Positions 1 through 64,000 of a DNA stretch of 64,000 nt are shown here, piece by piece. The DNA comes from Bradyrhizobium sp. WBAH42 (GTDB taxonomy: Bacteria > Pseudomonadota > Alphaproteobacteria > Rhizobiales > Xanthobacteraceae). A program made the position numbers and the translations under genes. The stretch covers positions 5,279,001 through 5,343,000 of the forward strand of contig NZ_CP036533.1 in the NCBI RefSeq assembly GCF_024585265.1. The letters run 5' to 3'. How positions within the stretch are numbered: position 1 is the stretch's first letter; the number at the start of each line of letters is the position of its first letter. A model generated the notes under the pieces. That model was not told where the DNA came from. It saw only the letters and a list, made by a program, of their open reading frames with translations, and made no database searches.

Positions 1-3000
1 TGCCGATAGTGATCGACGGCGACCAGCGGTCGGCGGCGGGCTCGGACACGCCGGCCTTGAGATTGACGATCGCCTCCTCCAGCATCGATTGATAGAGCTC
101 GAAGCCGACCTCCTTGATGTGGCCGGACTGCTCCTCGCCCAAGAGATTGCCGGCGCCGCGAATGTCGAGGTCGTGCGAGGCGAGCTGGAAGCCGGCGCCC
201 AGCGTCTCCAGCGATTGCAGCACGGTGAGCCGGCGCTCGGCCTGCGCCGTGATCTTCTGCTGCGCCGGCAGCGTGAACAGCGCGTAGGCCCGCAGCTTGG
301 AGCGGCCGACGCGGCCGCGCAGCTGGTAGAGCTGGGCAAGGCCGAACATGTCGGCGCGATGCACGATCAGCGTGTTGGCGTTGGGAATGTCGAGGCCGGA
401 CTCGACGATCGTGGTCGACAAGAGAATGTCGAACTTGCCGTCGTAGAACGCGGTCATGATGTCCTCGATCACGGCGGGCGGCATCTGGCCGTGCGCGACC
501 GCGACCTTCATCTCGGGCACGTTCTTGTCGAGGAAGTCCTTGACCTCGGCGAGATCGTCGATGCGCGGTACGACGTAGAACGCTTGGCCGCCGCGATAAC
601 GCTCGCGCAAGAGCGCCTCGCGGATCATCAAGGGATCGTGCGGGGCGACGAAGGTGCGCACCGCCAGGCGATCCACCGGGGGCGAGGCAATGATCGAGAG
701 CTCGCGGACGCCGGTGAGTGCCAATTGCAACGTGCGCGGGATCGGGGTTGCCGACAGCGTCAGCACATGTACCTCGGCACGGAGCGCCTTCAACCGCTCC
801 TTGTGGCTGACGCCGAAATGCTGCTCTTCGTCGACGATGAGCAGGCCAAGGTCGCGGAACTTGATCGTCTTGCCGAGCAGCGCATGGGTGCCGACGACGA
901 TGTCGACCGAGCCGTCGGCGATGCCCTTCTTGACCTCGTTGAGCTGCTTGGTCGGGATCAGGCGCGAGGCTTGCGCGACGTTGACAGGGAAGCCTTTGAA
1001 GCGCTCGGTGAAGGTCCGGTAATGCTGGCGCGCCAGCAGCGTGGTCGGCACCACGACCGCGACCTGCTTGCCGTCGAGCGCGACGGCAAAGGCGGCGCGT
1101 AGCGCTACCTCGGTCTTGCCGAAGCCGACGTCGCCGCAGATCAGGCGATCCATCGGGCGGCCCTTTTCGAGATCCTTCAGCGTGGACTCGATGGCGCCGA
1201 GCTGGTCCTCGGTCTCGTCATAGGGGAAGCGCGCGCAGAACTCATCGTAGACGCCCTGCTGCACCGGCAGCTTCGGCGCCTCGTGCAGCATGCGTTCGGC
1301 CGCGATCTTGATCAGCTCGCCCGCGATCTCGCGGATGCGGTTCTTGAGCTTCGCCTTGCGTGTCTGCCACCCCGAGCCACCGAGCTTATCCAGCTCGACC
1401 GTGGTTTGATCAGAGCCGTAACGCGACAGCAGCTCGATGTTCTCGACCGGAAGGAACAGCTTCGTCTCGGCCGCATAGTGCAGCTCGAGACAGTCATGCG
1501 GCGCGCCGGCAACGTCCAGCGTCTGCAGGCCGATGAACCGGCCGATGCCGTGATCGACGTGGACGACGATGTCGCCGGCGGTGAGGCTCGTCACCTCCGA
1601 GATGAAATTGTCGAGCTTGCGGCTGGCCTTGCGCGGCCGCACCAGGCGGTCGCCGAGAATATCCTGCTCGCTGATGACGGCGATCTCGTCGGTCTCGAAG
1701 CCGCTTTCGAGGCCGAGCACGGCGAGCATGGTCTCGTTGCGCGGCGTCGCCTGCACGGTCCGCCAGGAGTTGACGCTGGTGGTATGGGCGAGCTTGTGGT
1801 CGCGCAGCATCGAATTCATGCGGTCGCGCGAGCCCTCCGTCCACAGCGCGATCACGACCTTCTTGCGCTGCGCCTGCAGCGCCATGACGTGGCTGACGAC
1901 GGACTCGAACACGTTGACATTGCTGTCGTTGCGCTCCGGCGCAAAGTCGCGGCCCTTGCGCGCGCCGGCATCGACGACTCCGGTGCCGTCGGTCGGCACC
2001 GAGAACGGCGTCAGCCGCGCCAGCGGGATCTCGCCGAGGCGCTTGCCCCATTCCTCCTCGGTCAGATACAGCCGGTCGGGCGGCAGCGGCTTGTAGATCG
2101 CGCCGCCGCCGGGATGCTCCATCGCCTCGCGCCTGGCCTCGTAATAATCGAGGATCTGCTTGAAGCGCTCGCGCACGGCATCCTCGGCCTGCGGCTCGAT
2201 CGCGACGGATGCGCCTTGCAGGTAGTCGAACAGCGTATCCATCCGGTCCTGGAACAGCGGCAGCCAGTGCTCCATGCCGGGATGGCGACGGCCCTCGCTG
2301 ACCGCTTCATACAGCGCATCGTCGCGCTCGGGCGCGCCGAACTCGGCGACATAGCCCATGCGGAATCTGCGGATGGTGTCGGTGACGAGCTGGAACTCCG
2401 AGACCGGCACGAGGTCGAGCGAGCGCATGTCGAGCAGCGTGCGCTGGGTCTCAGCATCGAAAGAGCGGATCGATTCCAGGCTGTCGCCGAAAAAGTCGAA
2501 GCGCACCGGCTGCTCGAGGCCGGCCGGAAACAGGTCCAGAATGCCGCCGCGCACGGCGTATTCGCCGGGCTCGCGCACGGTGGAGGAACGGTTGTAGCCG
2601 TTGTGCTCGAGCCAGGCCACGACGGTGTCCATCGGCACGACGTTGCCCGGCGCGACCGAGAGCGCCTGCGCCGCGACGAGCTCGCGCGCGGGCACGCGCT
2701 GCACCACCGCGTTCACCGTGGTCAGCACGATCAGCGGCTTGTCGCTGCCGGTGAGCGAGGCCAGCCGCGCCAGCGTGGTCAGGCGCTGCGCGAGAATGCC
2801 GCCATGTGGCGAGACACGGTCATAGGGTTGGCAATCCCAGGCAGGGAAGGTCAGCACCGGCAGATCGGGCGCGAAGAACCGCAGGGCCCGCTCGAGCGAC
2901 TGCATGCGCCCGCCGTCGCGGCAGACGACCGCAAGGCTGACAGCCGGCTTCTTCGGCCGCGCCGCGATGGCACGGGCGAGATCGGAGACCACGAGCCCTT

Positions 3001-3082
3001 CGGCGCCTTCCGCGACATTGGCAAGCGTCAGCGCGCGGCCGGGCGTCAGCAGCTCGGCCGGAGATTTCATCCCTTGCTTCAT
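1..3082 (-). CDS. mfd: Transcription-repair coupling factor Mfd (C-terminus cut by window edge)
   Basis: ATP-dependent translocase that removes RNA polymerase stalled at DNA lesions and recruits UvrA for nucleotide excision repair. About 1027 codons are visible of a family length near 1150-1170. The order is a UvrB-like N-terminal module, an RNAP-interaction region, then the motor with GDVGFGKTE (Walker A, about residue 650), DEEQHFG (about 751), SATPIPRTL and GRVGR. The missing end is part of the TRCF domain, which binds UvrA intramolecularly in known Mfd. The ATG overlaps the stop of sdhE as ATGA, so the two are probably translationally coupled. A second Mfd-like gene lies at 30.7-33.9 kb; this copy has the more canonical motifs. 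Confidence 0.96.
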   Translation of the reverse strand, partial: MKQGMKSPAELLTPGRALTLANVAEGAEGLVVSDLARAIAARPKKPAVSLAVVCRDGGRMQSLERALRFFAPDLPVLTFPAWDCQPYDRVSPHGGILAQRLTTLARLASLTGSDKPLIVLTTVNAVVQRVPARELVAAQALSVAPGNVVPMDTVVAWLEHNGYNRSSTVREPGEYAVRGGILDLFPAGLEQPVRFDFFGDSLESIRSFDAETQRTLLDMRSLDLVPVSEFQLVTDTIRRFRMGYVAEFGAPERDDALYEAVSEGRRHPGMEHWLPLFQDRMDTLFDYLQGASVAIEPQAEDAVRERFKQILDYYEARREAMEHPGGGAIYKPLPPDRLYLTEEEWGKRLGEIPLARLTPFSVPTDGTGVVDAGARKGRDFAPERNDSNVNVFESVVSHVMALQAQRKKVVIALWTEGSRDRMNSMLRDHKLAHTTSVNSWRTVQATPRNETMLAVLGLESGFETDEIAVISEQDILGDRLVRPRKASRKLDNFISEVTSLTAGDIVVHVDHGIGRFIGLQTLDVAGAPHDCLELHYAAETKLFLPVENIELLSRYGSDQTTVELDKLGGSGWQTRKAKLKNRIREIAGELIKIAAERMLHEAPKLPVQQGVYDEFCARFPYDETEDQLGAIESTLKDLEKGRPMDRLICGDVGFGKTEVALRAAFAVALDGKQVAVVVPTTLLARQHYRTFTERFKGFPVNVAQASRLIPTKQLNEVKKGIADGSVDIVVGTHALLGKTIKFRDLGLLIVDEEQHFGVSHKERLKALRAEVHVLTLSATPIPRTLQLALTGVRELSIIASPPVDRLAVRTFVAPHDPLMIREALLRERYRGGQAFYVVPRIDDLAEVKDFLDKNVPEMKVAVAHGQMPPAVIEDIMTAFYDGKFDILLSTTIVESGLDIPNANTLIVHRADMFGLAQLYQLRGRVGRSKLRAYALFTLPAQQKITAQAERRLTVLQSLETLGAGFQLASHDLDIRGAGNLLGEEQSGHIKEVGFELYQSMLEEAIVNLKAGVSEPAADRWSPSITIG

Positions 3083-3369
3083 AGATTGCCGTCCGCGATC
3101 GGAAACGCCTTGATGCGGGCAAACAGCGCGCCGGCGACGTCGGCCGGCAGCACCTTGTCACCGGTGATGGCGGCATAGAGATCGGGATCATTGACCTCGA
3201 GCAGGCGCTCGAGCTCGCCGAGCTCGGCGTCGGACAAATTGCCGATCTCGGCATCCGCGAACCGGCCGAGGACCAGGTCCATCTCGCGCGTGCCGCGGTG
3301 CCAGCAGCGGAACAGAAGCCGCTTGCGGCGGTCATCCAGCCCGCTGCTCGATCGTGTCGTTCCCGTCAT
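3079..3369 (-). CDS. sdhE: SdhE/YgfY family FAD assembly factor
   Basis: A 96-residue protein of the SdhE (succinate dehydrogenase assembly factor 2, DUF339) family, which promotes covalent attachment of FAD to the SdhA flavoprotein. The family core is visible: RRKRLLFRCWHRGTREMDLVLGRF... has the RGxxE signature (here HRGTREMDL), followed by an acidic helical part with ELERLLEVNDPDLYAAI. Length matches the family. It is the first gene of a two-gene unit whose stop overlaps the mfd start by 4 bp. It is divergent from recG, with the palindromic repeat at 3477-3613 between them. The recG/sdhE/mfd arrangement recurs in related alphaproteobacteria as far as I recall. Confidence 0.9.
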   Translation of the reverse strand: MTGTTRSSSGLDDRRKRLLFRCWHRGTREMDLVLGRFADAEIGNLSDAELGELERLLEVNDPDLYAAITGDKVLPADVAGALFARIKAFPIADGNL

Positions 3370-3476
3370 GTCTCAAATCCAGTCAAACGCAGAAAGCCCG
3401 GACGTGCCGGGCGGGGGTGATATAGCCACTCAAGGTCCCCATGTCAGCCCTTTGTTATTGCAATTGTTTGGAGACC

Positions 3477-3613
3477 GTCATTGCCGGGCTTGCCGTCTTC
3501 GCAAAGCTTCGCCGGCCTGATATCGAAAGCCCGGCGAAGCCGTTTGCGGAGCCGGGACCCGGCAATCCATCGTCATTGAAAAGATGGATGCGCGGGTCAA
3601 GCCCGCGCATGAC
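3477..3613. repeat. Palindromic intergenic repeat, GTCAT...ATGAC type
   Basis: A 137-bp element between sdhE and recG. Its ends are near-perfect inverted repeats: GTCATTGCCGGGCTTG at 3477-3492 against the complement of CAAGCCCGCGCATGAC at 3598-3613 (13 of 16). An internal hairpin (GCGCGGG...CCCGCGC) sits near its right end. Two elements with the same GTCAT/ATGAC termini but different interiors lie at 43900-43984 and 53240-53334. The alternative recG ATG at 3609 lies inside it. Confidence 0.8.
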
Positions 3614-3626
3614 GAATGTTGCGAGA

Positions 3627-5735
3627 ATGCGCCCCAGCCTGCTCAATCCGCTGTTTGCTCCCTTGACCAGCCTGCCCGGCGTCGGTCCGAAGCAGGACAA
3701 GCTGTTGCAGTACCTGCTCAGCCGCAGCGAGACGCCGCGGCTGGTCGATCTGCTCTTGCATCTGCCGAGCCAGGTCATCGACCGCCGCGCCCGGCCGAAG
3801 ATCCGAGACGCGGCCGTTGGAACCATGGTGACGCTGGAGGTCACCGTCGATCGCCACCGCCCGCCTCCGCCGCGCAACGCGCGCGCGCCGTATCTGGTCT
3901 ATGCACGCGACGATACCGGCGACGTCGTGCTGACCTTCTTTCGCGCCAAGCCGGGCTATGTCGAGAAGCTGCTGCCGATGGGCGCGAAGCGCTACGTCTC
4001 CGGCACGCTGCAGATGTATGACGGCATCCCGCAGATCGTGCATCCCGACCGCGTGCTCGACGAGGAGGCGATCTCGAAGCTGTCGGGGATCGACCCGGTC
4101 TATCCGCTGACGGAAGGGCTCGCGCTGGGCTCGCTCCGCCGCTCGATCGCGCAGGCGCTGCAAAAGCTTCCCGCTTTGCCGGAATGGATCAGCCCGGAGG
4201 TGCTGCGCCGCTGCGACTTCCCGCCGATCGCGGAAGCGCTCAATCGCGTGCACCAGCCGGTCGAGCTGACCGACATCTTGCCCGACCGGCCGTTCTGGTC
4301 GCGCCTCGCCTTCGACGAACTGCTGGCCGGCCAGCTCGCGCTTGCCCTGATCCGCGCGCAGCTGCGCCGCCCCGCCGGCGTGCGCAATGCCGGCGACGGG
4401 CATCTGCGCAACAAGATCATCGACGCCCTGCCTTACGCGCTGACACCATCCCAGCGCAGCGCTGCGGCGGCGATCGCCGAAGACCTGAAGCAGCCGGTGC
4501 GCATGCTGCGCCTGCTGCAGGGTGACGTCGGCTCCGGCAAGACCGTGGTGGCGCTGCTCGCTGCCGCCGCGGTCGCCGAGGTCGGCAAGCAGGCCGCGCT
4601 GATGGCCCCGACCGAAATCCTGGCGCGCCAGCACATCAAGACCATCGCCCCACTCGCGGAGCGCGCGGGATTGCGCGTTGCCATTCTCACCGGCCGCGAG
4701 AAGGGCAAGGAACGGCGCGAGATCATCACTGAGCTCGCCGCGGGCGAGATCGACCTGCTCGTCGGCACCCATGCGCTGATCCAGGACGATGTCGTCTTCA
4801 GGGATCTCGCGCTCGCCATCGTCGACGAACAGCACCGTTTCGGCGTGCGCGAGCGCCTTGCGCTGACGTCCAAGGGCGAAGCCGTCGACGTGCTGGTGCT
4901 GAGCGCAACCCCGATCCCGCGCACGCTGGTGCTGACCTATTTCGGCGACATGGACATTTCCGAACTGCGCGAGAAGCCGGCCGGTCGCCAGCCGATCGAT
5001 ACCCGCGCCGTGCCGATGAGCCGGATCAGCGAGGTCATGGAAGGCGTCGGCCGCGCGCTCGAAGCCGGCAAGCTAGTCTACTGGATCTGCCCGCTGGTCG
5101 AGGAATCCGAGGCCGAGGGCACCGAGCATCTCACCAACGCGACCAAGCGGTTCGAGACCCTGCAAAAACGTTTCGGCGACCGCGTCGGCCTCGTCCACGG
5201 CCAGATGAAGGGCACCGAGAAGGACCGCGTCATGAGCCAGTTCGCCGCCCACGAGATCGGCCTCCTGGTCGCCACCACCGTGGTCGAGGTCGGCGTCGAC
5301 GTCCCGGCCGCGACCATCATGGTGATCGAGAACGCCGAGCGTTTCGGTCTTGCCCAGCTGCACCAGCTCCGCGGCCGCATCGGACGCGGCTCGGAGGCGT
5401 CAACTTGCATCCTGCTCTATGGCGAGCCGCTCGGCGAGATGTCGAAGGCGCGCCTGAAAGTGATCCGCGAGACCACCGACGGCTTCCGCATCGCCGAGGA
5501 AGATTTGAAGCTGCGCGGCGAAGGCGACGTGCTGGGCGTGCGCCAGAGCGGCCTGCCCGGCTACCGCATCGCGCGCCCGGAGGTGCACGGCCAGCTGATC
5601 GCCCAAGCCAGAGACGAGGCGCTTCGGATCCTCAAAGAGGATCCGAAGCTGAAAGGCGAGCGCGGCGAGGCGCTGCGCTCCCTGCTGTATCTGTACGAAC
5701 GGGACGAAGCGATCCCGTTGATCGGGGCGGGTTAG
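3627..5735 (+). CDS. recG: ATP-dependent DNA helicase RecG
   Basis: Branched-DNA helicase that regresses stalled replication forks and processes Holliday junctions. The protein has 702 residues, the usual family length. An N-terminal helical and wedge/OB region (LTSLPGVGP near the start) is followed by the SF2 motor: GDVGSGKT (about 299-306), DEQHRFG (about 400), SATPIPRTL, QLRGRIGRG and the C-terminal DLKLRGEGDVLG segment. The ATG at 3627 gives MRPSLLNPLFAPL, the usual start in relatives. An in-frame ATG at 3609 and a much longer open frame from 3441 run through the repeat element and are probably not used. It is divergent from sdhE-mfd. Confidence 0.96.
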   Translation: MRPSLLNPLFAPLTSLPGVGPKQDKLLQYLLSRSETPRLVDLLLHLPSQVIDRRARPKIRDAAVGTMVTLEVTVDRHRPPPPRNARAPYLVYARDDTGDVVLTFFRAKPGYVEKLLPMGAKRYVSGTLQMYDGIPQIVHPDRVLDEEAISKLSGIDPVYPLTEGLALGSLRRSIAQALQKLPALPEWISPEVLRRCDFPPIAEALNRVHQPVELTDILPDRPFWSRLAFDELLAGQLALALIRAQLRRPAGVRNAGDGHLRNKIIDALPYALTPSQRSAAAAIAEDLKQPVRMLRLLQGDVGSGKTVVALLAAAAVAEVGKQAALMAPTEILARQHIKTIAPLAERAGLRVAILTGREKGKERREIITELAAGEIDLLVGTHALIQDDVVFRDLALAIVDEQHRFGVRERLALTSKGEAVDVLVLSATPIPRTLVLTYFGDMDISELREKPAGRQPIDTRAVPMSRISEVMEGVGRALEAGKLVYWICPLVEESEAEGTEHLTNATKRFETLQKRFGDRVGLVHGQMKGTEKDRVMSQFAAHEIGLLVATTVVEVGVDVPAATIMVIENAERFGLAQLHQLRGRIGRGSEASTCILLYGEPLGEMSKARLKVIRETTDGFRIAEEDLKLRGEGDVLGVRQSGLPGYRIARPEVHGQLIAQARDEALRILKEDPKLKGERGEALRSLLYLYERDEAIPLIGAG

Positions 5736-5805
5736 GCCACGAAGCCTTGGGGCCGGCCGACGCGCACATGCTCGGCCGAGGCGACGGCGATCCAGCTCCG
5801 CGGGC

Positions 5806-6177
5806 TCATGCAGCCTCCGGCGCGAATACGCGCAAGCGGTGACCATCCGGATCGAGCGCGACGAAGGTCGTGCCGAAGTCCATCCGGGTCGGCGCCTGGG
5901 CGATCGCAAGTCCGCCCCTTTTCCAGGCCGTGTGTGTTTCCTCCACGGCGGCCGCGTCGCTGACCGTAAACGCCACCTCGCTGCTGCCGGGCTGTCCCGC
6001 GGTCTTCGGTTCGACGGTGGCGCGCGACCACAATCCGAGCATCACGCCGTCACGCAACGGCAGCATGGCAAATGTCGGCGACTGCTCGATGATCGGGATA
6101 CCCAATAGCTCGCTGTAGAACTTGGCGCTTGCCGCCGGGCTTTCGACATGGAGCAGCAGGAAGCTGAAGTCTGGCAT
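5806..6177 (-). CDS. VOC (glyoxalase/bleomycin-resistance fold) family protein
   Basis: A 123-residue single-module VOC protein: FSFLLLHVESPAASAKFYSELLG at the start, and FGTTFVALDPDGHRLRVF at the end, where E, Q or H residues usually bind metal. Substrate is unknown; such proteins include dioxygenases, glyoxalases and drug-binding proteins. The ATG at 6177 is chosen because the upstream extension is basic and lacks the fold. The gene lies just downstream of the YafY-type regulator on the same strand, and a palindrome at 6238-6260, 61 bp before its start, matches the one before the regulator, so that regulator probably controls it. Confidence 0.85.
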   Translation of the reverse strand: MPDFSFLLLHVESPAASAKFYSELLGIPIIEQSPTFAMLPLRDGVMLGLWSRATVEPKTAGQPGSSEVAFTVSDAAAVEETHTAWKRGGLAIAQAPTRMDFGTTFVALDPDGHRLRVFAPEAA

Positions 6178-6237
6178 GTGAGGTCTCCTCGTTCGGCGCT
6201 CGGTGACGTGAGCGCGACGTAGAAACCTATAGCTCGG

Positions 6238-6260
6238 CATGCTGTCAGTTTATGTCAGTA
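6238..6260. promoter_or_regulatory. Probable YafY-type operator upstream of the VOC gene
   Basis: CATGCTGTCAG, three bases, then ATGTCAGTA. It matches the perfect palindrome at 6993-7017 at 11 of 12 positions in the left arm and keeps the ATG-CAG core in the right arm. It lies between the regulator's stop and the VOC gene, where a promoter for the latter would be expected. Confidence 0.6.
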
Positions 6261-6273
6261 GTGTCGACGAAGA

Positions 6274-6963
6274 TCACTGCTCCGGCACGCCCTCCAAAGC
6301 GCGCCATTCCTTCAACAGCGCGGCGCGCCGTCGTGGATAGCGTTTGGCAGTCGATTTCAGCGCCGTGATGCGGTCCGTCCGGAAGTGCCGGTAGCCGTCA
6401 CGAAGCTCGCACCAGGCGACGACGACGCGGACGCGATCGAAAAAGGCGAGAGCGAACGGCCAGATCGTGCGCCGCGATGCACTTCCCTTGCCGTCGGCAT
6501 AGGCGATCTGCATCTTGCGCTCGGCACGGATCGCATCGCGGATCGATGCGAGTTCGGTATCACCGGCCGCGAGCGCTTCACCCGGTCCGATCAGCAAGCT
6601 CGACGCATCGAGGCCAGCGCGCAAGTCGTCCGGAAGCACCGCTCCGATCTTGGCGAGCGCGTTGCGGGCGGCATCGCCGAGTGGCTGATCGGCGCGTTCC
6701 GCCACCCATCGTGAGCCGAGCACCAACGCCTCGATCTCCTCCTCGCTGAACATCAGCGGCGGCAGCATGAAGCCGGGCCGCAGCACGTAGCCGACGCCGG
6801 CCTCGCCGTCGATGTGCGCGCCTTGCGCCTTCAAGGTCTCGATGTCGCGGTAGAGCGTGCGGAGCGACACGCCGACCTCGTCGGCGAGCGCGGCGCCCGC
6901 GACCGGCCGTCGATGCCGGCGCAGCACCTGAATCAGATCGAGCAGTCGTTGCGAGCGGGACAT
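6274..6963 (-). CDS. YafY-family transcriptional regulator (HTH + WYL domain)
   Basis: A 229-residue DNA-binding regulator. The N-terminal HTH_11-type winged helix reads SRSQRLLDLIQVLRRHRRPV...LADEVGVSLRTLYRDIETL. The C-terminal WYL-type domain has the pattern of a ligand-sensing beta-barrel (IWPFALAFFDRVRVVVAWCELRDGYRHFRTDRI). The ATG at 6963 gives the standard MSRSQRLL start; the longer frame has no family match. A perfect 10+10 palindrome at 6993-7017 sits 30 bp upstream and suggests autoregulation; a variant precedes the VOC gene. The ligand is unknown. Confidence 0.88.
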   Translation of the reverse strand: MSRSQRLLDLIQVLRRHRRPVAGAALADEVGVSLRTLYRDIETLKAQGAHIDGEAGVGYVLRPGFMLPPLMFSEEEIEALVLGSRWVAERADQPLGDAARNALAKIGAVLPDDLRAGLDASSLLIGPGEALAAGDTELASIRDAIRAERKMQIAYADGKGSASRRTIWPFALAFFDRVRVVVAWCELRDGYRHFRTDRITALKSTAKRYPRRRAALLKEWRALEGVPEQ

Positions 6964-6992
6964 CGGCGAGCCTCGAGCGAGGCATACTACGT

Positions 6993-7017
6993 CATGCTGC
7001 CAGGACATGGCAGCATG
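6993..7017. promoter_or_regulatory. Perfect palindrome upstream of the YafY-type regulator
   Basis: CATGCTGCCA and TGGCAGCATG form a perfect 10-bp inverted repeat separated by 5 bases, 30 bp upstream of the regulator's ATG. A degenerate version is at 6238-6260. Two copies in front of two adjacent genes, one encoding a DNA-binding protein, point to an operator. Confidence 0.65.
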
Positions 7018-7029
7018 AGAGTACGCCCC

Positions 7030-7890
7030 CTAAGTGTTCTTCCGCGCGATGCTCGCCGCGAAGGCCTTCATCAACGCGGCGTCCGCCGCCTCCCCCTTCT
7101 CATCCTCCGCGAGGTGCTCGAACCACCTCGCAAAGCCCTCGTAGACCTGGCTGGCCGGATGATCGGGCCCGAGGAATCCGGAAATCTCCCGCATCTCCGC
7201 GACCCAGCGATAGGCCTTCGGGATCATGTCGGGCAGCGCGACTTCGAGCCGCGCCAAAATGGCCGGCTGGCTCAGCGCAAGCTCGTCGCGCAGCGCATCA
7301 GCCGCACCCGCTTTTGTCGCCGCGATCACCATCGCCGAGCCGATGCCGGCAAGACCCTTGACGATGCCGGCATAGGACATTTTCAACGCGGACGCCGCAC
7401 CGACCGGGCCTTCGACGATCCGCACGTCGAGACCGAGATCCCCAAGCACGGCGATATCCTTGGCGTGCTCGCCCGACATGTAGAAGGCCGGGCTCTTGCC
7501 ACCTCGCTGCGGCGGAAAGCCGATGATGCCGGCATCGACGAACGGCGCCTGCGCCGAGCCGATGATCTCCTCGATTCTTTGCACGGTATCGACATTGACG
7601 GCATTGCAATCGACCACGATCGGCTTCTTCTCGCGCCTGACGATCAGCGCGGCCAGCCGTTGGGCCAGCGCCACGGCTTCGCCCGGCGGCACGATCGAGA
7701 GGATGATGTCGGCGTCCGCGATCGCGTCGTCCTCGGTGCCGATCATGCCGGCATCCGCCGCGCGTTTCAGCGTTGCCTCGCTCCGCCCCTGCAGCGACGT
7801 CAGTACGCGCGCACCGTTGTCGCTGAGGCGGCGGGCCACGGCGCTGCCCATGGCACCGGGGGCGAGGATCGCAATGGTTTTGGACATCAT
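7030..7890 (-). CDS. NAD(P)-dependent oxidoreductase, 6-phosphogluconate dehydrogenase-like (DUF1932)
   Basis: A 286-residue protein with an N-terminal Rossmann fold: IAILAPGAMGSAVARRL is the GxGxxG-like dinucleotide loop (here APGAMGSAVA), and ILSIVPPGEA follows as in beta-hydroxyacid dehydrogenases. The helical C-terminal part (ALKMSYAGIVKGLAGIGSAMV) fits the DUF1932 domain. The catalytic Lys of this superfamily could be the K in ALKMSYAG. Substrate is unknown. ATG at 7890 or 7887 both follow a GGAG; the second gives better spacing. It stands alone on the minus strand between the regulator and the DUF502 gene. Confidence 0.85.
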   Translation of the reverse strand: MMSKTIAILAPGAMGSAVARRLSDNGARVLTSLQGRSEATLKRAADAGMIGTEDDAIADADIILSIVPPGEAVALAQRLAALIVRREKKPIVVDCNAVNVDTVQRIEEIIGSAQAPFVDAGIIGFPPQRGGKSPAFYMSGEHAKDIAVLGDLGLDVRIVEGPVGAASALKMSYAGIVKGLAGIGSAMVIAATKAGAADALRDELALSQPAILARLEVALPDMIPKAYRWVAEMREISGFLGPDHPASQVYEGFARWFEHLAEDEKGEAADAALMKAFAASIARKNT

Positions 7891-7990
7891 GCACTCCAGC
7901 TCGAACGCCGGGCGGCACGCCCGGTCGACCTGAGACTAGCAGAGGTCGAATGCGCCGACGTGAACGCGACCATCCCGCGACGGAATGGCC

Positions 7991-8761
7991 CTACTCCGCC
8001 TTCGCAGGCTCGGGCCGGAGCGTGGAGGCATTGGCGATCCGCGCGGCATTCGCCATGCCGGCAAGCGCGGCCGCCTTCTTCGGATCGGGCGCCGAGCCCG
8101 GCTGCACCACGCCGGCTGACATGATCAGCGTCGCGGCGTCTTCGGCGGTGAGATCGACCTCGATGATCTTGCTCTTGGGGACATAGAAGAAGAAGCCGGT
8201 GGTCGGGTTCGGCGAGCACGGCAGGAATACCGAGACATGCTCCTCCTGCCCCGGCAGGCTGCGCGAGATGTCCTCGTTCGGCGATTGCGAGATCAGCACG
8301 ATCGACCACATGCCTGGCGAAGGAAACTCGACAAGGCCGACTTTCCGGAAGCTCGAGCCCTTGCCCGAGAACAGCGTCTCGAACACCTGCTTCAGGCCGC
8401 GATAGATCGCGCGCACCGCCGGGATCCGGCCGAGAAAGGTCTCGCCGACATCGACCAGCGTGCGGCCGATCAGATTGGCCGCGAGGAAGCCGACCAGCGT
8501 CAGCGTGAAGAATGCGACAATCAGTCCCCAGCCGGGAACGACGTAAGGGAGATAGGTTTCCGGGCGATAGGCCAGCGGCACGAACGGCCGCACCACGCCG
8601 TCGACCCAGGTGACGAACCACCAGACCAGATAGAGGGTGATCGCAATCGGCCCCGTCACCACGAGGCCGGTCAGGAAATAATTGCGGAAGCGGCCCATCA
8701 GGCCGGTATGCGGTTCCGGGAGGGGATCAAGAGGCGCAGGCGCGTCGTCGCGGGGGGTCAT
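7991..8761 (-). CDS. DUF502 family membrane protein
   Basis: A 256-residue inner-membrane protein. Two hydrophobic helices are visible (about residues 29-50 and 73-95), with the family signatures FLTGLVVTGPIAITLYLVWW and IPAVRAIYRGLKQVFETL, then a soluble domain rich in beta structure (SIVLISQ, VFLPCSPNPTTGFFFYVP). Function is not established for the family. It is downstream of glmS on the same strand with an 84-bp gap, so it may be read from the same transcript. The ATG at 8761 precedes a Pro-rich stretch and fits the usual family start. Confidence 0.88.
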   Translation of the reverse strand: MTPRDDAPAPLDPLPEPHTGLMGRFRNYFLTGLVVTGPIAITLYLVWWFVTWVDGVVRPFVPLAYRPETYLPYVVPGWGLIVAFFTLTLVGFLAANLIGRTLVDVGETFLGRIPAVRAIYRGLKQVFETLFSGKGSSFRKVGLVEFPSPGMWSIVLISQSPNEDISRSLPGQEEHVSVFLPCSPNPTTGFFFYVPKSKIIEVDLTAEDAATLIMSAGVVQPGSAPDPKKAAALAGMANAARIANASTLRPEPAKAE

Positions 8762-8845
8762 TCGGGTTCCAGGTCGGTCGCTACCAACAAGCTAGGGTCT
8801 TCTAGCAGGTTTTGGAAGACTGCGGCCGACCGATATCCCGATTGC

Positions 8846-10672
8846 CTATTCGACAGTCACTGATTTCGCGAGATTGCGCGGCTGATCGACATCGGTCCCC
8901 ATCACGACAGCCGTGTGATAGGCGAGCAGCTGCACCGGGACGGCATAGACCATCGGCGTGAAGGCTGCCGCCATGTCGGGCATGACGATGGTGACGAGCG
9001 ATTCGACGGTCGCCTCCGCCGCGCCCTTGGCGTCGGTCATCAGGATGATGTTGCCGCCGCGCGCGGCGACCTCCTGCATGTTGGAGACGGTCTTCTCGAA
9101 CACGCGGTCGTGGGGTGCGATGACGACGACCGGCATGGTCTCGTCGATCAGCGCGATCGGGCCGTGCTTGAGCTCGCCGGCGGCATAGCCCTCGGCGTGG
9201 ATGTAGGAGATCTCCTTCAGCTTCAGCGCGCCTTCGAGCGCCAGCGGGAAGCTGGTGCCGCGGCCGAGATAGAGCACGTCGCGCGACTTGGCGATCCGGT
9301 ACGCGAGCTTCTCGATCTGGAGTTCGGTGGTGAGCGCGTCCGCCATCAATCGCGGGACCTCGACGAGCCCGTGGACGAGCTTGGTCTCGTCCTCATCCGA
9401 CAATTCGCCGCGCGCCTTGCCGGCCGCGATCGCAAGGTTTGCCAGCACCATGAGCTGGCACGTGAAGGCCTTGGTCGACGCGACGCCGATCTCGGGTCCC
9501 GCCAGCGTCTGCAGCACGGTCTCGCTCTCGCGCGCGATCGTCGAGGTCGGCACGTTGACGACGGCGATCGTGTGCACACCCTCGGCCTTGGCATAGCGCA
9601 GCGCCGCCAGCGTGTCGGCAGTCTCGCCGGACTGCGAGATGAAGATGGCGAGATCGCCCTTGCGCAAGGGTGCCTCGCGGTAGCGGAATTCGGAGGCGAC
9701 ATCGACCTCGACCGGCACGCGCGCAAAGCGCTCGAACCAGTATTTTGCGACGAAGCCGGCATAGCTCGCGGTGCCGCAGGCGGTGATATTGATGCGCTGG
9801 ATATTCTTGAAATCGAACGGCAGCTTGACCGGCAGCGCGACGCGCTCGGTCGCCATATCGACGTAGCGCGCCAGGGTGTGGCCGACCACTTCCGGCTGCT
9901 CGTGAATCTCCTTGGCCATGAAGTGGCGGTAATTGGCCTTGTCGACCAGCGAGGTCGAGGCGGCGTGCCTGATCTTGTCGCGCTGGACGGCATGGCCGTC
10001 CTTGTCGAAGATCGTTGCACTCTTGCGGGTCAGCACCGCCCAGTCGCCGTCCTCGAGATAGCTGATCGTGTCGGTGAACGGGCCGAGCGCGATGGCGTCC
10101 GAGCCGAGATACATCTCGCCGTCGCCATAGCCGATCGCCAGCGGCGGGCCGTTGCGGGCGCCGATCATGAGGTCGTTGTCGCCGGCGAAGATGAAGCCGA
10201 GCGCGAAGGCGCCGCGCAGGCGCGCCAGCGTCAGCTTCACCGCTTCCACGGGTTTGTTGCCGCGCGTGAGCAAATCGTCGACGAGATGCAGCACGATCTC
10301 GGTGTCGGTCTCGGTGTGGAACACCGTGCCCTTCGCCTCGAGCTCCTCGCGCAGCTCGCGGAAATTCTCGATGATGCCGTTGTGGACCACGGCGACGCGC
10401 TCGGTCGCGTGCGGATGGGCGTTGTTGACGGTCGGCTTGCCGTGGGTGGCCCAGCGGGTGTGACCGATGCCGGTGGTGCCCTTGAGCGGCTCGGCCTCCA
10501 GCCGCTTCTCCAGGTTCTTCAGCTTGCCCTCGGCGCGGCGGCGCTCGAGGTGCTTGCCTTCGAGCGTGGCGACGCCCGCGGAATCGTAGCCGCGATATTC
10601 GAGACGTTTGAGCGAATCCACCAATTGCTCTGCAACCGGCTCGCGCCCGAGAATGCCGACAATCCCGCACAT
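8846..10672 (-). CDS. glmS: Glutamine-fructose-6-phosphate aminotransferase (isomerizing)
   Basis: Converts fructose-6-phosphate and glutamine to glucosamine-6-phosphate, the first step toward UDP-GlcNAc for peptidoglycan and LPS. The 608-residue length is normal. The start is fixed by the mature N-terminus MCGIVGILG, whose Cys2 is the glutaminase nucleophile; the longer open frame would bury it. Then come RRLEYRGYDSAG-type and GIGHTRWATHG motifs of the Ntn hydrolase domain, and two SIS domains (ITACGTASYAG, ISQSGETADT, YLGRGTSFPLALEGALKLKE). The C-terminus LAKSVTVE is typical. glmU is about 2.6 kb away on the same strand. No glmS ribozyme was recognised upstream, and none is expected in this phylum. 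Confidence 0.97.
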   Translation of the reverse strand: MCGIVGILGREPVAEQLVDSLKRLEYRGYDSAGVATLEGKHLERRRAEGKLKNLEKRLEAEPLKGTTGIGHTRWATHGKPTVNNAHPHATERVAVVHNGIIENFRELREELEAKGTVFHTETDTEIVLHLVDDLLTRGNKPVEAVKLTLARLRGAFALGFIFAGDNDLMIGARNGPPLAIGYGDGEMYLGSDAIALGPFTDTISYLEDGDWAVLTRKSATIFDKDGHAVQRDKIRHAASTSLVDKANYRHFMAKEIHEQPEVVGHTLARYVDMATERVALPVKLPFDFKNIQRINITACGTASYAGFVAKYWFERFARVPVEVDVASEFRYREAPLRKGDLAIFISQSGETADTLAALRYAKAEGVHTIAVVNVPTSTIARESETVLQTLAGPEIGVASTKAFTCQLMVLANLAIAAGKARGELSDEDETKLVHGLVEVPRLMADALTTELQIEKLAYRIAKSRDVLYLGRGTSFPLALEGALKLKEISYIHAEGYAAGELKHGPIALIDETMPVVVIAPHDRVFEKTVSNMQEVAARGGNIILMTDAKGAAEATVESLVTIVMPDMAAAFTPMVYAVPVQLLAYHTAVVMGTDVDQPRNLAKSVTVE

Positions 10673-10895
10673 GCGGACCACTATCCCCCAAATCGTCGAA
10701 AAATCGCCTAAACGACGCGCTCGGTTTTTAGCGAAAATCCCAGGGAACCAGATACTCAATAATTATTGCTGATTGAGACAGCACTGGCCCGCGACCTCTT
10801 TTTCGCCTGCGTCGAATTGGCCGGCCTTAAACCGCGCAGATTAACCTCTTGTCAACGAATTTGGCCAACGATTTCCGTCCAGGAGAGTAAAAGTC

Positions 10896-11114
10896 ATGAA
10901 GGGCTCGTCCGACCGCAAAGGTTTGTCGCCGACGTATCTGCGCGCCAGCGAGACCACGGGCACGCACCTTGCGCATTGGCCGCCGCCGCTGCGCGGCAAA
11001 GAGAACAAGCCCCTTTTCATCAAGCATCCCGAAGGCGAGCCGGCGAAGCGCGCCAAGCCGCGCGGCTGGCGCCTGACCCGCGCGATCTTCTCCGAATTCG
11101 CCGACGACGAATAG
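10896..11114 (+). CDS. Small conserved-type hypothetical protein
   Basis: A 72-residue basic protein, MKGSSDRKGLSPTYLRASETTGT..., ending in an acidic tail FADDE. No domain, signal peptide or membrane segment is recognised. The start is well supported by GGAGAG about 9 bases before the ATG. It lies between glmS (divergent) and the alcohol dehydrogenase gene (convergent). Base composition resembles the neighbours, so it is probably a genuine lineage-specific gene rather than a chance frame. Confidence 0.65.
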   Translation: MKGSSDRKGLSPTYLRASETTGTHLAHWPPPLRGKENKPLFIKHPEGEPAKRAKPRGWRLTRAIFSEFADDE

Positions 11115-11147
11115 CCTCTCGCAGCGTCCCGTGCATCGCCTGCTTGA

Positions 11148-12161
11148 TCACCGTCCAACGGTGATGACGACTTTGCCAAACGGGCCCTGGGCGAAAACAT
11201 CGAGGGCTGAGAGGAAGTCGGCGAACTCGAACTCGGCTTCGATCACCGGCTTCAGGCCGATCCGGTCAACCGCGCGCACCAAGTCCTGGAGCCCGCGCCG
11301 ATGTCCCACGTAAATGGCCTGGATCGTCGCCTGCGCCAAGATGGCGGGCACTGAGGGAAAGCTGGAGTTGAAGCTGTCAATCACGCCAATCAAGGAGATG
11401 CGGCCTCCCGGCGCGATGGCCCTCACCGAATTTGCGAGGTTGTCGCCGCCAGCCATCTCCAGAATATGGTCGGCGCCCCGTCCGCCTGTGAGCTCCAACA
11501 CTGCCGCGGCCCAGTCCGGACTCGTGGTTCGGTTTATTCCGTGCCGCGCCCCAAGTGCCTTGGCCCGCGCGAGCTTGGCGTCGCTGCTCGAAGTGACGAT
11601 CACCTCTGCACCGGCGGCTGCGGCGAGTTGGATCGCGAAGATCGACATGCCACCCGTACCCTGAACCACCACGATCTCGCCAGGCCGTATTCGCCCGAGC
11701 TCCACAAGGCTGGTCCATGCGGTGAGCCCGCAGCACGGCAGGGTGCTCGCCTCTGCGCACGACAAGCTCTCGGGCGCCTTGACCAGCCAAGCCTCGGGGA
11801 CGACCACGTACTCAGCCAGCACACCCGGCACCGGTCCCCCGAAGCTCGCCACCACGCCGGCGATGCGCGGGGGCGGACCGTCCATCCAGTCCGTGTTGAA
11901 ATTGTTGATCACCCGCTCGCCCATGGTGAAGCGCGACACGCCAGCGCCCAAGGCCTCGATTTCTCCGGCAAGATCGGAGCAAGGCGTGAACGGCAGGCCG
12001 TAGCTCGCATAGCCGTTGTTGTCGATCGAGAGGCGATCTCGATAATTGAGTGACACAGCGTGCACGCGCACCAACACCTCGCCAGTACCGGGCGACGGCC
12101 TGGGGATCTCTGCAAGCTTCAGACAATCGCGTCCAGGCCCTCGAACCTGCCAAGTCTTCAT
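11148..12161 (-). CDS. Zinc-independent alcohol dehydrogenase/quinone reductase-like MDR protein
   Basis: A 337-residue medium-chain dehydrogenase/reductase. A GroES-like N-terminal domain (GEVLVRVHAVSLNYRD, SDLAGEIEALGAGV) is followed by a Rossmann domain with VVQGTGGMSIFAIQLAAAAGAEVI and RGADHILEMAGG. The Cys/His pattern of catalytic-zinc enzymes is not obvious, so it is closer to the quinone oxidoreductase/zinc-free branch. Substrate is unknown. The ATG at 12161 has GGAGAG at good spacing, and an upstream TTG does not. It is divergent from a LysR gene 112 bp away, a layout in which the LysR protein usually controls the enzyme gene. Confidence 0.88.
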   Translation of the reverse strand: MKTWQVRGPGRDCLKLAEIPRPSPGTGEVLVRVHAVSLNYRDRLSIDNNGYASYGLPFTPCSDLAGEIEALGAGVSRFTMGERVINNFNTDWMDGPPPRIAGVVASFGGPVPGVLAEYVVVPEAWLVKAPESLSCAEASTLPCCGLTAWTSLVELGRIRPGEIVVVQGTGGMSIFAIQLAAAAGAEVIVTSSSDAKLARAKALGARHGINRTTSPDWAAAVLELTGGRGADHILEMAGGDNLANSVRAIAPGGRISLIGVIDSFNSSFPSVPAILAQATIQAIYVGHRRGLQDLVRAVDRIGLKPVIEAEFEFADFLSALDVFAQGPFGKVVITVGR

Positions 12162-12273
12162 CGCGCTCTCCAACCTGTCGCACGCTCCGAAGGTGATCTA
12201 TATTGGGGTTCAACCGTCCGCATTGGCGGTCATTTGTCCGTTCAATGGCGATAGATCTTCTCCTGAGGCAGCC

Positions 12274-13197
12274 ATGGTCGATCGTTTGAGCGGAATTTCC
12301 GTTTTCGTGCAGGTCGCGGATTCCGGCAGTTTCGCGCGCGCCTCTGAACAACTCGGTCTCACCAGATCAGCGGTCGGCAAGACGATCGCCCGCCTGGAGG
12401 AGCGGCTGGGCGTCCGCCTCTTCAACCGTACAACCCGCGCGCAAAGCCTGACCGACGAGGGCCAGAGCTTCTATGAGCGCTGCCAACGCATTCTGGCCGA
12501 TATCCAAGCGGCCGAAGCGGCGTTGGGTGGCAGTGATCGCTCGCCAACAGGGGTGCTCCGCGTTAGCGCTCCAGTCTTGCTGGGTCGGCTCTGCGTCGCG
12601 CCCATCCTGGTCGGGCTGACCCGTCGGCACCCCTCCATGGAGCTTGATCTCCGGTTCGCCGACCATCTTGTCGATCTCGTCGAAGAACGGATCGATTTGG
12701 CCGTGCGGATCGGGCCTTTGCCCGACCGTGCCGGACTGATCGCGCGCAGCCTCGACGCATTCGACATGGCGGTGTGCGCAGCGCCGACCTACCTCGCGAC
12801 GCGGGGCTGCCCATCCGATCTAAGCGAGCTCCCAAGCCACGATTGTCTACCCTATGCCCGTCGTGGCGGGCGCGCCGAGCCCTGGCGGTTCGCGACGAAG
12901 GACGGTGCCGTGATCGAATTTGCCGTCGGCGGCCGTATTCGGCTGGACGACCTGGAGGCCGTGGCCGAGGCTGCGGTGGATGGCGCTGGGATCGCTTGCC
13001 TTCCGACCTGGTTGGTCGACAGCCGGCTCCAATCAGGTCAACTCGTGAGGGTTCTCAATGGCCACCGAGCTCTCGGCAACTCTGTCTACGCCGTGTGGTC
13101 CCAGGCGGCACATGCGCCTTCAAGAGTCCGCTTGGCGGTGAACGAGCTGAGACAGTGCATGCCGGCCAGGCTAGCTCGGCCGGATGCAGCGCACTGA
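12274..13197 (+). CDS. LysR-family transcriptional regulator
   Basis: A 307-residue LysR-type protein. The winged HTH at the N-terminus reads MVDRLSGISVFVQVADSGSFARASEQLGLTRSAVGKTIARLEERLGVRLFNRTTR, and the C-terminal periplasmic-binding-like effector domain starts near GVLRVSAPVLLGR. The S/A at recognition-helix positions and GSFARAS are typical. The ATG at 12274 is preceded by GAGG; the longer open frame runs through the divergent promoter and is rejected. Probable target: the divergent alcohol dehydrogenase. The pair sits between glmS and glmU, possibly as an insertion into an older glm neighbourhood. Confidence 0.9.
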   Translation: MVDRLSGISVFVQVADSGSFARASEQLGLTRSAVGKTIARLEERLGVRLFNRTTRAQSLTDEGQSFYERCQRILADIQAAEAALGGSDRSPTGVLRVSAPVLLGRLCVAPILVGLTRRHPSMELDLRFADHLVDLVEERIDLAVRIGPLPDRAGLIARSLDAFDMAVCAAPTYLATRGCPSDLSELPSHDCLPYARRGGRAEPWRFATKDGAVIEFAVGGRIRLDDLEAVAEAAVDGAGIACLPTWLVDSRLQSGQLVRVLNGHRALGNSVYAVWSQAAHAPSRVRLAVNELRQCMPARLARPDAAH

Positions 13198-13270
13198 GCA
13201 GATCAAGCGCTCCTTGCAGTTCCGTGATCCAGCCCGCATTCCCTTAGTTAGCGCTACGCCTTGACGAGGA

Positions 13271-14626
13271 TCACTTCTCCGGCTTCTTGCCGCCGGTCTT
13301 CAGCTCGCGATAGCGCGCCGCGCCGCCTTCGCGGATGGTCTGCTGGTTGCGCTCCAGCGCCATCGCGTCGTCGGGTACGTCCTTCGTGATCACCGAGCCC
13401 GAGCCGATATAGGCGCCCTTGCCGATCGTCACCGGAGCGACCAGCGAGGAGTTGGTGCCGACGAAGGCGCCCTGCCCGATCACCGTCTTGTGCTTCTTGA
13501 AGCCGTCGTAGTTGCAGGTGATGGTGCCGGCACCAATGTTGGAATTGGCGCCGACGGTGGCGTCGCCGATATAGGAGAGATGGTTGACCTTGACGCCGGC
13601 CTCCAGCGTCGCCGCCTTGGTCTCCACGAAATTGCCGATGCGCGCGCCGTCGCCGAGCGAGGTGCCGGGCCGCAATCGTGCATAGGGACCGATCGAGACC
13701 TTCTTGCCGAGCGTGGTCTCGACGATATGCGAGAACGAATGGATCACCGTGCCGTCCGCGATCGACACGCCGGGACCGATCACGACGAACGGCTCGATGG
13801 TGACGTCCTTGCCGAACACGGTGTCAGTGGACAGATACACCGTCTCCGGCGCGATCAGCGTGACGCCGGCCTCCATCGCCGCCTTGCGCAAGCGCGCCTG
13901 CATCACGCTTTCCGCTTCCGCGAGCTGCGCCTTGGTGTTGATGCCGCGCACTTCGTCCTCGCTGGTCTCGATCACCACGGCCTCCCATCCCTGCCTGCGG
14001 ACGATTTCGACCGCATCCGTCAGATAATATTCGCCCTTGGAATTCGCATTGCCGATCTGCCCGAGAATGTCGAGCGCACGGCGGCCGTCGATCGCCATCA
14101 CGCCGGCATTGCACAAATCGATCTTGCGCTCGTCCGCGCTGGCGTCGGCCTGCTCGCGGATCGCAACCAGGCGGTCGCCCTCGACGATGAAGCGGCCGTA
14201 GCCGGTCGGATCGGCGGCGCGAAAGCCGAGCGCGGCAATCGCGGCGCCGCGGGCGAGCGGCGCGCGCAGCCGCGCAAAGGTCTCGGCCGAGATCAGCGGC
14301 GTGTCGCCGAACGCGATCAGGAGTTCGTCGACGCCGCGCCCGATCGCCTCGCGCGCCGCCAGCACCGCATGCGCGGTGCCGAGCCGTTCGGCCTGCACGA
14401 AGGTCAGCGCGTCGGGGCGGATACGCTTGGCCTCGTCGGCGACTGCCTGATGATCGGGGCCGATCACGACCGCGAGCGAGGTGCCGGTTCCCTTGGGTGC
14501 GGCGGCGAGCACATGGGCGAGCAAACTCTGGTGAGCGACCGGATGCAGCACCTTCGGCAGGCTCGATCGCATGCGCGTGCCTTCGCCGGCGGCGAGCACG
14601 ATCGTAAGGCTGGAACGGGCGGTCAT
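13271..14626 (-). CDS. glmU: Bifunctional GlcNAc-1-P uridyltransferase / GlcN-1-P acetyltransferase
   Basis: Carries out the last two steps to UDP-GlcNAc: acetylation of glucosamine-1-phosphate and uridylyl transfer. The 451-residue length is normal. The N-terminal pyrophosphorylase shows [20 protein letters not shown] (nucleotide-binding signature). The C-terminal left-handed beta-helix has hexapeptide repeats ([52 protein letters not shown]). The catalytic-region motif NYDGFKKH is present. The ATG at 14626 gives [16 protein letters not shown]; ten extra upstream codons are not supported. Works with GlmS of this window, though GlmM is not seen here. Confidence 0.97.
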
Positions 14627-14802
14627 TGAAATCCTGACAGCTATTGGCCGAATCAAAATTGGTGCGGACGGGCGGCGAGGCCCTCGGAAGCTATCGCCTA
14701 GCTACCCCCGCAAACGCCCGGAATTCAAGTGCGGCGCGCTTTTCCTGTTAATGTTCCCTGATTGATTCGGGGAAGCCGGACAGGGCTGGGCGCTTAACAT
14801 TC

Positions 14803-16167
14803 ATGGCAAAGGATTCCGACCCACTGGCGGATGCCTTCTCCACCAAGGAGACCGGCGGGCTGTTCTCCGGACTTTTGGCCGAGGAAAGCGCCTTCGACCG
14901 GCGCCTGATGTGGCGGCTGGGCTCGTGGGGCGTGGCGGCCGTCGGCGCCGTCGTCGTTGCCGTGATGGCCAACCAGGCCCAGCTCGGCTGGCGGCGCGAC
15001 CAGGTTGCGTCCGCCGATCTCGTGCGCCAGGCCGACCGGCTGCAGCTGCTGACCAAGGAAAGCCAGAACGAAGCGCGCCGGCTCGCCGCCGCTATCGAAA
15101 CGCTGAACAGCGACCGCGACCGGCTGTATTCGCGCGTCACGGTGCTGGAGCAAGGGCTCGATTCCGTCACCGGCGCCATTGCCAAGCAGGCCGCCACGCC
15201 GCCGGGCGCGAAGCCGCAGGACGCAGCACCAGCGCCCAGCATCGCGCCGGTCGCCTCGACGCCGGCGCCGGCGGGCGAGAAACCGCGCACCGAAGCCGCC
15301 AAGGATGCTCAGAAGGACACGCCGAAGGAAGCGCTGAAGGAACCGCCGAGCATGCCGCCGCAGACCGCGGCCGCTGCCTCGCTCGTGCAGCAGAATCCAG
15401 TCACGAATTCGGCGCTGCCGACCATTCCGCTGGTGCCCGCCAAGTCGCTCATGGCCCCGCCGGATCCGGCCGCATCGAAACTGATGCAGCCCGAGTCGGC
15501 TGAGAAGGCCGCCGAGAAGAAGACCGAGCCGGCACCCGCCGCGGCCGAAATCGTCGTGGCAACAACGAAAGCGCCGGACGCAGCCGAGACCGAAGCCCCT
15601 GCCATCGCGGTTCAGCAGACGCGCTTTGCGATCGATCTCGGCGGCGCCAATTCGATCGACGGCCTGCGCGCGCTCTGGCGCGGCGTGACCAAGTCCAACC
15701 CGGAAATCGCAGCGCTGCGGCCGATCATCATGATCAAGGAAGGCACCACCGGCCTCGGCATGCAGCTCCGCCTCGGTGCCGGCCCTCTGGTCAACGCCGC
15801 CGCCGCCGCAAAATTCTGCGCGAGCCTCGCCGAGAGCAGCGACCGTCACTGCGAGACCACCGTGTTCGACGGCCAGCGCCTGTCGATGCGCGGCTCGGAG
15901 AAGACGCCGGACAAGGGACCAGAGAAGTCCCAAGATAGGGTTCAGGACAAGAGCTCCGAGAAGAACCAGGACGCTGCTCCGCAAGCCGACACCGCGCCGG
16001 CGCCGAGTGCAAAGCCCGAGAAGCCGGACAAGCGCCGCCGCAGCTATTCGTCAAAGCGCTCCTCGAAGCGCGAGGAGCCCGCGCCCCCACCCGCGGCGCA
16101 GCCGGCGCCGGCCAAGCCGGAGACCGCGTCGGCGACATCGACGCTGTCGTCGTTCTTCAGGCGCTAG
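14803..16167 (+). CDS. Membrane-anchored coiled-coil protein with SPOR-like C-terminal domain
   Basis: A 454-residue protein, not firmly assigned. A cytoplasmic N-terminus is followed by one membrane helix (about 41-58), a likely coiled coil (about 70-125: RQADRLQLLTKESQNEARRLAAAIETLNSDRDRL), and a long Ala/Pro/Lys linker. A compact domain at about 268-365 (FAIDLGGANSIDGLRALWRG...LRLGAGPLVNAAAAAKFCASLAESSDRHCETTVFDGQRL) follows the spacing of SPOR-type peptidoglycan-binding repeats. A charged Lys/Arg/Ala/Pro tail ends it. This suggests an envelope or division-related function. The ATG at 14803 follows a 176-bp intergenic region divergent from glmU. The SPOR assignment is inference from pattern. 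Confidence 0.75.
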   Translation: MAKDSDPLADAFSTKETGGLFSGLLAEESAFDRRLMWRLGSWGVAAVGAVVVAVMANQAQLGWRRDQVASADLVRQADRLQLLTKESQNEARRLAAAIETLNSDRDRLYSRVTVLEQGLDSVTGAIAKQAATPPGAKPQDAAPAPSIAPVASTPAPAGEKPRTEAAKDAQKDTPKEALKEPPSMPPQTAAAASLVQQNPVTNSALPTIPLVPAKSLMAPPDPAASKLMQPESAEKAAEKKTEPAPAAAEIVVATTKAPDAAETEAPAIAVQQTRFAIDLGGANSIDGLRALWRGVTKSNPEIAALRPIIMIKEGTTGLGMQLRLGAGPLVNAAAAAKFCASLAESSDRHCETTVFDGQRLSMRGSEKTPDKGPEKSQDRVQDKSSEKNQDAAPQADTAPAPSAKPEKPDKRRRSYSSKRSSKREEPAPPPAAQPAPAKPETASATSTLSSFFRR

Positions 16168-16279
16168 AACGCCCTGTCCGCGACGAAAGCCGCTTGCATG
16201 CGGCGATCGGACGCTGGCCTTTTGCAACGGGTTTGCGTTCTTTCACGGCGCCCCGCCTTTCCTAGCTTTGCGGAATTCG

Positions 16280-16720
16280 ATGAACGAACTTGATGATGTG
16301 CTGAGGCTGCTCGTCGCCGCAGGTACGGGCCTCCTGATCGGCATCGACCGTGACATGAACGACAAGCCGGTGGGAATGCGAACCCTCGCGCTGGTCGCTC
16401 TCGGCTCCGCCCTGGTGTCGATCTCCGTGATCGAGTTCCAGAATTTGCGCGACCACCCGGATGCGATCTCCAGGGTCATCCAGGGCGTCGTTGCCGGCGT
16501 ATTGACCGGTGTCGGCTTCATCGGCGCAGGCGTCATCCTGCACGACAGCAAGGCGAAGACGGTTCACGGCCTCACCACGGCCGCAACCGTGTGGATTGCG
16601 GCCGGCCTCGGCATCGCCTGCGCACTCGGCGCGTGGCTGCTGGTCGGCGCCGCGATCGCGGTGACGCTGCTCGTGCTGTTCGCTCTCGGCTGGGTTGAGC
16701 GCCGGCTGGGCTTGAAATAG
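16280..16720 (+). CDS. MgtC/SapB family membrane protein
   Basis: A 146-residue polytopic protein with the MgtC/SapB N-terminal domain: LLVAAGTGLLIGIDRD, GMRTLALVALGSALVSI, VVAGVLTGVGFIGAGVI and VHGLTTAATVWIAAGLGIA are the conserved helices of that family. It lacks the C-terminal ACT-like domain of Salmonella MgtC, so it is a short form. In other bacteria the family affects Mg2+ starvation growth and F-ATPase; the role here is unknown. The start at 16280 (MNELDDVLRLLV) fits the family; the larger open frame overlaps the upstream gene and is rejected. Confidence 0.88.
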   Translation: MNELDDVLRLLVAAGTGLLIGIDRDMNDKPVGMRTLALVALGSALVSISVIEFQNLRDHPDAISRVIQGVVAGVLTGVGFIGAGVILHDSKAKTVHGLTTAATVWIAAGLGIACALGAWLLVGAAIAVTLLVLFALGWVERRLGLK

Positions 16721-16811
16721 GGCGCCAGGGACATGCCGGAACATACCAAATGATACGGAGGAGGTTCGCGTAAGAAGGCACTATCCGCGGCGAATTCGAT
16801 TCGGAGCGGAG

Positions 16812-16967
16812 ATGACGGACGCGAACTTTCTGCGGGAGCAACTCGCGTTGATCCGCGAACTGGCCGACCGCGCCGATCCCCACATCAGGAAGCGACTGCT
16901 CGCATTGGCCGAAAAATACGAGCGCCGGCTGGCGGAGCAGAGCCGGAACACGCAAGGTCGCAGCTGA
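16812..16967 (+). CDS. Small hypothetical protein (51 aa)
   Basis: Reads MTDANFLREQLALIRELADRADPHIRKRLLALAEKYERRLAEQ and a short polar end. It is an amphipathic, all-helical protein of a type common in Bradyrhizobium genomes; no function is known. GGAG precedes the ATG closely (CGGAGATG). It follows the MgtC gene by 91 bp on the same strand. Confidence rests on the coherent helical pattern and the ribosome-binding site. Confidence 0.6.
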   Translation: MTDANFLREQLALIRELADRADPHIRKRLLALAEKYERRLAEQSRNTQGRS

Positions 16968-16999
16968 TCGCGCTTGATCGCTTTGGCGCAGGCGATGAT

Positions 17000-17146
17000 C
17001 TATTCCATCCGCGCCTTTTCCTTCAGATCGCGGATGCGCATCTCCGCCTCGTCCTTGGACTGGACGATTTCCGACCAATCCTCCACCCGCGCCTCCTTGC
17101 TGAGCCTCTTGAGCTCGCTCAGCTGCTGCTGCGTCGGCTTGTCCAT
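17000..17146 (-). CDS. Small DUF3072-like protein (48 aa)
   Basis: Reads MDKPTQQQLSELKRLSKEARVEDW, then SEIVQSKDEAEMRIRDLKEKARME. The layout (a Q-rich start, a helix with LKRLSKEA, then a KxEAxxRIxxLK helix) resembles the DUF3072 family of short helical proteins. GAGGAG lies about 7 bases before the ATG. It is convergent with the 51-residue gene upstream and divergent from the membrane protein at 17298. Confidence 0.6.
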   Translation of the reverse strand: MDKPTQQQLSELKRLSKEARVEDWSEIVQSKDEAEMRIRDLKEKARME

Positions 17147-17297
17147 GCCTCACTCCTCGACGGCAATTGCGTTGGGCCACACCATGTTCAGAACCGGCGG
17201 GATGCTCGCGTGTTCCTGGACGATGCGCGGGCCCGCCGGATCAAGAAACATCGCCTGCCCTGTTGCCTGCCCGCGCCTTCCCGACCATATTGCCGCC

Positions 17298-17678
17298 ATG
17301 ACAAAGAAGCCCTTCCGCCTCACGCCCTACCAGGTGCAGTTCCTGCTCGTGGTCGGATTCGTCACCGTCGGCTGTGCGCTCTACGTGCGCTATCTCGCGA
17401 TCGAGCTTTCGCAGGTCGCGCTCGCCTGCGACGCCGGGCTTCAGACGCTGGTCTGCAAGTCGCGGTCGGTCTCGACCGTGCTGTTCAAGAATTCGGTGTT
17501 CGGCATCGTCGCGCTGGTGGTCGCAACGCTGAACCTGATGCGGCCCTCGATCGTGCTGCTCACGGTCGGCCTCATCGCGGCCGGCCTTGGCATCGTGCTC
17601 TACAATGTCGTGCTGTCGGGCCTTGCGATCGGCCTGCTCATTCTTGGCTTTGCTCGGCCCGCGCCCGCCACAGCGTGA
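17298..17678 (+). CDS. Small polytopic membrane protein
   Basis: A 126-residue protein with about four hydrophobic segments (VQFLLVVGFVTVGCALYV, SVFGIVALVVATLNLM, IVLLTVGLIAAGLGIVLY, GLAIGLLILGFA) and two cysteines in the first loop (ACDAGLQTLVCKS). Function is unknown. Its last 41 bp overlap the 3' end of the convergent ndvC gene, so it may be linked to the glucan locus in regulation if not in function. The ATG at 17298 is the first Met of the hydrophobic protein; the longer open frame upstream is not supported. Confidence 0.72.
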   Translation: MTKKPFRLTPYQVQFLLVVGFVTVGCALYVRYLAIELSQVALACDAGLQTLVCKSRSVSTVLFKNSVFGIVALVVATLNLMRPSIVLLTVGLIAAGLGIVLYNVVLSGLAIGLLILGFARPAPATA

Positions 17679-19344
17679 GGGCGAACAACAGATAGATCGC
17701 GCAGGTCCACAGCGACTGCCAATTGTCGCGGCCTTCGTTGAACAGCACGTACACGGCCGACAGCGCCAGCACCCCCGCGAACACCGCTTCGGCGATCGGA
17801 CGCTGGCCGATCTGCGGCCGGTTCAACATCAAAAGCGCGAACGGCACCACCGCCATCGTCAGCGCGGCGTAGGGAAAATCCTTGTAGCGCGGGTCGAACA
17901 CGAAGCCGAGCGCGGTCGCGGCCGCGATCACCGCCGTCACCGCCAGCGTCAGGCCGAGCACGGCGGTGAGCTTCGACCATTTCCGGCCCTCGCGCGGGCC
18001 GAGCAGGTCGAGGAAGGTCGGCAGGCTGCGGCCGATCACCATCGCCTGCGCGCAGAAGATCGGCGACAGGATGCCGGCCAGCAGCAGCGCGCCCCAGAGC
18101 AGCCAGCCGCCGATCCCGTAGCTCTCGTAATACATCTTGTCGGCGCCGATCCCGAGCAGGCTCCCCGCCGTCGTCGCCGAGATGCCGACGCCGAGCCAGG
18201 CCGGGAAGCGCGGCGTCCACGGCCGCCGGCGCAGCGTGATCACCGCGACCGCGAACACCAGCACGGAAAGGCCCATGCCCGCGCCCATGTACCATTTCCA
18301 GTACGGGAAATTGCTGATCGGCTCGCCCGGCGGATATTTCAGGCTGCGCCGCACCGAGTCATACAGGCCCCAATAGCCGCCGACGGTGCCTTCCAGCCTG
18401 CGCTTCCACGGCTGGTCGTAGGACTCGATCAGGTTGACGCGGAACTTCTGTGCCTTCGCAAGGCTCAGGATTTCCGAGACGACACGCGCCTGGTTGGCGC
18501 GCGAGGGCAGCGCGCCGTCGCGCATGCGCCCCGCGCTCGGCCAGCCGGTTTCGCCGATCAGGATCTCCTTGCCGGGAAACGCCACCGCCATGCGCTCGCG
18601 GATCGCCTCGACATGGGCGGAGGCGAACTTCGCCTTGATGGGGAAGTCCTCCCAATAAGGCAGGATGTGGATCGTGACGAAATCGACCGCGTCATAGACC
18701 TCGCGGTTCTTCAGCCAATATTCCCAGACATCGGCATAGGTGACGGGCACGCTGACCTGGGTCTTGACCAGGCGGATGAGGGAGACCAGGTCTGCCGTCG
18801 TCATCTCACCGCGCAGCAGCACCTCGTTGCCGACGATGACGGCGGTGATGATTTCGGGGAATTGCTTGATGAGGCGGATGGCGAGCCCGGCCTGCTCGAA
18901 ATTCTTCGTGCGGTTGCTGGAGAGCCAGATGCCCTGCAGCACTTTCAGCCCGCCGACCTTGGCGGCGATCGCCGGCACCTGGTCGAGCCCGTTCTCCATC
19001 GAATAGGTGCGGACGCAGTCGGTGATCTCTTTGAGCTGGCGCAGGTCCTGCTCGATCTGGTCAGCCTCGATATGGGTCCATGCGTCCAGCGGCGACTGCT
19101 CGCCGCGGAACGGCGCGTAGGAGACGCATTGAACCTTGTCGGCGGGGTCGATCGGGGCGCGCGCGAGCGTGATCGGCGTGGCAAGCCACCACCACACGGC
19201 AGCGATCGCACCCAGTGAGACGAGCAGAAGCGCCAGTGGCGTACGAAGAGAAATCGGTTCCGTCCTCCGCGAAGGGCCGTCGATTACCTTCTCGCACGCC
19301 GTCTGCCAAGGGGGCACCCCCAGTGGACCCCTTCGCGCCCCCAA
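17638..19344 (-). CDS. ndvC: Beta-glucan synthesis protein NdvC (GH17-type glucosyltransferase, membrane)
   Basis: A 568-residue (about 62 kDa) protein matching the size reported for Bradyrhizobium japonicum NdvC, needed for the beta-(1,6) linkages of cyclic beta-(1,3),(1,6)-glucans. One N-terminal membrane helix precedes a GH17-like domain with both acid motifs, VIVGNEVLLRGE (Glu about 174) and IGETGWPS (Glu about 265). Seven or so membrane helices follow. GH17 relatives in fungi act as transglucosylases. The start is uncertain: TTG 19344, GTG 19317, or a site near 19254 after GGAGGA. It is divergent from ndvD and ndvB, and its 3' end overlaps a convergent gene. Confidence 0.88.
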   Translation of the reverse strand: MGARRGPLGVPPWQTACEKVIDGPSRRTEPISLRTPLALLLVSLGAIAAVWWWLATPITLARAPIDPADKVQCVSYAPFRGEQSPLDAWTHIEADQIEQDLRQLKEITDCVRTYSMENGLDQVPAIAAKVGGLKVLQGIWLSSNRTKNFEQAGLAIRLIKQFPEIITAVIVGNEVLLRGEMTTADLVSLIRLVKTQVSVPVTYADVWEYWLKNREVYDAVDFVTIHILPYWEDFPIKAKFASAHVEAIRERMAVAFPGKEILIGETGWPSAGRMRDGALPSRANQARVVSEILSLAKAQKFRVNLIESYDQPWKRRLEGTVGGYWGLYDSVRRSLKYPPGEPISNFPYWKWYMGAGMGLSVLVFAVAVITLRRRPWTPRFPAWLGVGISATTAGSLLGIGADKMYYESYGIGGWLLWGALLLAGILSPIFCAQAMVIGRSLPTFLDLLGPREGRKWSKLTAVLGLTLAVTAVIAAATALGFVFDPRYKDFPYAALTMAVVPFALLMLNRPQIGQRPIAEAVFAGVLALSAVYVLFNEGRDNWQSLWTCAIYLLFALTLWRARAEQSQE

Positions 19345-19527
19345 AGGAATTTACCTGCGGCCGTTCGACCGTGATCTAGGATCGTGACTTTGCTGGACAA
19401 AATTCGAAATACAGGTCATGGACTCCGAAAGACTTTTCCGCCGCATTGGAGACCCATTTGGACGCCATCAGCTGGCGCGTCCGCGGGGCTCCTGACGCGG
19501 ACGGCCAGCGGATACATTGGGGAATTC

Positions 19528-20115
19528 ATGCGGCAACGGGTGTTCGAGTCACGAAATGCGGTCCTGCGGCAGTTCGCCGCCACCTTGGCCGTATCCTGCC
19601 TGCTCGTTCTGATCGGTGTTGGCGGCGCCTCGGCCCAGAGCGGCACGCCGGCCCCCGACCAGGGCAAGGCGGCCGCCCAGCCCGCCGACGCCGCCAAGGA
19701 CGCCGCCCAGAATCAGCGCCGCACCGACGAGTTCGCGGAAGCCGCCCAGGTCATCAACGGCCCGGCCGGCAATCCCGAATGCGTCTGGCTCGGCCGGCGC
19801 GTGGTGCGGCTGATGTGGCGGGATGACCTCGATACCGCGTTTCGCCATCTCGACCTCTACGACCGCTTCGGCTGTCCCGGCGGCCACATCCAGGCCGCGT
19901 TCCGCTGCCTGACCCGCTTCGGCGGCCAGATCGATCCCAAGGTGGCCGAGACCCTGGACAGCCGCGTGCACGCGTGCTGGATCAACCCGGCCGCCCAGCC
20001 GCAGCAGGCGGCGGCCGCGGCCTCTCAGCCGGCAGCGCCAGCCGCCAATGCGCAGCCGCAGCCGGCGGCGAGCCCCTCGCCTGCGGCCAGCCCGTCCCCG
20101 GCGCCGGCGAAATAG
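19528..20115 (+). CDS. ndvD: Probable NdvD, secreted protein of the glucan locus
   Basis: Sits between ndvC and ndvB, the position reported for B. japonicum ndvD, a third gene needed for cyclic glucan synthesis. From ATG 19528 it has 195 residues: a signal sequence (LAVSCLLVLIGVGGASAQ), a compact Cys-containing domain (PECVWLGRRVVRLMWRDDLDTAFRHLDLYDRFGCPG ... RCLTRFGG ... HACWI), then a Pro/Ala tail. A GTG at 19384 would give 243 residues, nearer the size I recall for NdvD, so the start is open. GGGGAA precedes the ATG. The assignment rests on context more than on sequence. Confidence 0.68.
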   Translation: MRQRVFESRNAVLRQFAATLAVSCLLVLIGVGGASAQSGTPAPDQGKAAAQPADAAKDAAQNQRRTDEFAEAAQVINGPAGNPECVWLGRRVVRLMWRDDLDTAFRHLDLYDRFGCPGGHIQAAFRCLTRFGGQIDPKVAETLDSRVHACWINPAAQPQQAAAAASQPAAPAANAQPQPAASPSPAASPSPAPAK

Positions 20116-20209
20116 CCCGAGCTCTTAAATAGCTCTGGTCGTTTCAGCTGCCGTTCAGGAACGATCGGCCATAGACACGGTTGGCACTGCCGCGCGTCGT
20201 TCGAAAAGG

Positions 20210-20237
20210 CATGCCCTCATAAGGACATGAGGCCATG
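20210..20237. repeat. Inverted repeat upstream of ndvB
   Basis: CATGCCCTCAT and ATGAGGCCATG are an 11-bp inverted repeat with one mismatch around a 6-base loop, 110 bp before the ndvB start and about 95 bp after the ndvD stop. No T-run follows, so it is not a standard terminator. It could be an operator or an mRNA hairpin. Confidence 0.45.
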
Positions 20238-20347
20238 ACAGTTGTGAAACCGCGCGGCAGAGGTATGCTTCCTTTGCCGCGGACACGGTCGGATCTCGGG
20301 GTCAGATCCGCTTCCCTGCCACCTCAGCCCCTATTGGTTTAGCCGCG

Positions 20348-23017
20348 ATGCGCGTTGTCGCCGCCGTTCTGTTGCTCGTGTCTGCGCTCCATGCAGGCGT
20401 GTGGGGAGTCCTGCGCGACAGGGAACCTGCACCTGATTTCAAAGGCCTGTTGCCCAGCGTCTCCTACGCGCCGTTCGAAGGCTCGGCCCACCCCGACATC
20501 GACAACATCCCGACGGTCGAGAAAATCCGCGCCGACCTGAAGACGCTGTCGACCATGACGCGCGCGATCCGCCTCTATTCGTCCACAGGCGGCGTCGAAC
20601 TGGTGCCGCCGATCGCGGCGGAGTTCGGCCTCAAGGTCACCGTCGGCGCCTGGATCGACAAGGACAAGGATCGCAACGAGCGCGAGATCAAGGCCGCCAT
20701 CGAGCTCGCCCGCAAGAACAGCAACGTCGTCGGCGTCGTCGTCGGCAACGAGGTGATCTACCGCGGCGAGCAGAAGGTCGAAGACCTCATCGACATGATC
20801 AAGAAGGTGAAGGGCTCGGTCCGCGTGCCCGTCACCACCGGCGAGATCTGGAACATCTGGCGCGACAATCCCGAGCTCGCCTCCAGTGTCGATTTCATCG
20901 CCGCGCACGTGCTGCCCTACTGGGAAAACTTCCGCTCGGACCAGGCGGTCGACCAGGCCGTCGACCGCTACAACCTGCTGCGCAACCTGTTCCCCGGCAA
21001 GCGCATCGTGATCGCCGAGTTCGGCTGGCCGAGCCAGGGCTACAATCTGCGCAACGCCGATCCCGGCCCGTTCCAGCAGGCGCTGGTGCTGCGCAACTTC
21101 GTCAGCCGCGCCGAAGCCATCGGCATGGAATACAACATCGTCGAAGCCATCGATCAGCCCTGGAAATTCTTCGAAGGCGGCGTCGGTCCGTATTGGGGCG
21201 TCCTCAATGCCAGCCGCGAGCCGAAATTCGCCTGGACCGGCCCAGTGGAGAATCCCGACTATTGGAAGCTGATGGGCATCGCGCTGTTGGTCGGCGTGCT
21301 GCTGTCGCTGCCGATCCTGCGGATCGAGAAAGCGACCGCCAGGCAGGCCTTCCTGCTGTCGGCGACCGCCAATGGCGTCGGCGCCTGGGCCGCGACCGTG
21401 TTCGCGTTCTGGAACAGCCACTACTTCATCTTCGGCTCGGCCTTCGCGCTGACGCTCGGCATGATCCTCCTTGTTCCGCTCGTCCTCATCGCGATGGCGC
21501 GCATCGACGAGATCGCCGCGGTCGCCTTCGGCCGGCCGCCGCAGCGGCTGATCACGAAGGACAAGCCGGTCGAGAACGTGCCCGAGAATTACTGCCCCAA
21601 GGTCTCGATCCATATCCCGGCCTATTTCGAGCCGGTCGAGATGCTGAAGCAGACGCTGGATGCGCTGTCGCGGCTGAACTATCCGAACTACGAATGCGTG
21701 GTCATCATCAACAACACGCCGGATCCCGCCTTCTGGCAGCCGATCCAGGACCATTGCCGCGCGCTCGGTGAACGCTTCAAGTTCATCAACGCCGAGAAGG
21801 TGCAAGGCTTCAAGGCCGGCGCACTGCGCATCGCGATGGACCGCACCGCGGCCGATGCCGAGATCATCGGCATCCTCGATGCCGATTACGTCGTCGAGCC
21901 CGACTGGCTGAAGGACCTCGTGCCCGCCTTCGCCGACCCGCGCGTCGGCCTCGTGCAGGCGCCGCAGGAGCATCGCGACGGCGATCTGTCGATCATGCAC
22001 TACATCATGAACGGCGAATATGCCGGCTTCTTCGACATCGGCATGGTCCAGCGCAACGAGCTCAACGCCGTCATCGTGCACGGCACGATGTGCCTGATCC
22101 GCCGCGCCGCGATGGACATGGCCGGCGGCTGGTCGAGCGACACGATCTGCGAGGATAGCGATCTCGGCCTTGCGATCCAGGAGCTCGGCTGGACCACCCA
22201 CTACACCAACACCCGCTACGGCGCGGGCCTCTTGCCCGACACCTACGAGGCCTTCAAGAAGCAGCGGCACCGCTGGGCCTATGGCGGCCTGCAGATCGTC
22301 AAGAAGCACTGGCGCCGCTTCCTGCCCGGTGCGAGCCGGCTGACGCCCGACCAGAAGCGCGAATATGGCCTGGGTTGGCTGAACTGGCTGGGCGCCGAAA
22401 GCCTCGGCGTGGTCGTGGCGCTGCTCAACCTCGTCTGGGTGCCGATCGTCGCCTTCGCCGACATCGCCATCCCCGACAAGATCCTGACGCTGCCGATCAT
22501 CGGCGCCTTCGTCGTCTCGCTGGTGCATTTCCTGTCGATGTACCGCGCCCGCGTCGCCATCAAGCCCGGCCAGATGCTGGGTGCCATGATCGCGGCGATG
22601 AGCGTGCAATGGACGGTGTCGCGCGCGGTGGCGCAGGGCCTGATCACCGAGCACATCGCCTTCGCCCGCACCTCCAAGGGCGGCCTTAGCAGGATGTCGA
22701 TCGAGTTCCAGGCCTTCTGGGAGGCCGTGATCGGCATCCTGCTCATCGTTGGCGCCGGCGTCCTAGTCGCCTCCAACAGCTTCCGCCAGATCACCGAGAT
22801 CTACATCTTCGCCGGCGTCCTGGTGCTGCAGAGCCTGCCGTTCCTGGCCGCCGTCGCGATCGCCATCCTCGAGCTCAGCCGCATCAACTCGTTCCAGTTC
22901 TGGCGCGATAGCGCGATCCGCACCGCCGAGCTGATCGGCCTGCGCCCGGTCGCGCTGCCCCACCCGACCGGCACGCCGCAGCCTGTGCCGAGCGAGGTGC
23001 GGCGGGAGACGAACTGA
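20348..23017 (+). CDS. ndvB: Cyclic beta-(1,3)-glucan synthase NdvB (GH17 + GT2)
   Basis: An 889-residue (about 99 kDa) membrane synthase of symbiotically important cyclic glucans, close to the reported 102 kDa B. japonicum NdvB. A signal-like helix is followed by a GH17-type domain with NEV (Glu about 135) and EFGWPS (Glu about 224), two or three membrane helices, and a GT2 domain with D511AD and the Q639RHRW product-binding motif. C-terminal membrane helices end it. UDP-glucose is the expected donor on the cytoplasmic face; the GH17 part probably remodels or cyclises outside. The ATG at 20348 is the first Met after the inverted repeat. Divergent ndvC carries a second GH17 module. Confidence 0.93.
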   Translation: MRVVAAVLLLVSALHAGVWGVLRDREPAPDFKGLLPSVSYAPFEGSAHPDIDNIPTVEKIRADLKTLSTMTRAIRLYSSTGGVELVPPIAAEFGLKVTVGAWIDKDKDRNEREIKAAIELARKNSNVVGVVVGNEVIYRGEQKVEDLIDMIKKVKGSVRVPVTTGEIWNIWRDNPELASSVDFIAAHVLPYWENFRSDQAVDQAVDRYNLLRNLFPGKRIVIAEFGWPSQGYNLRNADPGPFQQALVLRNFVSRAEAIGMEYNIVEAIDQPWKFFEGGVGPYWGVLNASREPKFAWTGPVENPDYWKLMGIALLVGVLLSLPILRIEKATARQAFLLSATANGVGAWAATVFAFWNSHYFIFGSAFALTLGMILLVPLVLIAMARIDEIAAVAFGRPPQRLITKDKPVENVPENYCPKVSIHIPAYFEPVEMLKQTLDALSRLNYPNYECVVIINNTPDPAFWQPIQDHCRALGERFKFINAEKVQGFKAGALRIAMDRTAADAEIIGILDADYVVEPDWLKDLVPAFADPRVGLVQAPQEHRDGDLSIMHYIMNGEYAGFFDIGMVQRNELNAVIVHGTMCLIRRAAMDMAGGWSSDTICEDSDLGLAIQELGWTTHYTNTRYGAGLLPDTYEAFKKQRHRWAYGGLQIVKKHWRRFLPGASRLTPDQKREYGLGWLNWLGAESLGVVVALLNLVWVPIVAFADIAIPDKILTLPIIGAFVVSLVHFLSMYRARVAIKPGQMLGAMIAAMSVQWTVSRAVAQGLITEHIAFARTSKGGLSRMSIEFQAFWEAVIGILLIVGAGVLVASNSFRQITEIYIFAGVLVLQSLPFLAAVAIAILELSRINSFQFWRDSAIRTAELIGLRPVALPHPTGTPQPVPSEVRRETN

Positions 23018-23336
23018 TCCGGCTCCACGCCGGTCTTCGGACCTCGCGCTTAGGAGTCACGTGGTCTTCGGCGTGGATGACCGGCCGCCAATTGAGGTGA
23101 GAATTTTGGCCTAAGCGACGGATAGCCCAAGCAAATCCCAGCTCCTGCCGCGATCTTCGGCAGCCACCCGCACTATTGACCTCCGCTGCCACTCCCCCTA
23201 CACAGCCCGTGCCGAAGGCATGATCCGGAAACAACCGGTTTTCCCCGCAACGCGATTTTCAGCGAAGCGGCAAGACATGCCTCTCGAATGTCCGAACACG
23301 ATGGCGATGTCTTATCTTAGCCATCAGCGGCCATGG

Positions 23337-23412
23337 GAGCGCGTAGCTCAGCCGGTAGAGCACGTGACTTTTAATCACGGGGTCCTGGGTTCGAGCCCCA
23401 GCGCGCTCACCA
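23337..23412 (+). tRNA. tRNA-Lys (anticodon TTT), CCA encoded
   Basis: A 76-base cloverleaf: acceptor GAGCGCG pairs with CGCGCTC, D-arm GCTC/GAGC, anticodon stem CGTGA/TCACG with loop CTTTTAA, T-arm CTGGG/CCCAG with TTCGAGC, discriminator A and encoded CCA. The anticodon is TTT. A degenerate, small-gene-rich region starts directly after it, but no repeat of its 3' end was found in the window. Confidence 0.97.
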
Positions 23413-23735
23413 AACTTAGCCGCAATTTAAAGCTTGTCGCGTTCGCTGGTCAGGTCGCCGTCGCCGCCGTGTTGTTCGTTGTCATCTGCTGGAGCGCGCG
23501 CGTGAAGCGACGCCGTTCGCAATCAAATGAAGAAGGGCCGTCGTCGCGACGGCACTTCTTCACAGCCACGACGGCAAGTAGCGCGAGGTGGGATTGCGCC
23601 GTGTGCTGGTCGACTGGCTTCTGGTTCAGCGCATTCACGGCCGCGTGTACGAAGCCATTTTAGGCGCCCAACGAAGCGAAACTGAAACAATGCAATCCGA
23701 TGCTGTGATCGTAACGCCTGTTCAGGGAGAGTGGA
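23413..23735. other. Non-coding stretch after tRNA-Lys
   Basis: No convincing gene. Frames crossing the tRNA are open only by chance. Nothing resembling an integrase, attachment repeat or strong terminator is visible. Confidence 0.5.
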
Positions 23736-23891
23736 ATGCGTAGCCTGATTATCGGTGCGGCACTCCTCGCGCTGGCAACCATCGGATGTTCCACGTTTAT
23801 CTCGGCCGCCCTTTCCGCAGCACGGGATGCAAAGGCCGCAACATTCTCAGAACGGTTCGCGCCGGCAGTGACGGTTCTCCCGAGCGGCTAG
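23736..23891 (+). CDS. Small secreted/lipoprotein-like protein (51 aa)
   Basis: Reads MRSLIIGAALLALATIGCSTF then ISAALSAARDAKAATFSERF and a short end. A charged start, a hydrophobic core and a Cys at 18 in IGCS resemble a lipoprotein signal (the -3 Thr is not ideal). GGGAGA lies 8 bases before the ATG. No family is recognised. A short repeat (AGCGTGAACCGG) begins 6 bases after the stop. Confidence 0.6.
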   Translation: MRSLIIGAALLALATIGCSTFISAALSAARDAKAATFSERFAPAVTVLPSG

Positions 23892-23896
23892 CCGCC

Positions 23897-23908
23897 AGCG
23901 TGAACCGG
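23897..23908. repeat. Short interspersed repeat AGCGTGAACCGG (first of three exact copies)
   Basis: The 12-mer recurs exactly at 24439-24450 and 24871-24882, and its first nine bases recur at 26406-26414. At the first two sites the context extends to CCGCCAGCGTGAACCGGCG. All copies lie at or just after gene ends in the accessory region. Confidence 0.6.
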
Positions 23909-23927
23909 CGAGCCGATTGCGACGGCC

Positions 23928-24083
23928 TCAATGGGGAGCTTTGCCTTCGCGGTTAAGGAGCTGCAGTCGTCGTTCTAGCTCTTGCTTCTTCGCCGCAAGC
24001 CTCTCCGCCAGAACATCATTGACCAGGGTGTGCAGTCGCCACAGCTCTTCGAGACACATGCTCTCAATGGGCTTCCGATCCAT
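23928..24083 (-). CDS. H-NS-like N-terminal domain protein (truncated form, 51 aa)
   Basis: Reads MDRKPIESMCLEELWRLHTL then VNDVLAERLAAKKQELERRL and QLLNREGKAPH. The pattern (short acidic start, SMxLEELWxLH, then a long basic coiled coil ending ExRLxxL) is that of the dimerisation part of alphaproteobacterial H-NS proteins. The C-terminal DNA-binding segment (PKYRNP/TWSGRG type) is absent, and the next bases downstream do not encode it in any frame. GGGGGA precedes the ATG. It could act as an H-NS antagonist by forming mixed dimers, or be a remnant. Confidence 0.6.
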   Translation of the reverse strand: MDRKPIESMCLEELWRLHTLVNDVLAERLAAKKQELERRLQLLNREGKAPH

Positions 24084-24181
24084 GAATCCCCCGACTCACG
24101 TATCGCGCAAGGTTAGCGCCAAGAAAGAGACGGTGCCACTTTTTCCCGAAACGATTCACATATGCGATTGAAGCTACAAAG

Positions 24182-24445
24182 ATGAATGCCGCTCCCTGTG
24201 AGTGCTGGGCAAACCGGGAGCATGCTTCATTGACTGACGAGGTTCCGTCGCAAAGCCGATTTTTCATTCGAATGGGAGGCAAAGGTTGGATGGTCTACGA
24301 TCGAGAACGCAAGGGCCCAGCACTGATCGGGACCGACATGGCTGCCAATCTGACCAAGGAGCGAGCTGAGCAATTGCTACGTCTGCTGATGCCCTCGCGC
24401 GTCGAGAGGCCACCTGCGACGAATGACAGTGGCCCGCCAGCGTGA
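24182..24445 (+). CDS. Small hypothetical protein (87 aa)
   Basis: The core FFIRMGGKGWMVYDRERKGPALIG, then AANLTKERAEQLLRLLM, resembles a group of short Bradyrhizobium proteins with WMVxDRxRxGPA and a C-terminal LTxExA helix; no function is known. The start may be the ATG at 24182 or one of the internal Mets before GGKGWMV. Its last codons and stop are contributed by a copy of the AGCGTGAACCGG repeat, so the C-terminus may have been changed by repeat insertion. Confidence 0.6.
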   Translation: MNAAPCECWANREHASLTDEVPSQSRFFIRMGGKGWMVYDRERKGPALIGTDMAANLTKERAEQLLRLLMPSRVERPPATNDSGPPA

Positions 24446-24892
24446 ACCGGCGGTCCCAATGGTTGCGGTCTCCCTTCTCGTCAGCCGCAATCGAACGTGT
24501 TCACCGGCCGTCGTTCGCGTTGCCGCACCTGAGGCCCTCTTGGATTCATCCCGGTTCTTCGCATTCGAGTTGGGGCTGGTTCTGCACCCCTAGGAAATTT
24601 AATTTCTGGTCGGTATCTTTTGAGACACCCCGCTCGAATGTTTGAGCAGACGATATCCCCCGGCGTGCCAGACTGAATGGTGCGTCGGGCGGCCCCGGTG
24701 TGTCCGCAGCCAGCCCCGCGACGCTCGGGGCCGTTCCTTTGGATTCACATTTGTTGATGCAGGAACATCCTCCAGGACGAACCATGTCGTTACCGGGGCT
24801 GGCAAATTTTATCTCGGATCTATTGTAACCCGGTAGGGCCGCTGTTCCAGAGCAGCGGCCCTTGTCTTGAAGCGTGAACCGGGGGGCCGCGC
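24446..24892. other. Gene-poor stretch with a hairpin near its end
   Basis: No credible coding frame: the open frames lack ribosome-binding sites and have unusual composition. A stable hairpin is formed by AGGGCCGCTG (24835-24844) and CAGCGGCCCT (24853-24862), followed by TTGTCTT. It could end a transcript or small RNA on the plus strand. A smaller GC hairpin (CCCCG...CGGGG) lies near 24715-24731. Confidence 0.4.
24835..24869 (+). terminator. Candidate terminator hairpin
   Basis: A perfect 10-bp stem with an 8-base loop and a weak T-rich tail. The gene or RNA it would serve is not identified; the nearest plus-strand gene ends at 24445. Confidence 0.4.
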
Positions 24893-25105
24893 CTAGCGCC
24901 TCTTCGGTCGATCGGTTTCTGCTGATCGCGATTTAGGTTTGGCACTCTTGCGAATCGTCGGGGGCGGCTTGCCCTCGGGACTTTGCCTCTCTTGCTTTTG
25001 CTCGGCCGCGAATACGCGCGAGCGCAGATCTTGCAATTCGGAAAGCCCGGAAGCGAGCTCGTCGAAACGCTGTTTCAGAACAGCGGTGCGATCGTAAGTG
25101 CTCAT
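24893..25105 (-). CDS. Small basic hypothetical protein (70 aa)
   Basis: Reads MSTYDRTAVLKQRFDELASG then LSELQDLRSRVFAAEQKQER, with a Lys/Arg/Pro tail. A predicted amphipathic coiled coil precedes a positively charged end that could bind nucleic acid. GGAGG lies at good spacing before the ATG. No family is recognised. A weaker frame ends 15 bp upstream on the same strand. Confidence 0.6.
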   Translation of the reverse strand: MSTYDRTAVLKQRFDELASGLSELQDLRSRVFAAEQKQERQSPEGKPPPTIRKSAKPKSRSAETDRPKRR

Positions 25106-25120
25106 AGTACGCCCCCTCCG

Positions 25121-25369
25121 TCACCCCGAGCCGACCGAGATAACAGGGAAAACCATGCAATCGAAAAATGCACTCGCGAGCAGCCAGTTCCAGTGGAAAG
25201 TGTTGCGCGGTTGTCGCAGGTCGCGCGATGCGAATTGCTTGGAGACACGGGCTTTGCGCGTGGGATCGTAGATCGGGCGTAGCGCCCCATGACGGCCCCG
25301 ACCGTGGGGGCTTTTGGGGTGTGGAGGCCGGGGCCGCTGGAGGTGCTTGACCTTTTTGGGGAAGGCCAA
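25121..25369 (-). CDS. Doubtful small protein (82 aa)
   Basis: An open frame from a TTG at 25369 with no clear ribosome-binding site. The C-terminal half (RPIYDPTRKARVSKQFASRD, LRQPRNTFHWNWLLASAFFD) has a protein-like composition, and the frame ends 15 bp before the next gene on the same strand, as in an operon. No family is recognised. It may equally be chance; the rest of the stretch 25106-25463 shows nothing else apart from a GC hairpin near 25294-25315. Confidence 0.25.
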   Translation of the reverse strand: MAFPKKVKHLQRPRPPHPKSPHGRGRHGALRPIYDPTRKARVSKQFASRDLRQPRNTFHWNWLLASAFFDCMVFPVISVGSG

Positions 25370-25463
25370 AGCCAGCGAAGACTAGGAAAGTTTGGCAATC
25401 ACGTCTGTTCGCTTTCGAACATTGGCTGTACGTTCCGTTTGCGCAGAACGGAGCGAATTGCCG

Positions 25464-25658
25464 ATGAAGGATTATCTGGCGCAGATCGAGAAACTCCGCA
25501 AAGATGCGGCCGAATGCGCCCTGATCCGCGACTTGGCTACCGATCCAGCCAAGCGCGAAGCGTTCGACCGGCTTGCGCGCCACCTCACGGTCCTTGCTGA
25601 CCAGGTTGAAATGGCGCTGCTTGAGCGGAAGACCGGGACTAACCCGTCTTCACCTTAG
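25464..25658 (+). CDS. Small helical hypothetical protein (64 aa)
   Basis: Reads MKDYLAQIEKLRKDAAECAL then IRDLATDPAKREAFDRLARH and LTVLADQVEMALLERKTG. Such short proteins with a DPAKREAFDRLAxHL helix are widespread and multi-copy in Bradyrhizobium; function is unknown. The ATG at 25464 fits the family; GGAG lies 10 bases upstream. The longer frame from 25392 is not supported. Confidence 0.68.
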   Translation: MKDYLAQIEKLRKDAAECALIRDLATDPAKREAFDRLARHLTVLADQVEMALLERKTGTNPSSP

Positions 25659-25698
25659 AGGCGCGCGCCGCTGATCCCGTGCCAGACTGGCGCAGTCA

Positions 25699-25742
25699 TG
25701 GCCAAGTGATTCATGGCCAAGAGATTTATGGCCAAGTGATTT
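25699..25742. repeat. Three tandem 15-bp repeats
   Basis: ATGGCCAAGTGATTC, ATGGCCAAGAGATTT and ATGGCCAAGTGATTT (the last followed by GG) follow one another with one or two differences. The stretch 25659-25898 otherwise holds nothing recognisable. Confidence 0.75.
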
Positions 25743-25898
25743 GGTGTCTCCAGCCTTCGGAGCTGCAGGTGCAGTCGGCATGCTGAGCTAAGCTCCAAAC
25801 GTTGCCAATGCACCGCTGATCCGGCTGAGCATAGGAACGTTTCGACCGGCGGTGAGTCCTACAAGCGCAATCCATCCCGTTTCCTCGTGGATCGAACG

Positions 25899-26057
25899 AT
25901 GGAAAAAGCACTCGCCTATGCCATCTCGGCGGCCCTCGTGGGCTTCGGTCTCTTGATCTTTTTCGCCGGTCTATCTTCCAGTTCGCCCGCTTTATGGACA
26001 ATCGTCGCGCTGGTCCCGATCACGATCGGGATCGTGAGCGCCTTTGGTCCTGTGTGA
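25899..26057 (+). CDS. Small membrane protein (52 aa)
   Basis: Reads MEKALAYAISAALVGFGLLI then FFAGLSSSSPALWTIVALVP and ITIGIVSAFGPV. Two hydrophobic helices are separated by a Ser-rich turn. The ribosome-binding site is weak. No family is recognised. It is followed closely by another short hydrophobic frame on the same strand. Confidence 0.5.
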   Translation: MEKALAYAISAALVGFGLLIFFAGLSSSSPALWTIVALVPITIGIVSAFGPV

Positions 26058-26156
26058 CTGGATGTGGAAATCGGTCGTTTAGGTCAGCGCGTCTGTATTT
26101 TCCGAATCGGCAACTCGTGTTCGCTCTCTCATAGTTCCCAACCGCTGGTGACGCGC

Positions 26157-26315
26157 GTGAGCCATTTCGTCTCGATGCTTCTGCTTGCGACGGCCCTGAT
26201 CTTGACGCTGTGCTTCGGAGTGGCAGCCTGGCGCCTCTCGGCAGACAAAGAGGCCGACATCACCGCCACGATTTCGCATCAGGAATACGGCTGGAGGCCA
26301 AGGCCCAGCAACTGA
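26157..26315 (+). CDS. Possible small membrane protein (52 aa, GTG start)
   Basis: VSHFVSMLLLATALILTLCF then GVAAWRLSADKEADITATIS and HQEYGWRPRPSN: one hydrophobic helix and a polar tail. A start at 26064 would add 31 residues with no clear feature; the internal ATG (MLLLATA) is also possible. No family is recognised. Confidence 0.35.
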   Translation: MSHFVSMLLLATALILTLCFGVAAWRLSADKEADITATISHQEYGWRPRPSN

Positions 26316-26464
26316 AACTTCGATTGCGACGACAGTCCACCAATCCAATCGCGCTCACCGTTGTTACCTGGCTGCGCGCGTCCAACTCGGCGCTATAAGC
26401 CCGTCAGCGTGAACTTCGGATCAAGTTACCGCGCTACCTCCCAACTGTTTTGCTTGACGTGCCT

Positions 26465-26549
26465 TCAGCTTTCCGGCGCCGCCACCACGGCCGGCATGCT
26501 CAACGGCACCCCTCCGACCGAAACCGGCCCCAGAGACTTCAGCTCCCGC
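26465..26549 (-). pseudogene. C-terminal fragment of a paralogue of the gene at 28803-29465
   Basis: Minus-strand reading gives RELKSLGPVSVGGVPL then SMPAVVAAPES and a stop. The intact gene at 28803-29465 ends REPKPLGPVSIGGAPL then SVPAAVAAPES and a stop: 21 of 27 residues agree and both stops line up. Upstream of the fragment the match ends at an in-frame TAG. The rest of 26316-26626 shows nothing recognisable. Confidence 0.75.
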
Positions 26550-26626
26550 ATCTAGGGATTCATCCAAACCTCATCGCGCTTTAGGCTGCTGCAGAGCCAC
26601 AAATCCGGCCGTCGCCGTGGCAGCCC

Positions 26627-28060
26627 TCATTCCGAGGGTGCTTCAACGATGATAAAATCGGTCTTCCCAAAATATCTTGCGACGCATCCCTTGTTCACCA
26701 TCACGTCGGCAATCAGCAAGAGGGTCGGTTTCCATCTGTGCTGAGCCACGATCACGACCGAGTCAGGTGTCGTGGAGAGGCGTTTGTGGCGCGCGACCGT
26801 CTCACGCCAGTAGGGATAGAGGCTCGATGCCTCGGCATACACCAGACGGCCCGTCCGGCCGAGCAGCAGCGAGGCCGCCACGACGACGGCCAGGGCAAGC
26901 GGCAACGCCGTCGAATTGAGCGGTAGAAGCATGCCCCTCTTGGAAAGCAATTGCTCGAGCTCTTGGCGATAGGTCCGGACCAGCAGTGAAACGCTCAGTC
27001 CCGAACCGAAGAGCAGCAGAATCAGCGCCTGATTTTGCGCTCGCTCGACCAGGCGAATACCTGTCGAGTAGTAGTGAACAAAATACTCGAAATAGCAGCA
27101 TCCAAGACAGAGGATCATCAGGCCGGGCGCCAGCAGCCGCGCGCGGGGATGATCGGGCCGGTCCGGTAGGGGGGCAGCAAGCGTCAATGCGCCGACGGCA
27201 ACCAGCCAGGCGATCACCCCGGGGTCGCGCAGGAATCGCCCCAGCTGCGCAAGACCAAAGCGGAACGCCTCGAGCAGCGAATGGCCGAACAGGCCGGCAT
27301 TTGTCATCTGCGACATGCGGGAGCCATTGCCGCTTGCCGTCACGACAATTGTCCAACCTGCCAAGGCGGCGACAGCGATGAGCAGATGGCAACCGATCTG
27401 CATTCTCGGCTCCAACATGCGACGCGCGAACGCGGAGCCGATGAGAATGGCGACGATCCACGGGGTCGTAAACTCGTTGCACAATCCCGCAATGAAGGCC
27501 CCGGCAGCCATCCAGATGGTCGCAGTCGCCGAAAAATCGGCCTCGTTGTCCAGTGCGCGAACGCATTCCCCGAGGATCAGGATGCAGATGATCGCCGGCG
27601 GAACGTAACACGCGACCCCCGGAAGCCAGTAGAGCAGTTCGCTTACACTCGGCGAAGCACCGATGATTGCGGCGGCGAAGGCGATGCCGAGAAATAGCGA
27701 GGGCAACCCGCGAAGTCGCGGCCACGCGCGCCAAATGGCGATCATGCAGCCGATGACGAACAGGATCACGCCTGTCGTCATTGTCAGGGAGTATGCAAAA
27801 AGGAGGCTTACGCCCGTCGCCTGCGCGATGATCGCGGGCACTTCGATGAGAACATAGGGGAGGACGCGTCCGCCCAACTCCCCGTACAATCGCATCAGCG
27901 AAACGTACAGCCCCTCTTCAACATATCGGTATGAGAAGCAGAAGTCGTCGTGTTGCGGGTCCGCAAATGCGCCCAGCGCTATGAAAAAGAGCACGAAAAG
28001 CATGGGAACGACGCCGGCAACGACCCATGGCCAACGAACCCGATCACGTAGCCGCCCCAT
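26627..28060 (-). CDS. Polytopic membrane protein, DUF6056/GtrII-like
   Basis: A 477-residue protein with about 10-12 hydrophobic helices. The first periplasmic loop carries DPQHDDFCFSYRY, in the place of the D/E pair of lipid-linked-sugar glycosyltransferases of the GT-C fold, and NEFTTPW is similar to motifs of the DUF6056 and GtrII groups. A role in modifying surface polysaccharide is plausible but unproven. The start at 28060 (MGRLRDRVRWPW) has GGGAG at good spacing; an upstream TTG is not needed. It stands alone in the small-gene region between the paralogue fragment and a broken hicB. Confidence 0.75.
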   Translation of the reverse strand: MGRLRDRVRWPWVVAGVVPMLFVLFFIALGAFADPQHDDFCFSYRYVEEGLYVSLMRLYGELGGRVLPYVLIEVPAIIAQATGVSLLFAYSLTMTTGVILFVIGCMIAIWRAWPRLRGLPSLFLGIAFAAAIIGASPSVSELLYWLPGVACYVPPAIICILILGECVRALDNEADFSATATIWMAAGAFIAGLCNEFTTPWIVAILIGSAFARRMLEPRMQIGCHLLIAVAALAGWTIVVTASGNGSRMSQMTNAGLFGHSLLEAFRFGLAQLGRFLRDPGVIAWLVAVGALTLAAPLPDRPDHPRARLLAPGLMILCLGCCYFEYFVHYYSTGIRLVERAQNQALILLLFGSGLSVSLLVRTYRQELEQLLSKRGMLLPLNSTALPLALAVVVAASLLLGRTGRLVYAEASSLYPYWRETVARHKRLSTTPDSVVIVAQHRWKPTLLLIADVMVNKGCVARYFGKTDFIIVEAPSE

Positions 28061-28234
28061 AATCGCTCCCAAGTTCGACCCAAATTTACCGAAGAATTGC
28101 AGTCATCGCTAGATGCAACGTCCAGGGTGAGCAAGCGGCTGTCATGACCGCGGCCTCAGCACGTGGGATGGGTTGAGCCCTTTGCGAAACCCATCGCTCG
28201 TGACTGCTGGGCGTTTCTGCGAGATTGAGACCAG

Positions 28235-28466
28235 ATGGGCGAGCGTGCGCACTACAAGATCATCATCGAGCCGCTGTCGGAGGAAGACGGCGGCGGCATT
28301 GTTGCGACCGTGCCCGACCTTCCCGGCTGCATGTCCGACGGTGCCAACCGAATTCGAAGCGGTGCAGAACGTGCAGGATGCAATCGCGTGTTGGATTGAA
28401 GCTGCCGAGGAAGATCATCGCCCGATCCCCCTCCCTTCACATTTGCGACGCGCGGAGGCCGGTTAG
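28235..28466 (+). pseudogene. HicB-type antitoxin, frameshifted
   Basis: The start MGERAHYKIIIEPLSEEDGG then GIVATVPDLPGCMSDGA is the HicB RNase-H-like fold that binds HicA. After SDGA the frame is lost, but the +1 frame continues exactly as a HicB should: TEFEAVQNVQDAIACWIEAA then EEDHRPIPLPS. The span is 232 bases, one more than a multiple of three, so one inserted base explains it. No hicA is seen on either side. Confidence 0.82.
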
Positions 28467-28619
28467 TTCCTATGAAAAACGCATCTGCGGGAAGCTGCGC
28501 CCTGCCAGTACGGCAAGACGTTCTGAGCTAGCTAGCCCTCGCCCAGCCTTCACTAGCCTCACAAAATCCGCTGACAACCCGCCGGAAACGTGTACGCTTC
28601 CCAAAACCGGAGGAACGGC

Positions 28620-28790
28620 ATGTTTGAAATCAACGGTTTCGACACGGCGGGCGTCGTCCGTCTCAAGCGGTCGTCACTTGCCGCCGCCCTCAAGAAGGCC
28701 AGGGAACTGGTCGAGGACGGGTGCTGGGACGTTCAGGTCGTCGATCCCACAGGCCTGGTCTACACCTCGTTCGAGGAGCAAGCCGCCTAG
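28620..28790 (+). CDS. Small hypothetical protein (56 aa)
   Basis: Reads MFEINGFDTAGVVRLKRSSL then AAALKKARELVEDGCWDVQV and VDPTGLVYTSFEEQAA. The alpha/beta pattern (a helix KKARELVEDG followed by two strands with WDVQVVDPxG) is seen in several short Bradyrhizobium proteins; function is unknown. GGAGG lies 7 bases before the ATG. It ends 12 bp before the convergent gene at 28803. Confidence 0.68.
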   Translation: MFEINGFDTAGVVRLKRSSLAAALKKARELVEDGCWDVQVVDPTGLVYTSFEEQAA

Positions 28791-28802
28791 CGCGACCAGT
28801 CC

Positions 28803-29465
28803 TCAGCTCTCCGGAGCCGCCACCGCAGCCGGCACGCTCAACGGCGCCCCTCCGATCGACACCGGCCCCAGAGGCTTCGGCTCCCGCACCATCCGTTTGC
28901 GCATCGCGGCGGAGAGTCCGTAGCGCGCATTCGCTCGTCGAATGGACGACGTGACGTCCGACATCATCACATTCTGTAGGGAGTCGACCTTGGCGATCAG
29001 CGTCGACAGCTGCGACGAGATCTTCTTCACGTCGACCCGCTCGTCCGTGATGCTCTGCCGCAGCGACAGCAGCACCAGTGAATCCTGCTGCAACAAGGCC
29101 GCATTCTGCTGCAGGGCCTGGTTGTTCTCCTGCAGCGAAGCCGTGTGCTGCTGCTGCGCCGACTGGATCTCTCGCAAGACGGCAACGACCGGATCCGGCT
29201 TCGGCGCCGGCGCCTCCTGCCGCGGCAGCAGTTCAGCGAGGCTGGCAACATTCAGTGACGGCAGGCCGGAGGGCGACGTATAGATCGCCGCTGCGCCGTT
29301 GATGGCCAGGGCACATACCGCGAACGGCAGGACCGTTTTGCGGCGGGGCCTGATCGGCGGCGTTGGCGCTTGCGGGCGTGCTTGTTCATGCGCGCCTGCT
29401 GCGGCTGCAAGGGCGACGGCGTCGAGCTCTTCGGCGAAGCTTGGCGTTTCGAAGGACGTGGTCAC
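28803..29465 (-). CDS. Membrane-anchored coiled-coil hypothetical protein
   Basis: A 220-residue protein. A hydrophilic Ala/Pro N-terminus is followed by one membrane helix (about 46-62: VLPFAVCALAINGAAAIY), a linker, and a long coiled coil with Gln/Asn/Leu repeats (EIQSAQQQHTASLQENNQAL, QQNAALLQQDSLVLLSLRQS), then a short C-terminal motif RANARYGLSAAMRKRMVREP. Bradyrhizobium genomes carry several such paralogues of unknown function. A C-terminal fragment of one lies at 26465-26549. The start at 29465 is the first Met of the frame; no strong ribosome-binding site is visible. Confidence 0.7.
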   Translation of the reverse strand: MTTSFETPSFAEELDAVALAAAAGAHEQARPQAPTPPIRPRRKTVLPFAVCALAINGAAAIYTSPSGLPSLNVASLAELLPRQEAPAPKPDPVVAVLREIQSAQQQHTASLQENNQALQQNAALLQQDSLVLLSLRQSITDERVDVKKISSQLSTLIAKVDSLQNVMMSDVTSSIRRANARYGLSAAMRKRMVREPKPLGPVSIGGAPLSVPAAVAAPES

Positions 29466-29900
29466 GTTCTTGACCTCAATGAGCGAGCGACAGGAAGCCG
29501 TCGCCGGAACGTCCTCGCGACGCCTCCCTTACGCAGCACCCATCGACACAACTGTCTAAAATTGTGAGCTTTTCGGATTAATTCCACGTTAGCGGCCCGG
29601 CCGGCAGACGGCCCGGCGCCCCGGCCGATTACGGATCTGTGCACGGTGCCCGTACGACCACCGCCCATCGCCAATCGAGCAGGAGCAACGCGGCGGCCAG
29701 ACCGTACAACGGATTTTCCGAAGTTGGCGTAATACCACTGTTTTGCCCGACGGGTCAAACGGAGGCACGTCGTCGAGACACGCGGCGTGACGTAGAGCCG
29801 CCCCACTGGTCGCGTTCCGCCGATGCAGAGCCGAGCCTTATGGTAGAAGCACTTAGCTACTGTGCATGGGGTTGTTTTCGCATTTTGAGGCGCTCTCCGC

Positions 29901-29950
29901 CTCGTCCAGCCCTCCGAACAGCTCCTCCATCCGCCGAATGGCGCTTCGCG
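29901..29950 (-). pseudogene. Decayed copy of the 3' end of the Mfd-like gene
   Basis: Aligned with 30731-30780, which encodes APFERVEELFELLDE, this stretch encodes APF, loses one base, then reads RMEELFGGLDE. With one gap about 40 of 46 bases agree. Weaker similarity may run on to about 29990. The remainder of 29466-30010 shows no supportable gene. Confidence 0.5.
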
Positions 29951-30010
29951 CACCGGGCTTGTGATCGGGCGCGATGCGCCGAGCCTGTCTGTTCGCCCTT
30001 CGCTCGCAGA

Positions 30011-30625
30011 TTACAAACCTGGCCCTGTCGGGCTCGTAACGCGTTTGGGCGACACGGTCGTTCGTCGCTCGACCCGGGCCTTGGCATCCAGCACCTTGTC
30101 TCCAGCCCGTGCGGCTCGCGGCCGACTGACCTGGTCCGAAAGGCTCGAGCCTCTCCCTGACAGACCAACTGCATTGGCGCTTCCTTGAGCCTGTGTTGCC
30201 GGCCGGAATCTGTTTTGGGACAACGCCGAACCAGTGGCCTTTTGATCCTCATTGCTCGTGCCGCTCCCGATCGCGCCGATCGGCAGGCCATTTTGAGCGT
30301 GACCAGCCCCGGCATTTCTCGCGGCCTGAGCTGCCGCCCGCGACTTCGCGGGCGTTGCCGGCTGAACGTTCGGATTGGCCGGCTCGCTGTTGGTGCCCAG
30401 ATCTCCGGGCGCGGTGTCCTTCGTCCCCATGCCCGGGGGTGCTGAGGGACCTGCATTGCCCGCACTCGTCCCCATTCCAGAAGGTGCCGAGCCGCCAGCG
30501 CTACCTGGTCCCGTTCCCATGCCCGCTCCTGCGGGCCCGGCATTTGCGCCGCCCGCTTGCGCCAGAGCCAACAGACATGAGCTTGCGACAATCGCGACAA
30601 TGACCGGAGGAATGGCATGTGACAT
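30011..30625 (-). CDS. Secreted Gly/Ala/Pro-rich repetitive protein
   Basis: A 204-residue protein. A signal peptide (VIVAIVASSCLLALAQAGGANA) is followed by low-complexity repeats of GMGT plus a Gly/Ser/Ala/Pro spacer (GMGTGPGSAGGSAPS, GMGTSAGNAGPSAPP, GMGTKDTAPGDLGT), then a basic tail. AAGGAGA at good spacing before the ATG makes translation likely. No enzyme family is recognised; a surface or periplasmic structural role is a guess. It sits between the real 3' end of the Mfd-like gene and the decayed copy of that end. Confidence 0.7.
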   Translation of the reverse strand: MSHAIPPVIVAIVASSCLLALAQAGGANAGPAGAGMGTGPGSAGGSAPSGMGTSAGNAGPSAPPGMGTKDTAPGDLGTNSEPANPNVQPATPAKSRAAAQAARNAGAGHAQNGLPIGAIGSGTSNEDQKATGSALSQNRFRPATQAQGSANAVGLSGRGSSLSDQVSRPRAARAGDKVLDAKARVERRTTVSPKRVTSPTGPGL

Positions 30626-30724
30626 CGGACAATCTCCTTCGCCACGCCCAAATTAACTATAATGGTGGAACAGGGCTTACGCTACGAATTCGCAGCTGTC
30701 CGCGCTGACGAACGCGCGAGCCCC

Positions 30725-33700
30725 TCACCCCTCGTCCAGCAGTTCGAACAGCTCCTCCACCCGCTCGAACGGCGCGTCCTGCGTTTTGGCGTGATAAACG
30801 ACGCGATCGCCATCCCGCTGCAGCGACTTGCCCCGCGACTTCCGCAAGCGTCCTGGCAGGAACGTCGCGGCCGCAGCTTCTGGGCCGACGTCGAGGCGGA
30901 TGATGCCGCGTCGCTTGCATTCGATCCTGAGCTTGGCCGCGGCGAAGAAGTCGCGAGCCACTTTCGGCAAAGGTCCGAAGCGGCGGGAGGTCTCCTCCTC
31001 GAGGTCGTCGAGATCGTCCTCGTCGTTGCATCGTGCGGCGCGGGCATAGAGCTCGAGCCGCACCGGCTCGGACTGCACATAGCTCTCGGGCAGCATGTCC
31101 CCGACCGGCAGGTTGAGGTCGGGCACCCACAGTGCAGCCTGCTGCTCGTCGGTCTTCTCCGAAGCCATTTTCAGGAGGTGGCTGTAGAGCACCGGCCCGA
31201 ATACCTGGACGTGGCCGGATTGCTGTTCAGAGAACAGGTCGCCCGCGCCTCGCAGATCGAGGTCGCGCTCGCTGATGGCAAAGCCCGCGCCCGGCCGGCT
31301 GAACTCCTCGAGCACGGCGAGGCGCTTCTCGGATTGTCCGGACTCCGTCTCGGTCAACAGATGCGCGAAGGCGCGGATGCCGCCACGGCCGACGCGTCCG
31401 CGCAGCTGGTGCAGCTGGGCAAGGCCGAACTTTTCCGGCCAGCACACCACGATGGTGTTGGCGCGGGGAATGTCGAGGCCGCTCTCGACGATGTTGGTCG
31501 CGAGCAGGACGTCGGCATGGCCTTCGACGAAGCTCATCATGCGGTCATCGATCTCGTCGGCCGCCAGCCTGCCATGCAGGCAGACGATGCGAAGGTCCGG
31601 TGCGACGGCCCGCACCCGCGCCAGCATGGGATCGAGATCCTGGATGCGCGGGCAGATCAGGAAGCTTTGGCCGTGGCGGCGTTGCTCGCGCAGCAGCGCC
31701 GAGGCGATGGCCGCATCCGACAGCGGCGCGATCCGGGTCGCCACCGGAAGCCGGTGCACCGGAGGCGAGGCGATCACGCTGAGATCGCGGAAGCCGGCAA
31801 GACCGGCGGCCAGCGTCCGCGGGATCGGCGTCGCGCTCATCATCAGCACGTGGACGTTCTTGGCGAGCCCTGCGAGCTTGGCCTTCTCCGCTGCGCCAAA
31901 ATGCTGCTCCTCGTCGACGATGACGAGGCCGAGATCGTCGAACCTGACGTCCTTGCCGGTGAGCGCCTGCGTGCCGATCACGACCTTGATCCGGCCGCTG
32001 CGCAGGCCCTCCTTGGTCTCCCGCAGCGCCGCGCCCGAGGTCGCGCGCGACAGGTTGCCGACCTCGATGCCGAACGGCGCAAAGCGCTTCTGGAACGTTG
32101 CGACGTGCTGGCGGGCCAGCACCGTCGTCGGCACCGCGACCGCCACCTGCTTGCCCGACAGCACCACGGCGGCCGCGGCGCGCAGCGCGACCTCGGTCTT
32201 GCCGAAGCCGACGTCGCCGCAGATCACCCGGTCCATCGGATGGCCGGACGCGAGATCGTCCAGCACGTCCCGGATCGCCTGGGCCTGGTCGATGGTCGTG
32301 AAGTAAGGGAAACGCGCGACGAACTTCTCGTAGGCCGATCCCGGCGGCACCAGCTTTTCGCCGCGCCGCCGCCGGCGCTGGCTGATGTGCTTGGCGAGCG
32401 CCTTGCCCGCGATCTGGATCTCGCGCTCGGCCTCGCTGCGGCGCGCCCACCATGTGCTGCCGTCCGCCTTGTCGAGCGAAAGCCTGCCCAGCTCGGCCGC
32501 GTAGGGCCACATCAAGGCGAGATCGGGCGGCGGCACCAGCACAGCATTGTCGCCGGAGAACTTCAGCCGGATCATCTCGCGCATGGCGCCGCCGCCGGTG
32601 TTGACCGTCTGCAGGCCGTCGAGCACAGCAAGGCCGCGCTGAAGATGAACGACCACCGTGCCCTGCTCCGGCGCATCGGCATGGTCGAAGGCCGCGCTCC
32701 AGGCGCGCGCCATCGGCTGCGGATGATGCGCGCGGCTGCCGAGCACGTCGGACGCCGTCACCACGACCAGAGGCTTCTTCCCCGGCACGACGAAGCCGGC
32801 ATCGAGATCGGCGAGCAGCGCCGCCTCGCCGCCCCGCCCGCGCGCCGCCTCCTCCCAGTCTTCGCAGCGCTCCGCCTTGACGCCGCTCATCCGCTCCATC
32901 ACACGCAGATCGTCCTCGTGCGCAGCGATCAGGATCAGCCGCGACCCGGCCCGGCGCGTCTCCTCGACGAAGCCGCGCAACGCCTTCCGGGAGGATGTCA
33001 GCTTCGAAAACTCCGGGATGGCCTGGAACGGCGCCGTCCGCGGCAGCACCTTCATTCCCTTGGAGAGCCGTTTCCAATCGCTCCGCCCGAGATATTCGCG
33101 CTGCCGCTCGCTGCGGGGCGCGGCCTCCTCGATCGTATCGAGCCATCCGTCGGCGTGCGAGGGGACGCTTGCATCGGCGATCCATTTGGCGCCCGCGCAA
33201 TAATCGAACAGGCTCGCGCGCTTGCCGCCTTTGCCGGCAAGGCCGAGCCGCTCCGACATGGGATCGACCAGCAGCTCCCTGGTCTCGAAGATGATCCTGT
33301 GCTCATGCGGGTCGAACGCCACGATCCGTTTGATCGTGTGCTGGGAATGCTCGATCCGGAACGGCCCCAGCGCGCCCGCCGGAAATATCTCGAAGGTCTG
33401 GCCGTGGAATAGCGCCCCACCCGGATAGTCCGGCTCATCGTCGAGATCGTAACCGAGGGATTCGAGGCGGGACTCGAGGTCGTGCTCGGAGAAGGTGCCG
33501 CCCACCTTCAAGCTCAGGCTCAGGCGCGACAGGCTGGCCGGCGGCGGCATGCGCTCCATCACCGCTTCCGCCGTCGATACGAGAAACACCGGCTTCTTGG
33601 ATTTCGCGAGGCGCCTGAGCACGGAGGATCTGCGCCCCGCAAGCTCATGCGACGGCTCCAGCTGATCGAACGGCAACGTGTTGAGGCGCGGAAACACCAG

Positions 33701-33928
33701 CACCTCGCAGGAGGGCTCGAGTGCGTGAATGACGCTGCCGAGCCGCTCCGCCCTGTTCTCGCTCTCGGCGAGAAAGACGATGCCGCTGCGTCCGGACTGC
33801 TTCCATTGCGCAAGCAGATGAAGGGCCATCATGCCGAGAGGCGACGAAGACGAGATCGTGGCGCGCTGCGATCCTTTGCTCCTCTTCGGCGGCTTCTTGG
33901 TCACGCCTGCCTTCTTGGAAAGCCTCAC
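30725..33928 (-). CDS. Second Mfd-like DNA translocase
   Basis: A 1067-residue paralogue of Mfd. The N-terminus has a UvrB-homology-like region (FLAESENRAERLGSVIHALE, VLVFPRLNTLPFDQLEPSHE). A divergent RNAP-interaction-like segment follows (GTVVVHLQRGLAVLDGLQTV), then a complete motor: GDVGFGKTE (about 571), DEEQHFG (about 672), SATPIPRTL, ESGLDIPRANTIVV, LRGRVGRGG. The C-terminus is a TRCF-type domain. The start is uncertain; GTG at 33928 is chosen because upstream codons run through a terminator. All ATPase residues are intact, so it is probably active; whether it binds RNAP or UvrA is unknown. Confidence 0.85.
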   Translation of the reverse strand: MRLSKKAGVTKKPPKRSKGSQRATISSSSPLGMMALHLLAQWKQSGRSGIVFLAESENRAERLGSVIHALEPSCEVLVFPRLNTLPFDQLEPSHELAGRRSSVLRRLAKSKKPVFLVSTAEAVMERMPPPASLSRLSLSLKVGGTFSEHDLESRLESLGYDLDDEPDYPGGALFHGQTFEIFPAGALGPFRIEHSQHTIKRIVAFDPHEHRIIFETRELLVDPMSERLGLAGKGGKRASLFDYCAGAKWIADASVPSHADGWLDTIEEAAPRSERQREYLGRSDWKRLSKGMKVLPRTAPFQAIPEFSKLTSSRKALRGFVEETRRAGSRLILIAAHEDDLRVMERMSGVKAERCEDWEEAARGRGGEAALLADLDAGFVVPGKKPLVVVTASDVLGSRAHHPQPMARAWSAAFDHADAPEQGTVVVHLQRGLAVLDGLQTVNTGGGAMREMIRLKFSGDNAVLVPPPDLALMWPYAAELGRLSLDKADGSTWWARRSEAEREIQIAGKALAKHISQRRRRRGEKLVPPGSAYEKFVARFPYFTTIDQAQAIRDVLDDLASGHPMDRVICGDVGFGKTEVALRAAAAVVLSGKQVAVAVPTTVLARQHVATFQKRFAPFGIEVGNLSRATSGAALRETKEGLRSGRIKVVIGTQALTGKDVRFDDLGLVIVDEEQHFGAAEKAKLAGLAKNVHVLMMSATPIPRTLAAGLAGFRDLSVIASPPVHRLPVATRIAPLSDAAIASALLREQRRHGQSFLICPRIQDLDPMLARVRAVAPDLRIVCLHGRLAADEIDDRMMSFVEGHADVLLATNIVESGLDIPRANTIVVCWPEKFGLAQLHQLRGRVGRGGIRAFAHLLTETESGQSEKRLAVLEEFSRPGAGFAISERDLDLRGAGDLFSEQQSGHVQVFGPVLYSHLLKMASEKTDEQQAALWVPDLNLPVGDMLPESYVQSEPVRLELYARAARCNDEDDLDDLEEETSRRFGPLPKVARDFFAAAKLRIECKRRGIIRLDVGPEAAAATFLPGRLRKSRGKSLQRDGDRVVYHAKTQDAPFERVEELFELLDEG

Positions 33929-34107
33929 TTGATCCCGTTTCTGCTCTTGAATCGCCGCAAACTGAACGCGAGCCGCCTTGATCCTCGAATCGGCAGCTCG
34001 CCGCCATGCATATGGGATTTGCCCTGCGAACGCACCCCTCCCCGGCAACGTTCGAGACGGCGGCCCGATCCCGACGATCTGGCCCTGGTCGGGAGAATGG
34101 AGGCACG

Positions 34108-34140
34108 AAAAAGCCCCAGCGCTTGGAGCCACGCTGGGGC
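34108..34140 (-). terminator. Rho-independent terminator upstream of the Mfd-like gene
   Basis: On the minus strand GCCCCAGCG and CGCTGGGGC form a perfect 9-bp stem with a 10-base loop, followed by TTTTT. It is followed by the second mfd-like gene and preceded by no annotated minus-strand gene nearer than 35 kb. It could end a small RNA or act as an attenuator; a short frame starting MKTSLLNRF at 34181 leads into it. Confidence 0.65.
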
Positions 34141-34343
34141 GTTTCGTTCAAAATGAATCGGTTAAGCAATGACGTCTTCATAGCAGCGGTTTCACCGCGC
34201 GCTTGTGAACTGGTTCACACGCCCATGAGAGTTCCAAGACCGGCCGATCAGACCACTCCGACCTTCCGGAACGGGCTACCGCATCGCCCGGTTTGAGCGC
34301 GCGCCCGCCGCGCGCTAGGATGTCCGCTTTGACGGAGGCTCAT

Positions 34344-34583
34344 TTGAAACCATTCATTTTCATCAGCGCCGTCGCGCTGCTCGCGACGGTCCCCGCCCAC
34401 GCACAGCCGCTGGTCGATCCGAACAAGGTCGCTCCCGAATACCGCGAGGCGGCCGAGAAGCGCCGGGCCGAGCAGCTGCGTCAGCGCGAATGCGCGTTGA
34501 AGGCCGATCTCGAGAAGGTGCTGCCGAGGGATCGCACCGCCTTTCTCAACCATTGCCTGGAGACGATGGCGGCCAAGCAATAA
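34344..34583 (+). CDS. Small periplasmic protein (79 aa, TTG start)
   Basis: A signal peptide (KPFIFISAVALLATVPAHAQ) precedes a short mature part with two cysteines: EYREAAEKRRAEQLRQRECA, LKADLEKVLPRDRTAFLNHC. The C...RxxFxxxCL pattern is reminiscent of PsiF-type repeats, but the match is weak. GGAGG six bases before TTG 34344 decides the start; the upstream ATG frames lack one. Function is unknown. Confidence 0.68.
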   Translation: MKPFIFISAVALLATVPAHAQPLVDPNKVAPEYREAAEKRRAEQLRQRECALKADLEKVLPRDRTAFLNHCLETMAAKQ

Positions 34584-34737
34584 CGGCTGGCCGACTGTTC
34601 CAACCGGCGTCGTCCGCCACAGGTCGATGGCCCGGCCGCGCGATGTCTGCCGGCATCCGGCCACGACGGCATTCAAGCTTTCTTCAGACATTTCGGATCA
34701 GCTGACGATCCATCTTCAAAGTGATTGTCATCCGCGC

Positions 34738-35022
34738 ATGAGTTCAGTCCAGATTCAGTGCACGCGGTGCAAGAACGTGTTTCGCGATCGCGCCGGGCGG
34801 TTGCAGGACGGCTATTCCAGGCAATGTCCGAGCTGCGAAGTCGTACTGTTCTTCGCCGAGGACTCTCAACATCCCTTCATCAAGCGGGCGATGCGCAGTG
34901 CGCGCCAGGTCCGCAAGGAGATGCGGGAGCTCCAGGCCGCGAAGCTGACGGCCCCCGAGCCGCAGGTGGCGCAGTCGCGGAGATTCGCCGGACGGACGCG
35001 ATCGGCGACGCGCGAGGACTAG
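34738..35022 (+). CDS. Small zinc-ribbon protein (94 aa)
   Basis: An N-terminal four-cysteine knuckle, CTRC ... CPSC (VQIQCTRCKNVFRDRAGRLQ, DGYSRQCPSCEVVLFF), is a likely zinc ribbon. A basic helical tail with Arg/Lys/Gln follows. The role is unknown; nucleic-acid or protein binding is likely. It ends 4 bp before the end of the convergent NUDIX gene. The ATG at 34738 starts the ribbon directly. Confidence 0.7.
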   Translation: MSSVQIQCTRCKNVFRDRAGRLQDGYSRQCPSCEVVLFFAEDSQHPFIKRAMRSARQVRKEMRELQAAKLTAPEPQVAQSRRFAGRTRSATRED

Positions 35023-35026
35023 CAGC

Positions 35027-35419
35027 TCAGCTTCGCCGCCGCTTGCGGGGAAACAGGCGGTCGCGGATGTAGCGCGAGGTCGCCGTCAGGCGGATGCCGC
35101 GGGGCTTCTGCCAGGCGGCGCGGTCGATCTCCTTCTTGTCGCCGATCGCCAGCCTGCCCTTGGCGGACTTGGCGATGAAGATCGCGTCGCTCATCTTGCG
35201 GCCGGAGCGCTTGTTCCTCGTCTTCACTTCCTTCCAGAGGCTGATCCTGCCGAGCTTCAGCTTGGGCAGCTCCTCCTTGATCTCCCGCCGCAGGCAGTCC
35301 TTCTCCGACTCGCGCGCTCGCTTGCGGCCGCCCGGAAACATCCACAGGCCGTCCGACCGGCGTCTGACCAACAATACCTTGCCGCGCCTGGCGGCGACCA
35401 GCTTGGAAGACTTCGCCAT
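35027..35419 (-). CDS. NUDIX hydrolase
   Basis: A 130-residue protein with the Nudix box G-x5-E-x7-RE-x2-EE, seen as GRKRARE...LRREIKEEL. The last part of the box has LP instead of the usual xG-U. WMFPGG precedes it. The basic C-terminus (RDRLFPRKRRRS) is unusual. The substrate cannot be read from sequence; dinucleoside polyphosphates or modified NTPs are common choices for such short NUDIX proteins. The ATG at 35419 fits the family. Confidence 0.88.
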   Translation of the reverse strand: MAKSSKLVAARRGKVLLVRRRSDGLWMFPGGRKRARESEKDCLRREIKEELPKLKLGRISLWKEVKTRNKRSGRKMSDAIFIAKSAKGRLAIGDKKEIDRAAWQKPRGIRLTATSRYIRDRLFPRKRRRS

Positions 35420-35553
35420 TGCTGCCGTTGTCGAAAACAGAATCGACCCAATGGTAACTTGTCTAGTCGAACAGACAAGTTAGCGGCGCGCCTTGATCAC
35501 AGGCCGCGAGCTATCCGGCATGGGGCGGCTGACACCGCGCTGGCGGGGCGAGA

Positions 35554-36639
35554 TCAACCCTTCCCCGGCTCCGCCCGGTCCTCGGTCCTGATCCAGGCCA
35601 TCATCATTTCCCAGGCCACCGACAGGATGATCGGTCCGATGAACAATCCGACGATGCCGTGGGCCAGCGTGCCGCCGATGACGCCGACGAAGATCACGAT
35701 GGTCGGGGTGGTCAGGCCACGGCCCATGACGAGCGGCTTCAGCATGGTGTCGATGAAGCCGACCAGCACGAAGAACACGGTGAGCAGCAGCGCCGTGGTG
35801 ACGTCCTTTGCAGTCCAGATCCAGATGATGACAGGCAGCAGCACCAGGAAAGCACCGATCTGCACGATCGAGAGCAGCAGCACGATGAAGGCAAGAAGGC
35901 CCGCGCTCGGCACCGAGGCGAGCTTGAAGCCGATGCCGGCGAGCAGCGCCTGCACGATCGCGACGCCGATCACGCCCTGCGCCACGGCGCGGATGGTCGC
36001 ACCGGCCAGCGAGAGGAAATGCTCGCTCTGCTCCGGCACGATCCGAAACAGGAAGCCGCGGCCGGCGGCGACCAGGCGCGGCCCATGCGGAAACAGGAAG
36101 CCCGCCACGAACACCGAGACGAGAAACTGGAGCGTGCCGACGCCGGCATCGCCCGCGAGCGAGAGCAGCGGGCCGGCCAGCGGCTGGAGATACGGCGCCA
36201 CCTCGCGCACTACCGCCCGAACGTTGTTGTAGGCCTGGTCCCAGAGCTCGTAGAGCCAGGGGCCGACCAGCGGCCAGGACTTGAGCTGCTCCGGGGCCGA
36301 TTGGAGCACGAGGTCGCCGGTGCCGAGCTGGTGCGCCAGCTCACGCACGCCGTCCACCGCGCTGATGCCGAGCCAGGTCGCCGGACCGATGACGATGCCC
36401 AGCGTGATCAGGGTCAGGATCGCGGCTGCGGTCTTGGGCCGGCCGCCCAGGATCTTGGCAACCCAGCTGAACGCCGGATAGAACGCGACCGCCAGCACGC
36501 CGCTCCAGGCCAGGATCGGCACGAACGGGCGGATGATCAGGAAGGTCCAGATGATCAGCAGGGCCAGCAGGCCGAGCCGGATCACGAGCTGGATGACGTC
36601 CTCTCCCGTCAGCAGCTGACGGAGGCTTTTCACGGGCAC
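35554..36639 (-). CDS. AI-2E family transporter (PerM/UPF0118)
   Basis: A 361-residue polytopic protein of the AI-2E/PerM family. N-terminal helices (IRLGLLALLIIWTFLIIRPF, LAWSGVLAVAFYPAFSWV), a central soluble part, and the C-terminal helices with GVIGGTLAHGIVGLFIGPII are characteristic. Members export autoinducer-2 or act as Na+/H+ antiporters; which applies is not visible. GTG at 36639 is chosen because AAGGA precedes it at normal spacing; GTG at 36633 is possible. Confidence 0.85.
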   Translation of the reverse strand: MPVKSLRQLLTGEDVIQLVIRLGLLALLIIWTFLIIRPFVPILAWSGVLAVAFYPAFSWVAKILGGRPKTAAAILTLITLGIVIGPATWLGISAVDGVRELAHQLGTGDLVLQSAPEQLKSWPLVGPWLYELWDQAYNNVRAVVREVAPYLQPLAGPLLSLAGDAGVGTLQFLVSVFVAGFLFPHGPRLVAAGRGFLFRIVPEQSEHFLSLAGATIRAVAQGVIGVAIVQALLAGIGFKLASVPSAGLLAFIVLLLSIVQIGAFLVLLPVIIWIWTAKDVTTALLLTVFFVLVGFIDTMLKPLVMGRGLTTPTIVIFVGVIGGTLAHGIVGLFIGPIILSVAWEMMMAWIRTEDRAEPGKG

Positions 36640-36862
36640 AGCTTTCCTTGCGGCATGAACGCAACTTCCGCGGTTGCGGGCTCAGTCGTTATTGCCAGCA
36701 ACGCATCTGGCGTCAAGACGACCGGCTGCCGGATACCGCATCGGCCGCACTCCAACCCGCCTTGGCTAACGCCCATTAACCGGATTTCCCGGCGCCGGTT
36801 TACGCCGCTGAAAACGCTGGTGACTACCTTCCATTCGCAGTCACCGAAGCGCATTCCGGACC

Positions 36863-37090
36863 ATGGCCAACAGCATCTGGACGATCGAAGAATTCACCTG
36901 TGCGAGTTGCGGCATGAACTACACCGCGACCAAAGAGGAGCATAGTGAGGCCCACAGCGGCAGCTTCAAATGCGGCATCTGCAACGGCGTCGTGCACGCC
37001 TGGTCCGGCAAGCATCATTTCTTCGGCTGGCAGGCCGTGAAGACGAAGCCGCCCGTGTTCGGGAGGCGCTGGGCCGGCATCGAGTGGTAA
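36863..37090 (+). CDS. Small zinc-ribbon-like hypothetical protein (75 aa)
   Basis: Reads MANSIWTIEEFTCASCGMNY then TATKEEHSEAHSGSFKCGIC and NGVVHAWSGKHHFFGW. CxxC...CxxC spaced by 19 residues, with several His, suggests a zinc site. Common in the genus as a short protein of unknown function. The start is the first Met. It is divergent from the AI-2E gene. Confidence 0.68.
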   Translation: MANSIWTIEEFTCASCGMNYTATKEEHSEAHSGSFKCGICNGVVHAWSGKHHFFGWQAVKTKPPVFGRRWAGIEW

Positions 37091-37192
37091 GCCGCCCGCG
37101 GTGAGCTGGATCGGCCGAATTGCACCGGCGCCGTTTGGACTCCGTTCACCGATCGCGGCTAGATCAGGACGGACCCCTCCGCTTCGGACACC

Positions 37193-37495
37193 ATGGCCGA
37201 CCTCAACGCCGTCCTGACCAGGCTCAACGACCGTCTGCTCCGCCTCGAGGGCGAGCTGTTCGTGCTACGCTCGCTCGCGCGCGCGACGTTGACCGCGGGC
37301 GACGACCATGCGGCACGCATGCGCAAGCTGGTCGAGGCCGCAAAAGTCGCGCTCGACGACGAGGCCAAGCGCCCTCTCGACAAGCCCACGCGCAAATATG
37401 TCGATGCGGCGACCGCACTGGTGGAGGAGCTATTGGTCGAGCCGACGCCGGCGCGGCCGCTGTTCACGGTCATCGATGGTGGCCGGCGCGACTAA
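37193..37495 (+). CDS. Hypothetical protein (100 aa)
   Basis: Reads MADLNAVLTRLNDRLLRLEG then ELFVLRSLARATLTAGDDHA. Mostly helical, with a possible coiled coil at the N-terminus, then a KPTRKYVDAATALVEELL helix. No signal peptide or membrane segment; no family recognised. It ends 26 bp before the convergent Cys-rich protein gene. Confidence 0.6.
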   Translation: MADLNAVLTRLNDRLLRLEGELFVLRSLARATLTAGDDHAARMRKLVEAAKVALDDEAKRPLDKPTRKYVDAATALVEELLVEPTPARPLFTVIDGGRRD

Positions 37496-37521
37496 GCTCG
37501 CCCCCTTACCAGGGCGATGGA

Positions 37522-37935
37522 TTATCGGCCGTACAAGCCAGGCGCGTGGGCGTTGTTCGGGAAGCATTGTCCGCGCGAATAGTTGTAATCGAAGCCGGGC
37601 GGGCAAAGTTCGCCGCGTCGTCCGTAGTGTTCGGGAGCGCCATAAGCACCGGGCGCATGCGCCCCGTTTGGATAGCAATGGCCGTTCGTGTAATTGTAAT
37701 CGTAGCCGCGCGGACAGAGCTCGCCGCCGTAACGGGGCCCGGGATCGCGGGTATAGACACCCGGCGCGTGATGCTCGTTGGGATAGCAGCGGCCGTTCGA
37801 GTGGTTGAAATCATAGCCGCGCGGACATTGTCCGCCGGGACCGCCTCTGAATTGAACTTGCTCCACCGTGGGCACCGTCGATGCCGCAGGCACGGTTGCG
37901 AATGCAAGCAGGCCGGCCAGCGCAAGCTCGATCAT
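37522..37935 (-). CDS. Secreted protein with three Cys-containing tandem repeats
   Basis: A 137-residue protein. A signal peptide (MIELALAGLLAFATVPAAS) precedes three repeats of about 33 residues: CPRGYDFNHSNGRCYPNEHH, CPRGYDYNYTNGHCYPNGAH and CPPGFDYNYSRGQCFPNNAH, each followed by APG and a Tyr. Each repeat holds two Cys, 12 residues apart, likely to form a disulfide, and a Asn/Tyr-rich turn. GGAGGAA precedes the ATG. The family is not named; a calcium- or sugar-binding surface role is only a guess. Confidence 0.78.
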   Translation of the reverse strand: MIELALAGLLAFATVPAASTVPTVEQVQFRGGPGGQCPRGYDFNHSNGRCYPNEHHAPGVYTRDPGPRYGGELCPRGYDYNYTNGHCYPNGAHAPGAYGAPEHYGRRGELCPPGFDYNYSRGQCFPNNAHAPGLYGR

Positions 37936-38088
37936 GACGATTCCTCCAAATCACTGGGACAAGGCTCTCAGGTTCACGTCCCACGAAACGACTTGGCCAT
38001 TGAGACTTGGCCGGCCTGAACCCTGCATGAACCGGGCTCGGGCTGCGACAATGCGTCAGCGCCGAATCCAGTGCACGATGCAGACTTT

Positions 38089-38304
38089 CTAGCTCGTGGA
38101 ATTCTCCGCCTTGAGCCGGCTGAGCCCCGCCTCGATGATCGCGATTTCCTCGTTGATCTGGCCGATCGGCAGGCTGAAATCATAGCCGGACCGGCTCTTC
38201 AGATCGACTGCGAGCCGCTGCCTGTGCATCATCAGCTCGTCGAGTCCACGACGGTTCTTCAGACGCACATAGGCGTCGACGATCTGCTCGATCGCGTTCG
38301 GCAT
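38089..38304 (-). CDS. Hypothetical protein (71 aa)
   Basis: Reads MPNAIEQIVDAYVRLKNRRG then LDELMMHRQRLAVDLKSRSG and YDFSLPIGQINEEIAIIEAG. All-helical. The internal ATG at 38304 is preferred because the 62 codons upstream are basic and low in structure; its ribosome-binding site is weak. No family recognised. The stretch to 38596 holds nothing else. Confidence 0.6.
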   Translation of the reverse strand: MPNAIEQIVDAYVRLKNRRGLDELMMHRQRLAVDLKSRSGYDFSLPIGQINEEIAIIEAGLSRLKAENSTS

Positions 38305-38596
38305 GAAATCTGTCCCGGCGAAACGGCCCGGCGGCGCGCCCACGCCGGCGGACGATTTCAGTGTCGCGGTACGCAATACAAATCCGCGACGGATTCGTCG
38401 ATACGCCAAGCTGGTTGAGATCGTGTTACCGTTCGATGATTTCGTGATGCGTGGCATGAAAAGGCCGCCGGCGGTGACGCCAGCGGCCAAAGCCGGGTTC
38501 GAAAACGGATGCGGATTGAAATGTCGCCAGCCCCGGTTGGCGCACTCTATCAGCCAATCCGAGATATCTCTGTTAAGAACGAAACACAGGAACCCG

Positions 38597-38890
38597 TCAC
38601 GTGCTCTCGTCGATCACGCAGAAATAGGTGCGCGGCAATTTTCGATAGGCCCGGTAACGATAGTACGGCCGGTAGGCGTAACCGCGATAGAGCGCCGGCG
38701 GCTCCTCGCCGTAATAGGCGCCATGATAAAAATTGATCACTGGACCCTGCGCGCAACGGTAGGCGTCCCAAGCCGGCCCTATTGATAGCGCGACCCCGGT
38801 CTCGGGCGGGACCGCCGGGTAAGGCCCGCCAGCTTGGGCCGAAGTGGCCGCCATCAGTGTCGCGACGACGAAAAAACCGATGCTGCGCAT
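38597..38890 (-). CDS. Small secreted Tyr-rich protein (97 aa)
   Basis: A signal peptide (MRSIGFFVVATLMAATSAQA) is followed by a mature part rich in Tyr, Pro and Arg (PVINFYHGAYYGEEPPALYR, GYAYRPYYRYRAYRKLPRTY) with two Cys. Similar short exported proteins are common in Bradyrhizobium; function is unknown. The first Met gives a normal signal peptide. Confidence 0.7.
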   Translation of the reverse strand: MRSIGFFVVATLMAATSAQAGGPYPAVPPETGVALSIGPAWDAYRCAQGPVINFYHGAYYGEEPPALYRGYAYRPYYRYRAYRKLPRTYFCVIDEST

Positions 38891-39078
38891 GCGCTCGCTC
38901 CCGAGCCGGTGTCATGCCCGGATGGAAGCACCGGACAGCTCGACCGCGCAATCCCAGAGTTCACGCAACCGGCGCCTGGCGCATTGTTGATAACCCTCGC
39001 AAACGTTGCGCGGGTGGTGACAGGGCGTGCGGACGTGTTATCGGGGATGTACGCAGTTGCGAGACGGATCGGACACCC

Positions 39079-39666
39079 ATGCGCATTACCCTCGTCGGCT
39101 CCCGCCATTTCGGCGTGACCACCCTGAACATGCTCCGGGAGCACAGCGTCTCGGTCGTCCGGGTCGTGGTGGCCGATGCCGACGACCGCCTCGCCGCGGC
39201 GGCCAAGGCCGCGGGCATCGAGGTGGAGGTGCAAGCCAATCCCAAGCTGGTGGTCGCCTCCGAGATCGCGCCGGACACCGATCTGATCATCACCGCACAC
39301 AGCCATGCCAGGATCGGCAAGGATGCGCTCGCCGCCGCCAGGTTCGGCGGGATCGGCTATCATCCCTCGCTGCTGCCGCGCCACCGCGGCAAGGCCGCGG
39401 TGGAATGGACCATCAAGGAAGGCGACCCGATCGCCGGCGGCACGATCTACCATCTCGCCGACCGCATGGACGCCGGTGCGATCGCCGCCCAGGACTGGTG
39501 CTTCGTCAAGAAGGGCGAGACCGCACGGGAGCTTTGGGAGCGCGCGCTGGCGCCGCTCGGGCTCAAGCTGCTGGCCGACGTGATCGACTACGCCAAGGTC
39601 CACAAAGCGCTGCCCGCCAAGGCCCAGGACGAGCAGTTCGCGACCTCCGCGCCGAGCCTCTCCTAG
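39079..39666 (+). CDS. Formyltransferase-fold protein
   Basis: A 195-residue protein with the formyl_trans_N domain only: MRITLVGSRHFGVTTLNMLR at the start, then ITAHSHARIGKDAL and the folate-binding HPSLLPRHRGKAAVEW, with DAGAIAAQ after it. It lacks the C-terminal domain of methionyl-tRNA formyltransferase (about 310 residues), so it is a short relative such as a sugar-nucleotide or GART-like formyltransferase. The H of HPSLLP and the D of MDAGAI are the expected catalytic residues. The start at 39079 is the first codon of the Rossmann-like strand. Confidence 0.85.
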   Translation: MRITLVGSRHFGVTTLNMLREHSVSVVRVVVADADDRLAAAAKAAGIEVEVQANPKLVVASEIAPDTDLIITAHSHARIGKDALAAARFGGIGYHPSLLPRHRGKAAVEWTIKEGDPIAGGTIYHLADRMDAGAIAAQDWCFVKKGETARELWERALAPLGLKLLADVIDYAKVHKALPAKAQDEQFATSAPSLS

Positions 39667-39876
39667 GCCAAGCTCCCTGAGTCAGGTTTTCCCGAGTCGT
39701 CCTGACGTTTACCCTTAACGTGAGGGGCCTTTGATTCCACTTCGGAAATCGAAGCCAAAAGGGCAAATAAACCATTGTTCCCACAGGAACAATTTTCGTT
39801 TTGGCATCGCAACAAATTTCCGTCACATTTCGTCCGAATAAGCGTCAGGATCTCAGACACGTTCAAGGACGAATTC

Positions 39877-40227
39877 ATGCGTTTTGGTCGCATTGCGGTG
39901 TTCTGTGCCGCCTCAGTTTTCGCCGGCACCCTCGCCGCCCCCGCCTTCGCCCAGAATCCCTATGACGGCAATTGGCAGGTCACCATCGTGACCAAGAGCG
40001 GTTCGTGCGAGCCGACCGCAAGCTCCATGCTGACGGTTGCCGACGGCAAGATCACCGCGCCCGGCGCTAACGTTTCCGGCACCATCGGCAGTGGGGGACT
40101 TGTGAAAGTTTCGATCAATGGTGCATATGCCAACGGTCAACTCAGCGGCAACGCCGGATCGGGGAAGTGGAATGGAGCATCTGCAGGCATACCGTGCAGC
40201 GGGCGGTGGGAAGCATCGCGCCAATAA
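39877..40227 (+). CDS. Small secreted beta-rich protein
   Basis: A 116-residue protein: signal peptide (FCAASVFAGTLAAPAFAQ), then YDGNWQVTIVTKSGSCEPTA, repeated small beta strands with Gly/Asn turns and CSGRWEASRQ at the end. The G-x-W-x-V-x-I start resembles the small beta-barrel proteins common in rhizobia. Two Cys could form a disulfide. AAGGA is well placed. The gene overlaps the next one by 56 bp if that starts at 40172. Confidence 0.72.
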   Translation: MRFGRIAVFCAASVFAGTLAAPAFAQNPYDGNWQVTIVTKSGSCEPTASSMLTVADGKITAPGANVSGTIGSGGLVKVSINGAYANGQLSGNAGSGKWNGASAGIPCSGRWEASRQ

Positions 40228-40717
40228 GTCAATTGAGGCTCGCGCCCGGAACCGGCGGCTGCTGATCGCGGCCGCCGTTTTGTTTGCGGCAGGGATCGCC
40301 AATACCCAAAGCAAGGCCCAGTCCGGCCCGTTCGCCCCGCTGGCGGGCAGCTGGAGCGGCGCTGGTACGGTCACGCTGGATGACGGCTCCACCGAGCGGA
40401 TCCGCTGCCGGGCCAAATACGCCCCGATCGGACCGACCATGGAGATGTCGCTGACCTGCGCCAGCGATGCCTACAAGTTCAATCTCGGCGCCAACGTGAA
40501 GGCCGAAGGCGGCGCCATTGCAGGGAGCTGGTCCGAGACCAGCCGCAATATCTCCGGTTCGCTTCAGGGCCGCGGCGCCGGCGGAAATTACGAGCTGGTG
40601 GCCTCCACCGCCGGCTTCAACGCCAACATCTCTCTGAAGACGTCCGGCAACAAGCAGAACGTCACGATGCGCGCGGACAGCCAGTTCCGCGGGGCCAGCA
40701 TCTCGATGTCTAAGTAA
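40172..40717 (+). CDS. Secreted/membrane-anchored beta-rich protein
   Basis: A 181-residue protein: basic N-terminus, one hydrophobic segment (LLIAAAVLFAAGIANTQSKA), then a domain starting FAPLAGSWSGAGTVTLDDGS and carrying CRAKY...MEMSLTCASDAYKF, and a C-terminal MRADSQFRGASISMSK. The LAGxWxGxGxVxLxDG motif is typical of a group of heme/fatty-acid-binding-like barrel proteins. The start is unsure; ATG 40172 overlaps the previous gene, and coupling with it is likely. Probably a related paralogue of the upstream protein. Confidence 0.68.
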   Translation: MEHLQAYRAAGGGKHRANKSIEARARNRRLLIAAAVLFAAGIANTQSKAQSGPFAPLAGSWSGAGTVTLDDGSTERIRCRAKYAPIGPTMEMSLTCASDAYKFNLGANVKAEGGAIAGSWSETSRNISGSLQGRGAGGNYELVASTAGFNANISLKTSGNKQNVTMRADSQFRGASISMSK

Positions 40718-40766
40718 GACGCCGGGTGATGCGACGATCGATCCGGCGACCCCGCCGGGTCGAAAT

Positions 40767-41165
40767 TTATGTGCCGGGCACGAACGCCGTGACCTCGATC
40801 TCGACCTTGGCACGCTCGTCCACGAGGCCTCCGATATAGAGCAGCGTCGAGGGCGGAAAATTGCGCCCGAGCGTTTCCTTCCAAGCCGCGCCGATGCCGG
40901 CACCTGCCGCTTCGTACTCGGCGCGGCTGGTCAGGTACCAGGTCAGGCGGACGATGTGCTCGGGGCCGGCGCCGGCCTCGCCCAGCAGCTTGACGAGCCG
41001 CTTCAGTGCAGTCGCGACCTGGGCCGCCATGTCGGGCGCGTAATTGCCCGCCTCGTCGCCGCCGGTTTGGCCGGCCAGAACCACCCACCGGCCCGGCCCT
41101 TCCACCACGACGCCATGGGAAAAGCCGCGCGGTTTTTTCCACTCGGCCGGCTGCAGGATGCGCAT
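40767..41165 (-). CDS. RidA/YjgF family protein
   Basis: A 132-residue reactive-imine deaminase-type protein: GVVVEGPGRWVVLAGQTGGD, then AALKRLVKLLGEAGAGPEHI, and at the end RNFPPSTLLYIGGLVDERAK with VEIEVTAFVP. The catalytic Arg of canonical RidA (in an ExxR site) is not seen at STLLYIGGL, where the usual form is R-x-A-V; its deaminase activity is therefore uncertain. GGGAGAG precedes ATG 41165. It is divergent from the DMT transporter. Confidence 0.85.
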   Translation of the reverse strand: MRILQPAEWKKPRGFSHGVVVEGPGRWVVLAGQTGGDEAGNYAPDMAAQVATALKRLVKLLGEAGAGPEHIVRLTWYLTSRAEYEAAGAGIGAAWKETLGRNFPPSTLLYIGGLVDERAKVEIEVTAFVPGT

Positions 41166-41308
41166 GGGCAATCTCTCCCGATGTTCTCGTTGTTGTTCGT
41201 TGATGCCTTAACACGCCGCCCTGCATCGCTGCATCCGCAGATTTGGCCGTTGCAAACGGCGGCAATGTCGCCGATACCGGCCGCCCCTTCGTATTCCACC
41301 CGCCGCAA

Positions 41309-42184
41309 ATGAGCACCACACCGTCGAAAATGATGGCTGCACTGTGGATGGCCGGTTGGCTGTCACTGATGCTGGTCATGGCGGTGGCCGGGCGCGAGAC
41401 CACGCGCGAGCTGAATGTTTTTCAGATCATGGAAGTGAGGTCGCTGGCCGGCTTCGTGTTGCTGTCACCGATCATCTACCGCGCCGGCGGCTTGAAGGTG
41501 CTCAAGACGTCGCGCCTGCCGCAGCATGTCGCCCGCAATCTGGTGCACTATGTTGCGCAGCTCGGCTGGTTCTTCGCACTGACGCTGATCCCGATCGGCC
41601 AAGTGGTGGCCATCGAGTTCACCATGCCGATCTGGACGGCCCTCCTCGCGGCAAGCTTCCTGTCCGAGCGGATGACACCGTGGAAGATCGCCGCCATCGT
41701 GCTCGGCCTCGTCGGCGTCATCGTCATTGTCCGACCGGCGGCCGGGGAGATCAATCCGGGCCAGCTCATCGCGCTTGGCGCGGCCATGGGATTCGGCGTC
41801 TCGATGGCGCAGGTCAAATCGCTGACCCGCACCGAGAGCGCGCTCTCGATCCTGTTCTGGATGCTGGTGGTGCAGTCGGTCGCAGGCTTCGTTCCGACGC
41901 TTTTCGTCTGGACCTGGCCATCGCTCTATGTCTGGGCCTGGGTCGGCGTGATCGCCGTCTGCGGCACGTTCTCACATTATTGCCTCGCAAGCGCGATGCG
42001 CTACGCCGACGCGACGATCGTGGTTCCCATGGACTTCCTGCGGGTTCCACTGACCGCAACCGCTGGTTGGCTGCTGTATTCCGAACGGCTCGATGCCTGG
42101 ACCGTGTTCGGCGCCGCGCTGATCCTGTTCGGCAATCTCCTTAACTTGAAGCCGGCTTCGCCGGTTCCCGCCCGCGCACGGTGA
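41309..42184 (+). CDS. EamA/DMT-family transporter
   Basis: A 291-residue inner-membrane permease with ten predicted helices in two EamA repeats; LNVFQIMEVRSLAGFVLL, FTMPIWTALLAASFLSERMT and CLASAMRYADATIVVPMDFL are typical. Members export amino acids, nucleosides or sugars; the substrate is unknown. The start at 41309 gives a normal N-terminus. It is divergent from ridA, and downstream comes the caspase-like gene after a 200-bp gap. Confidence 0.85.
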   Translation: MSTTPSKMMAALWMAGWLSLMLVMAVAGRETTRELNVFQIMEVRSLAGFVLLSPIIYRAGGLKVLKTSRLPQHVARNLVHYVAQLGWFFALTLIPIGQVVAIEFTMPIWTALLAASFLSERMTPWKIAAIVLGLVGVIVIVRPAAGEINPGQLIALGAAMGFGVSMAQVKSLTRTESALSILFWMLVVQSVAGFVPTLFVWTWPSLYVWAWVGVIAVCGTFSHYCLASAMRYADATIVVPMDFLRVPLTATAGWLLYSERLDAWTVFGAALILFGNLLNLKPASPVPARAR

Positions 42185-42384
42185 ACCTGGCGCCGCCCCG
42201 CGCGACAAAACCAAGTGGCCGTGTGATTTGGATCACGCTGGAGCGACACTCCATCGTGCACATTCGGCCACACAGCAGCGGGTTGCCGCAACGGACTGCC
42301 GTTTTGGTGGCGCGAAGTCGGGCACTTCGTGTAGGTTCGTTGCCAATTTGTTGCTGCCTGCAATTCGATTCTGGGGATTTCAGA

Positions 42385-43818
42385 ATGCGCTATCTCACCC
42401 TCCTCGCTTCGCTGATGTGCGTGGCACTGTCGGTCAGTGCCGCCAAGGCCGACCGCCGCGTCGCCTTCGTGGTCGGCAACGGCTCCTACAAGAACGTCGC
42501 GCAATTGCCGAACCCGCCGATCGACGCCAAGGCGATGGCTTCGACGCTGCGCAATGTCGGCTTCGAGGTGATCGAAGGCTCCAATCTCAGCCGCGACCAG
42601 ATGACGGAGAAGCTGCTCGATTTCGGCCGCAAGGCGCAGGGCTCCGACATCGCGCTGTTCTACTATGCCGGTCACGGCATCGCCGTCAGCGGCACCAACT
42701 ACCTGCTGCCCGTCGACGCCGACATCAAGTCGGAGATGGACGTCAAGCTGGGCGCCGCCATCAACATCGACCTGACGCTCGAGCAGACCATGGGCGATGC
42801 CAAGGTCAAGCTCGTCTTCCTCGATGCCTGCCGCGACAATCCGTTCGCCGCCAAGATCAAGTCGAATTCGGCGACCCGCAGCGTCAACGTCCAGAGCGGC
42901 CTTGCCGAGATGAAGTCCGGCGAAGGCACGCTGATCGCGTTCGCCACCGGCCCGGGCCAGACCGCGCTCGACGGCCAGGAGGGCAATAACAGCCCGTTCA
43001 CGCGTGCGCTGATCGACAACATCACCAAGCCCGGCGTCGAGATCCAGCAGGCGATGACGTCGGTGCGCGCTCAGGTCAATGAGGAGACGCGCAAGGGCCA
43101 GCTGCCCTGGGGCCACACCAACCTGACCGGCTCCGTCTACCTCAATCAGGCCCCGACCACCCAGGTTGCCGCCGCGGCCCCGACCGCGACCGGCATCATG
43201 CCGGCGGCGACCGGAGGCTCGGACGGCGTCGAGCTGGAATATTGGCGCTCGGTCAAGGAGTCCAACAAGCCCGAGGAGCTCAACGCCTACCTCACCGCCT
43301 ACCCGAACGGCCAGTTCAAGGCGCTGGCGCTGGCACGGCTTGCGGCGATCAAGAGCGGCCCCTCGACCGCGACCCGCACGCTCAACGCCGGCGTCGATCC
43401 TGCGACCTTCACCGACGAGGCCACCCAAGTCACCGAGGACCAGATCGGCCTCGACAAGAACAAGCGCCGCGACGTGCAGCGTCGGCTCACGGCGCTCGGC
43501 TTCGACATCAACCAGACCGGCACATTCAACGACGAGACCCGGTCGGTGCTCAAGCGTTGGCAGACGGCGCGCGGCTATCCCTCATCGGGTTACCTCAACA
43601 AGCTTCAGCATAAAGCTCTGCTCTCGGAAGTCGTGGCTGCCCCGGCGACGGCGAGCGACACCAGCCAGAAGGCCGCCCGCCGCGCCGCTACCGCCCCGGC
43701 TCAGAGCAGCGCGCCCGCACCGGCTCCCCAGCCACGCAGCAATCCCGGCGATGCGGCCGGCGCGGCCTTCGTCGGCGGCGTCGTCGGCGGCATGATGGGC
43801 GGCATGTTCCGCCGCTGA
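42385..43818 (+). CDS. Secreted caspase-like (C14) protein with peptidoglycan-binding-like domain
   Basis: A 477-residue protein: signal peptide (LLASLMCVALSVSAAKA), a caspase p20-type domain (about 24-260) with the dyad His97 in YYAGHGIAVSG and Cys149 in LDACRDNPF, a linker with a TPR/Sel1-like stretch (EYWRSVKESNKPEELNAYLT), a peptidoglycan-binding-1-like segment (about 360-412: RRLTALGFDINQTGTF), and a Gly/Met-rich end (VGGVVGGMMGGMFRR). Related rhizobial proteins are called caspase family proteins. A basic-residue-specific protease acting in the periplasm is plausible. ATG 42385 gives the signal peptide. Confidence 0.88.
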   Translation: MRYLTLLASLMCVALSVSAAKADRRVAFVVGNGSYKNVAQLPNPPIDAKAMASTLRNVGFEVIEGSNLSRDQMTEKLLDFGRKAQGSDIALFYYAGHGIAVSGTNYLLPVDADIKSEMDVKLGAAINIDLTLEQTMGDAKVKLVFLDACRDNPFAAKIKSNSATRSVNVQSGLAEMKSGEGTLIAFATGPGQTALDGQEGNNSPFTRALIDNITKPGVEIQQAMTSVRAQVNEETRKGQLPWGHTNLTGSVYLNQAPTTQVAAAAPTATGIMPAATGGSDGVELEYWRSVKESNKPEELNAYLTAYPNGQFKALALARLAAIKSGPSTATRTLNAGVDPATFTDEATQVTEDQIGLDKNKRRDVQRRLTALGFDINQTGTFNDETRSVLKRWQTARGYPSSGYLNKLQHKALLSEVVAAPATASDTSQKAARRAATAPAQSSAPAPAPQPRSNPGDAAGAAFVGGVVGGMMGGMFRR

Positions 43819-43841
43819 GACGGACGCCGATCTCAGAAGAC

Positions 43842-43867
43842 AAAAGCCCGGCTCGCGCCGGGCTTTT
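43842..43867 (+). terminator. Rho-independent terminator after the caspase-like gene
   Basis: AAAGCCCGGC and GCCGGGCTTT pair perfectly around a TCGC loop and are followed by TT CG. It lies 24 bases after the stop codon. Confidence 0.9.
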
Positions 43868-43899
43868 TCGTTGGTATGGACGGTGTTGCAGCATATTCC

Positions 43900-43984
43900 G
43901 TCATTGCGAGCGCAGCGAAGCAATCCAGAATCTTTCCGCGGAACAAGTCTGGATTGCTTCGTCGCAAGAGCTCCTCGCAATGAC
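43900..43984. repeat. Palindromic intergenic repeat, GTCAT...ATGAC type
   Basis: An 85-bp element. The ends GTCATTGCGAG (43900-43910) and CTCGCAATGAC (43974-43984) are perfect inverted repeats, and inside them GAAGCAATCCAGA and TCTGGATTGCTTC are also perfect. The whole forms a long hairpin. Confidence 0.9.
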
Positions 43985-44060
43985 GAGGATAGGGATGCGC
44001 GCCAAGCGGATGTCACAGTCCGCGGAGAGACGCCGCTGGTCCGACATGCCGGGTCGGAGC

Positions 44061-44300
44061 CTATTTCCCCGCCGCCTTGCGCAGCGCCTCGTTGATGCGG
44101 TCCTGCCAGCCGGGACCGCCCTCCTGGAAGAACTCCAGCACGTCCTGGTCGATCCGCAGCGTGACCTGCTCCTTGATGCCGGGAACGGCGTTTTGCTTGG
44201 GCGGCGGCGCGGCGACCTTCGCCGTCACTTTCTTGAACGCCGCCTCGGCTTCCGTTCTGGCATCGCCAAGCGTGCGCGGCCGCCTCGGTTGATCTGCCAT
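44061..44300 (-). CDS. Orphan BrnA-like antitoxin (79 aa)
   Basis: The C-terminal half EQVTLRIDQDVLEFFQEGGP then GWQDRINEALRKAA is the BrnA/DUF4415 ribbon-helix-helix pattern. No brnT toxin gene adjoins it. Its ATG lies 3 bp after the cysK stop (TGA GAC ATG), so it is almost certainly cotranscribed and translationally coupled with cysK. It may be an orphan regulator that has lost its toxin. Confidence 0.75.
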   Translation of the reverse strand: MADQPRRPRTLGDARTEAEAAFKKVTAKVAAPPPKQNAVPGIKEQVTLRIDQDVLEFFQEGGPGWQDRINEALRKAAGK

Positions 44301-44303
44301 GTC

Positions 44304-45281
<978 letters not shown>

Positions 45282-45503
45282 GATGAACTCCCTGAGGCGA
45301 CGATCTGCACGTCTGTCGCGGCCTTGCGCAGTTACGGACAGCTTGCGGCGACACGCAAGCGGCAATGCAGCACATGTTAAATACGCTGCATCGCAAAATC
45401 ACGTGAGCTCTAATTAGCAGAAAACCAACGCATTTGTGTTGCGACCTCGTCAACTGATTCTGCTTATGTTAGACTTAGGTCTTAAAACAGGGAGGTCAGC
45501 ACG

Positions 45504-45722
45504 ATGTCAGCAGTTGCTGAAGTGATGTCGACCGTAACGCTAAGGCGTGATCCGCGTTGCAGTGAGTTGCCGACCTGTCCCGTCTGCGCCGACTCCATGG
45601 TCGCCGCTGAAGCATCTGCCTACGTCTCGGACCACATGATCAGCTATCTCTGGACTTGCGACAATTGCGGCTACGGCTTCGTGACCAAGCATGCCGTGAA
45701 GCGGCGGATCGTGTGCAACTGA
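45504..45722 (+). CDS. Small zinc-ribbon protein (72 aa)
   Basis: CPVC ... CDNC (TCPVCADSMVAAEASAYVS, then ISYLWTCDNCGYGFVTKHAV) indicates a zinc ribbon separated by about 23 residues. GGGAGG precedes the ATG. Common short protein in Bradyrhizobium; function is unknown. It ends 15 bp before the convergent tgt gene. Confidence 0.72.
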   Translation: MSAVAEVMSTVTLRRDPRCSELPTCPVCADSMVAAEASAYVSDHMISYLWTCDNCGYGFVTKHAVKRRIVCN

Positions 45723-45737
45723 GTTTGGACCGTTGAT

Positions 45738-46883
45738 CTAGCGCGGGGCGATATCGCCCCTCGCCCAGTCCGTGCGCGTGCGCTGATAGAACTCCTCGAA
45801 ATTTCCGCGTGCGATCGCGTCCCTGATGCCCTGCATCAGGAACTGGTAGTATGCGACATTGATCTCGGACAGCAGCATCGCCCCCAGCGTCTCGCCCGCC
45901 TTGACGAGATGATGGAGATAGGCGCGCGCGCAGTTGCGCGTCGACGGCCATGAGCTCTCTTCATCGAGCGGGCGCGGATCGTCGGCATGGCGCGCATTGC
46001 GCAAATTCACCTGGCCGTAGCGCGTGAACGCGACGCCGTGCCGGCCATTGCGCGTCGGCATCACGCAATCGAACATGTCGATGCCGCGCTTCACCGCTTC
46101 GAGGATGTCGTCGGGCGTGCCGACGCCCATCAGATAGCGCGGCCGCTCCTTCGGCAGCAGCGGCGCGGTCTCGTCGATCATCGCCAGCATCACCGCCTGC
46201 GGCTCGCCGACGGCAAGCCCGCCGATCGCATAGCCATGGAAGCCAATCCCGACCAGGCCTCTCGCGCTCGCATGACGAAGCTCGGGCACGTCGCCGCCCT
46301 GCACGATGCCGAACAGCATGTAGCCGTCCGGGGCGGTCTCGAAGGCGCGCTTGCTTCTCTCGGCCCAGCGCAGCGACAATTGCATCGCGCGCTCGATGTC
46401 GGCGGGCTCGGCGGGCAGCCGCACGCATTCATCCATCTGCATGGCGATGTCGGAGCCGAGCAAACGCTGCACCTCGATCGAGCGCTCCGGCGACAGCTCG
46501 ACCTTGGCGCCATCGATATGCGAGCGGAAGGTGACGGCGTGCTCGCTGACCTTGCGCAAATCCGCCAGCGACATCACCTGGAAGCCGCCGGAATCGGTCA
46601 GCATCGGTCCGTTCCACCCGGTGAACTTCTGCAGGCCCCCGAGCGCCGCGATCCGCTCGGCGCTCGGACGCAGCATCAGATGATAGGTGTTGCCGAGCAC
46701 GATGTCGGCGCCGGCATCGCGCACCTCGCGCCAGTGCATGCCCTTCATGGCACCGGCGGTGCCGACCGGCATGAAGGCCGGGGTGCGCACCACGCCATGC
46801 GGAGTGGTCAGCCGCCCGGTGCGTGCGGCCCCGTCGGTGGCGAGCAACTCAAAGTGATTGGGAAGGTCATTGTCGGGATTCAT
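45738..46883 (-). CDS. tgt: Queuine tRNA-ribosyltransferase (Tgt), zinc-site cysteines missing
   Basis: Exchanges guanine-34 of GUN tRNAs for preQ1 in the queuosine pathway; queA (52149-53222) encodes the next enzyme. The 381-residue length is normal. The catalytic aspartates are in [12 protein letters not shown] and [12 protein letters not shown]. In E. coli the zinc ligands are Cys302, Cys304, Cys307 and His333; here the aligned sequence is S-S-W-P-S-T (about 310-315), so all three Cys are gone and only a shifted Cys318 remains. The His in YLHHL is kept. The start at 46883 is the first Met of [14 protein letters not shown]. Confidence 0.93.
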
Positions 46884-47003
46884 GGCGGTGCTTATTGCGT
46901 GTCGGAGGAAGCCGATCAACCCGCCAAGCGGCGCTAAAGCCCGGTTGGTGCTTCAGACTGGGACACCGTCCAACGCACGGACCGTGTTCCGCACACTTGT
47001 CAA

Positions 47004-47028
47004 ACAAAACGATACAGTGTAGTTTTGT
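47004..47028. promoter_or_regulatory. Probable TetR operator upstream of the patatin-like gene
   Basis: ACAAAACGATACAGTGTA followed by GTTTTGT: 7-bp arms ACAAAAC and GTTTTGT around an 11-base centre, with the core AAACGATACrGTrTrGTTT. It overlaps a possible promoter (TTGTCA at 46997-47002, 17 bases, TAGTTT). A close copy is at 49226-49247. A TetR gene lies between the two sites. Confidence 0.65.
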
Positions 47029-47077
47029 CCTTGGTGGCTGGACGAGATGCCGCGGCGTAACCCGCCGGCGGCGGTAG

Positions 47078-48286
47078 ATGCGTGATCGCCAGCCACCGAC
47101 AATGCCGTACCCTTCGTGTTCGACCGACGCATCCGCCTCCTCGCGTGACCGGATCAGGCAGATTGGCTTCGGCCTGATCGGATTGGTGGTCCTGATCTGC
47201 AGCCTGTCACTCGGCGCCTGCACCTCCCTGCCTCGCACGCCCTACACGGCCACTGAGGCCAGCGTCTCGCGCGTGCTGAATATCGACGGGCTCAGGCGCT
47301 ACGCCGACGAGCCGGTTACCAGGTTCAGCTTCGAGAAGGACTACAGCACCGCGACGAGAACCTATCTCGCCCTCTCCGGCGGCGGCGCTGACGGCGCCTA
47401 TGGCGTCGGCGTGCTCAACGGCTGGACCGCAGCGAGAACCCGCCCCACCTTCTCGGTCGTCTCGGGCGTCAGCACCGGCGGCCTGATCGCGCCGTTTGCG
47501 TTTCTCGGACCGCAATATGACGACACGCTGAAGGAGGTCTACACCAGCGGCATCGCGGAGAGCCTCCTGAACGACCCCAGCATCGTGCGCGTGCTGTTCG
47601 GATCCGGCCTGTTCGGCAACACCAGGCTGCGCGAGCTCGTCGCGCGCTACGTGGGGCCCGAGATCATGGCGCAGGTCGCGCGCGAGCACGCCAAGGGCCG
47701 CAAGCTGCTCGTGGTGACGACCGACCTCGACACGCAGCGCACCGCGATCTGGGACATGGGCAAGATCGCCGCGGTCGGAACGCCCGAGGCGCTCAAGCTG
47801 TTTCGCGACGTGATGGCGGCCTCCGCCAGCATTCCCCTGGTGTTTCCGCCCATCATGATCGATGCCGAAGGCCAGGGCCGCAAGTTTCAGGAGATGCATG
47901 TCGACGGCGGCGTGACGGCGCCGGTGCTGACCCTGCCGGAAGCTCTGCTGTTCCAGAGCGGCCGTTTGCCGGGCAATGCGAAGATGGACATCTACATCCT
48001 CGTCAACAAGAAGATCGAACGCAATTTCGAGCTGGTGTCCAACGGGACCATCGACGTCGCCTCACGCAGCCTGTCGGCGATCACCCAATCGCAGACCCGC
48101 TCGATCATCTTCTCGACCTACGATTTCGCCAAGCGCAACCGCCTCGGCTTCCATCTCTCCTATATCGCGCGCGACTATCCCGCCCCGCCGTCGGAAGGGT
48201 TCGATACCGCCTATATGCGGGCGCTGTATCAGTACGGATACGAGAAGGCTGCATCCGGCCAGGCCTGGACCTCGACGCTGCCGTAG
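47078..48286 (+). CDS. Patatin-like phospholipase, lipoprotein
   Basis: A 402-residue protein with an N-terminal membrane segment and lipobox (LSLGAC, Cys about 48) that would anchor it in the membrane. The patatin fold follows: ALSGGGADGAYGVG (oxyanion loop), GVSTGG with the nucleophile Ser132, and VDGGVTAPV with Asp276. The catalytic Ser/Asp dyad is intact, so acyl-hydrolase activity is likely. The start may be ATG 47078 or 47102. A probable TetR operator lies 50 bp upstream, and the TetR gene follows 134 bp downstream. Confidence 0.87.
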   Translation: MRDRQPPTMPYPSCSTDASASSRDRIRQIGFGLIGLVVLICSLSLGACTSLPRTPYTATEASVSRVLNIDGLRRYADEPVTRFSFEKDYSTATRTYLALSGGGADGAYGVGVLNGWTAARTRPTFSVVSGVSTGGLIAPFAFLGPQYDDTLKEVYTSGIAESLLNDPSIVRVLFGSGLFGNTRLRELVARYVGPEIMAQVAREHAKGRKLLVVTTDLDTQRTAIWDMGKIAAVGTPEALKLFRDVMAASASIPLVFPPIMIDAEGQGRKFQEMHVDGGVTAPVLTLPEALLFQSGRLPGNAKMDIYILVNKKIERNFELVSNGTIDVASRSLSAITQSQTRSIIFSTYDFAKRNRLGFHLSYIARDYPAPPSEGFDTAYMRALYQYGYEKAASGQAWTSTLP

Positions 48287-48420
48287 GCCGGCACGAGGGA
48301 ACGAGGCCCTATCGAGACCGTTGACGATACGGCCATTTCGGCCAGATTCGCGATGACGCCCCGGTTGCTGCGCGTTATAGAGCAAAGACGACCGTCAGAA
48401 ACGCGCAGGAATCATTGGGC

Positions 48421-49167
48421 ATGGGATTGACTGCGACCAAGGCAAGACCGGCAGCGCCACGGCGCGAGGTGCCGAAATCGCGCGGCGGCCGGCCGACCAA
48501 GACCGCCGCGATCGAGCGCGATCAGCGGCTGATCGAGGTCGCCACCCGCCTGTTCCTGGACCGCGGCTTCGATGCGACCTCGCTCGATGCGGTCGCGGAA
48601 GCGGCGCGGGTCAGCAAGCCCACCGTCTATTCCCGCTATGGCGACAAGCGCGGCCTGTTCGCCGCCGTGCTGAGGCGCGAGATCGAGCGCTGGCTTGCGC
48701 CGCTGTCGGCGGCGGCGGAGACGCAGCTCTCCAGCGCCTCGAACATTCCGGTCGAGCAGCGGCTGGTCGAGATCGGGCGCGAGATGCTGACCTTCACCTG
48801 CGGCCCCGATGCCGTCGCCTTCAGCCGCATGATGACGGCGCAGGCCATCAACTTTCCCGACGTCGCCAAGCTCGGCAAGGAGGAAGGCTGGCTCAAGGCC
48901 GTCGCCACCACGGCGCGCTTCTTCGACCATCTGGTGGCGCAAGGCGCGCTCGATGTCGAGGACACCACCATCGCAGCCGAGGTGTTCCTCGACGTCGTCG
49001 TCGGCCACACCCACCGCATGGCGACGTTCGGAACGGCGCTCGAGATGAAGTCCGCCGAGAAGCGCATGCGCGCGGCGATCAAGCTGTTCCTGGCGGGCGC
49101 GCTGGGACCTGCCGACCGCGTCCAGGGCGGCCCGAAACTCACGCCGCGGCGCCGCTCCGCCCGCTGA
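48421..49167 (+). CDS. TetR/AcrR-family regulator (AefR-like)
   Basis: A 248-residue regulator. The N-terminal HTH shows AATRLFLDRGFDATSLDAVA-type sequence (here EVATRLFLDRGFDATSLDAV, EAARVSKPTVYSRYGDKRGL); the C-terminal helical domain fits the AefR-like group. ATG 48421 is preferred over an upstream TTG; AGGA lies upstream. Two near-palindromes of the same sequence lie in front of the genes on both sides, so this protein most likely represses both the patatin-like and the PepSY genes. The ligand is unknown. Confidence 0.88.
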   Translation: MGLTATKARPAAPRREVPKSRGGRPTKTAAIERDQRLIEVATRLFLDRGFDATSLDAVAEAARVSKPTVYSRYGDKRGLFAAVLRREIERWLAPLSAAAETQLSSASNIPVEQRLVEIGREMLTFTCGPDAVAFSRMMTAQAINFPDVAKLGKEEGWLKAVATTARFFDHLVAQGALDVEDTTIAAEVFLDVVVGHTHRMATFGTALEMKSAEKRMRAAIKLFLAGALGPADRVQGGPKLTPRRRSAR

Positions 49168-49225
49168 CAATTCCGTGAGCTTGCGGACTTTCCCCGAGGC
49201 GGATGGCGTGGCGTCATTGACCGAA

Positions 49226-49247
49226 ACAAAACGATACGGTATGGTTT
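49226..49247. promoter_or_regulatory. Second probable TetR operator, upstream of the PepSY gene
   Basis: ACAAAACGATACGGTATG followed by GTTT. It shares 17 of the first 19 bases with the site at 47004-47022 and is almost palindromic around ATACGGTAT. It lies about 180 bp before the PepSY start, and a TATAAG is just downstream at 49251. Confidence 0.62.
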
Positions 49248-49423
49248 AATTATAAGTCGGTACGGGCCGCTTTTTCACCAGCCCCAAAGAGGTCCGGACC
49301 GCTTCGATCGCCATTGCGGGTACAGTACAGCCTGCCGCGGCGCTCGGCGGCCGGCCGATGCCCAAGGCCGGCCGCGAATTCTTTACGATCATCCGGCACA
49401 CTCGCTGGCCGAGGGTTTCGAGC

Positions 49424-50026
49424 ATGACCACTGCCAAACGATGGACCTCGTACCTGCTTGCGGTCGCAATGCCCGCGCTGCTCTTCGCCGCGCCGGTACA
49501 GGCCGTCGTGACCGCGAGCACGCCGACCGCGCTTCACAGCGACACAGATGGTGATGCCGAAGCGGACCGCCAGGCAGTCAGCCGCGAAATAGAGCGATTC
49601 CGCGGCTCGTCGATCACGATCAGCCAGGCCATGGCGATTGCCGAAGCCCGCCATGCCGGCGCCACCACCGCCGATGTGAGCTTCGACGGCGGCTCGGGCG
49701 TGCCGGTCTACCGGGTAAAGACCCTGCACAACGACCGGATCTGGCGCCACACCATCAATGCCGCGACGGGCGAATTCGTCGGCGGAGAAGCCGCCCTCCC
49801 CCTTACCGAGCTCGACCGCGAGGACCGCAGCAACCTCGCAGCGCTAGGTGCGATCAGGCACCGCCTCTCCGATGCCGTGCGCGTCGCCGAGCGCGCCGCT
49901 GCGGGCAAGGCGATCAGCGGCGGGCTGGTCCGCGAACGCGGCCGGCTGAACTTCTCGATCGTCGTCGTCAGCGGCGACGATCTCAAGGAGGTCACCCTGG
50001 AGCCGCCGGGCGCCAAGGCGAAATAG
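49424..50026 (+). CDS. Secreted protein with two PepSY-like domains
   Basis: A 200-residue exported protein: signal peptide (YLLAVAMPALLFAAPVQA), then a PepSY domain (about 50-118: ISQAMAIAEARHAGATTADV ... VPVYRVKTLHNDRIWRHTIN, ATGEFVGG) and a second, more diverged one to the end (LSDAVRVAERAAAGKAISGG ... LNFSIVVVSGDDLKEVTLEP). PepSY domains often inhibit proteases in the periplasm. ATG 49424 gives the signal peptide. The upstream operator suggests co-regulation with the patatin-like lipoprotein. Confidence 0.82.
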   Translation: MTTAKRWTSYLLAVAMPALLFAAPVQAVVTASTPTALHSDTDGDAEADRQAVSREIERFRGSSITISQAMAIAEARHAGATTADVSFDGGSGVPVYRVKTLHNDRIWRHTINAATGEFVGGEAALPLTELDREDRSNLAALGAIRHRLSDAVRVAERAAAGKAISGGLVRERGRLNFSIVVVSGDDLKEVTLEPPGAKAK

Positions 50027-50093
50027 CGGGTGCTAAATAGCGGGTGCCGAATAGCGGCACGCCGCCCCAGGCATCGACCGGGCCGAAAAGCCA

Positions 50094-50122
50094 TTGACGG
50101 GGGCAAGACTCTCCCGCATAAG
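50094..50122 (+). promoter_or_regulatory. Sigma70-like promoter of the asd leader
   Basis: TTGACG (50094-50099), 17 bases, then CATAAG (50117-50122). Transcription should start near 50128-50131, which is at the ATG of the leader ORF; the leader mRNA would be leaderless or nearly so. Confidence 0.65.
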
Positions 50123-50130
50123 TCGCCGCC

Positions 50131-50202
50131 ATGTTCACGACCACCAAACGCACGACCAAAACCACCACGGCCGAAGGGGCCCGGGGAGGCGTGCGCGCGT
50201 AG
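50131..50202 (+). CDS. Threonine-rich leader peptide of the asd attenuator (23 aa)
   Basis: Reads MFTTTKRTTKTTTA then EGARGGVRA: eight Thr, two Lys and one Arg in the first 13 residues. Thr codons are ACG ACC ACC, ACG ACC and ACC ACC ACG, with no ATG or long ORF in the other frames that would explain the stretch. It lies directly after a promoter and before a terminator and asd. In classical thr and trp attenuators the ribosome stalls at such codons when the amino acid is short. ACGACC at 50137-50142 and 50152-50157 can pair with GGTCGT at 50202-50207 just after the stop. No ribosome-binding site is visible, as expected if leaderless. Confidence 0.82.
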   Translation: MFTTTKRTTKTTTAEGARGGVRA

Positions 50203-50233
50203 GTCGTCGACTTAAACGCATCAGCTCTACGGC

Positions 50234-50265
50234 AAGCCCCGCCCTCGATGGCCCGGGGCTTTTTT
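50234..50265 (+). terminator. Attenuator terminator upstream of asd
   Basis: AAGCCCCG (50234-50241) and CGGGGCTT (50254-50261) form an 8-bp stem, with further GCC/GGC pairing in the loop, followed by an uninterrupted T-run to 50265. Upstream GGGGC (50176-50180) or CGGGG (50182-50186) in the leader ORF could pair with the left arm as an antiterminator. Confidence 0.9.
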
Positions 50266-50292
50266 GTTGTCTAAAACGCAATGGAGGACAAA

Positions 50293-51318
50293 GTGAGTAA
50301 CGATCCCGTCGTCGCGATTGTCGGCGTCACCGGTGCGGTGGGCGCCGAATTCATCGCCACCATGGACAAGCGTGGTTTCCGCGTCGGCAAGCTCAAGGCA
50401 CTGGCGAGCGCACGCTCGGCCGGCAAGACGGTGTCGTTCCGCGGGCACAGTGTGGTCATCGAGGAGTTGACCGAGCGTTCTTTCGACGGCGTCGACATCG
50501 CGCTGTTCTCCGCCGGCGGCAGCATCTCCAGGAAGTATGCGCCGATCGCGGTCAAGGCCGGTGCCGTCGTGGTCGACAACTCCTCCGCCTTCCGCATGGA
50601 CCCCAACGTGCCGCTGGTGATCCCCGAGATCAACGCCAGCCGCATCCGTGACCACAAGGGCATCATTGCCAACCCGAACTGCGCCGCGATCACCGCCCTG
50701 GTGCCGCTCTGGCCGATCCACCAGAAGAACCGCATCAAGCGCGTGATCATCTCGACCTATCAGGCGGCTAGCGGCGCCGGCGCCGCCGCGATGGAGGAGC
50801 TCGTCGAATCCACCCGCGCCAATCTCAACGGGCAGGTCTATACGCCCAAGGTGATGCCGCACCCCTACGCCTTCAACCTGTTCAACCACAACACCGCGAT
50901 CGACCCCGAGACCGGCTACAACGACGAAGAGACCAAGGTCATCAAGGAGACCCGCAAGATCTTCGAGGACGAGAGCATCGCCGTCGGCGTCACCTGCGTG
51001 CGCGTGCCGGTGCTGCGCGCCCATTGCGAAGCCATCACCTTCGAATGCGAGAAGCCGATCACCGAGGACCAGGTCCGTGCCATCATGGCGCAGGCCCCCG
51101 GCGTCAAGGTGATCGACGACCGCGCCAAGAACTACTTCCCGATGCCGATCGACGCTTCGGGCCAGGACGACGTGCTGGTGGGCCGCATCCGCAAGGATCT
51201 CAGCGACGCTAGCGGCCATTCGATCTCGATGTTCGTGGCGGCGGATCAGCTGCTCAAGGGCGCCGCGCTGAACGCAGTGCAGATCGCCGAGCTCCTGCCG
51301 CAGCGGGTGATGGCGTAG
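50293..51318 (+). CDS. asd: Aspartate-semialdehyde dehydrogenase
   Basis: Makes aspartate semialdehyde from aspartyl phosphate with NADPH, at the branch point to lysine/diaminopimelate, threonine and methionine. The 341-residue length is normal. VAIVGVTGAVGAEF is the NADP loop and NPNCAAI holds the nucleophile Cys130; the C-terminal MFVAADQLLKGAALNAVQIAE is typical. The start is the GTG at 50293, because GGAGG (within an upstream in-frame ATG at 50281) is then at perfect spacing. The Thr-rich leader, terminator and promoter upstream suggest transcription attenuation. Confidence 0.95.
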   Translation: MSNDPVVAIVGVTGAVGAEFIATMDKRGFRVGKLKALASARSAGKTVSFRGHSVVIEELTERSFDGVDIALFSAGGSISRKYAPIAVKAGAVVVDNSSAFRMDPNVPLVIPEINASRIRDHKGIIANPNCAAITALVPLWPIHQKNRIKRVIISTYQAASGAGAAAMEELVESTRANLNGQVYTPKVMPHPYAFNLFNHNTAIDPETGYNDEETKVIKETRKIFEDESIAVGVTCVRVPVLRAHCEAITFECEKPITEDQVRAIMAQAPGVKVIDDRAKNYFPMPIDASGQDDVLVGRIRKDLSDASGHSISMFVAADQLLKGAALNAVQIAELLPQRVMA

Positions 51319-51456
51319 CAGCGAGATGTGCAGGTGGGCAAAGGCGCGCAAGCGCCGTGCCCACCATTTCGCTCCGGCATTTAAAGGACGGTGGGCATGC
51401 TTCCGCCTTCGCTCTTCGAGCTACCGCGGGCAAAGTCGCGGCGGCTTACCGTGCCG

Positions 51457-51851
51457 TCAGCTCAACGCCGCCACGATATCTGTCTTGGCAAAATCGGCTC
51501 CTTTGAAGAGCAGCGGTTCCGAACGCAGTTTGGCAAGAGCGTAGACCGTACAATCGACGATATTGAGCTGTGCCGAATGTCCTCCACCCCGCCAAACCGT
51601 TGAAACGCTTCGAACGCAGCTTTGGCCATCTCGGCGTCGAACGGCACGACGACAATTCCCGCGGTCTCCAGTAACTCGTCGAAAAACGCCACAGCCGCTG
51701 CTCCGAAGCGAGCAGAGAGAACGATCTTGGCTTCCAGGACCGCGACTGCCGACATCGACAGGATGTCGGCATCCAGCATCGCTGTCCGGTAGAGTTGTCC
51801 ATCCGGCTCATTGGTTACGGTCGCGATGATCGCAGACGTATCCACTAACAT
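51457..51851 (-). pseudogene. vapC: VapC-type PIN-domain toxin, frameshifted
   Basis: The start MLVDTSAIIATVTNE and the conserved Glu (VLEAKIVL) are those of a PIN RNase. Near 51587 the frame is lost after QRFGG; the next frame continues as a normal VapC: GGHSAQLNIVDCTVYALAKL then RSEPLLFKGADFAKTDIVAA and LS stop. The span of 395 bases is one short of a multiple of three, so one G is missing from the GGCGGGG run. The third acidic residue (in NIVDC) is thereby lost from the product. The ATG overlaps the vapB stop by one base. Confidence 0.85.
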
Positions 51852-52093
51852 CAGGACGGTAGCCCGAAACGATCGTAGCCCAGAATTTCGTCAGCAGATC
51901 GGGAATCCAGAACCGGCAAGCCAGCGGTCCGCTCGAAGAACGAGGTCAGAGCGGCCCTTCTATCTGTCGTCGGCGTGCCGACACGAGACAAGCGCTCCTC
52001 AATAGCGCGCTCCAGCGCCGTCTCGATGTCTTCCCCCGTCAGACGGGCGAGGCGCTGGGCAAGCTCATCGACTTTCGCGGAACGGATGTTCAT
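51851..52093 (-). CDS. vapB: VapB-type antitoxin
   Basis: An 80-residue protein of the Rv0623/VapB transcription-factor type: MNIRSAKVDELAQRLARLTG then EDIETALERAIEERLSRVGT at the DNA-binding end, and a C-terminal toxin-binding part ending LDSRSADEILGYDRFGLPS. The start at 52093 fits the family; a longer frame is not supported. It overlaps vapC by one base (TGATG). With the partner broken, the antitoxin may still bind its operator. Confidence 0.85.
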   Translation of the reverse strand: MNIRSAKVDELAQRLARLTGEDIETALERAIEERLSRVGTPTTDRRAALTSFFERTAGLPVLDSRSADEILGYDRFGLPS

Positions 52094-52148
52094 CGGCCAA
52101 TCGATCCTTGCAACGGCGTGAACAGCATACCACACGGATGCCGCCGGG

Positions 52149-53222
52149 TCACTCCCGAGCCCGAAACAGCAAACACGCATCCCCATACGAATAGAACCGG
52201 TACCCGCGCGCGATCGCATGCGCATAGGCCTGCTTCATCGTCGCGAGCCCGGAGAAGGCCGACACCAGCATGAACAGGGTCGACTTCGGCAGATGGAAAT
52301 TCGTCATCAGGACATCGACCGCGCGGAAGCGATAGCCGGGCGTGATGAAGATCGACGTCTCGGCGGCGAATGGCTGGATCGTGCCGTCCTCGCTCGCGGC
52401 GCTTTCCAGCAGCCGCAATGACGTGGTGCCGACCGCAACGATGCGGCCGCCGCTCTTCCGCGCCGCGTTGAGGCGCTCCGCCGTCTCGGCCGAGATCGTG
52501 CCCCATTCGGCATGCATCTTGTGGGCTTCGGTGTCGTCGACCTTCACCGGCAGGAACGTCCCCGCCCCGACATGCAGCGTCACCCGGTTGATGCCGACGT
52601 CGCGGTCGCGCAGCGCTTGCTCAAGCGCCGGCGTGAAATGCAACCCCGCGGTCGGCGCTGCAACCGCGCCTTCATTGGCCGCGAACATGGTCTGGTAATC
52701 CGCAAGATCCTGATCGTCGGGCGTGCGCTTGGAGGCGATGTAGGGCGGCAGCGGCGGGCTGCCGAGATCGGCGATGGCCTGGTCCAGCGCCGGGCCGTGG
52801 AACGAGAACGACAGCGTCACCTCGCCCTCGGTGCCCTTGGCCTCCACCTCTGCGTCGAGATGGCCGAGCAGGCAGACCTTGCCCTCGTTGCCGAAGCGGA
52901 TGCGATCGCCGGGGACGAGCTTCTTCGCCGGCTTCACCAGCGCCTGCCAGCGCGAGCCGTCGAGCCGCTTGATCAGCGTCGCCTCGATCTTCGGCTCGGT
53001 CTCGCGGCCAATGCGGCGGCCCTTCAATTGCGCCGCAATCACCTTGGTGTCGTTGACGACGAGCTGGTCGCCGGACCTCAGCCATGTCGGCAGGTCGGCG
53101 ATGGTCTGATCGCGCAGCGCGCCGTTCTCGACGACCAGCATCTTCGCGGAATCGCGCGGGCTCGCCGGGCGCAAGGCGATGCGCTCGGCGGGCAGGTCGA
53201 AATCGAAGAGGTCGGTGCGCAT
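52149..53222 (-). CDS. queA: S-adenosylmethionine:tRNA ribosyltransferase-isomerase
   Basis: Transfers and isomerises the ribosyl part of SAM to make epoxyqueuosine in tRNA. The 357-residue length is normal. Signature stretches are [29 protein letters not shown], ...[18 protein letters not shown] and [15 protein letters not shown], with [20 protein letters not shown] near the end. It works after Tgt, encoded 5 kb away. The ATG at 53222 is the first Met and fits the family. A GTCAT...ATGAC repeat separates it from the upstream cyclophilin. Confidence 0.95.
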
Positions 53223-53239
53223 GAGCGAGCTTGGTCGGT

Positions 53240-53334
53240 GTCATGCCCCGCGAAGGCGGGGCATCCAGTAACCGCCAGTGGTAGTTACGACAACGATCGT
53301 GAGTACTGGATCGCCCGCCTGCTCGGGCGATGAC
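53240..53334. repeat. Palindromic intergenic repeat, GTCAT...ATGAC type
   Basis: A 95-bp element. It begins GTCATGCCCCGC...GCGGGGCATCCAGTA and ends TACTGGATCGCCCGCC...CGGGCGATGAC, so two arm hairpins are joined by a CCAGTA/TACTGG inverted repeat. It shares its terminal bases with the elements at 3477 and 43900. Confidence 0.88.
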
Positions 53335-53344
53335 AGGACCGCGC

Positions 53345-53809
53345 TTACTCCTTGTCCGCGGCCATCCGCGCCTTGACGATCTTGTCGGGATTCTGCACCG
53401 GCTCGCCGCGCTTGATCTTGTCGACGTTCTCCATGCCCTCGGTGACCTTGCCCCACACCGTGTACTGGTTGTCGAGGAAGCGGGCGTCGTCGAAGCAGAT
53501 GAAGAACTGGCTGTCGCCGGAATCGGGATTGGCGGCGCGGGCCATCGAGGCGGTGCCGCGCACATGCGGCTCCTTGTTGAACTCGGCCTTCAGCTTCTTG
53601 CCCGAGCCGCCGGTGCCGGTGCCGTGCGGGCAGCCGGTCTGCGCCATGAAGCCCTCGATCACGCGGTGGAACACGATGCCGTCGTAAAAACCCTCGCGGA
53701 CCAGCTCCTTGATGCGCGCGACGTGGCCCGGCGCGAGGTCGGGCCGCATCTCGATGGTGACGGGGCCCTGCGTGGTCTCGAGGATCAGGGTGTTTTCGGT
53801 GACGCTCAT
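53345..53809 (-). CDS. ppiB: Cyclophilin-type peptidyl-prolyl isomerase, cytoplasmic
   Basis: A 154-residue cyclophilin: LAPGHVARIKELVREGFYDG, then IVFHRVIEGFMAQTGCPHGT with the catalytic Arg (FHRV) and SMARAANPDSGDSQFFICFD with the Q-x-F. No signal peptide. It catalyses cis-trans isomerisation of Xaa-Pro bonds. Its start overlaps the stop of the upstream secreted protein gene by 4 bp. A second, exported cyclophilin lies at 54240-54803. Start at 53809 (MSVTENTLILETTQG). Confidence 0.93.
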   Translation of the reverse strand: MSVTENTLILETTQGPVTIEMRPDLAPGHVARIKELVREGFYDGIVFHRVIEGFMAQTGCPHGTGTGGSGKKLKAEFNKEPHVRGTASMARAANPDSGDSQFFICFDDARFLDNQYTVWGKVTEGMENVDKIKRGEPVQNPDKIVKARMAADKE

Positions 53810-54231
53810 GCTCGTCTCTCTTGCGTTGGGGGTGAAGTCTTGTCGGGTGACGTTTTGCGGCTGCGGAACTGGATCGCGAATGGTCGTCCCGCGGCGGCGC
53901 CGGCCATTGCATCGGTAAATGGCACCGGCGTGCAGCGTTGCAACGCCTCCATCACCGCGATCCGGTATTGCAGCCGGTCATTGTCGGGGGCCTCCGCGGA
54001 TTCATAGGTAATCCTCGGATGGCCCAGAATGTTTCCGGCCCGGTTAAAGCTCACGACGACGGTGATGTCGAGGGGGCGCGCCCTGGCCGGCGACGGCGGT
54101 CTCCAGCAGGTGCGCAGGTGCCGGAAGATGTCCTGGATCGTGTCGACCTGAGCGGCCTCCACGGCGGCACGGGAGGTGCCGAGCAGCAGCATCGCGGCAA
54201 TCAGCAGGAGCTTTCCGCCGCGGCGCGCCAT
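53806..54231 (-). CDS. Small exported protein between two cyclophilins
   Basis: A 141-residue protein with a signal peptide (LLLIAAMLLLGTSRAAVEAA) and a domain with TWRPPSPARA-like start (TCWRPPSPARARPLDITVVV), then IAVMEALQRCTPVPFTDAMA and GRPFAIQFRSRK. This spacing resembles the C-terminal domain of TolA/TonB-type proteins (strand, helix with two Cys, strand). It overlaps ppiB by 4 bp and follows the exported cyclophilin by 8 bp, so the three genes are probably one operon. Confidence 0.72.
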   Translation of the reverse strand: MARRGGKLLLIAAMLLLGTSRAAVEAAQVDTIQDIFRHLRTCWRPPSPARARPLDITVVVSFNRAGNILGHPRITYESAEAPDNDRLQYRIAVMEALQRCTPVPFTDAMAGAAAGRPFAIQFRSRKTSPDKTSPPTQERRA

Positions 54232-54239
54232 GGCCGCGC

Positions 54240-54803
54240 CTATTTGATGTCGGAGGCGACCTGCACCTTCACCATCTTGTCGGGATCGGTGACGGAGCCG
54301 CCGGGCGAGCCGGGGGGCGCCTTCTTCAGCTTGTCGACGACGTCCATGCCCTGCACGACCTCGCCGATCACGGTGTACTGGCCGTCGAGGCTGCCGCCGT
54401 CGGCGAACATGATGAAGAACTGCGAGTTGGCGCTGTCGACGCTGTCGCCGCGCCGGGCCATGCCGACGATGCCGCGGGCAAAATGCACCTTGGAGAATTC
54501 CTGCTTCAGGTTCGCATATTTCGAGCCGCCGGTGCCGTTGCCGTTCTGGCCATCGCCCGTCTGCGCCATGAAGCCATCCATGACGCGGTGGAACGGCACG
54601 TTGTTGTAGAAGCCTTCGCGCGCGAGCTGCTTGATGCGCTCGGCATGCTGGGGCGCGATGTCGGTCCTGAGCTTGATGACGATGCGGCCCTTGGTGCTGT
54701 CGATGACGATGGCGTTGGCCTTGTCGAGATTTGCCGGCAATTGCTGTGCCGCCGCCGGCACCGCGAACAGAAGCGCGGCAAGAACTGCGAGAATTCGGAT
54801 CAT
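54240..54803 (-). CDS. Cyclophilin-type peptidyl-prolyl isomerase, exported
   Basis: A 187-residue protein with a signal peptide (MIRILAVLAALLFAVPAAAQ) and a cyclophilin domain with FYNNVPFHRVMDGFMAQTGD (catalytic Arg in FHRV) and VGMARRGDSVDSANSQFFIM (Q-x-F). Acts in the periplasm. Related to the cytoplasmic form 430 bp downstream, and probably a duplicate of it. Together with the secreted protein between them it forms a run of three genes on the same strand, 33 bp after coaD. Confidence 0.92.
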   Translation of the reverse strand: MIRILAVLAALLFAVPAAAQQLPANLDKANAIVIDSTKGRIVIKLRTDIAPQHAERIKQLAREGFYNNVPFHRVMDGFMAQTGDGQNGNGTGGSKYANLKQEFSKVHFARGIVGMARRGDSVDSANSQFFIMFADGGSLDGQYTVIGEVVQGMDVVDKLKKAPPGSPGGSVTDPDKMVKVQVASDIK

Positions 54804-54836
54804 GACAACTCCGGATCAGAAAGAGGAAGCGCGCCG

Positions 54837-55334
54837 TTATCCGGCGAATTTGGCCTTGAGCTGTGCCGCGACCTGCGGCGGGACGAAGGCCGAGACGTCC
54901 CCGCCCATGCCGGCGATCTGGCGCACCAACGTGGCGGTGATCGGGCGGACCATGGGAGAGGCCGGCAGGAAGACCGTATGCACCTCGGGCGCCATGGCCT
55001 CGTTCATGCCGGCGAGCTGCATTTCGTAGTCGAGGTCGCTGCCATCGCGCAGGCCTCGGATCATGATGGTTGCGCCGTGCTTGCGCGCCGCGGTGACCGA
55101 CAGATCGTCAAACGTCGTCGCCTCGAGCACGCAGCCGGCCTGGGCCGCGATCGGGCCGCAGACGTCCTCGAGCATCTTCAACCGCTCCTCGGTCGAGAAC
55201 AGCGGCTTCTTGCCGGGGTGGACCCCGATTGCGACCACAAGCCTGTCGCACAAGGAAACGCTGTGCCGGACCACGTCCAGATGGCCGTTGGTGATGGGGT
55301 CGAAGGAACCTGGGTAGAAGGCAATGCGAGGCAT
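54837..55334 (-). CDS. coaD: Phosphopantetheine adenylyltransferase
   Basis: Makes dephospho-CoA from 4'-phosphopantetheine and ATP. The 165-residue length is normal. [15 protein letters not shown] holds the nucleotidyltransferase HxGH-type motif (here TNGH) and [20 protein letters not shown] corresponds to the ISSTxxR loop (R at the end). The start at 55334 ([11 protein letters not shown]) is the usual one. It is first in the coaD-cyclophilin run. Confidence 0.95.
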
Positions 55335-55602
55335 GGCCCCGTCCTACCGCGCCCCGCCCGGGCCGGCAAGCCGGGCGGGTTCCTTGTCCGTTTCCGGTCC
55401 AGTCACATGTAGATGTCTCCCCAGACGTCGGCAACGGCCGGTTTGTTTCGTCCTGCGGGTAGCCACGAAACAAAACGGACCGCGAACGAAACCATTTCCG
55501 GCGCCCGCGAAGACGTCCGGAAACTGGCCATGGTTACTAATCCGGCCAACGAACGACGGGTCGCATGCTGGGCGCAGGCGGCCGCATCACAGGGGACTGT
55601 CA

Positions 55603-55860
55603 ATGATCAAGGCTCTTTCAGCGATCGCTCTGTCTGCGTGTGTTGCCGCGGCCCTCACCCTCCTGCCCGGCTTTGCCCCGACGGTCGAAGCCAGCGTGCC
55701 GCAGCCGCTGGCCAAGAGCGACCGGCTCGATATCCGCACCGTCGGCCGTGACTGCTCGCAGCAGGCCTGGCCGAATTTCGAGGCGTCCTGCCTGCGCCGC
55801 GCCGGCAGCAAGGCCAATGTCCGGGAGGCGCGCCTCGTGACCGCCGACCGCACGCCGTAG
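55603..55860 (+). CDS. Small secreted protein (85 aa)
   Basis: A signal peptide (MIKALSAIALSACVAAALTLLPGFAPTVEA region) precedes a mature part with two Cys: DIRTVGRDCSQQAWPNFEAS then CLRRAGSKANVREARLVTAD. AGGGGA lies at good spacing. Similar small exported proteins with CSQQxWPNF are common in Bradyrhizobium; function is unknown. Divergent from coaD. Confidence 0.78.
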   Translation: MIKALSAIALSACVAAALTLLPGFAPTVEASVPQPLAKSDRLDIRTVGRDCSQQAWPNFEASCLRRAGSKANVREARLVTADRTP

Positions 55861-56010
55861 TCGGATCTGTCAGTTTCGCGTCAGGAAGGTCCCTCAAGAT
55901 AAACCCCAAGATAAATCCCATGGCTATTTGCGACGTCTCGTCGCAGACTGCGTCATGCTCGCGCCCGTCGGAATGGCCCGCCGGGCGCGATTCCATTGGG
56001 GGATTTGCCG

Positions 56011-57921
56011 TTGTCCAGCACACCTGCAGTTGCCTCCGGCCACCACCCTGATGCACTGCCGGTTGCCATGACCATGGGCGCCCTCGGCGTGGTCTACGGC
56101 GATATCGGCACCAGTCCCCTCTACGCCCTGAAGGAAGCCGCCAAGGCGGCTGCCCATGGCGGTACACTCACGCACGACGCTGTCCTGGGGGTTGCCTCGC
56201 TGATCCTGTGGGCGCTGCTCCTGATCATCTCGCTGAAATATGCGCTGCTGATCCTGCGCGCGGACAACCGCGGCGAAGGCGGCATCGTCGCCCTCCTGGC
56301 TCTGCTCCACGCGCGTAACGCGCAAGCCGGCACCTGGCGTGCGCATCTCCTCGTCGTCGGTCTCGTCGGCGCGGCCCTGCTCTATGGCGACGGCGCGATC
56401 ACACCGGCGATCTCCGTGCTCAGCGCCATCGAGGGCCTCAAGGTCGATGCCCCCTCGCTCGCACCGGTGGTCGTGCCCGTCACCGTCGCCATCCTGATCG
56501 GGCTGTTCATGATGCAGAAGCAGGGCACCGGCTTCATCGGCCGCATCTTCGGCCCGGTGATGCTGGCCTGGTTCGTCGTGCTCGCCGCGCTCGGCATCCA
56601 CGGCATCGTCAAGGCGCCGGCGGTGCTGGCCGCGCTCAGCCCGTTTTATGCGTTCAATTTCCTGATCCACCAGGATTTTCACGTCTCCTTCGCCATCCTC
56701 GGCGCCGCCTTTCTCGCGGTGACCGGGGGCGAGGCCATGTATGCCGACATGGGCCATTTCGGCCGCTTGCCGATCCGGCTCGCCTGGTTCGCGATCTGCC
56801 TGCCCGCGCTGGTGCTGAACTATTTCGGCCAGGCCGCGCTCTTGATCACCGATCCCACCATGATCGAGAATCCGTTCTTCCAGCTTTGCCCGGACGCCCT
56901 GCACTATCCGCTGGTCGCCTTCTCGGCGGTCGCGACCGTGATCGCCTCGCAGGCGATCATCTCCGGCGTGTTCTCGCTGACCCAGCAGTCGATCCAGCTC
57001 GGCTTCCTGCCGCGCATGCAGATCCGCCACACCACCAGCGACGCGATCGGCCAGATCTACGTGCCGCTGGTGAACTGGCTGCTCGCTGCGGCAACCCTCG
57101 GGGCGGTGCTGAGCTTCGGCACCTCGGACGCGCTCGCCGGCGCCTATGGCATCGCCGTGTCGCTGCTGATGGCCATCACGACGCTGCTCGCCGCGCTGGT
57201 GGCGATCCAGTGGGGTTATTCGCCCTGGCTGGTGGCCGGCGTGAACGGGGCATTCTTCGTCATCGACCTGATCTTCTTCTCGGCCAATTCGATCAAGCTG
57301 TTCGAGGGCGGCTGGTTTCCATTGCTGCTCGCCGGCCTCGTCGCCTTCCTGATGCTGACCTGGCGCGCCGGCGTGAGGCTGGTCGAAGCCGCGCGCGGCC
57401 AGCTGCGCCAGCCCGAGGAGGATCTGATCGAGACCGCGGTCAACAGGTGCCATGCGAGGCTGCCCGGGACCGCCGTGTTCCTAGCCTCGGCGCCGCGCGG
57501 CGTGCCGCTCGCGCTCACCCAGTTCGTCAAGCACAACCGCGTGCTGCACGAGCGCGTGCTGCTGGTCACCGTCCTGATCGAGGAATCCCCGCACATTCCC
57601 GACGACGAACGCGCCGAGGTGATCGAGATCATTCCCGGCATCACCCGCGCAATCCTGCATTACGGCTTCATGCAGAACCCGACGATCTACGATGGACTGA
57701 AGCTCGTTTGCCAGCAGGGCAAGCTGCCCGGCATCGACCTCTCCGAGATCACCTATTACGTCGGCCGCGAAACCATCATCCCGCGCGAGGACGTCCCGGG
57801 CATGTGGGTCTGGCGCGAAGGCGTGTTCGCCTTCCTGCAGCGCAACGCCGAACGCTCGGCCGCGTTCTTCGGCGTGCCGACCAAGCAGGTGGTGGAGTTC
57901 GGGACGGAGCTGGAGATTTAG
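56011..57921 (+). CDS. kup: Potassium uptake protein Kup
   Basis: A 636-residue K+/H+ symporter: GALGVVYGDIGTSPLYALKE is the family signature, followed by about 12 membrane helices (LLYGDGAITPAISVLSAIEG, GGEAMYADMGHFG) and a cytoplasmic C-terminal part. The start is uncertain: TTG 56011 follows GGGGGA at good spacing and gives MSSTPAVASGHH; TTG 55996 and ATG 56068 are alternatives. Short direct repeats (AAGATAAA twice) precede it near 55896-55915. Works in high-affinity or low-pH K+ uptake. Confidence 0.93.
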   Translation: MSSTPAVASGHHPDALPVAMTMGALGVVYGDIGTSPLYALKEAAKAAAHGGTLTHDAVLGVASLILWALLLIISLKYALLILRADNRGEGGIVALLALLHARNAQAGTWRAHLLVVGLVGAALLYGDGAITPAISVLSAIEGLKVDAPSLAPVVVPVTVAILIGLFMMQKQGTGFIGRIFGPVMLAWFVVLAALGIHGIVKAPAVLAALSPFYAFNFLIHQDFHVSFAILGAAFLAVTGGEAMYADMGHFGRLPIRLAWFAICLPALVLNYFGQAALLITDPTMIENPFFQLCPDALHYPLVAFSAVATVIASQAIISGVFSLTQQSIQLGFLPRMQIRHTTSDAIGQIYVPLVNWLLAAATLGAVLSFGTSDALAGAYGIAVSLLMAITTLLAALVAIQWGYSPWLVAGVNGAFFVIDLIFFSANSIKLFEGGWFPLLLAGLVAFLMLTWRAGVRLVEAARGQLRQPEEDLIETAVNRCHARLPGTAVFLASAPRGVPLALTQFVKHNRVLHERVLLVTVLIEESPHIPDDERAEVIEIIPGITRAILHYGFMQNPTIYDGLKLVCQQGKLPGIDLSEITYYVGRETIIPREDVPGMWVWREGVFAFLQRNAERSAAFFGVPTKQVVEFGTELEI

Positions 57922-57955
57922 GGAAGCTCGCCAGGCTGCATGAGACAGGTGCGAA

Positions 57956-58915
57956 ATGTTCAACGAGCCGCCTCTGCAGCTGAAGCCTCGGCTGACGATC
58001 TCGGTCGATCAGGTGCAGTCAATCGTCCGTCGGATGTCTCCGCACGCGTCGGTGCTGGACGTCACCGAACTGCATGGCGGCGAGATCGGTACTGTCCTTG
58101 AGGTCGCGCTGGCGGATTCGCCAGCCTGCATCCTCAAGGCCTACCCTGCATCGCTGCAGTGGAAGATGGCAAAGGAAGTCTACGTTCTTGGGCTTCTCCG
58201 TGACCTTGACATAACCGTTCCCAGCGTACTGTTCGCCGACAACACGCGATCGGTGATCGACCTCAACTACGTCCTGATGACCAAGCTTGACGGCACGGTG
58301 CTCGGCCGGCGAGAGGCGGTGCTGACAGACGCACAGCTGTTCGAAATCTACGCCGAGATGGGCGCGGCGCTCCGCAGGATCAATGACATTGCCCTCGACA
58401 GTTTTGGCTATATCGGCCCCGACGGGGTGTGGACGGCATATCCGAGCAATCATGCCTACATGTCCGCGCAACTCGAAAGGAAGCTGAAAGTGTTCTGCGT
58501 GCGGGGCGGTGATCCCGCGCTTGCCGAGCGGCTCCGGGATAGCGTTGTGGCTCGCCAGCATCTGTTGAAGGCGGCAGTTGTCCCTCGCCTGTGCCATTAC
58601 GACTTCCACGCCGGAAATATCCTGGTGACGTCGCAGGGCGATCCGCACCTGTCCGGCATCGTCGATTTCGAGAATGCGACGTCCGGTGATCCGCTGATGG
58701 ATATCGCGAAGGCGATCTATTATTTCACAGCGAAGGACGCGCCGAAGCGAGAAGGATTGCTCGCGGGCTATGGCAAGATCGAACGTCCCGACTGGCAGGA
58801 GACGCTTCGTCTCTACCGCATGTACTGCACGCTGGAGCTATGGTGCTGGATGGCACAGATCGGCAAGCACGAGGCGCTTGCCGATCTTACCAAGGAGCTC
58901 GCGAGCGCTGCATAG
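57956..58915 (+). CDS. Aminoglycoside phosphotransferase-fold protein
   Basis: A 319-residue kinase-like protein: ACILKAYPA holds the possible ATP-binding Lys, CHYDFHAGNIL has the catalytic His214/Asp216 loop (HxDxxxxN) and IVDFENATSGDP the Mg-binding Asp237. The substrate is not known; relatives phosphorylate choline, homoserine, fructosamine or antibiotics. The gene lies 34 bp after kup and may be cotranscribed; its 3' end is convergent with gyrA. GC and codon use look a little lower than in kup, so acquisition is possible. Confidence 0.85.
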   Translation: MFNEPPLQLKPRLTISVDQVQSIVRRMSPHASVLDVTELHGGEIGTVLEVALADSPACILKAYPASLQWKMAKEVYVLGLLRDLDITVPSVLFADNTRSVIDLNYVLMTKLDGTVLGRREAVLTDAQLFEIYAEMGAALRRINDIALDSFGYIGPDGVWTAYPSNHAYMSAQLERKLKVFCVRGGDPALAERLRDSVVARQHLLKAAVVPRLCHYDFHAGNILVTSQGDPHLSGIVDFENATSGDPLMDIAKAIYYFTAKDAPKREGLLAGYGKIERPDWQETLRLYRMYCTLELWCWMAQIGKHEALADLTKELASAA

Positions 58916-58924
58916 AACAGGGCG

Positions 58925-61663
58925 TCACGCCCCATTGCCGTTCTCGCCGTTGCCGCTCTCGGCCTCTTCCGTGATGTGCTCGACCGAGACGACGTGCTCG
59001 TCCTCGGCGGTGTCGAACACGATCACGCCTTGCGTGGAGCGGCCGGCGATGCGGATGCCTTCGACCGGACAGCGGATCAGCTGGCCCTTGTCGGTGACCA
59101 GCATGATTTGATCCGCCTCCTCCACCGGGAACGAGGCGACGAGATTGCCGTTGCGGTTGTTGACGCTCATGGCGACGATGCCTTTGCCGCCGCGGCCGGT
59201 GGTGCGGTACTCGTAGGACGAGGTCCGCTTGCCGTAGCCGTTGACGGAGACGGTCAGCACGACCTGCTCCTGCGCCGACATCTCGACATAGCGTTCCTGC
59301 GGGAGCTGGAAGCTGCCCGAGGTCTCCTCGGCCTCGGCATCGGCCGGCGCCTCGTCCGCGGCGGCTTCGCCCGCGACCGCGCGGCGCATCTTCAAATAGG
59401 CCGAGCGCTCGTCCGAGGTGGTGTCGACGTGGCGCAGGATCGCCAGCGAAATCACCTTGTCGCCTTCGCCGAGCGCGATGCCGCGCACGCCCATCGAGGT
59501 GCGCCCAGTGAACACGCGCACGTCGGTTACGGGGAAGCGGATGCACTGGCCGCCGGCAGCGGTCAGCAGCACGTCGTCGCGCTCGGTGCAGATCTGCACG
59601 TCGACGATCGCTTCGTTGTCGTCGAGCTTCATCGCGATGATGCCGGAGCGGCGCACGTCGACGAAGTCGGACAGCTTGTTGCGCCGGACGTTGCCGCCCG
59701 TGGTCGCGAACATCACGTCGAGCTGGCCCCAGGTCGATTCATCCTCGGGCAGCGGCATGATGGTGGTGATGCGCTCGCCCTGCTCCAGCGGCAGGATGTT
59801 GATCATGGCCTTGCCGCGCGCGTTCGGCGCGGCCATCGGCAGCCGCCAGACCTTTTCCTTGTAGACCTGGCCGCGCGAGGAGAAGAACAGCACCGGAGTA
59901 TGCGTCGACGCGACAAAGAGCCGGCTGACGAAGTCCTCGTCGCGGGTCTGCATGCCGGAGCGGCCCTTGCCGCCGCGGCGCTGGGCGCGATAGGCCGACA
60001 GCGGCACGCGCTTGACGTAGCCGGCATGCGAGACGGTGACGACCATGTCCTCGCGCTGGATCAGGTCCTCGTCCTCGACCTCGCCCTCCTGCTCCATGAT
60101 CACGGTGCGGCGCGGCGTTGCGAACTCCGCCTTCACCTCGGCAAGCTCGGTCTTGATGATGTCGAGGATGCGCGCGCGCGAGCGCAGGATGTCGAGATAA
60201 TCGCTGATCTCGCCGGCGAGCTTGGACAGCTCCTCGCCGATCTCGTCGCGGCCGAGCGCCGTGAGGCGCGCCAGGCGCAGCTCGAGGATCGCCCTCGCCT
60301 GCTCCAGCGAGAGGCGGATCGTCCCGTCTTCGTTGATGCGGTGACGGGGATCGTCGATCAGCGTGATGATGTCCTCGACGTCGCGCGCGGCCCAGTCGCG
60401 CGTCATCAGGGTCTCGCGCGCCGCAGCCGGCGTCGGCGAGTGCCGGATCACCTTGATGATCTCGTCGATGTTGGCGACGGCGATGGCCAGGCCGACCTGC
60501 TCGTGCGCGCGCTCGCGCGCCTTGCGCAGCTTGTATTTGGTCCGGCGCGTGACCACCTGCTCGCGGAAGCCGACGAAGATCGTCAGCATGTCCTTCAGGT
60601 TCATGGTCTGCGGACGGCCGCTATCGAGCGCGACGGCGTTGACGCCGAAGCTCGTCTGCAGCGGCGTGAACTTGTAGAGCTGGTTCAGCACCACATCGGG
60701 AACCGCATCGCGCTTGAGCTCGACGACGACGCGGTAGCCGTCGCGGTCGGACTCGTCGCGCAGGTCGGAGATGCCCTCGATCTTCTTTTCCTTGTAGAGC
60801 TCGGCGATGCGCTCGACCATCGTCGCCTTGTTCACCTGATACGGGATCTCGGTGATGACGATCGCCTCGCGCTCTTTCCGGATCGTCTCGAAGGTGACCT
60901 TGCCGCGCATCACGATGGAGCCGCGGCCGAGATGATAGGCGCTGCGGATGCCCTGGCGGCCGAGGATGATGCCGCCGGTCGGGAAATCCGGGCCCGGGAT
61001 GATGGCATTGAGCTCGTCGATCGTCAGAGCCGGATTGTCGATCAGCGCGACGCAGGCATCGATCACCTCGCCGAGATTGTGCGGCGGGATGTTGGTGGCC
61101 ATGCCGACCGCGATGCCGCCGGCGCCGTTGACCAGCAGGTTCGGGAACCGCGCCGGCAGAACCACCGGCTCCTTTTCGGAGCCGTCGTAATTGTCCTGGA
61201 AGTCGACCGTGTCGTCGTCGATGTCCTCGAGCAGCTTCAGCGCGATCTTGGTCAGGCGGGACTCGGTGTAGCGCATGGCCGCCGGCGGATCGCCGTCGAC
61301 CGAGCCGAAATTGCCCTGGCCGTCGATCAAGGGCGCGCGCATCGAGAAGTCCTGCGCCATGCGCACCAAGGCGTCGTAGATCGCCTGGTCGCCATGGGGG
61401 TGGTACTTACCCATGACCTCGCCGACGGCACCGGCGGACTTCTTGTGCTTCTTGTCCGGGGTGTCGCCGCGATTGTTCATCGCGAACAGGATGCGGCGGT
61501 GCACCGGCTTCAACCCGTCGCGCGCATCGGGCAGCGCACGCGCCACGATCACGCTCATGGCGTAATCGAGGTAGGACTTCTTCATCTCCTCGTAGATGGA
61601 AACGGGGCGAATGTCCGAGGGGTGCGCCGGCTGGTCGCCGGGCTTGTTGTCGTCGTCAGCCAA
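58925..61663 (-). CDS. gyrA: DNA gyrase subunit A
   Basis: ATP-dependent supercoiling of DNA together with GyrB. The 912-residue length is normal. The catalytic Tyr is in [14 protein letters not shown]; the quinolone pocket reads [14 protein letters not shown] (Gln93, Asp97), so the residue equivalent to E. coli Ser83 is Gln. The C-terminal beta-pinwheel includes [18 protein letters not shown] GyrA box (RRGGKG) and an acidic insertion of about 35 residues ([13 protein letters not shown]). The start at 61663 ([17 protein letters not shown]) follows SD-like GGGGGA. Confidence 0.97.
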
Positions 61664-62019
61664 GGGGGAATCCGGTGAGGTTTTGTCTGGGAATCATATA
61701 GCGCATCCGGGGTCGGATAACCACCCTGGCAGCCGCTCGGAAAGCGCTTTTTCCGCTTATTTTTCCAATAACTTACGGCCTCAGAGCCGCGCCCTGGACG
61801 GCCACGGAATCGACCCTCCAGAACCACCCGCAACGCCGGCCTGAACACCAGGGAAGCGGCGCCCCGTCAGCCAGCTTTCCGCTGCGCAACGGACCTCACC
61901 CCAAACATGAAGCGGGCCCGGAAAATCCGAGCCTGCCCAGCCAATTAGTAAGGTTTGCTGACCCGATGCGGGAAGCGCGATCGAAATCGCCGCCTCACCG
62001 GGCCGAGCGGTCCGCCCGC
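61664..62019. other. Intergenic stretch between gyrA and ssb
   Basis: About 356 bp with no supportable gene. A region of A/T-rich bases near 61745-61775 with a small hairpin (GGAAA...TTTCC) could hold the gyrA promoter or an ssb terminator, but nothing is clear. Confidence 0.4.
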
Positions 62020-62514
62020 TCAGAACGGGATGTCGTCGTCCATGTCGCTGTTGCGACCGCCGCCAGCGGCAACCGGACGGCGCGGCGCGCTGCTCACGGG
62101 TCCGGAGGAGCCGAAATCGCCGCCCGGCTCGTCGGCGAAGCTGCCGCCTCCGCCGCCGCCACCGCGGCCATCCAGCATCGTCAGCGTCGAGTTGAAGCCC
62201 TGGAGCACGACCTCCGTCGAGTACTTCTCGACGCCGCTCTGGTCGGTCCATTTGCGGGTCTGCAGCGCGCCCTCGATGTAAACCTTCGCGCCCTTCTTCA
62301 GATACTGTTCGACGACCTTGCAAAGCGGCTCAGAGAAGATCACGACGCGATGCCACTCGGTCTTCTCCTTGCGCTCGCCGGTGTTCTTGTCGCGCCAGGT
62401 CTCCGACGTCGCGATGCTCAAATTCGCGATCGGCCGCCCGTCCTGGGTGCGGCGGATTTCGGGATCCTTGCCGAGATTTCCAACTAGAATGACCTTGTTG
62501 ACGCTTCCCGCCAT
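62020..62514 (-). CDS. ssb: Single-stranded DNA-binding protein
   Basis: A 164-residue SSB with an N-terminal OB fold ([40 protein letters not shown]), a Gly/Ser/Arg-rich linker with a run of seven glycines, and the acidic protein-interaction tip DMDDDIPF. Binds single-stranded DNA and recruits repair enzymes such as RecG, also in this window. ATG 62514 follows GGAGAG. A GTTC-N7-GTTC LexA-type box lies 158 bp upstream, so SOS induction is likely. Confidence 0.96.
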
Positions 62515-62953
62515 CGCCGCTCTCCACTCCGAATGCCACTGAATTTCAAAAGGGGCCAATCCCGCTGCCCGCGTTTCTCTGCGCCCGTCGAGGCGACCCT
62601 ATACGCTTGCGGGCACCGCTCAGCCTGCCACCCCCAGGGTTATCCCCACATATAGCATCGCGCTCAGATTTGTTCCAGATTTGTTCTTTATAGCGGTAGA
62701 GCAAACATTCGGCCGGTCGCCAACGAAAAGAGCAGCGCTCCGATGGAACTTTTTTGGGTTCCCGTGAACGACGAAAACCGCTTAACATTCATCAAGTTGT
62801 TCCACCTCAGTTGAGCCGCGAGTGTGGCATTCCGGAGACGGACTCTGCCCTTTCCTTAGGCTACCTTTGCCTCGGAATTGGTTCATATGGGCGTCGCGCC
62901 TGATCAGCCGCTTCGGGGACTTTCGTGAAGCGGACGTAACTGGGGAGACTGCA
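62515..62953. other. Promoter region between ssb and the outer-membrane protein gene
   Basis: Divergent regulatory region of 439 bp with the SOS box at 62672-62686. A short frame from 62742 (MELFWVPVNDENRLTFI) lacks a good ribosome-binding site and is not called. Confidence 0.5.
62672..62686. promoter_or_regulatory. LexA (SOS) box
   Basis: GTTC at 62672-62675, seven bases, GTTC at 62683-62686: the direct-repeat SOS box of alphaproteobacteria, exact in both half-sites. It precedes ssb, a usual SOS gene. Confidence 0.75.
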
Positions 62954-63754
62954 ATGAATAAGGTTCTATTTGGCGCAATCAGTGTACTGGCATTGGGGCT
63001 GTCGGCTCCGGCAGGCGCGGCAGATCTTGCCGCGCGGCCCTACACCAAGGCTCCCGCTCCGGCGGTCGCTGCGATTTACGACTGGAGCGGCTTCTACATC
63101 GGCATCAACGGCGGCGGCGGCACGAGCCACAAGTGCTGGGACTTCCTCGACACCACCGGCGTCGTCACCGGCGTTCCCGGTACCTTCGTCGGTGAAGGAT
63201 GCCACAACGCGACCGGGGGCACGGTCGGTGGCCAGATCGGCTATCGCTGGCAGTCGGCCAGTTGGGTGTTCGGCGTCGAAGGCCAGGGTAACTGGGCTGA
63301 CTTCTCGGGCGACAACGTCAGCACCGTCTTCCCTGGAAGCGCTTTGGTCACCGGTGACCGCAACCGCTCGCGCATCGATGCTTTCGGCCTGATCACCGGC
63401 CAGGTCGGTTACGCCTGGAACAACGTCTTGTTCTATGTGAAGGGCGGCGGCGCCGTGGTCGGGGACAAGTACGACGTTTATGCCGCGGCCGGCACGCCGG
63501 GCGCCGGCACGCTGCTGGCGTCGGCTCGCGAGACCCGCTGGGGCGGCACCGTTGGCGCCGGCCTGGAATTCGGATTTGCTCCGAACTGGACGCTCGGCGT
63601 CGAGTACAACCACATCTTCCTCGGCGACCGCACAATCGGTTTCACGACGCCTGCGGGCGCCGTGTTCGGGAGCGATCGCATCAGCCAGGATGTCGATATC
63701 GGCCTGGTCCGGTTGAATTATCGCTTCGGCGGCCCGCTGATCGCGAGGTACTGA
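62954..63754 (+). CDS. Outer-membrane beta-barrel protein (Omp25/RopB-like)
   Basis: A 266-residue porin-like outer-membrane protein: signal peptide (LALGLSAPAGAADLAARPYT region), then YDWSGFYIGINGGGGTSHKC, typical of the Omp25/31 family of rhizobia and brucellae. Eight-stranded barrel pattern with alternating aromatics follows, and it ends in FGGPLIARY with a C-terminal aromatic residue. Two Cys are unusual (CWDF and CHN). GGGGAGA precedes the ATG. A strong terminator follows. Confidence 0.9.
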   Translation: MNKVLFGAISVLALGLSAPAGAADLAARPYTKAPAPAVAAIYDWSGFYIGINGGGGTSHKCWDFLDTTGVVTGVPGTFVGEGCHNATGGTVGGQIGYRWQSASWVFGVEGQGNWADFSGDNVSTVFPGSALVTGDRNRSRIDAFGLITGQVGYAWNNVLFYVKGGGAVVGDKYDVYAAAGTPGAGTLLASARETRWGGTVGAGLEFGFAPNWTLGVEYNHIFLGDRTIGFTTPAGAVFGSDRISQDVDIGLVRLNYRFGGPLIARY

Positions 63755-63781
63755 TATCCCTCTGATTTTGTGAGTGAATGC

Positions 63782-63815
63782 AAGGGCCGGCCCGCTGCGC
63801 CGGCCCTTCTTTTTT
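63782..63815 (+). terminator. Rho-independent terminator after the outer-membrane protein gene
   Basis: AAGGGCCGGC and GCCGGCCCTT pair around a 7-base loop, followed by C and TTTTTT. It lies 27 bases after the stop codon. Confidence 0.93.
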
Positions 63816-64000
63816 GCGGCACGATGCCTGGACGTAGATGAGTCAGCAACCATCACCTTTTCGACTGTTGTGGCTTTTCGGAGACACAACTTGCGGCTTT
63901 GGTGGTGTAAAGACGGCGTCAGTTGGGCCGTTGAGTCCGATGCCCTTCCGCGACGGAAGGCAACAACAGAAACTGGGACTGGGATTAAGTTGAAAATGAA

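Follow-up and report, generated by a model that had tools for sequence, protein, structure and literature searches.

The second aspartate-semialdehyde dehydrogenase gene (asd2) of Bradyrhizobium sp. WBAH42 is very likely controlled by a ribosome-mediated transcription attenuator sensing threonine and probably lysine, as indicated by sequence comparison and folding models. The window, i.e., the whole stretch of 64,000 nucleotides that was analyzed, covers positions 5,279,001-5,343,000 of the 8.29-Mb Bradyrhizobium genome. Within it, the following elements are assigned to the asd2 locus.

50094..50122, + strand: predicted sigma-70-type promoter TTGACG-N17-CATAAG (sequence, spacing in relatives)
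50131..50202, + strand: leader ORF MFTTTKRTTKTTTAEGARGGVRA, 23 codons plus TAG, with 8 Thr and 2 Lys codons
50137..50142, + strand: possible protector strand ACGACC, partner of 50202-50207 (free fold)
50158..50166, + strand: predicted control codons Lys10-Thr11-Thr12, AAA ACC ACC (highest conservation, ribosome-position model)
50176..50183, + strand: predicted 5' strand of the antiterminator, GGGGCCCG, codons 16-18 (fold with the upstream RNA masked)
50202..50207, + strand: possible protector strand GGTCGT, partner of 50137-50142 (free fold)
50230..50240, + strand: predicted 3' strand of the antiterminator, CGG at 50230-50232 and GCCCC at 50236-50240, overlapping the left arm of the terminator
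50234..50265, + strand: intrinsic terminator hairpin and U-tract (sequence, folding, alignment)
50283..50287, + strand: Shine-Dalgarno sequence GGAGG of asd2 (sequence)
50293..51318, + strand: asd2, aspartate-semialdehyde dehydrogenase, GTG start (NCBIfam models)

Promoter and leader ORF

The -35 box TTGACG (50094-50099) is separated by 17 nt from the -10 box CATAAG (50117-50122), which is itself followed by 8 nt and the leader ATG at 50131. The transcript is thus predicted to start at this ATG or within a few nucleotides of it. Threonine occupies codons 3, 4, 5, 8, 9, 11, 12, and 13 of the leader and lysine codons 6 and 10. The stem of the terminator associates AAGCCCCG (50234-50241) with CGGGGCTT (50254-50261), with a T-run reaching 50265 and a hairpin energy of -15.6 kcal/mol. 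The promoter, the 23-codon ORF with its eight Thr codons, GGTCGT, the terminator, GGAGG, and the GTG all lie where the sequence-only reading had placed them. Some relatives, L002 and L006 among them, lack the in-frame ATG at 50281.

Spacing of the promoter was followed through 131 asd2-type loci, some genomes being present twice under different handles, of which 128 have the leader and L186, L187, and L190 have none by the rule used for this set. TTGAC stands at -37 in 114 of the 128 and CATAAG exactly 8 nt 5' of the ATG in 116. This spacing leaves little room for a Shine-Dalgarno sequence in the leader transcript, so that the ORF is probably leaderless. Leaderless transcripts are reported in Bradyrhizobium, with 320 starts located 0-10 nt 5' of start codons (PMC4842269, available in part).

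The two asd genes and their distribution

The product of asd2 scores 406.5 bits against the NCBIfam model TIGR01296 (cut-off 324.2) and 436.1 bits against NF011456 (cut-off 223). The genome has two asd genes, this one being the second; the other copy (L165, G000:C1:1187311-1188300) is 46% identical and belongs to the type occurring throughout the order, referred to below as the ordinary asd. Of 98 genomes sampled in the genus, 92 carry the asd2 type, nearly always alongside the ordinary asd, while G032, G041, G048, G053, and G097 show the ordinary type only and G091 gives no asd match at all. Outside the genus, asd2 is sporadic, as in G170 (83%), G259 (62%), G295 (80%), and G430 (73%).

In the genome of the window, no Thr/Lys ORF of the leader type stands close upstream of the ordinary asd, of the homoserine dehydrogenase gene, of the two threonine synthase genes, or of the aspartokinase gene scoring over the cut-off (a second, sub-threshold aspartokinase match, L297, being left out). 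Six ordinary asd loci of the window's family and genus (L116, L125, L129, L133, L165, L166) carry a terminator-like hairpin at about -58 to -19, standing without a detected Thr/Lys ORF.

Conservation of the leader peptide

A leader was counted where an ATG-started ORF, 6-60 codons long and located at most 350 nt upstream of asd, contained a stretch of 12 residues with six or more Thr plus Lys, three or more of them Thr. By this rule, all 80 loci L001-L080 have a Thr/Lys leader; they are the top 80 of 573 relatives, closely related and not independent of one another. Bradyrhizobium diazoefficiens SZCCT0423 (L008) and SZCCT0449 (L009) are among these loci. The same rule retrieves it in 0/80 antisense sequences, 1/400 dinucleotide shuffles, and 2/1440 flanking windows of the same loci. 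Among the 43 distinct ORFs of 23 codons (78 loci), Lys10 and Thr11 are each present in 43, Lys6 in 42, and Thr12 in 41, so conservation of the two Lys codons matches that of the Thr codons. The Thr codon itself varies between ACC, ACG, and ACT at positions 3, 4, 5, 8, and 9, and in-frame indels occur, L001 having one Thr codon fewer and L062 one extra codon. Judged by these synonymous changes and in-frame indels, the leader is conserved as a peptide and not merely as DNA. Codons 16, 17, and 19-21 are nearly invariant at the nucleotide level, as expected if they form an RNA strand.

The leader is retained before the additional asd copies L176 and L177 and also precedes asd2-type genes elsewhere in the class (L184, L185, L188, L189, L191), together with a GCCCC/GGGGC hairpin like that of the window. 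No such leader was found at L186, L187, L190, and L192, with asd 56-69% identical. In L176 (G076) and L177 (G071), the CATAAG box is kept with the leader and the DNA on the -35 side differs. The locus L056 (JAUEPE010000002.1), titled 'Frankia sp. RB7', has a Bradyrhizobium-type asd2 (94% identity) with the leader, and this label is probably wrong.

The terminator could also be thought to simply end transcripts coming from an upstream gene, asd2 having its own short promoter and the leader being non-regulatory. Indeed, a same-strand ORF lies upstream (49358-50026) and the terminator precedes asd2, but a conserved promoter and ORF are interposed between that upstream ORF and the terminator. Such a role would account neither for a peptide conserved beyond its DNA nor for a leader accompanying extra asd copies, and it is hardly probable at all.

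Terminator, antiterminator, and protector pairing

Across 24 aligned leaders, 97.9% of the cells of the terminator are paired. A T-run is found 3' of the leader in 125 of the 128 leader-bearing asd2-type loci, the three without it being L138, L188, and L191, and a rule requiring a hairpin plus a T-run detects a terminator after the leader in all 52 asd2-type loci scanned. For the antiterminator, 76.8% of the cells are paired vs. at most 65.8% when the strand is slid, and a standard pair is kept at the successive positions of GGGGC in 19, 24, 23, 24, and 21 of the 24 leaders. No covariation of the antiterminator above shuffles was detected in this alignment because its core is invariant. Leaders pair better with the left-arm region they carry themselves than with one taken from another leader (permutation p = 0.003 for 13 divergent leaders and 0.007 for 20). 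The strength of the duplex between leader and left arm is itself unexceptional: 44% of shuffled leader segments equal it in the window, and shuffles are as strong in 29% of cases for L111, 33% for L173, 25% for L175, and 48% for L189.

An alignment of related upstream regions had been proposed, in which Thr codons and both helices should be kept while the rest varies. In the relatives compared here, the Thr codons, the terminator, and the antiterminator strand are indeed kept and the rest varies. The protector helix ACGACC/GGTCGT, in which GGTCGT had been read as able to pair with the Thr codons, forms in the free fold of the window but is weakly conserved, with 73% of cells paired and 25/500 shuffles as high.

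Ribosome position and the proposed mechanism

When the leader RNA of the window is folded free, it adopts a long hairpin that includes ACGACC/GGTCGT, plus the terminator. Masking the first 42 nt, which approximates a ribosome placed with codon 10 in its A site and its edge about 15 nt ahead, leads GGGGCCCG to pair with the left arm of the terminator (50236-50240) and with 50230-50232. The terminator folds when the mask extends to the edge of a ribosome at Thr13 or beyond the stop codon.

The ribosome was then moved along 97 distinct leaders (four loci were skipped), and the probability of the terminator core was computed at each position. With an edge at +12, this probability in the window is 0.56 at codon 10 and 0.01 at codons 11 and 12, vs. 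0.69 with the ribosome at the stop codon or without ribosome, and the low zone moves by one codon with the assumed edge of the footprint. The probability falls below 0.5 somewhere in 91 of the 97 leaders and never in six; L111 and L189 show no drop and do not switch in the model. A drop of at least two-fold is obtained in 88 leaders at each of the edges +9, +12, and +15. For these three edges, the low zone mostly extends as far as codon 13, 12, or 11, respectively, which is the end of the Thr/Lys cluster. At the last four codons of the cluster, the two-fold drop occurs in 82/97 leaders vs. 179/485 controls in which only the nucleotides between the Thr/Lys cluster and the terminator were shuffled. 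Averaged over all Thr/Lys codons, the terminator probability goes from 0.83 to 0.53 (below 0.5 in 35/97 leaders), and this modest fall means that, in the model, the last few control codons matter and the whole run does not.

The folding model thus predicts that a ribosome stalling at the control codons exposes an antiterminator whose formation excludes the terminator. The proposal of the sequence-only reading, in which a Thr-rich leader and a GGGGC antiterminator competing for the left arm of the terminator attenuate asd, gains support from the comparison of relatives and from the parked-ribosome folding against its shuffled-spacer control. The mechanism would proceed as follows. Transcription would begin at or next to the leader ATG, allowing a ribosome to load on the leaderless ORF. 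With ample charged tRNA-Thr, and probably tRNA-Lys, the ribosome would reach the stop codon and either cover or leave GGGGCCCG, the terminator would fold, and transcription would end in the U-tract near 50265. If either charged tRNA were scarce, the ribosome would halt at about Lys10-Thr11-Thr12 with its leading edge just short of GGGGCCCG, which, once exposed, would pair with GCCCC of the left arm, block the terminator, and let asd2 be transcribed. The ORF and its codon conservation, the promoter spacing, the terminator, and the complementary strand come from sequence comparison, the dependence of the switch on where the ribosome stands is computed, and we infer where transcription starts, that Bradyrhizobium translates the leader, and that the system responds to Thr and Lys.

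Threonine, lysine, or both as the signal

Asd supplies precursors of Thr, Lys, Met, and Ile and is a branch enzyme that also leads towards diaminopimelate for the cell wall. Low charged tRNA-Thr had been proposed as the signal of the attenuator; the Thr codons are conserved as this supposes, but Thr alone is unlikely, and the signal is probably Thr and Lys together. When 60 leaders of the order are selected by their Thr content only, Lys accounts for 16% of the residues in the final 14 positions and for 28.6% once Thr is set aside, vs. 4.6% of the residues in the N-terminal remainder of the same ORFs. In the asd2 leaders, Lys10 adjoins the predicted control position. The Lys codons of 61 distinct asd2 leader ORFs are mostly AAA (116 AAA, 24 AAG), those of five long window ORFs treated as genes mostly AAG (4 AAA, 61 AAG). 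This preference for AAA might instead keep the 5' part of the leader unstructured.

The same attenuator could sense Thr only, the Lys codons being incidental A-rich filler. This is unlikely although Thr codons exceed Lys codons (8 vs. 2 in the window, 445 vs. 173 across the order) and although the modeled effect in the window falls on Thr11 and Thr12 and is small at Lys10, since Lys10 is invariant in the distinct 23-codon ORFs, Lys is enriched in leaders picked on Thr alone, and Lys codons recur in the unrelated leader sequences of many families.

Related leader systems

In E. coli, the thr leader encodes a Thr/Ile-rich peptide and controls thrABC. This leader (thrL, Rfam RF00506) resembles the one described here in its Thr-rich peptide and in the terminator that precedes aspartate-family genes, whereas the amino acids (Thr/Ile vs. 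Thr/Lys) and the genes (thrABC vs. asd) differ. RF00506 is not matched in 49950-50400 at E-values up to 5, the three Rfam matches obtained there belonging to other families and lying far below their cut-offs. Over cut-off, Rfam returns only a tRNA in the whole window and nothing in the leader region or in 20 related loci. In a genome of the class, a weak match to RF00506 (L200:2556-2669, - strand, 32.8 bits for a cut-off of 55, E = 0.016) covers an asd leader region.

Attenuators of ilv leaders in Alphaproteobacteria were reportedly described by Vitreschak et al. in 2004. The ilvB leader of that work is cited in PMC1273637, and an ilvIH leader is described in Caulobacter (PMC4117421), both sources being available in part. 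These leaders represent classical attenuation in the same class and differ by their branched-chain amino acids and their genes. In Sinorhizobium meliloti, the leader trpL, with its products rnTrpL and peTrpL, has a leaderless ORF and a terminated leader RNA according to the accessible part of PMC10117765. The window leader is predicted to share both features but precedes asd2 instead of trpE. Trans functions are described for trpL. A mainly trans-acting leader RNA or peptide, with cis attenuation as a secondary effect, would fit the predicted leaderless-type ORF and discrete terminated RNA, both resembling those of rnTrpL in the same partial source (PMC10117765). The conservation is centered on cis elements, and such a trans role is quite improbable.

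The closest precedent is SEP5 of S. meliloti, a small protein with six Thr and three Lys codons clustered near its 3' end, located in the 5'-UTR of a gene termed aspartate dehydrogenase (PMC10117765, in its accessible part). According to the same partial source, its translation was shown by Ribo-seq and Western blot, a leader peptide function was suggested without an RNA mechanism, and its conservation was given as restricted to Sinorhizobium. The Ribo-seq data set named there is GSE206492. In S. meliloti strain Ak57, the ORF before asd ends in KTTAKTTTKTV, with six Thr and three Lys as described for SEP5 in that excerpt. From the matching counts and place, and in another strain, this ORF fits SEP5. 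This ORF precedes the ordinary asd, its cluster abuts the stop codon, and its sequence shows no U-tract terminator, whereas the window leader precedes asd2 and is followed by one. The earlier statement that no Thr attenuator on asd was described therefore stands for the literature searched except for the leader peptide suggested in PMC10117765, as far as the accessible part of that paper goes. The kind of device is already known; in the literature searched, what looks new is the pairing of Thr plus Lys with asd, together with how widely it occurs and the two architectures it takes.

Leaders before the ordinary asd across the order

A sample of 121 genomes of the order yielded 106 asd upstream regions from 105 genomes. 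Sixteen genomes were left out (genomes of the window's own genus or family, fragments, contig ends, genomes without match, and G259, which was handled separately as L138, L171, and L172). The ATG rule finds a Thr/Lys ORF in 61 of the 106 regions vs. 0/106 antisense sequences, 5/530 shuffles, and 0/464 flanking windows. Allowing GTG and TTG starts, divergent Thr/Lys leaders are present in 63/106 loci and 27/47 families, and 20 sampled families have none. In the window's own family, 26 loci were kept and one of them has a leader; among the best-scoring 29 loci of the class search, seven do. Near relatives excepted, the peptides have little in common beyond their composition. In 61 of the 63 leaders, the Thr/Lys cluster is separated from the stop by 0-3 codons, and the stop itself is mostly located 97-125 nt 5' of asd. 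By the hairpin-plus-T-run rule, no U-tract terminator is detected after 60 of these 63 leaders, the three exceptions being L151, L152, and L155. The window leader is unlike this SEP5-type architecture, as 10 codons separate the end of its cluster from the stop and it has a U-tract terminator downstream.

Eight named records of a plasmid collection were also read for an asd leader. Sinorhizobium meliloti Ak57 and Sinorhizobium K101 share the ORF ending in ...KTTAKTTTKTV, and the Shinella and Rhizobium NLR16a records carry a Thr/Lys ORF before asd. Azospirillum argentinense has the leader MNRSLAITTTTTKTTRPGGPSDGGVR followed by a GGCCCCG hairpin resembling that of asd2. No such ORF was found in Methylobacterium bullatum, Ruegeria TM1040, and Sphingomonas parapaucimobilis.

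The spacer between leader stop and asd (L139-L164, L213-L292) contains segments resembling CUCUCCCC, GGGGAG, and GGGGAGAG, possibly a new RNA motif. With a first automatic arm finder, pairing of A with a downstream segment was unsupported (p = 0.91, 25 loci). With arms taken from alignment columns, A:D pairing scores 7.12 with the locus' own partner vs. 6.33 with those of other families (0/5000 permutations, 25 loci, one per family), X:B is more weakly supported (p = 0.035), and A:B (p = 0.15) and X:D (p = 0.80) are unsupported. Since the two tests differ, the structure across the order is merely suggestive. RNAalifold run on 51 of these sequences returned almost nothing.

Control might also be exerted on the translation of asd2 by sequestration of its Shine-Dalgarno sequence, rather than on termination. 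Similar peptides before the ordinary asd of other families, mostly with no U-tract terminator detected, would agree with this, as would the slightly higher Shine-Dalgarno accessibility in 39/61 loci of the order (p = 0.008) when a ribosome edge is placed 20 nt past the leader stop. However, a strong hairpin with a U-tract is conserved at the window locus. Across the order, sequestration was rejected, as a stall at the last Thr/Lys codon brings no gain in accessibility (24/61 loci, p = 0.46), and translational control of asd2 is very improbable.

The balance tips slightly towards a broader proposal, which combines the transcription attenuator of asd2 with the leaders of the ordinary asd. Over a large part of the order, asd would be controlled by an attenuator reading both Thr and Lys codons, whose peptides would change fast and be constrained solely in their Thr/Lys content and position. 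Its RNA would come in two architectures: the sporadic duplicate asd2 would have a terminator switch, and the ordinary asd a multi-segment switch (X:B, A:B, A:D) without U-tract. If so, duplication would leave one asd of Bradyrhizobium constitutive and the other demand-driven. By reading Thr and Lys codons jointly, such a leader would offer a compact way of sensing the demand on an enzyme at a shared branch point, which would account for asd control in rhizobia. SEP5, reported as Sinorhizobium-only in the accessible part of its source, would become a member of a widespread regulatory class.

Among the S. meliloti records, L298 (CP090106.1) is labeled plasmid pSymB; it is chromosome-sized (3.72 Mb) and carries asd, and its label may be wrong.
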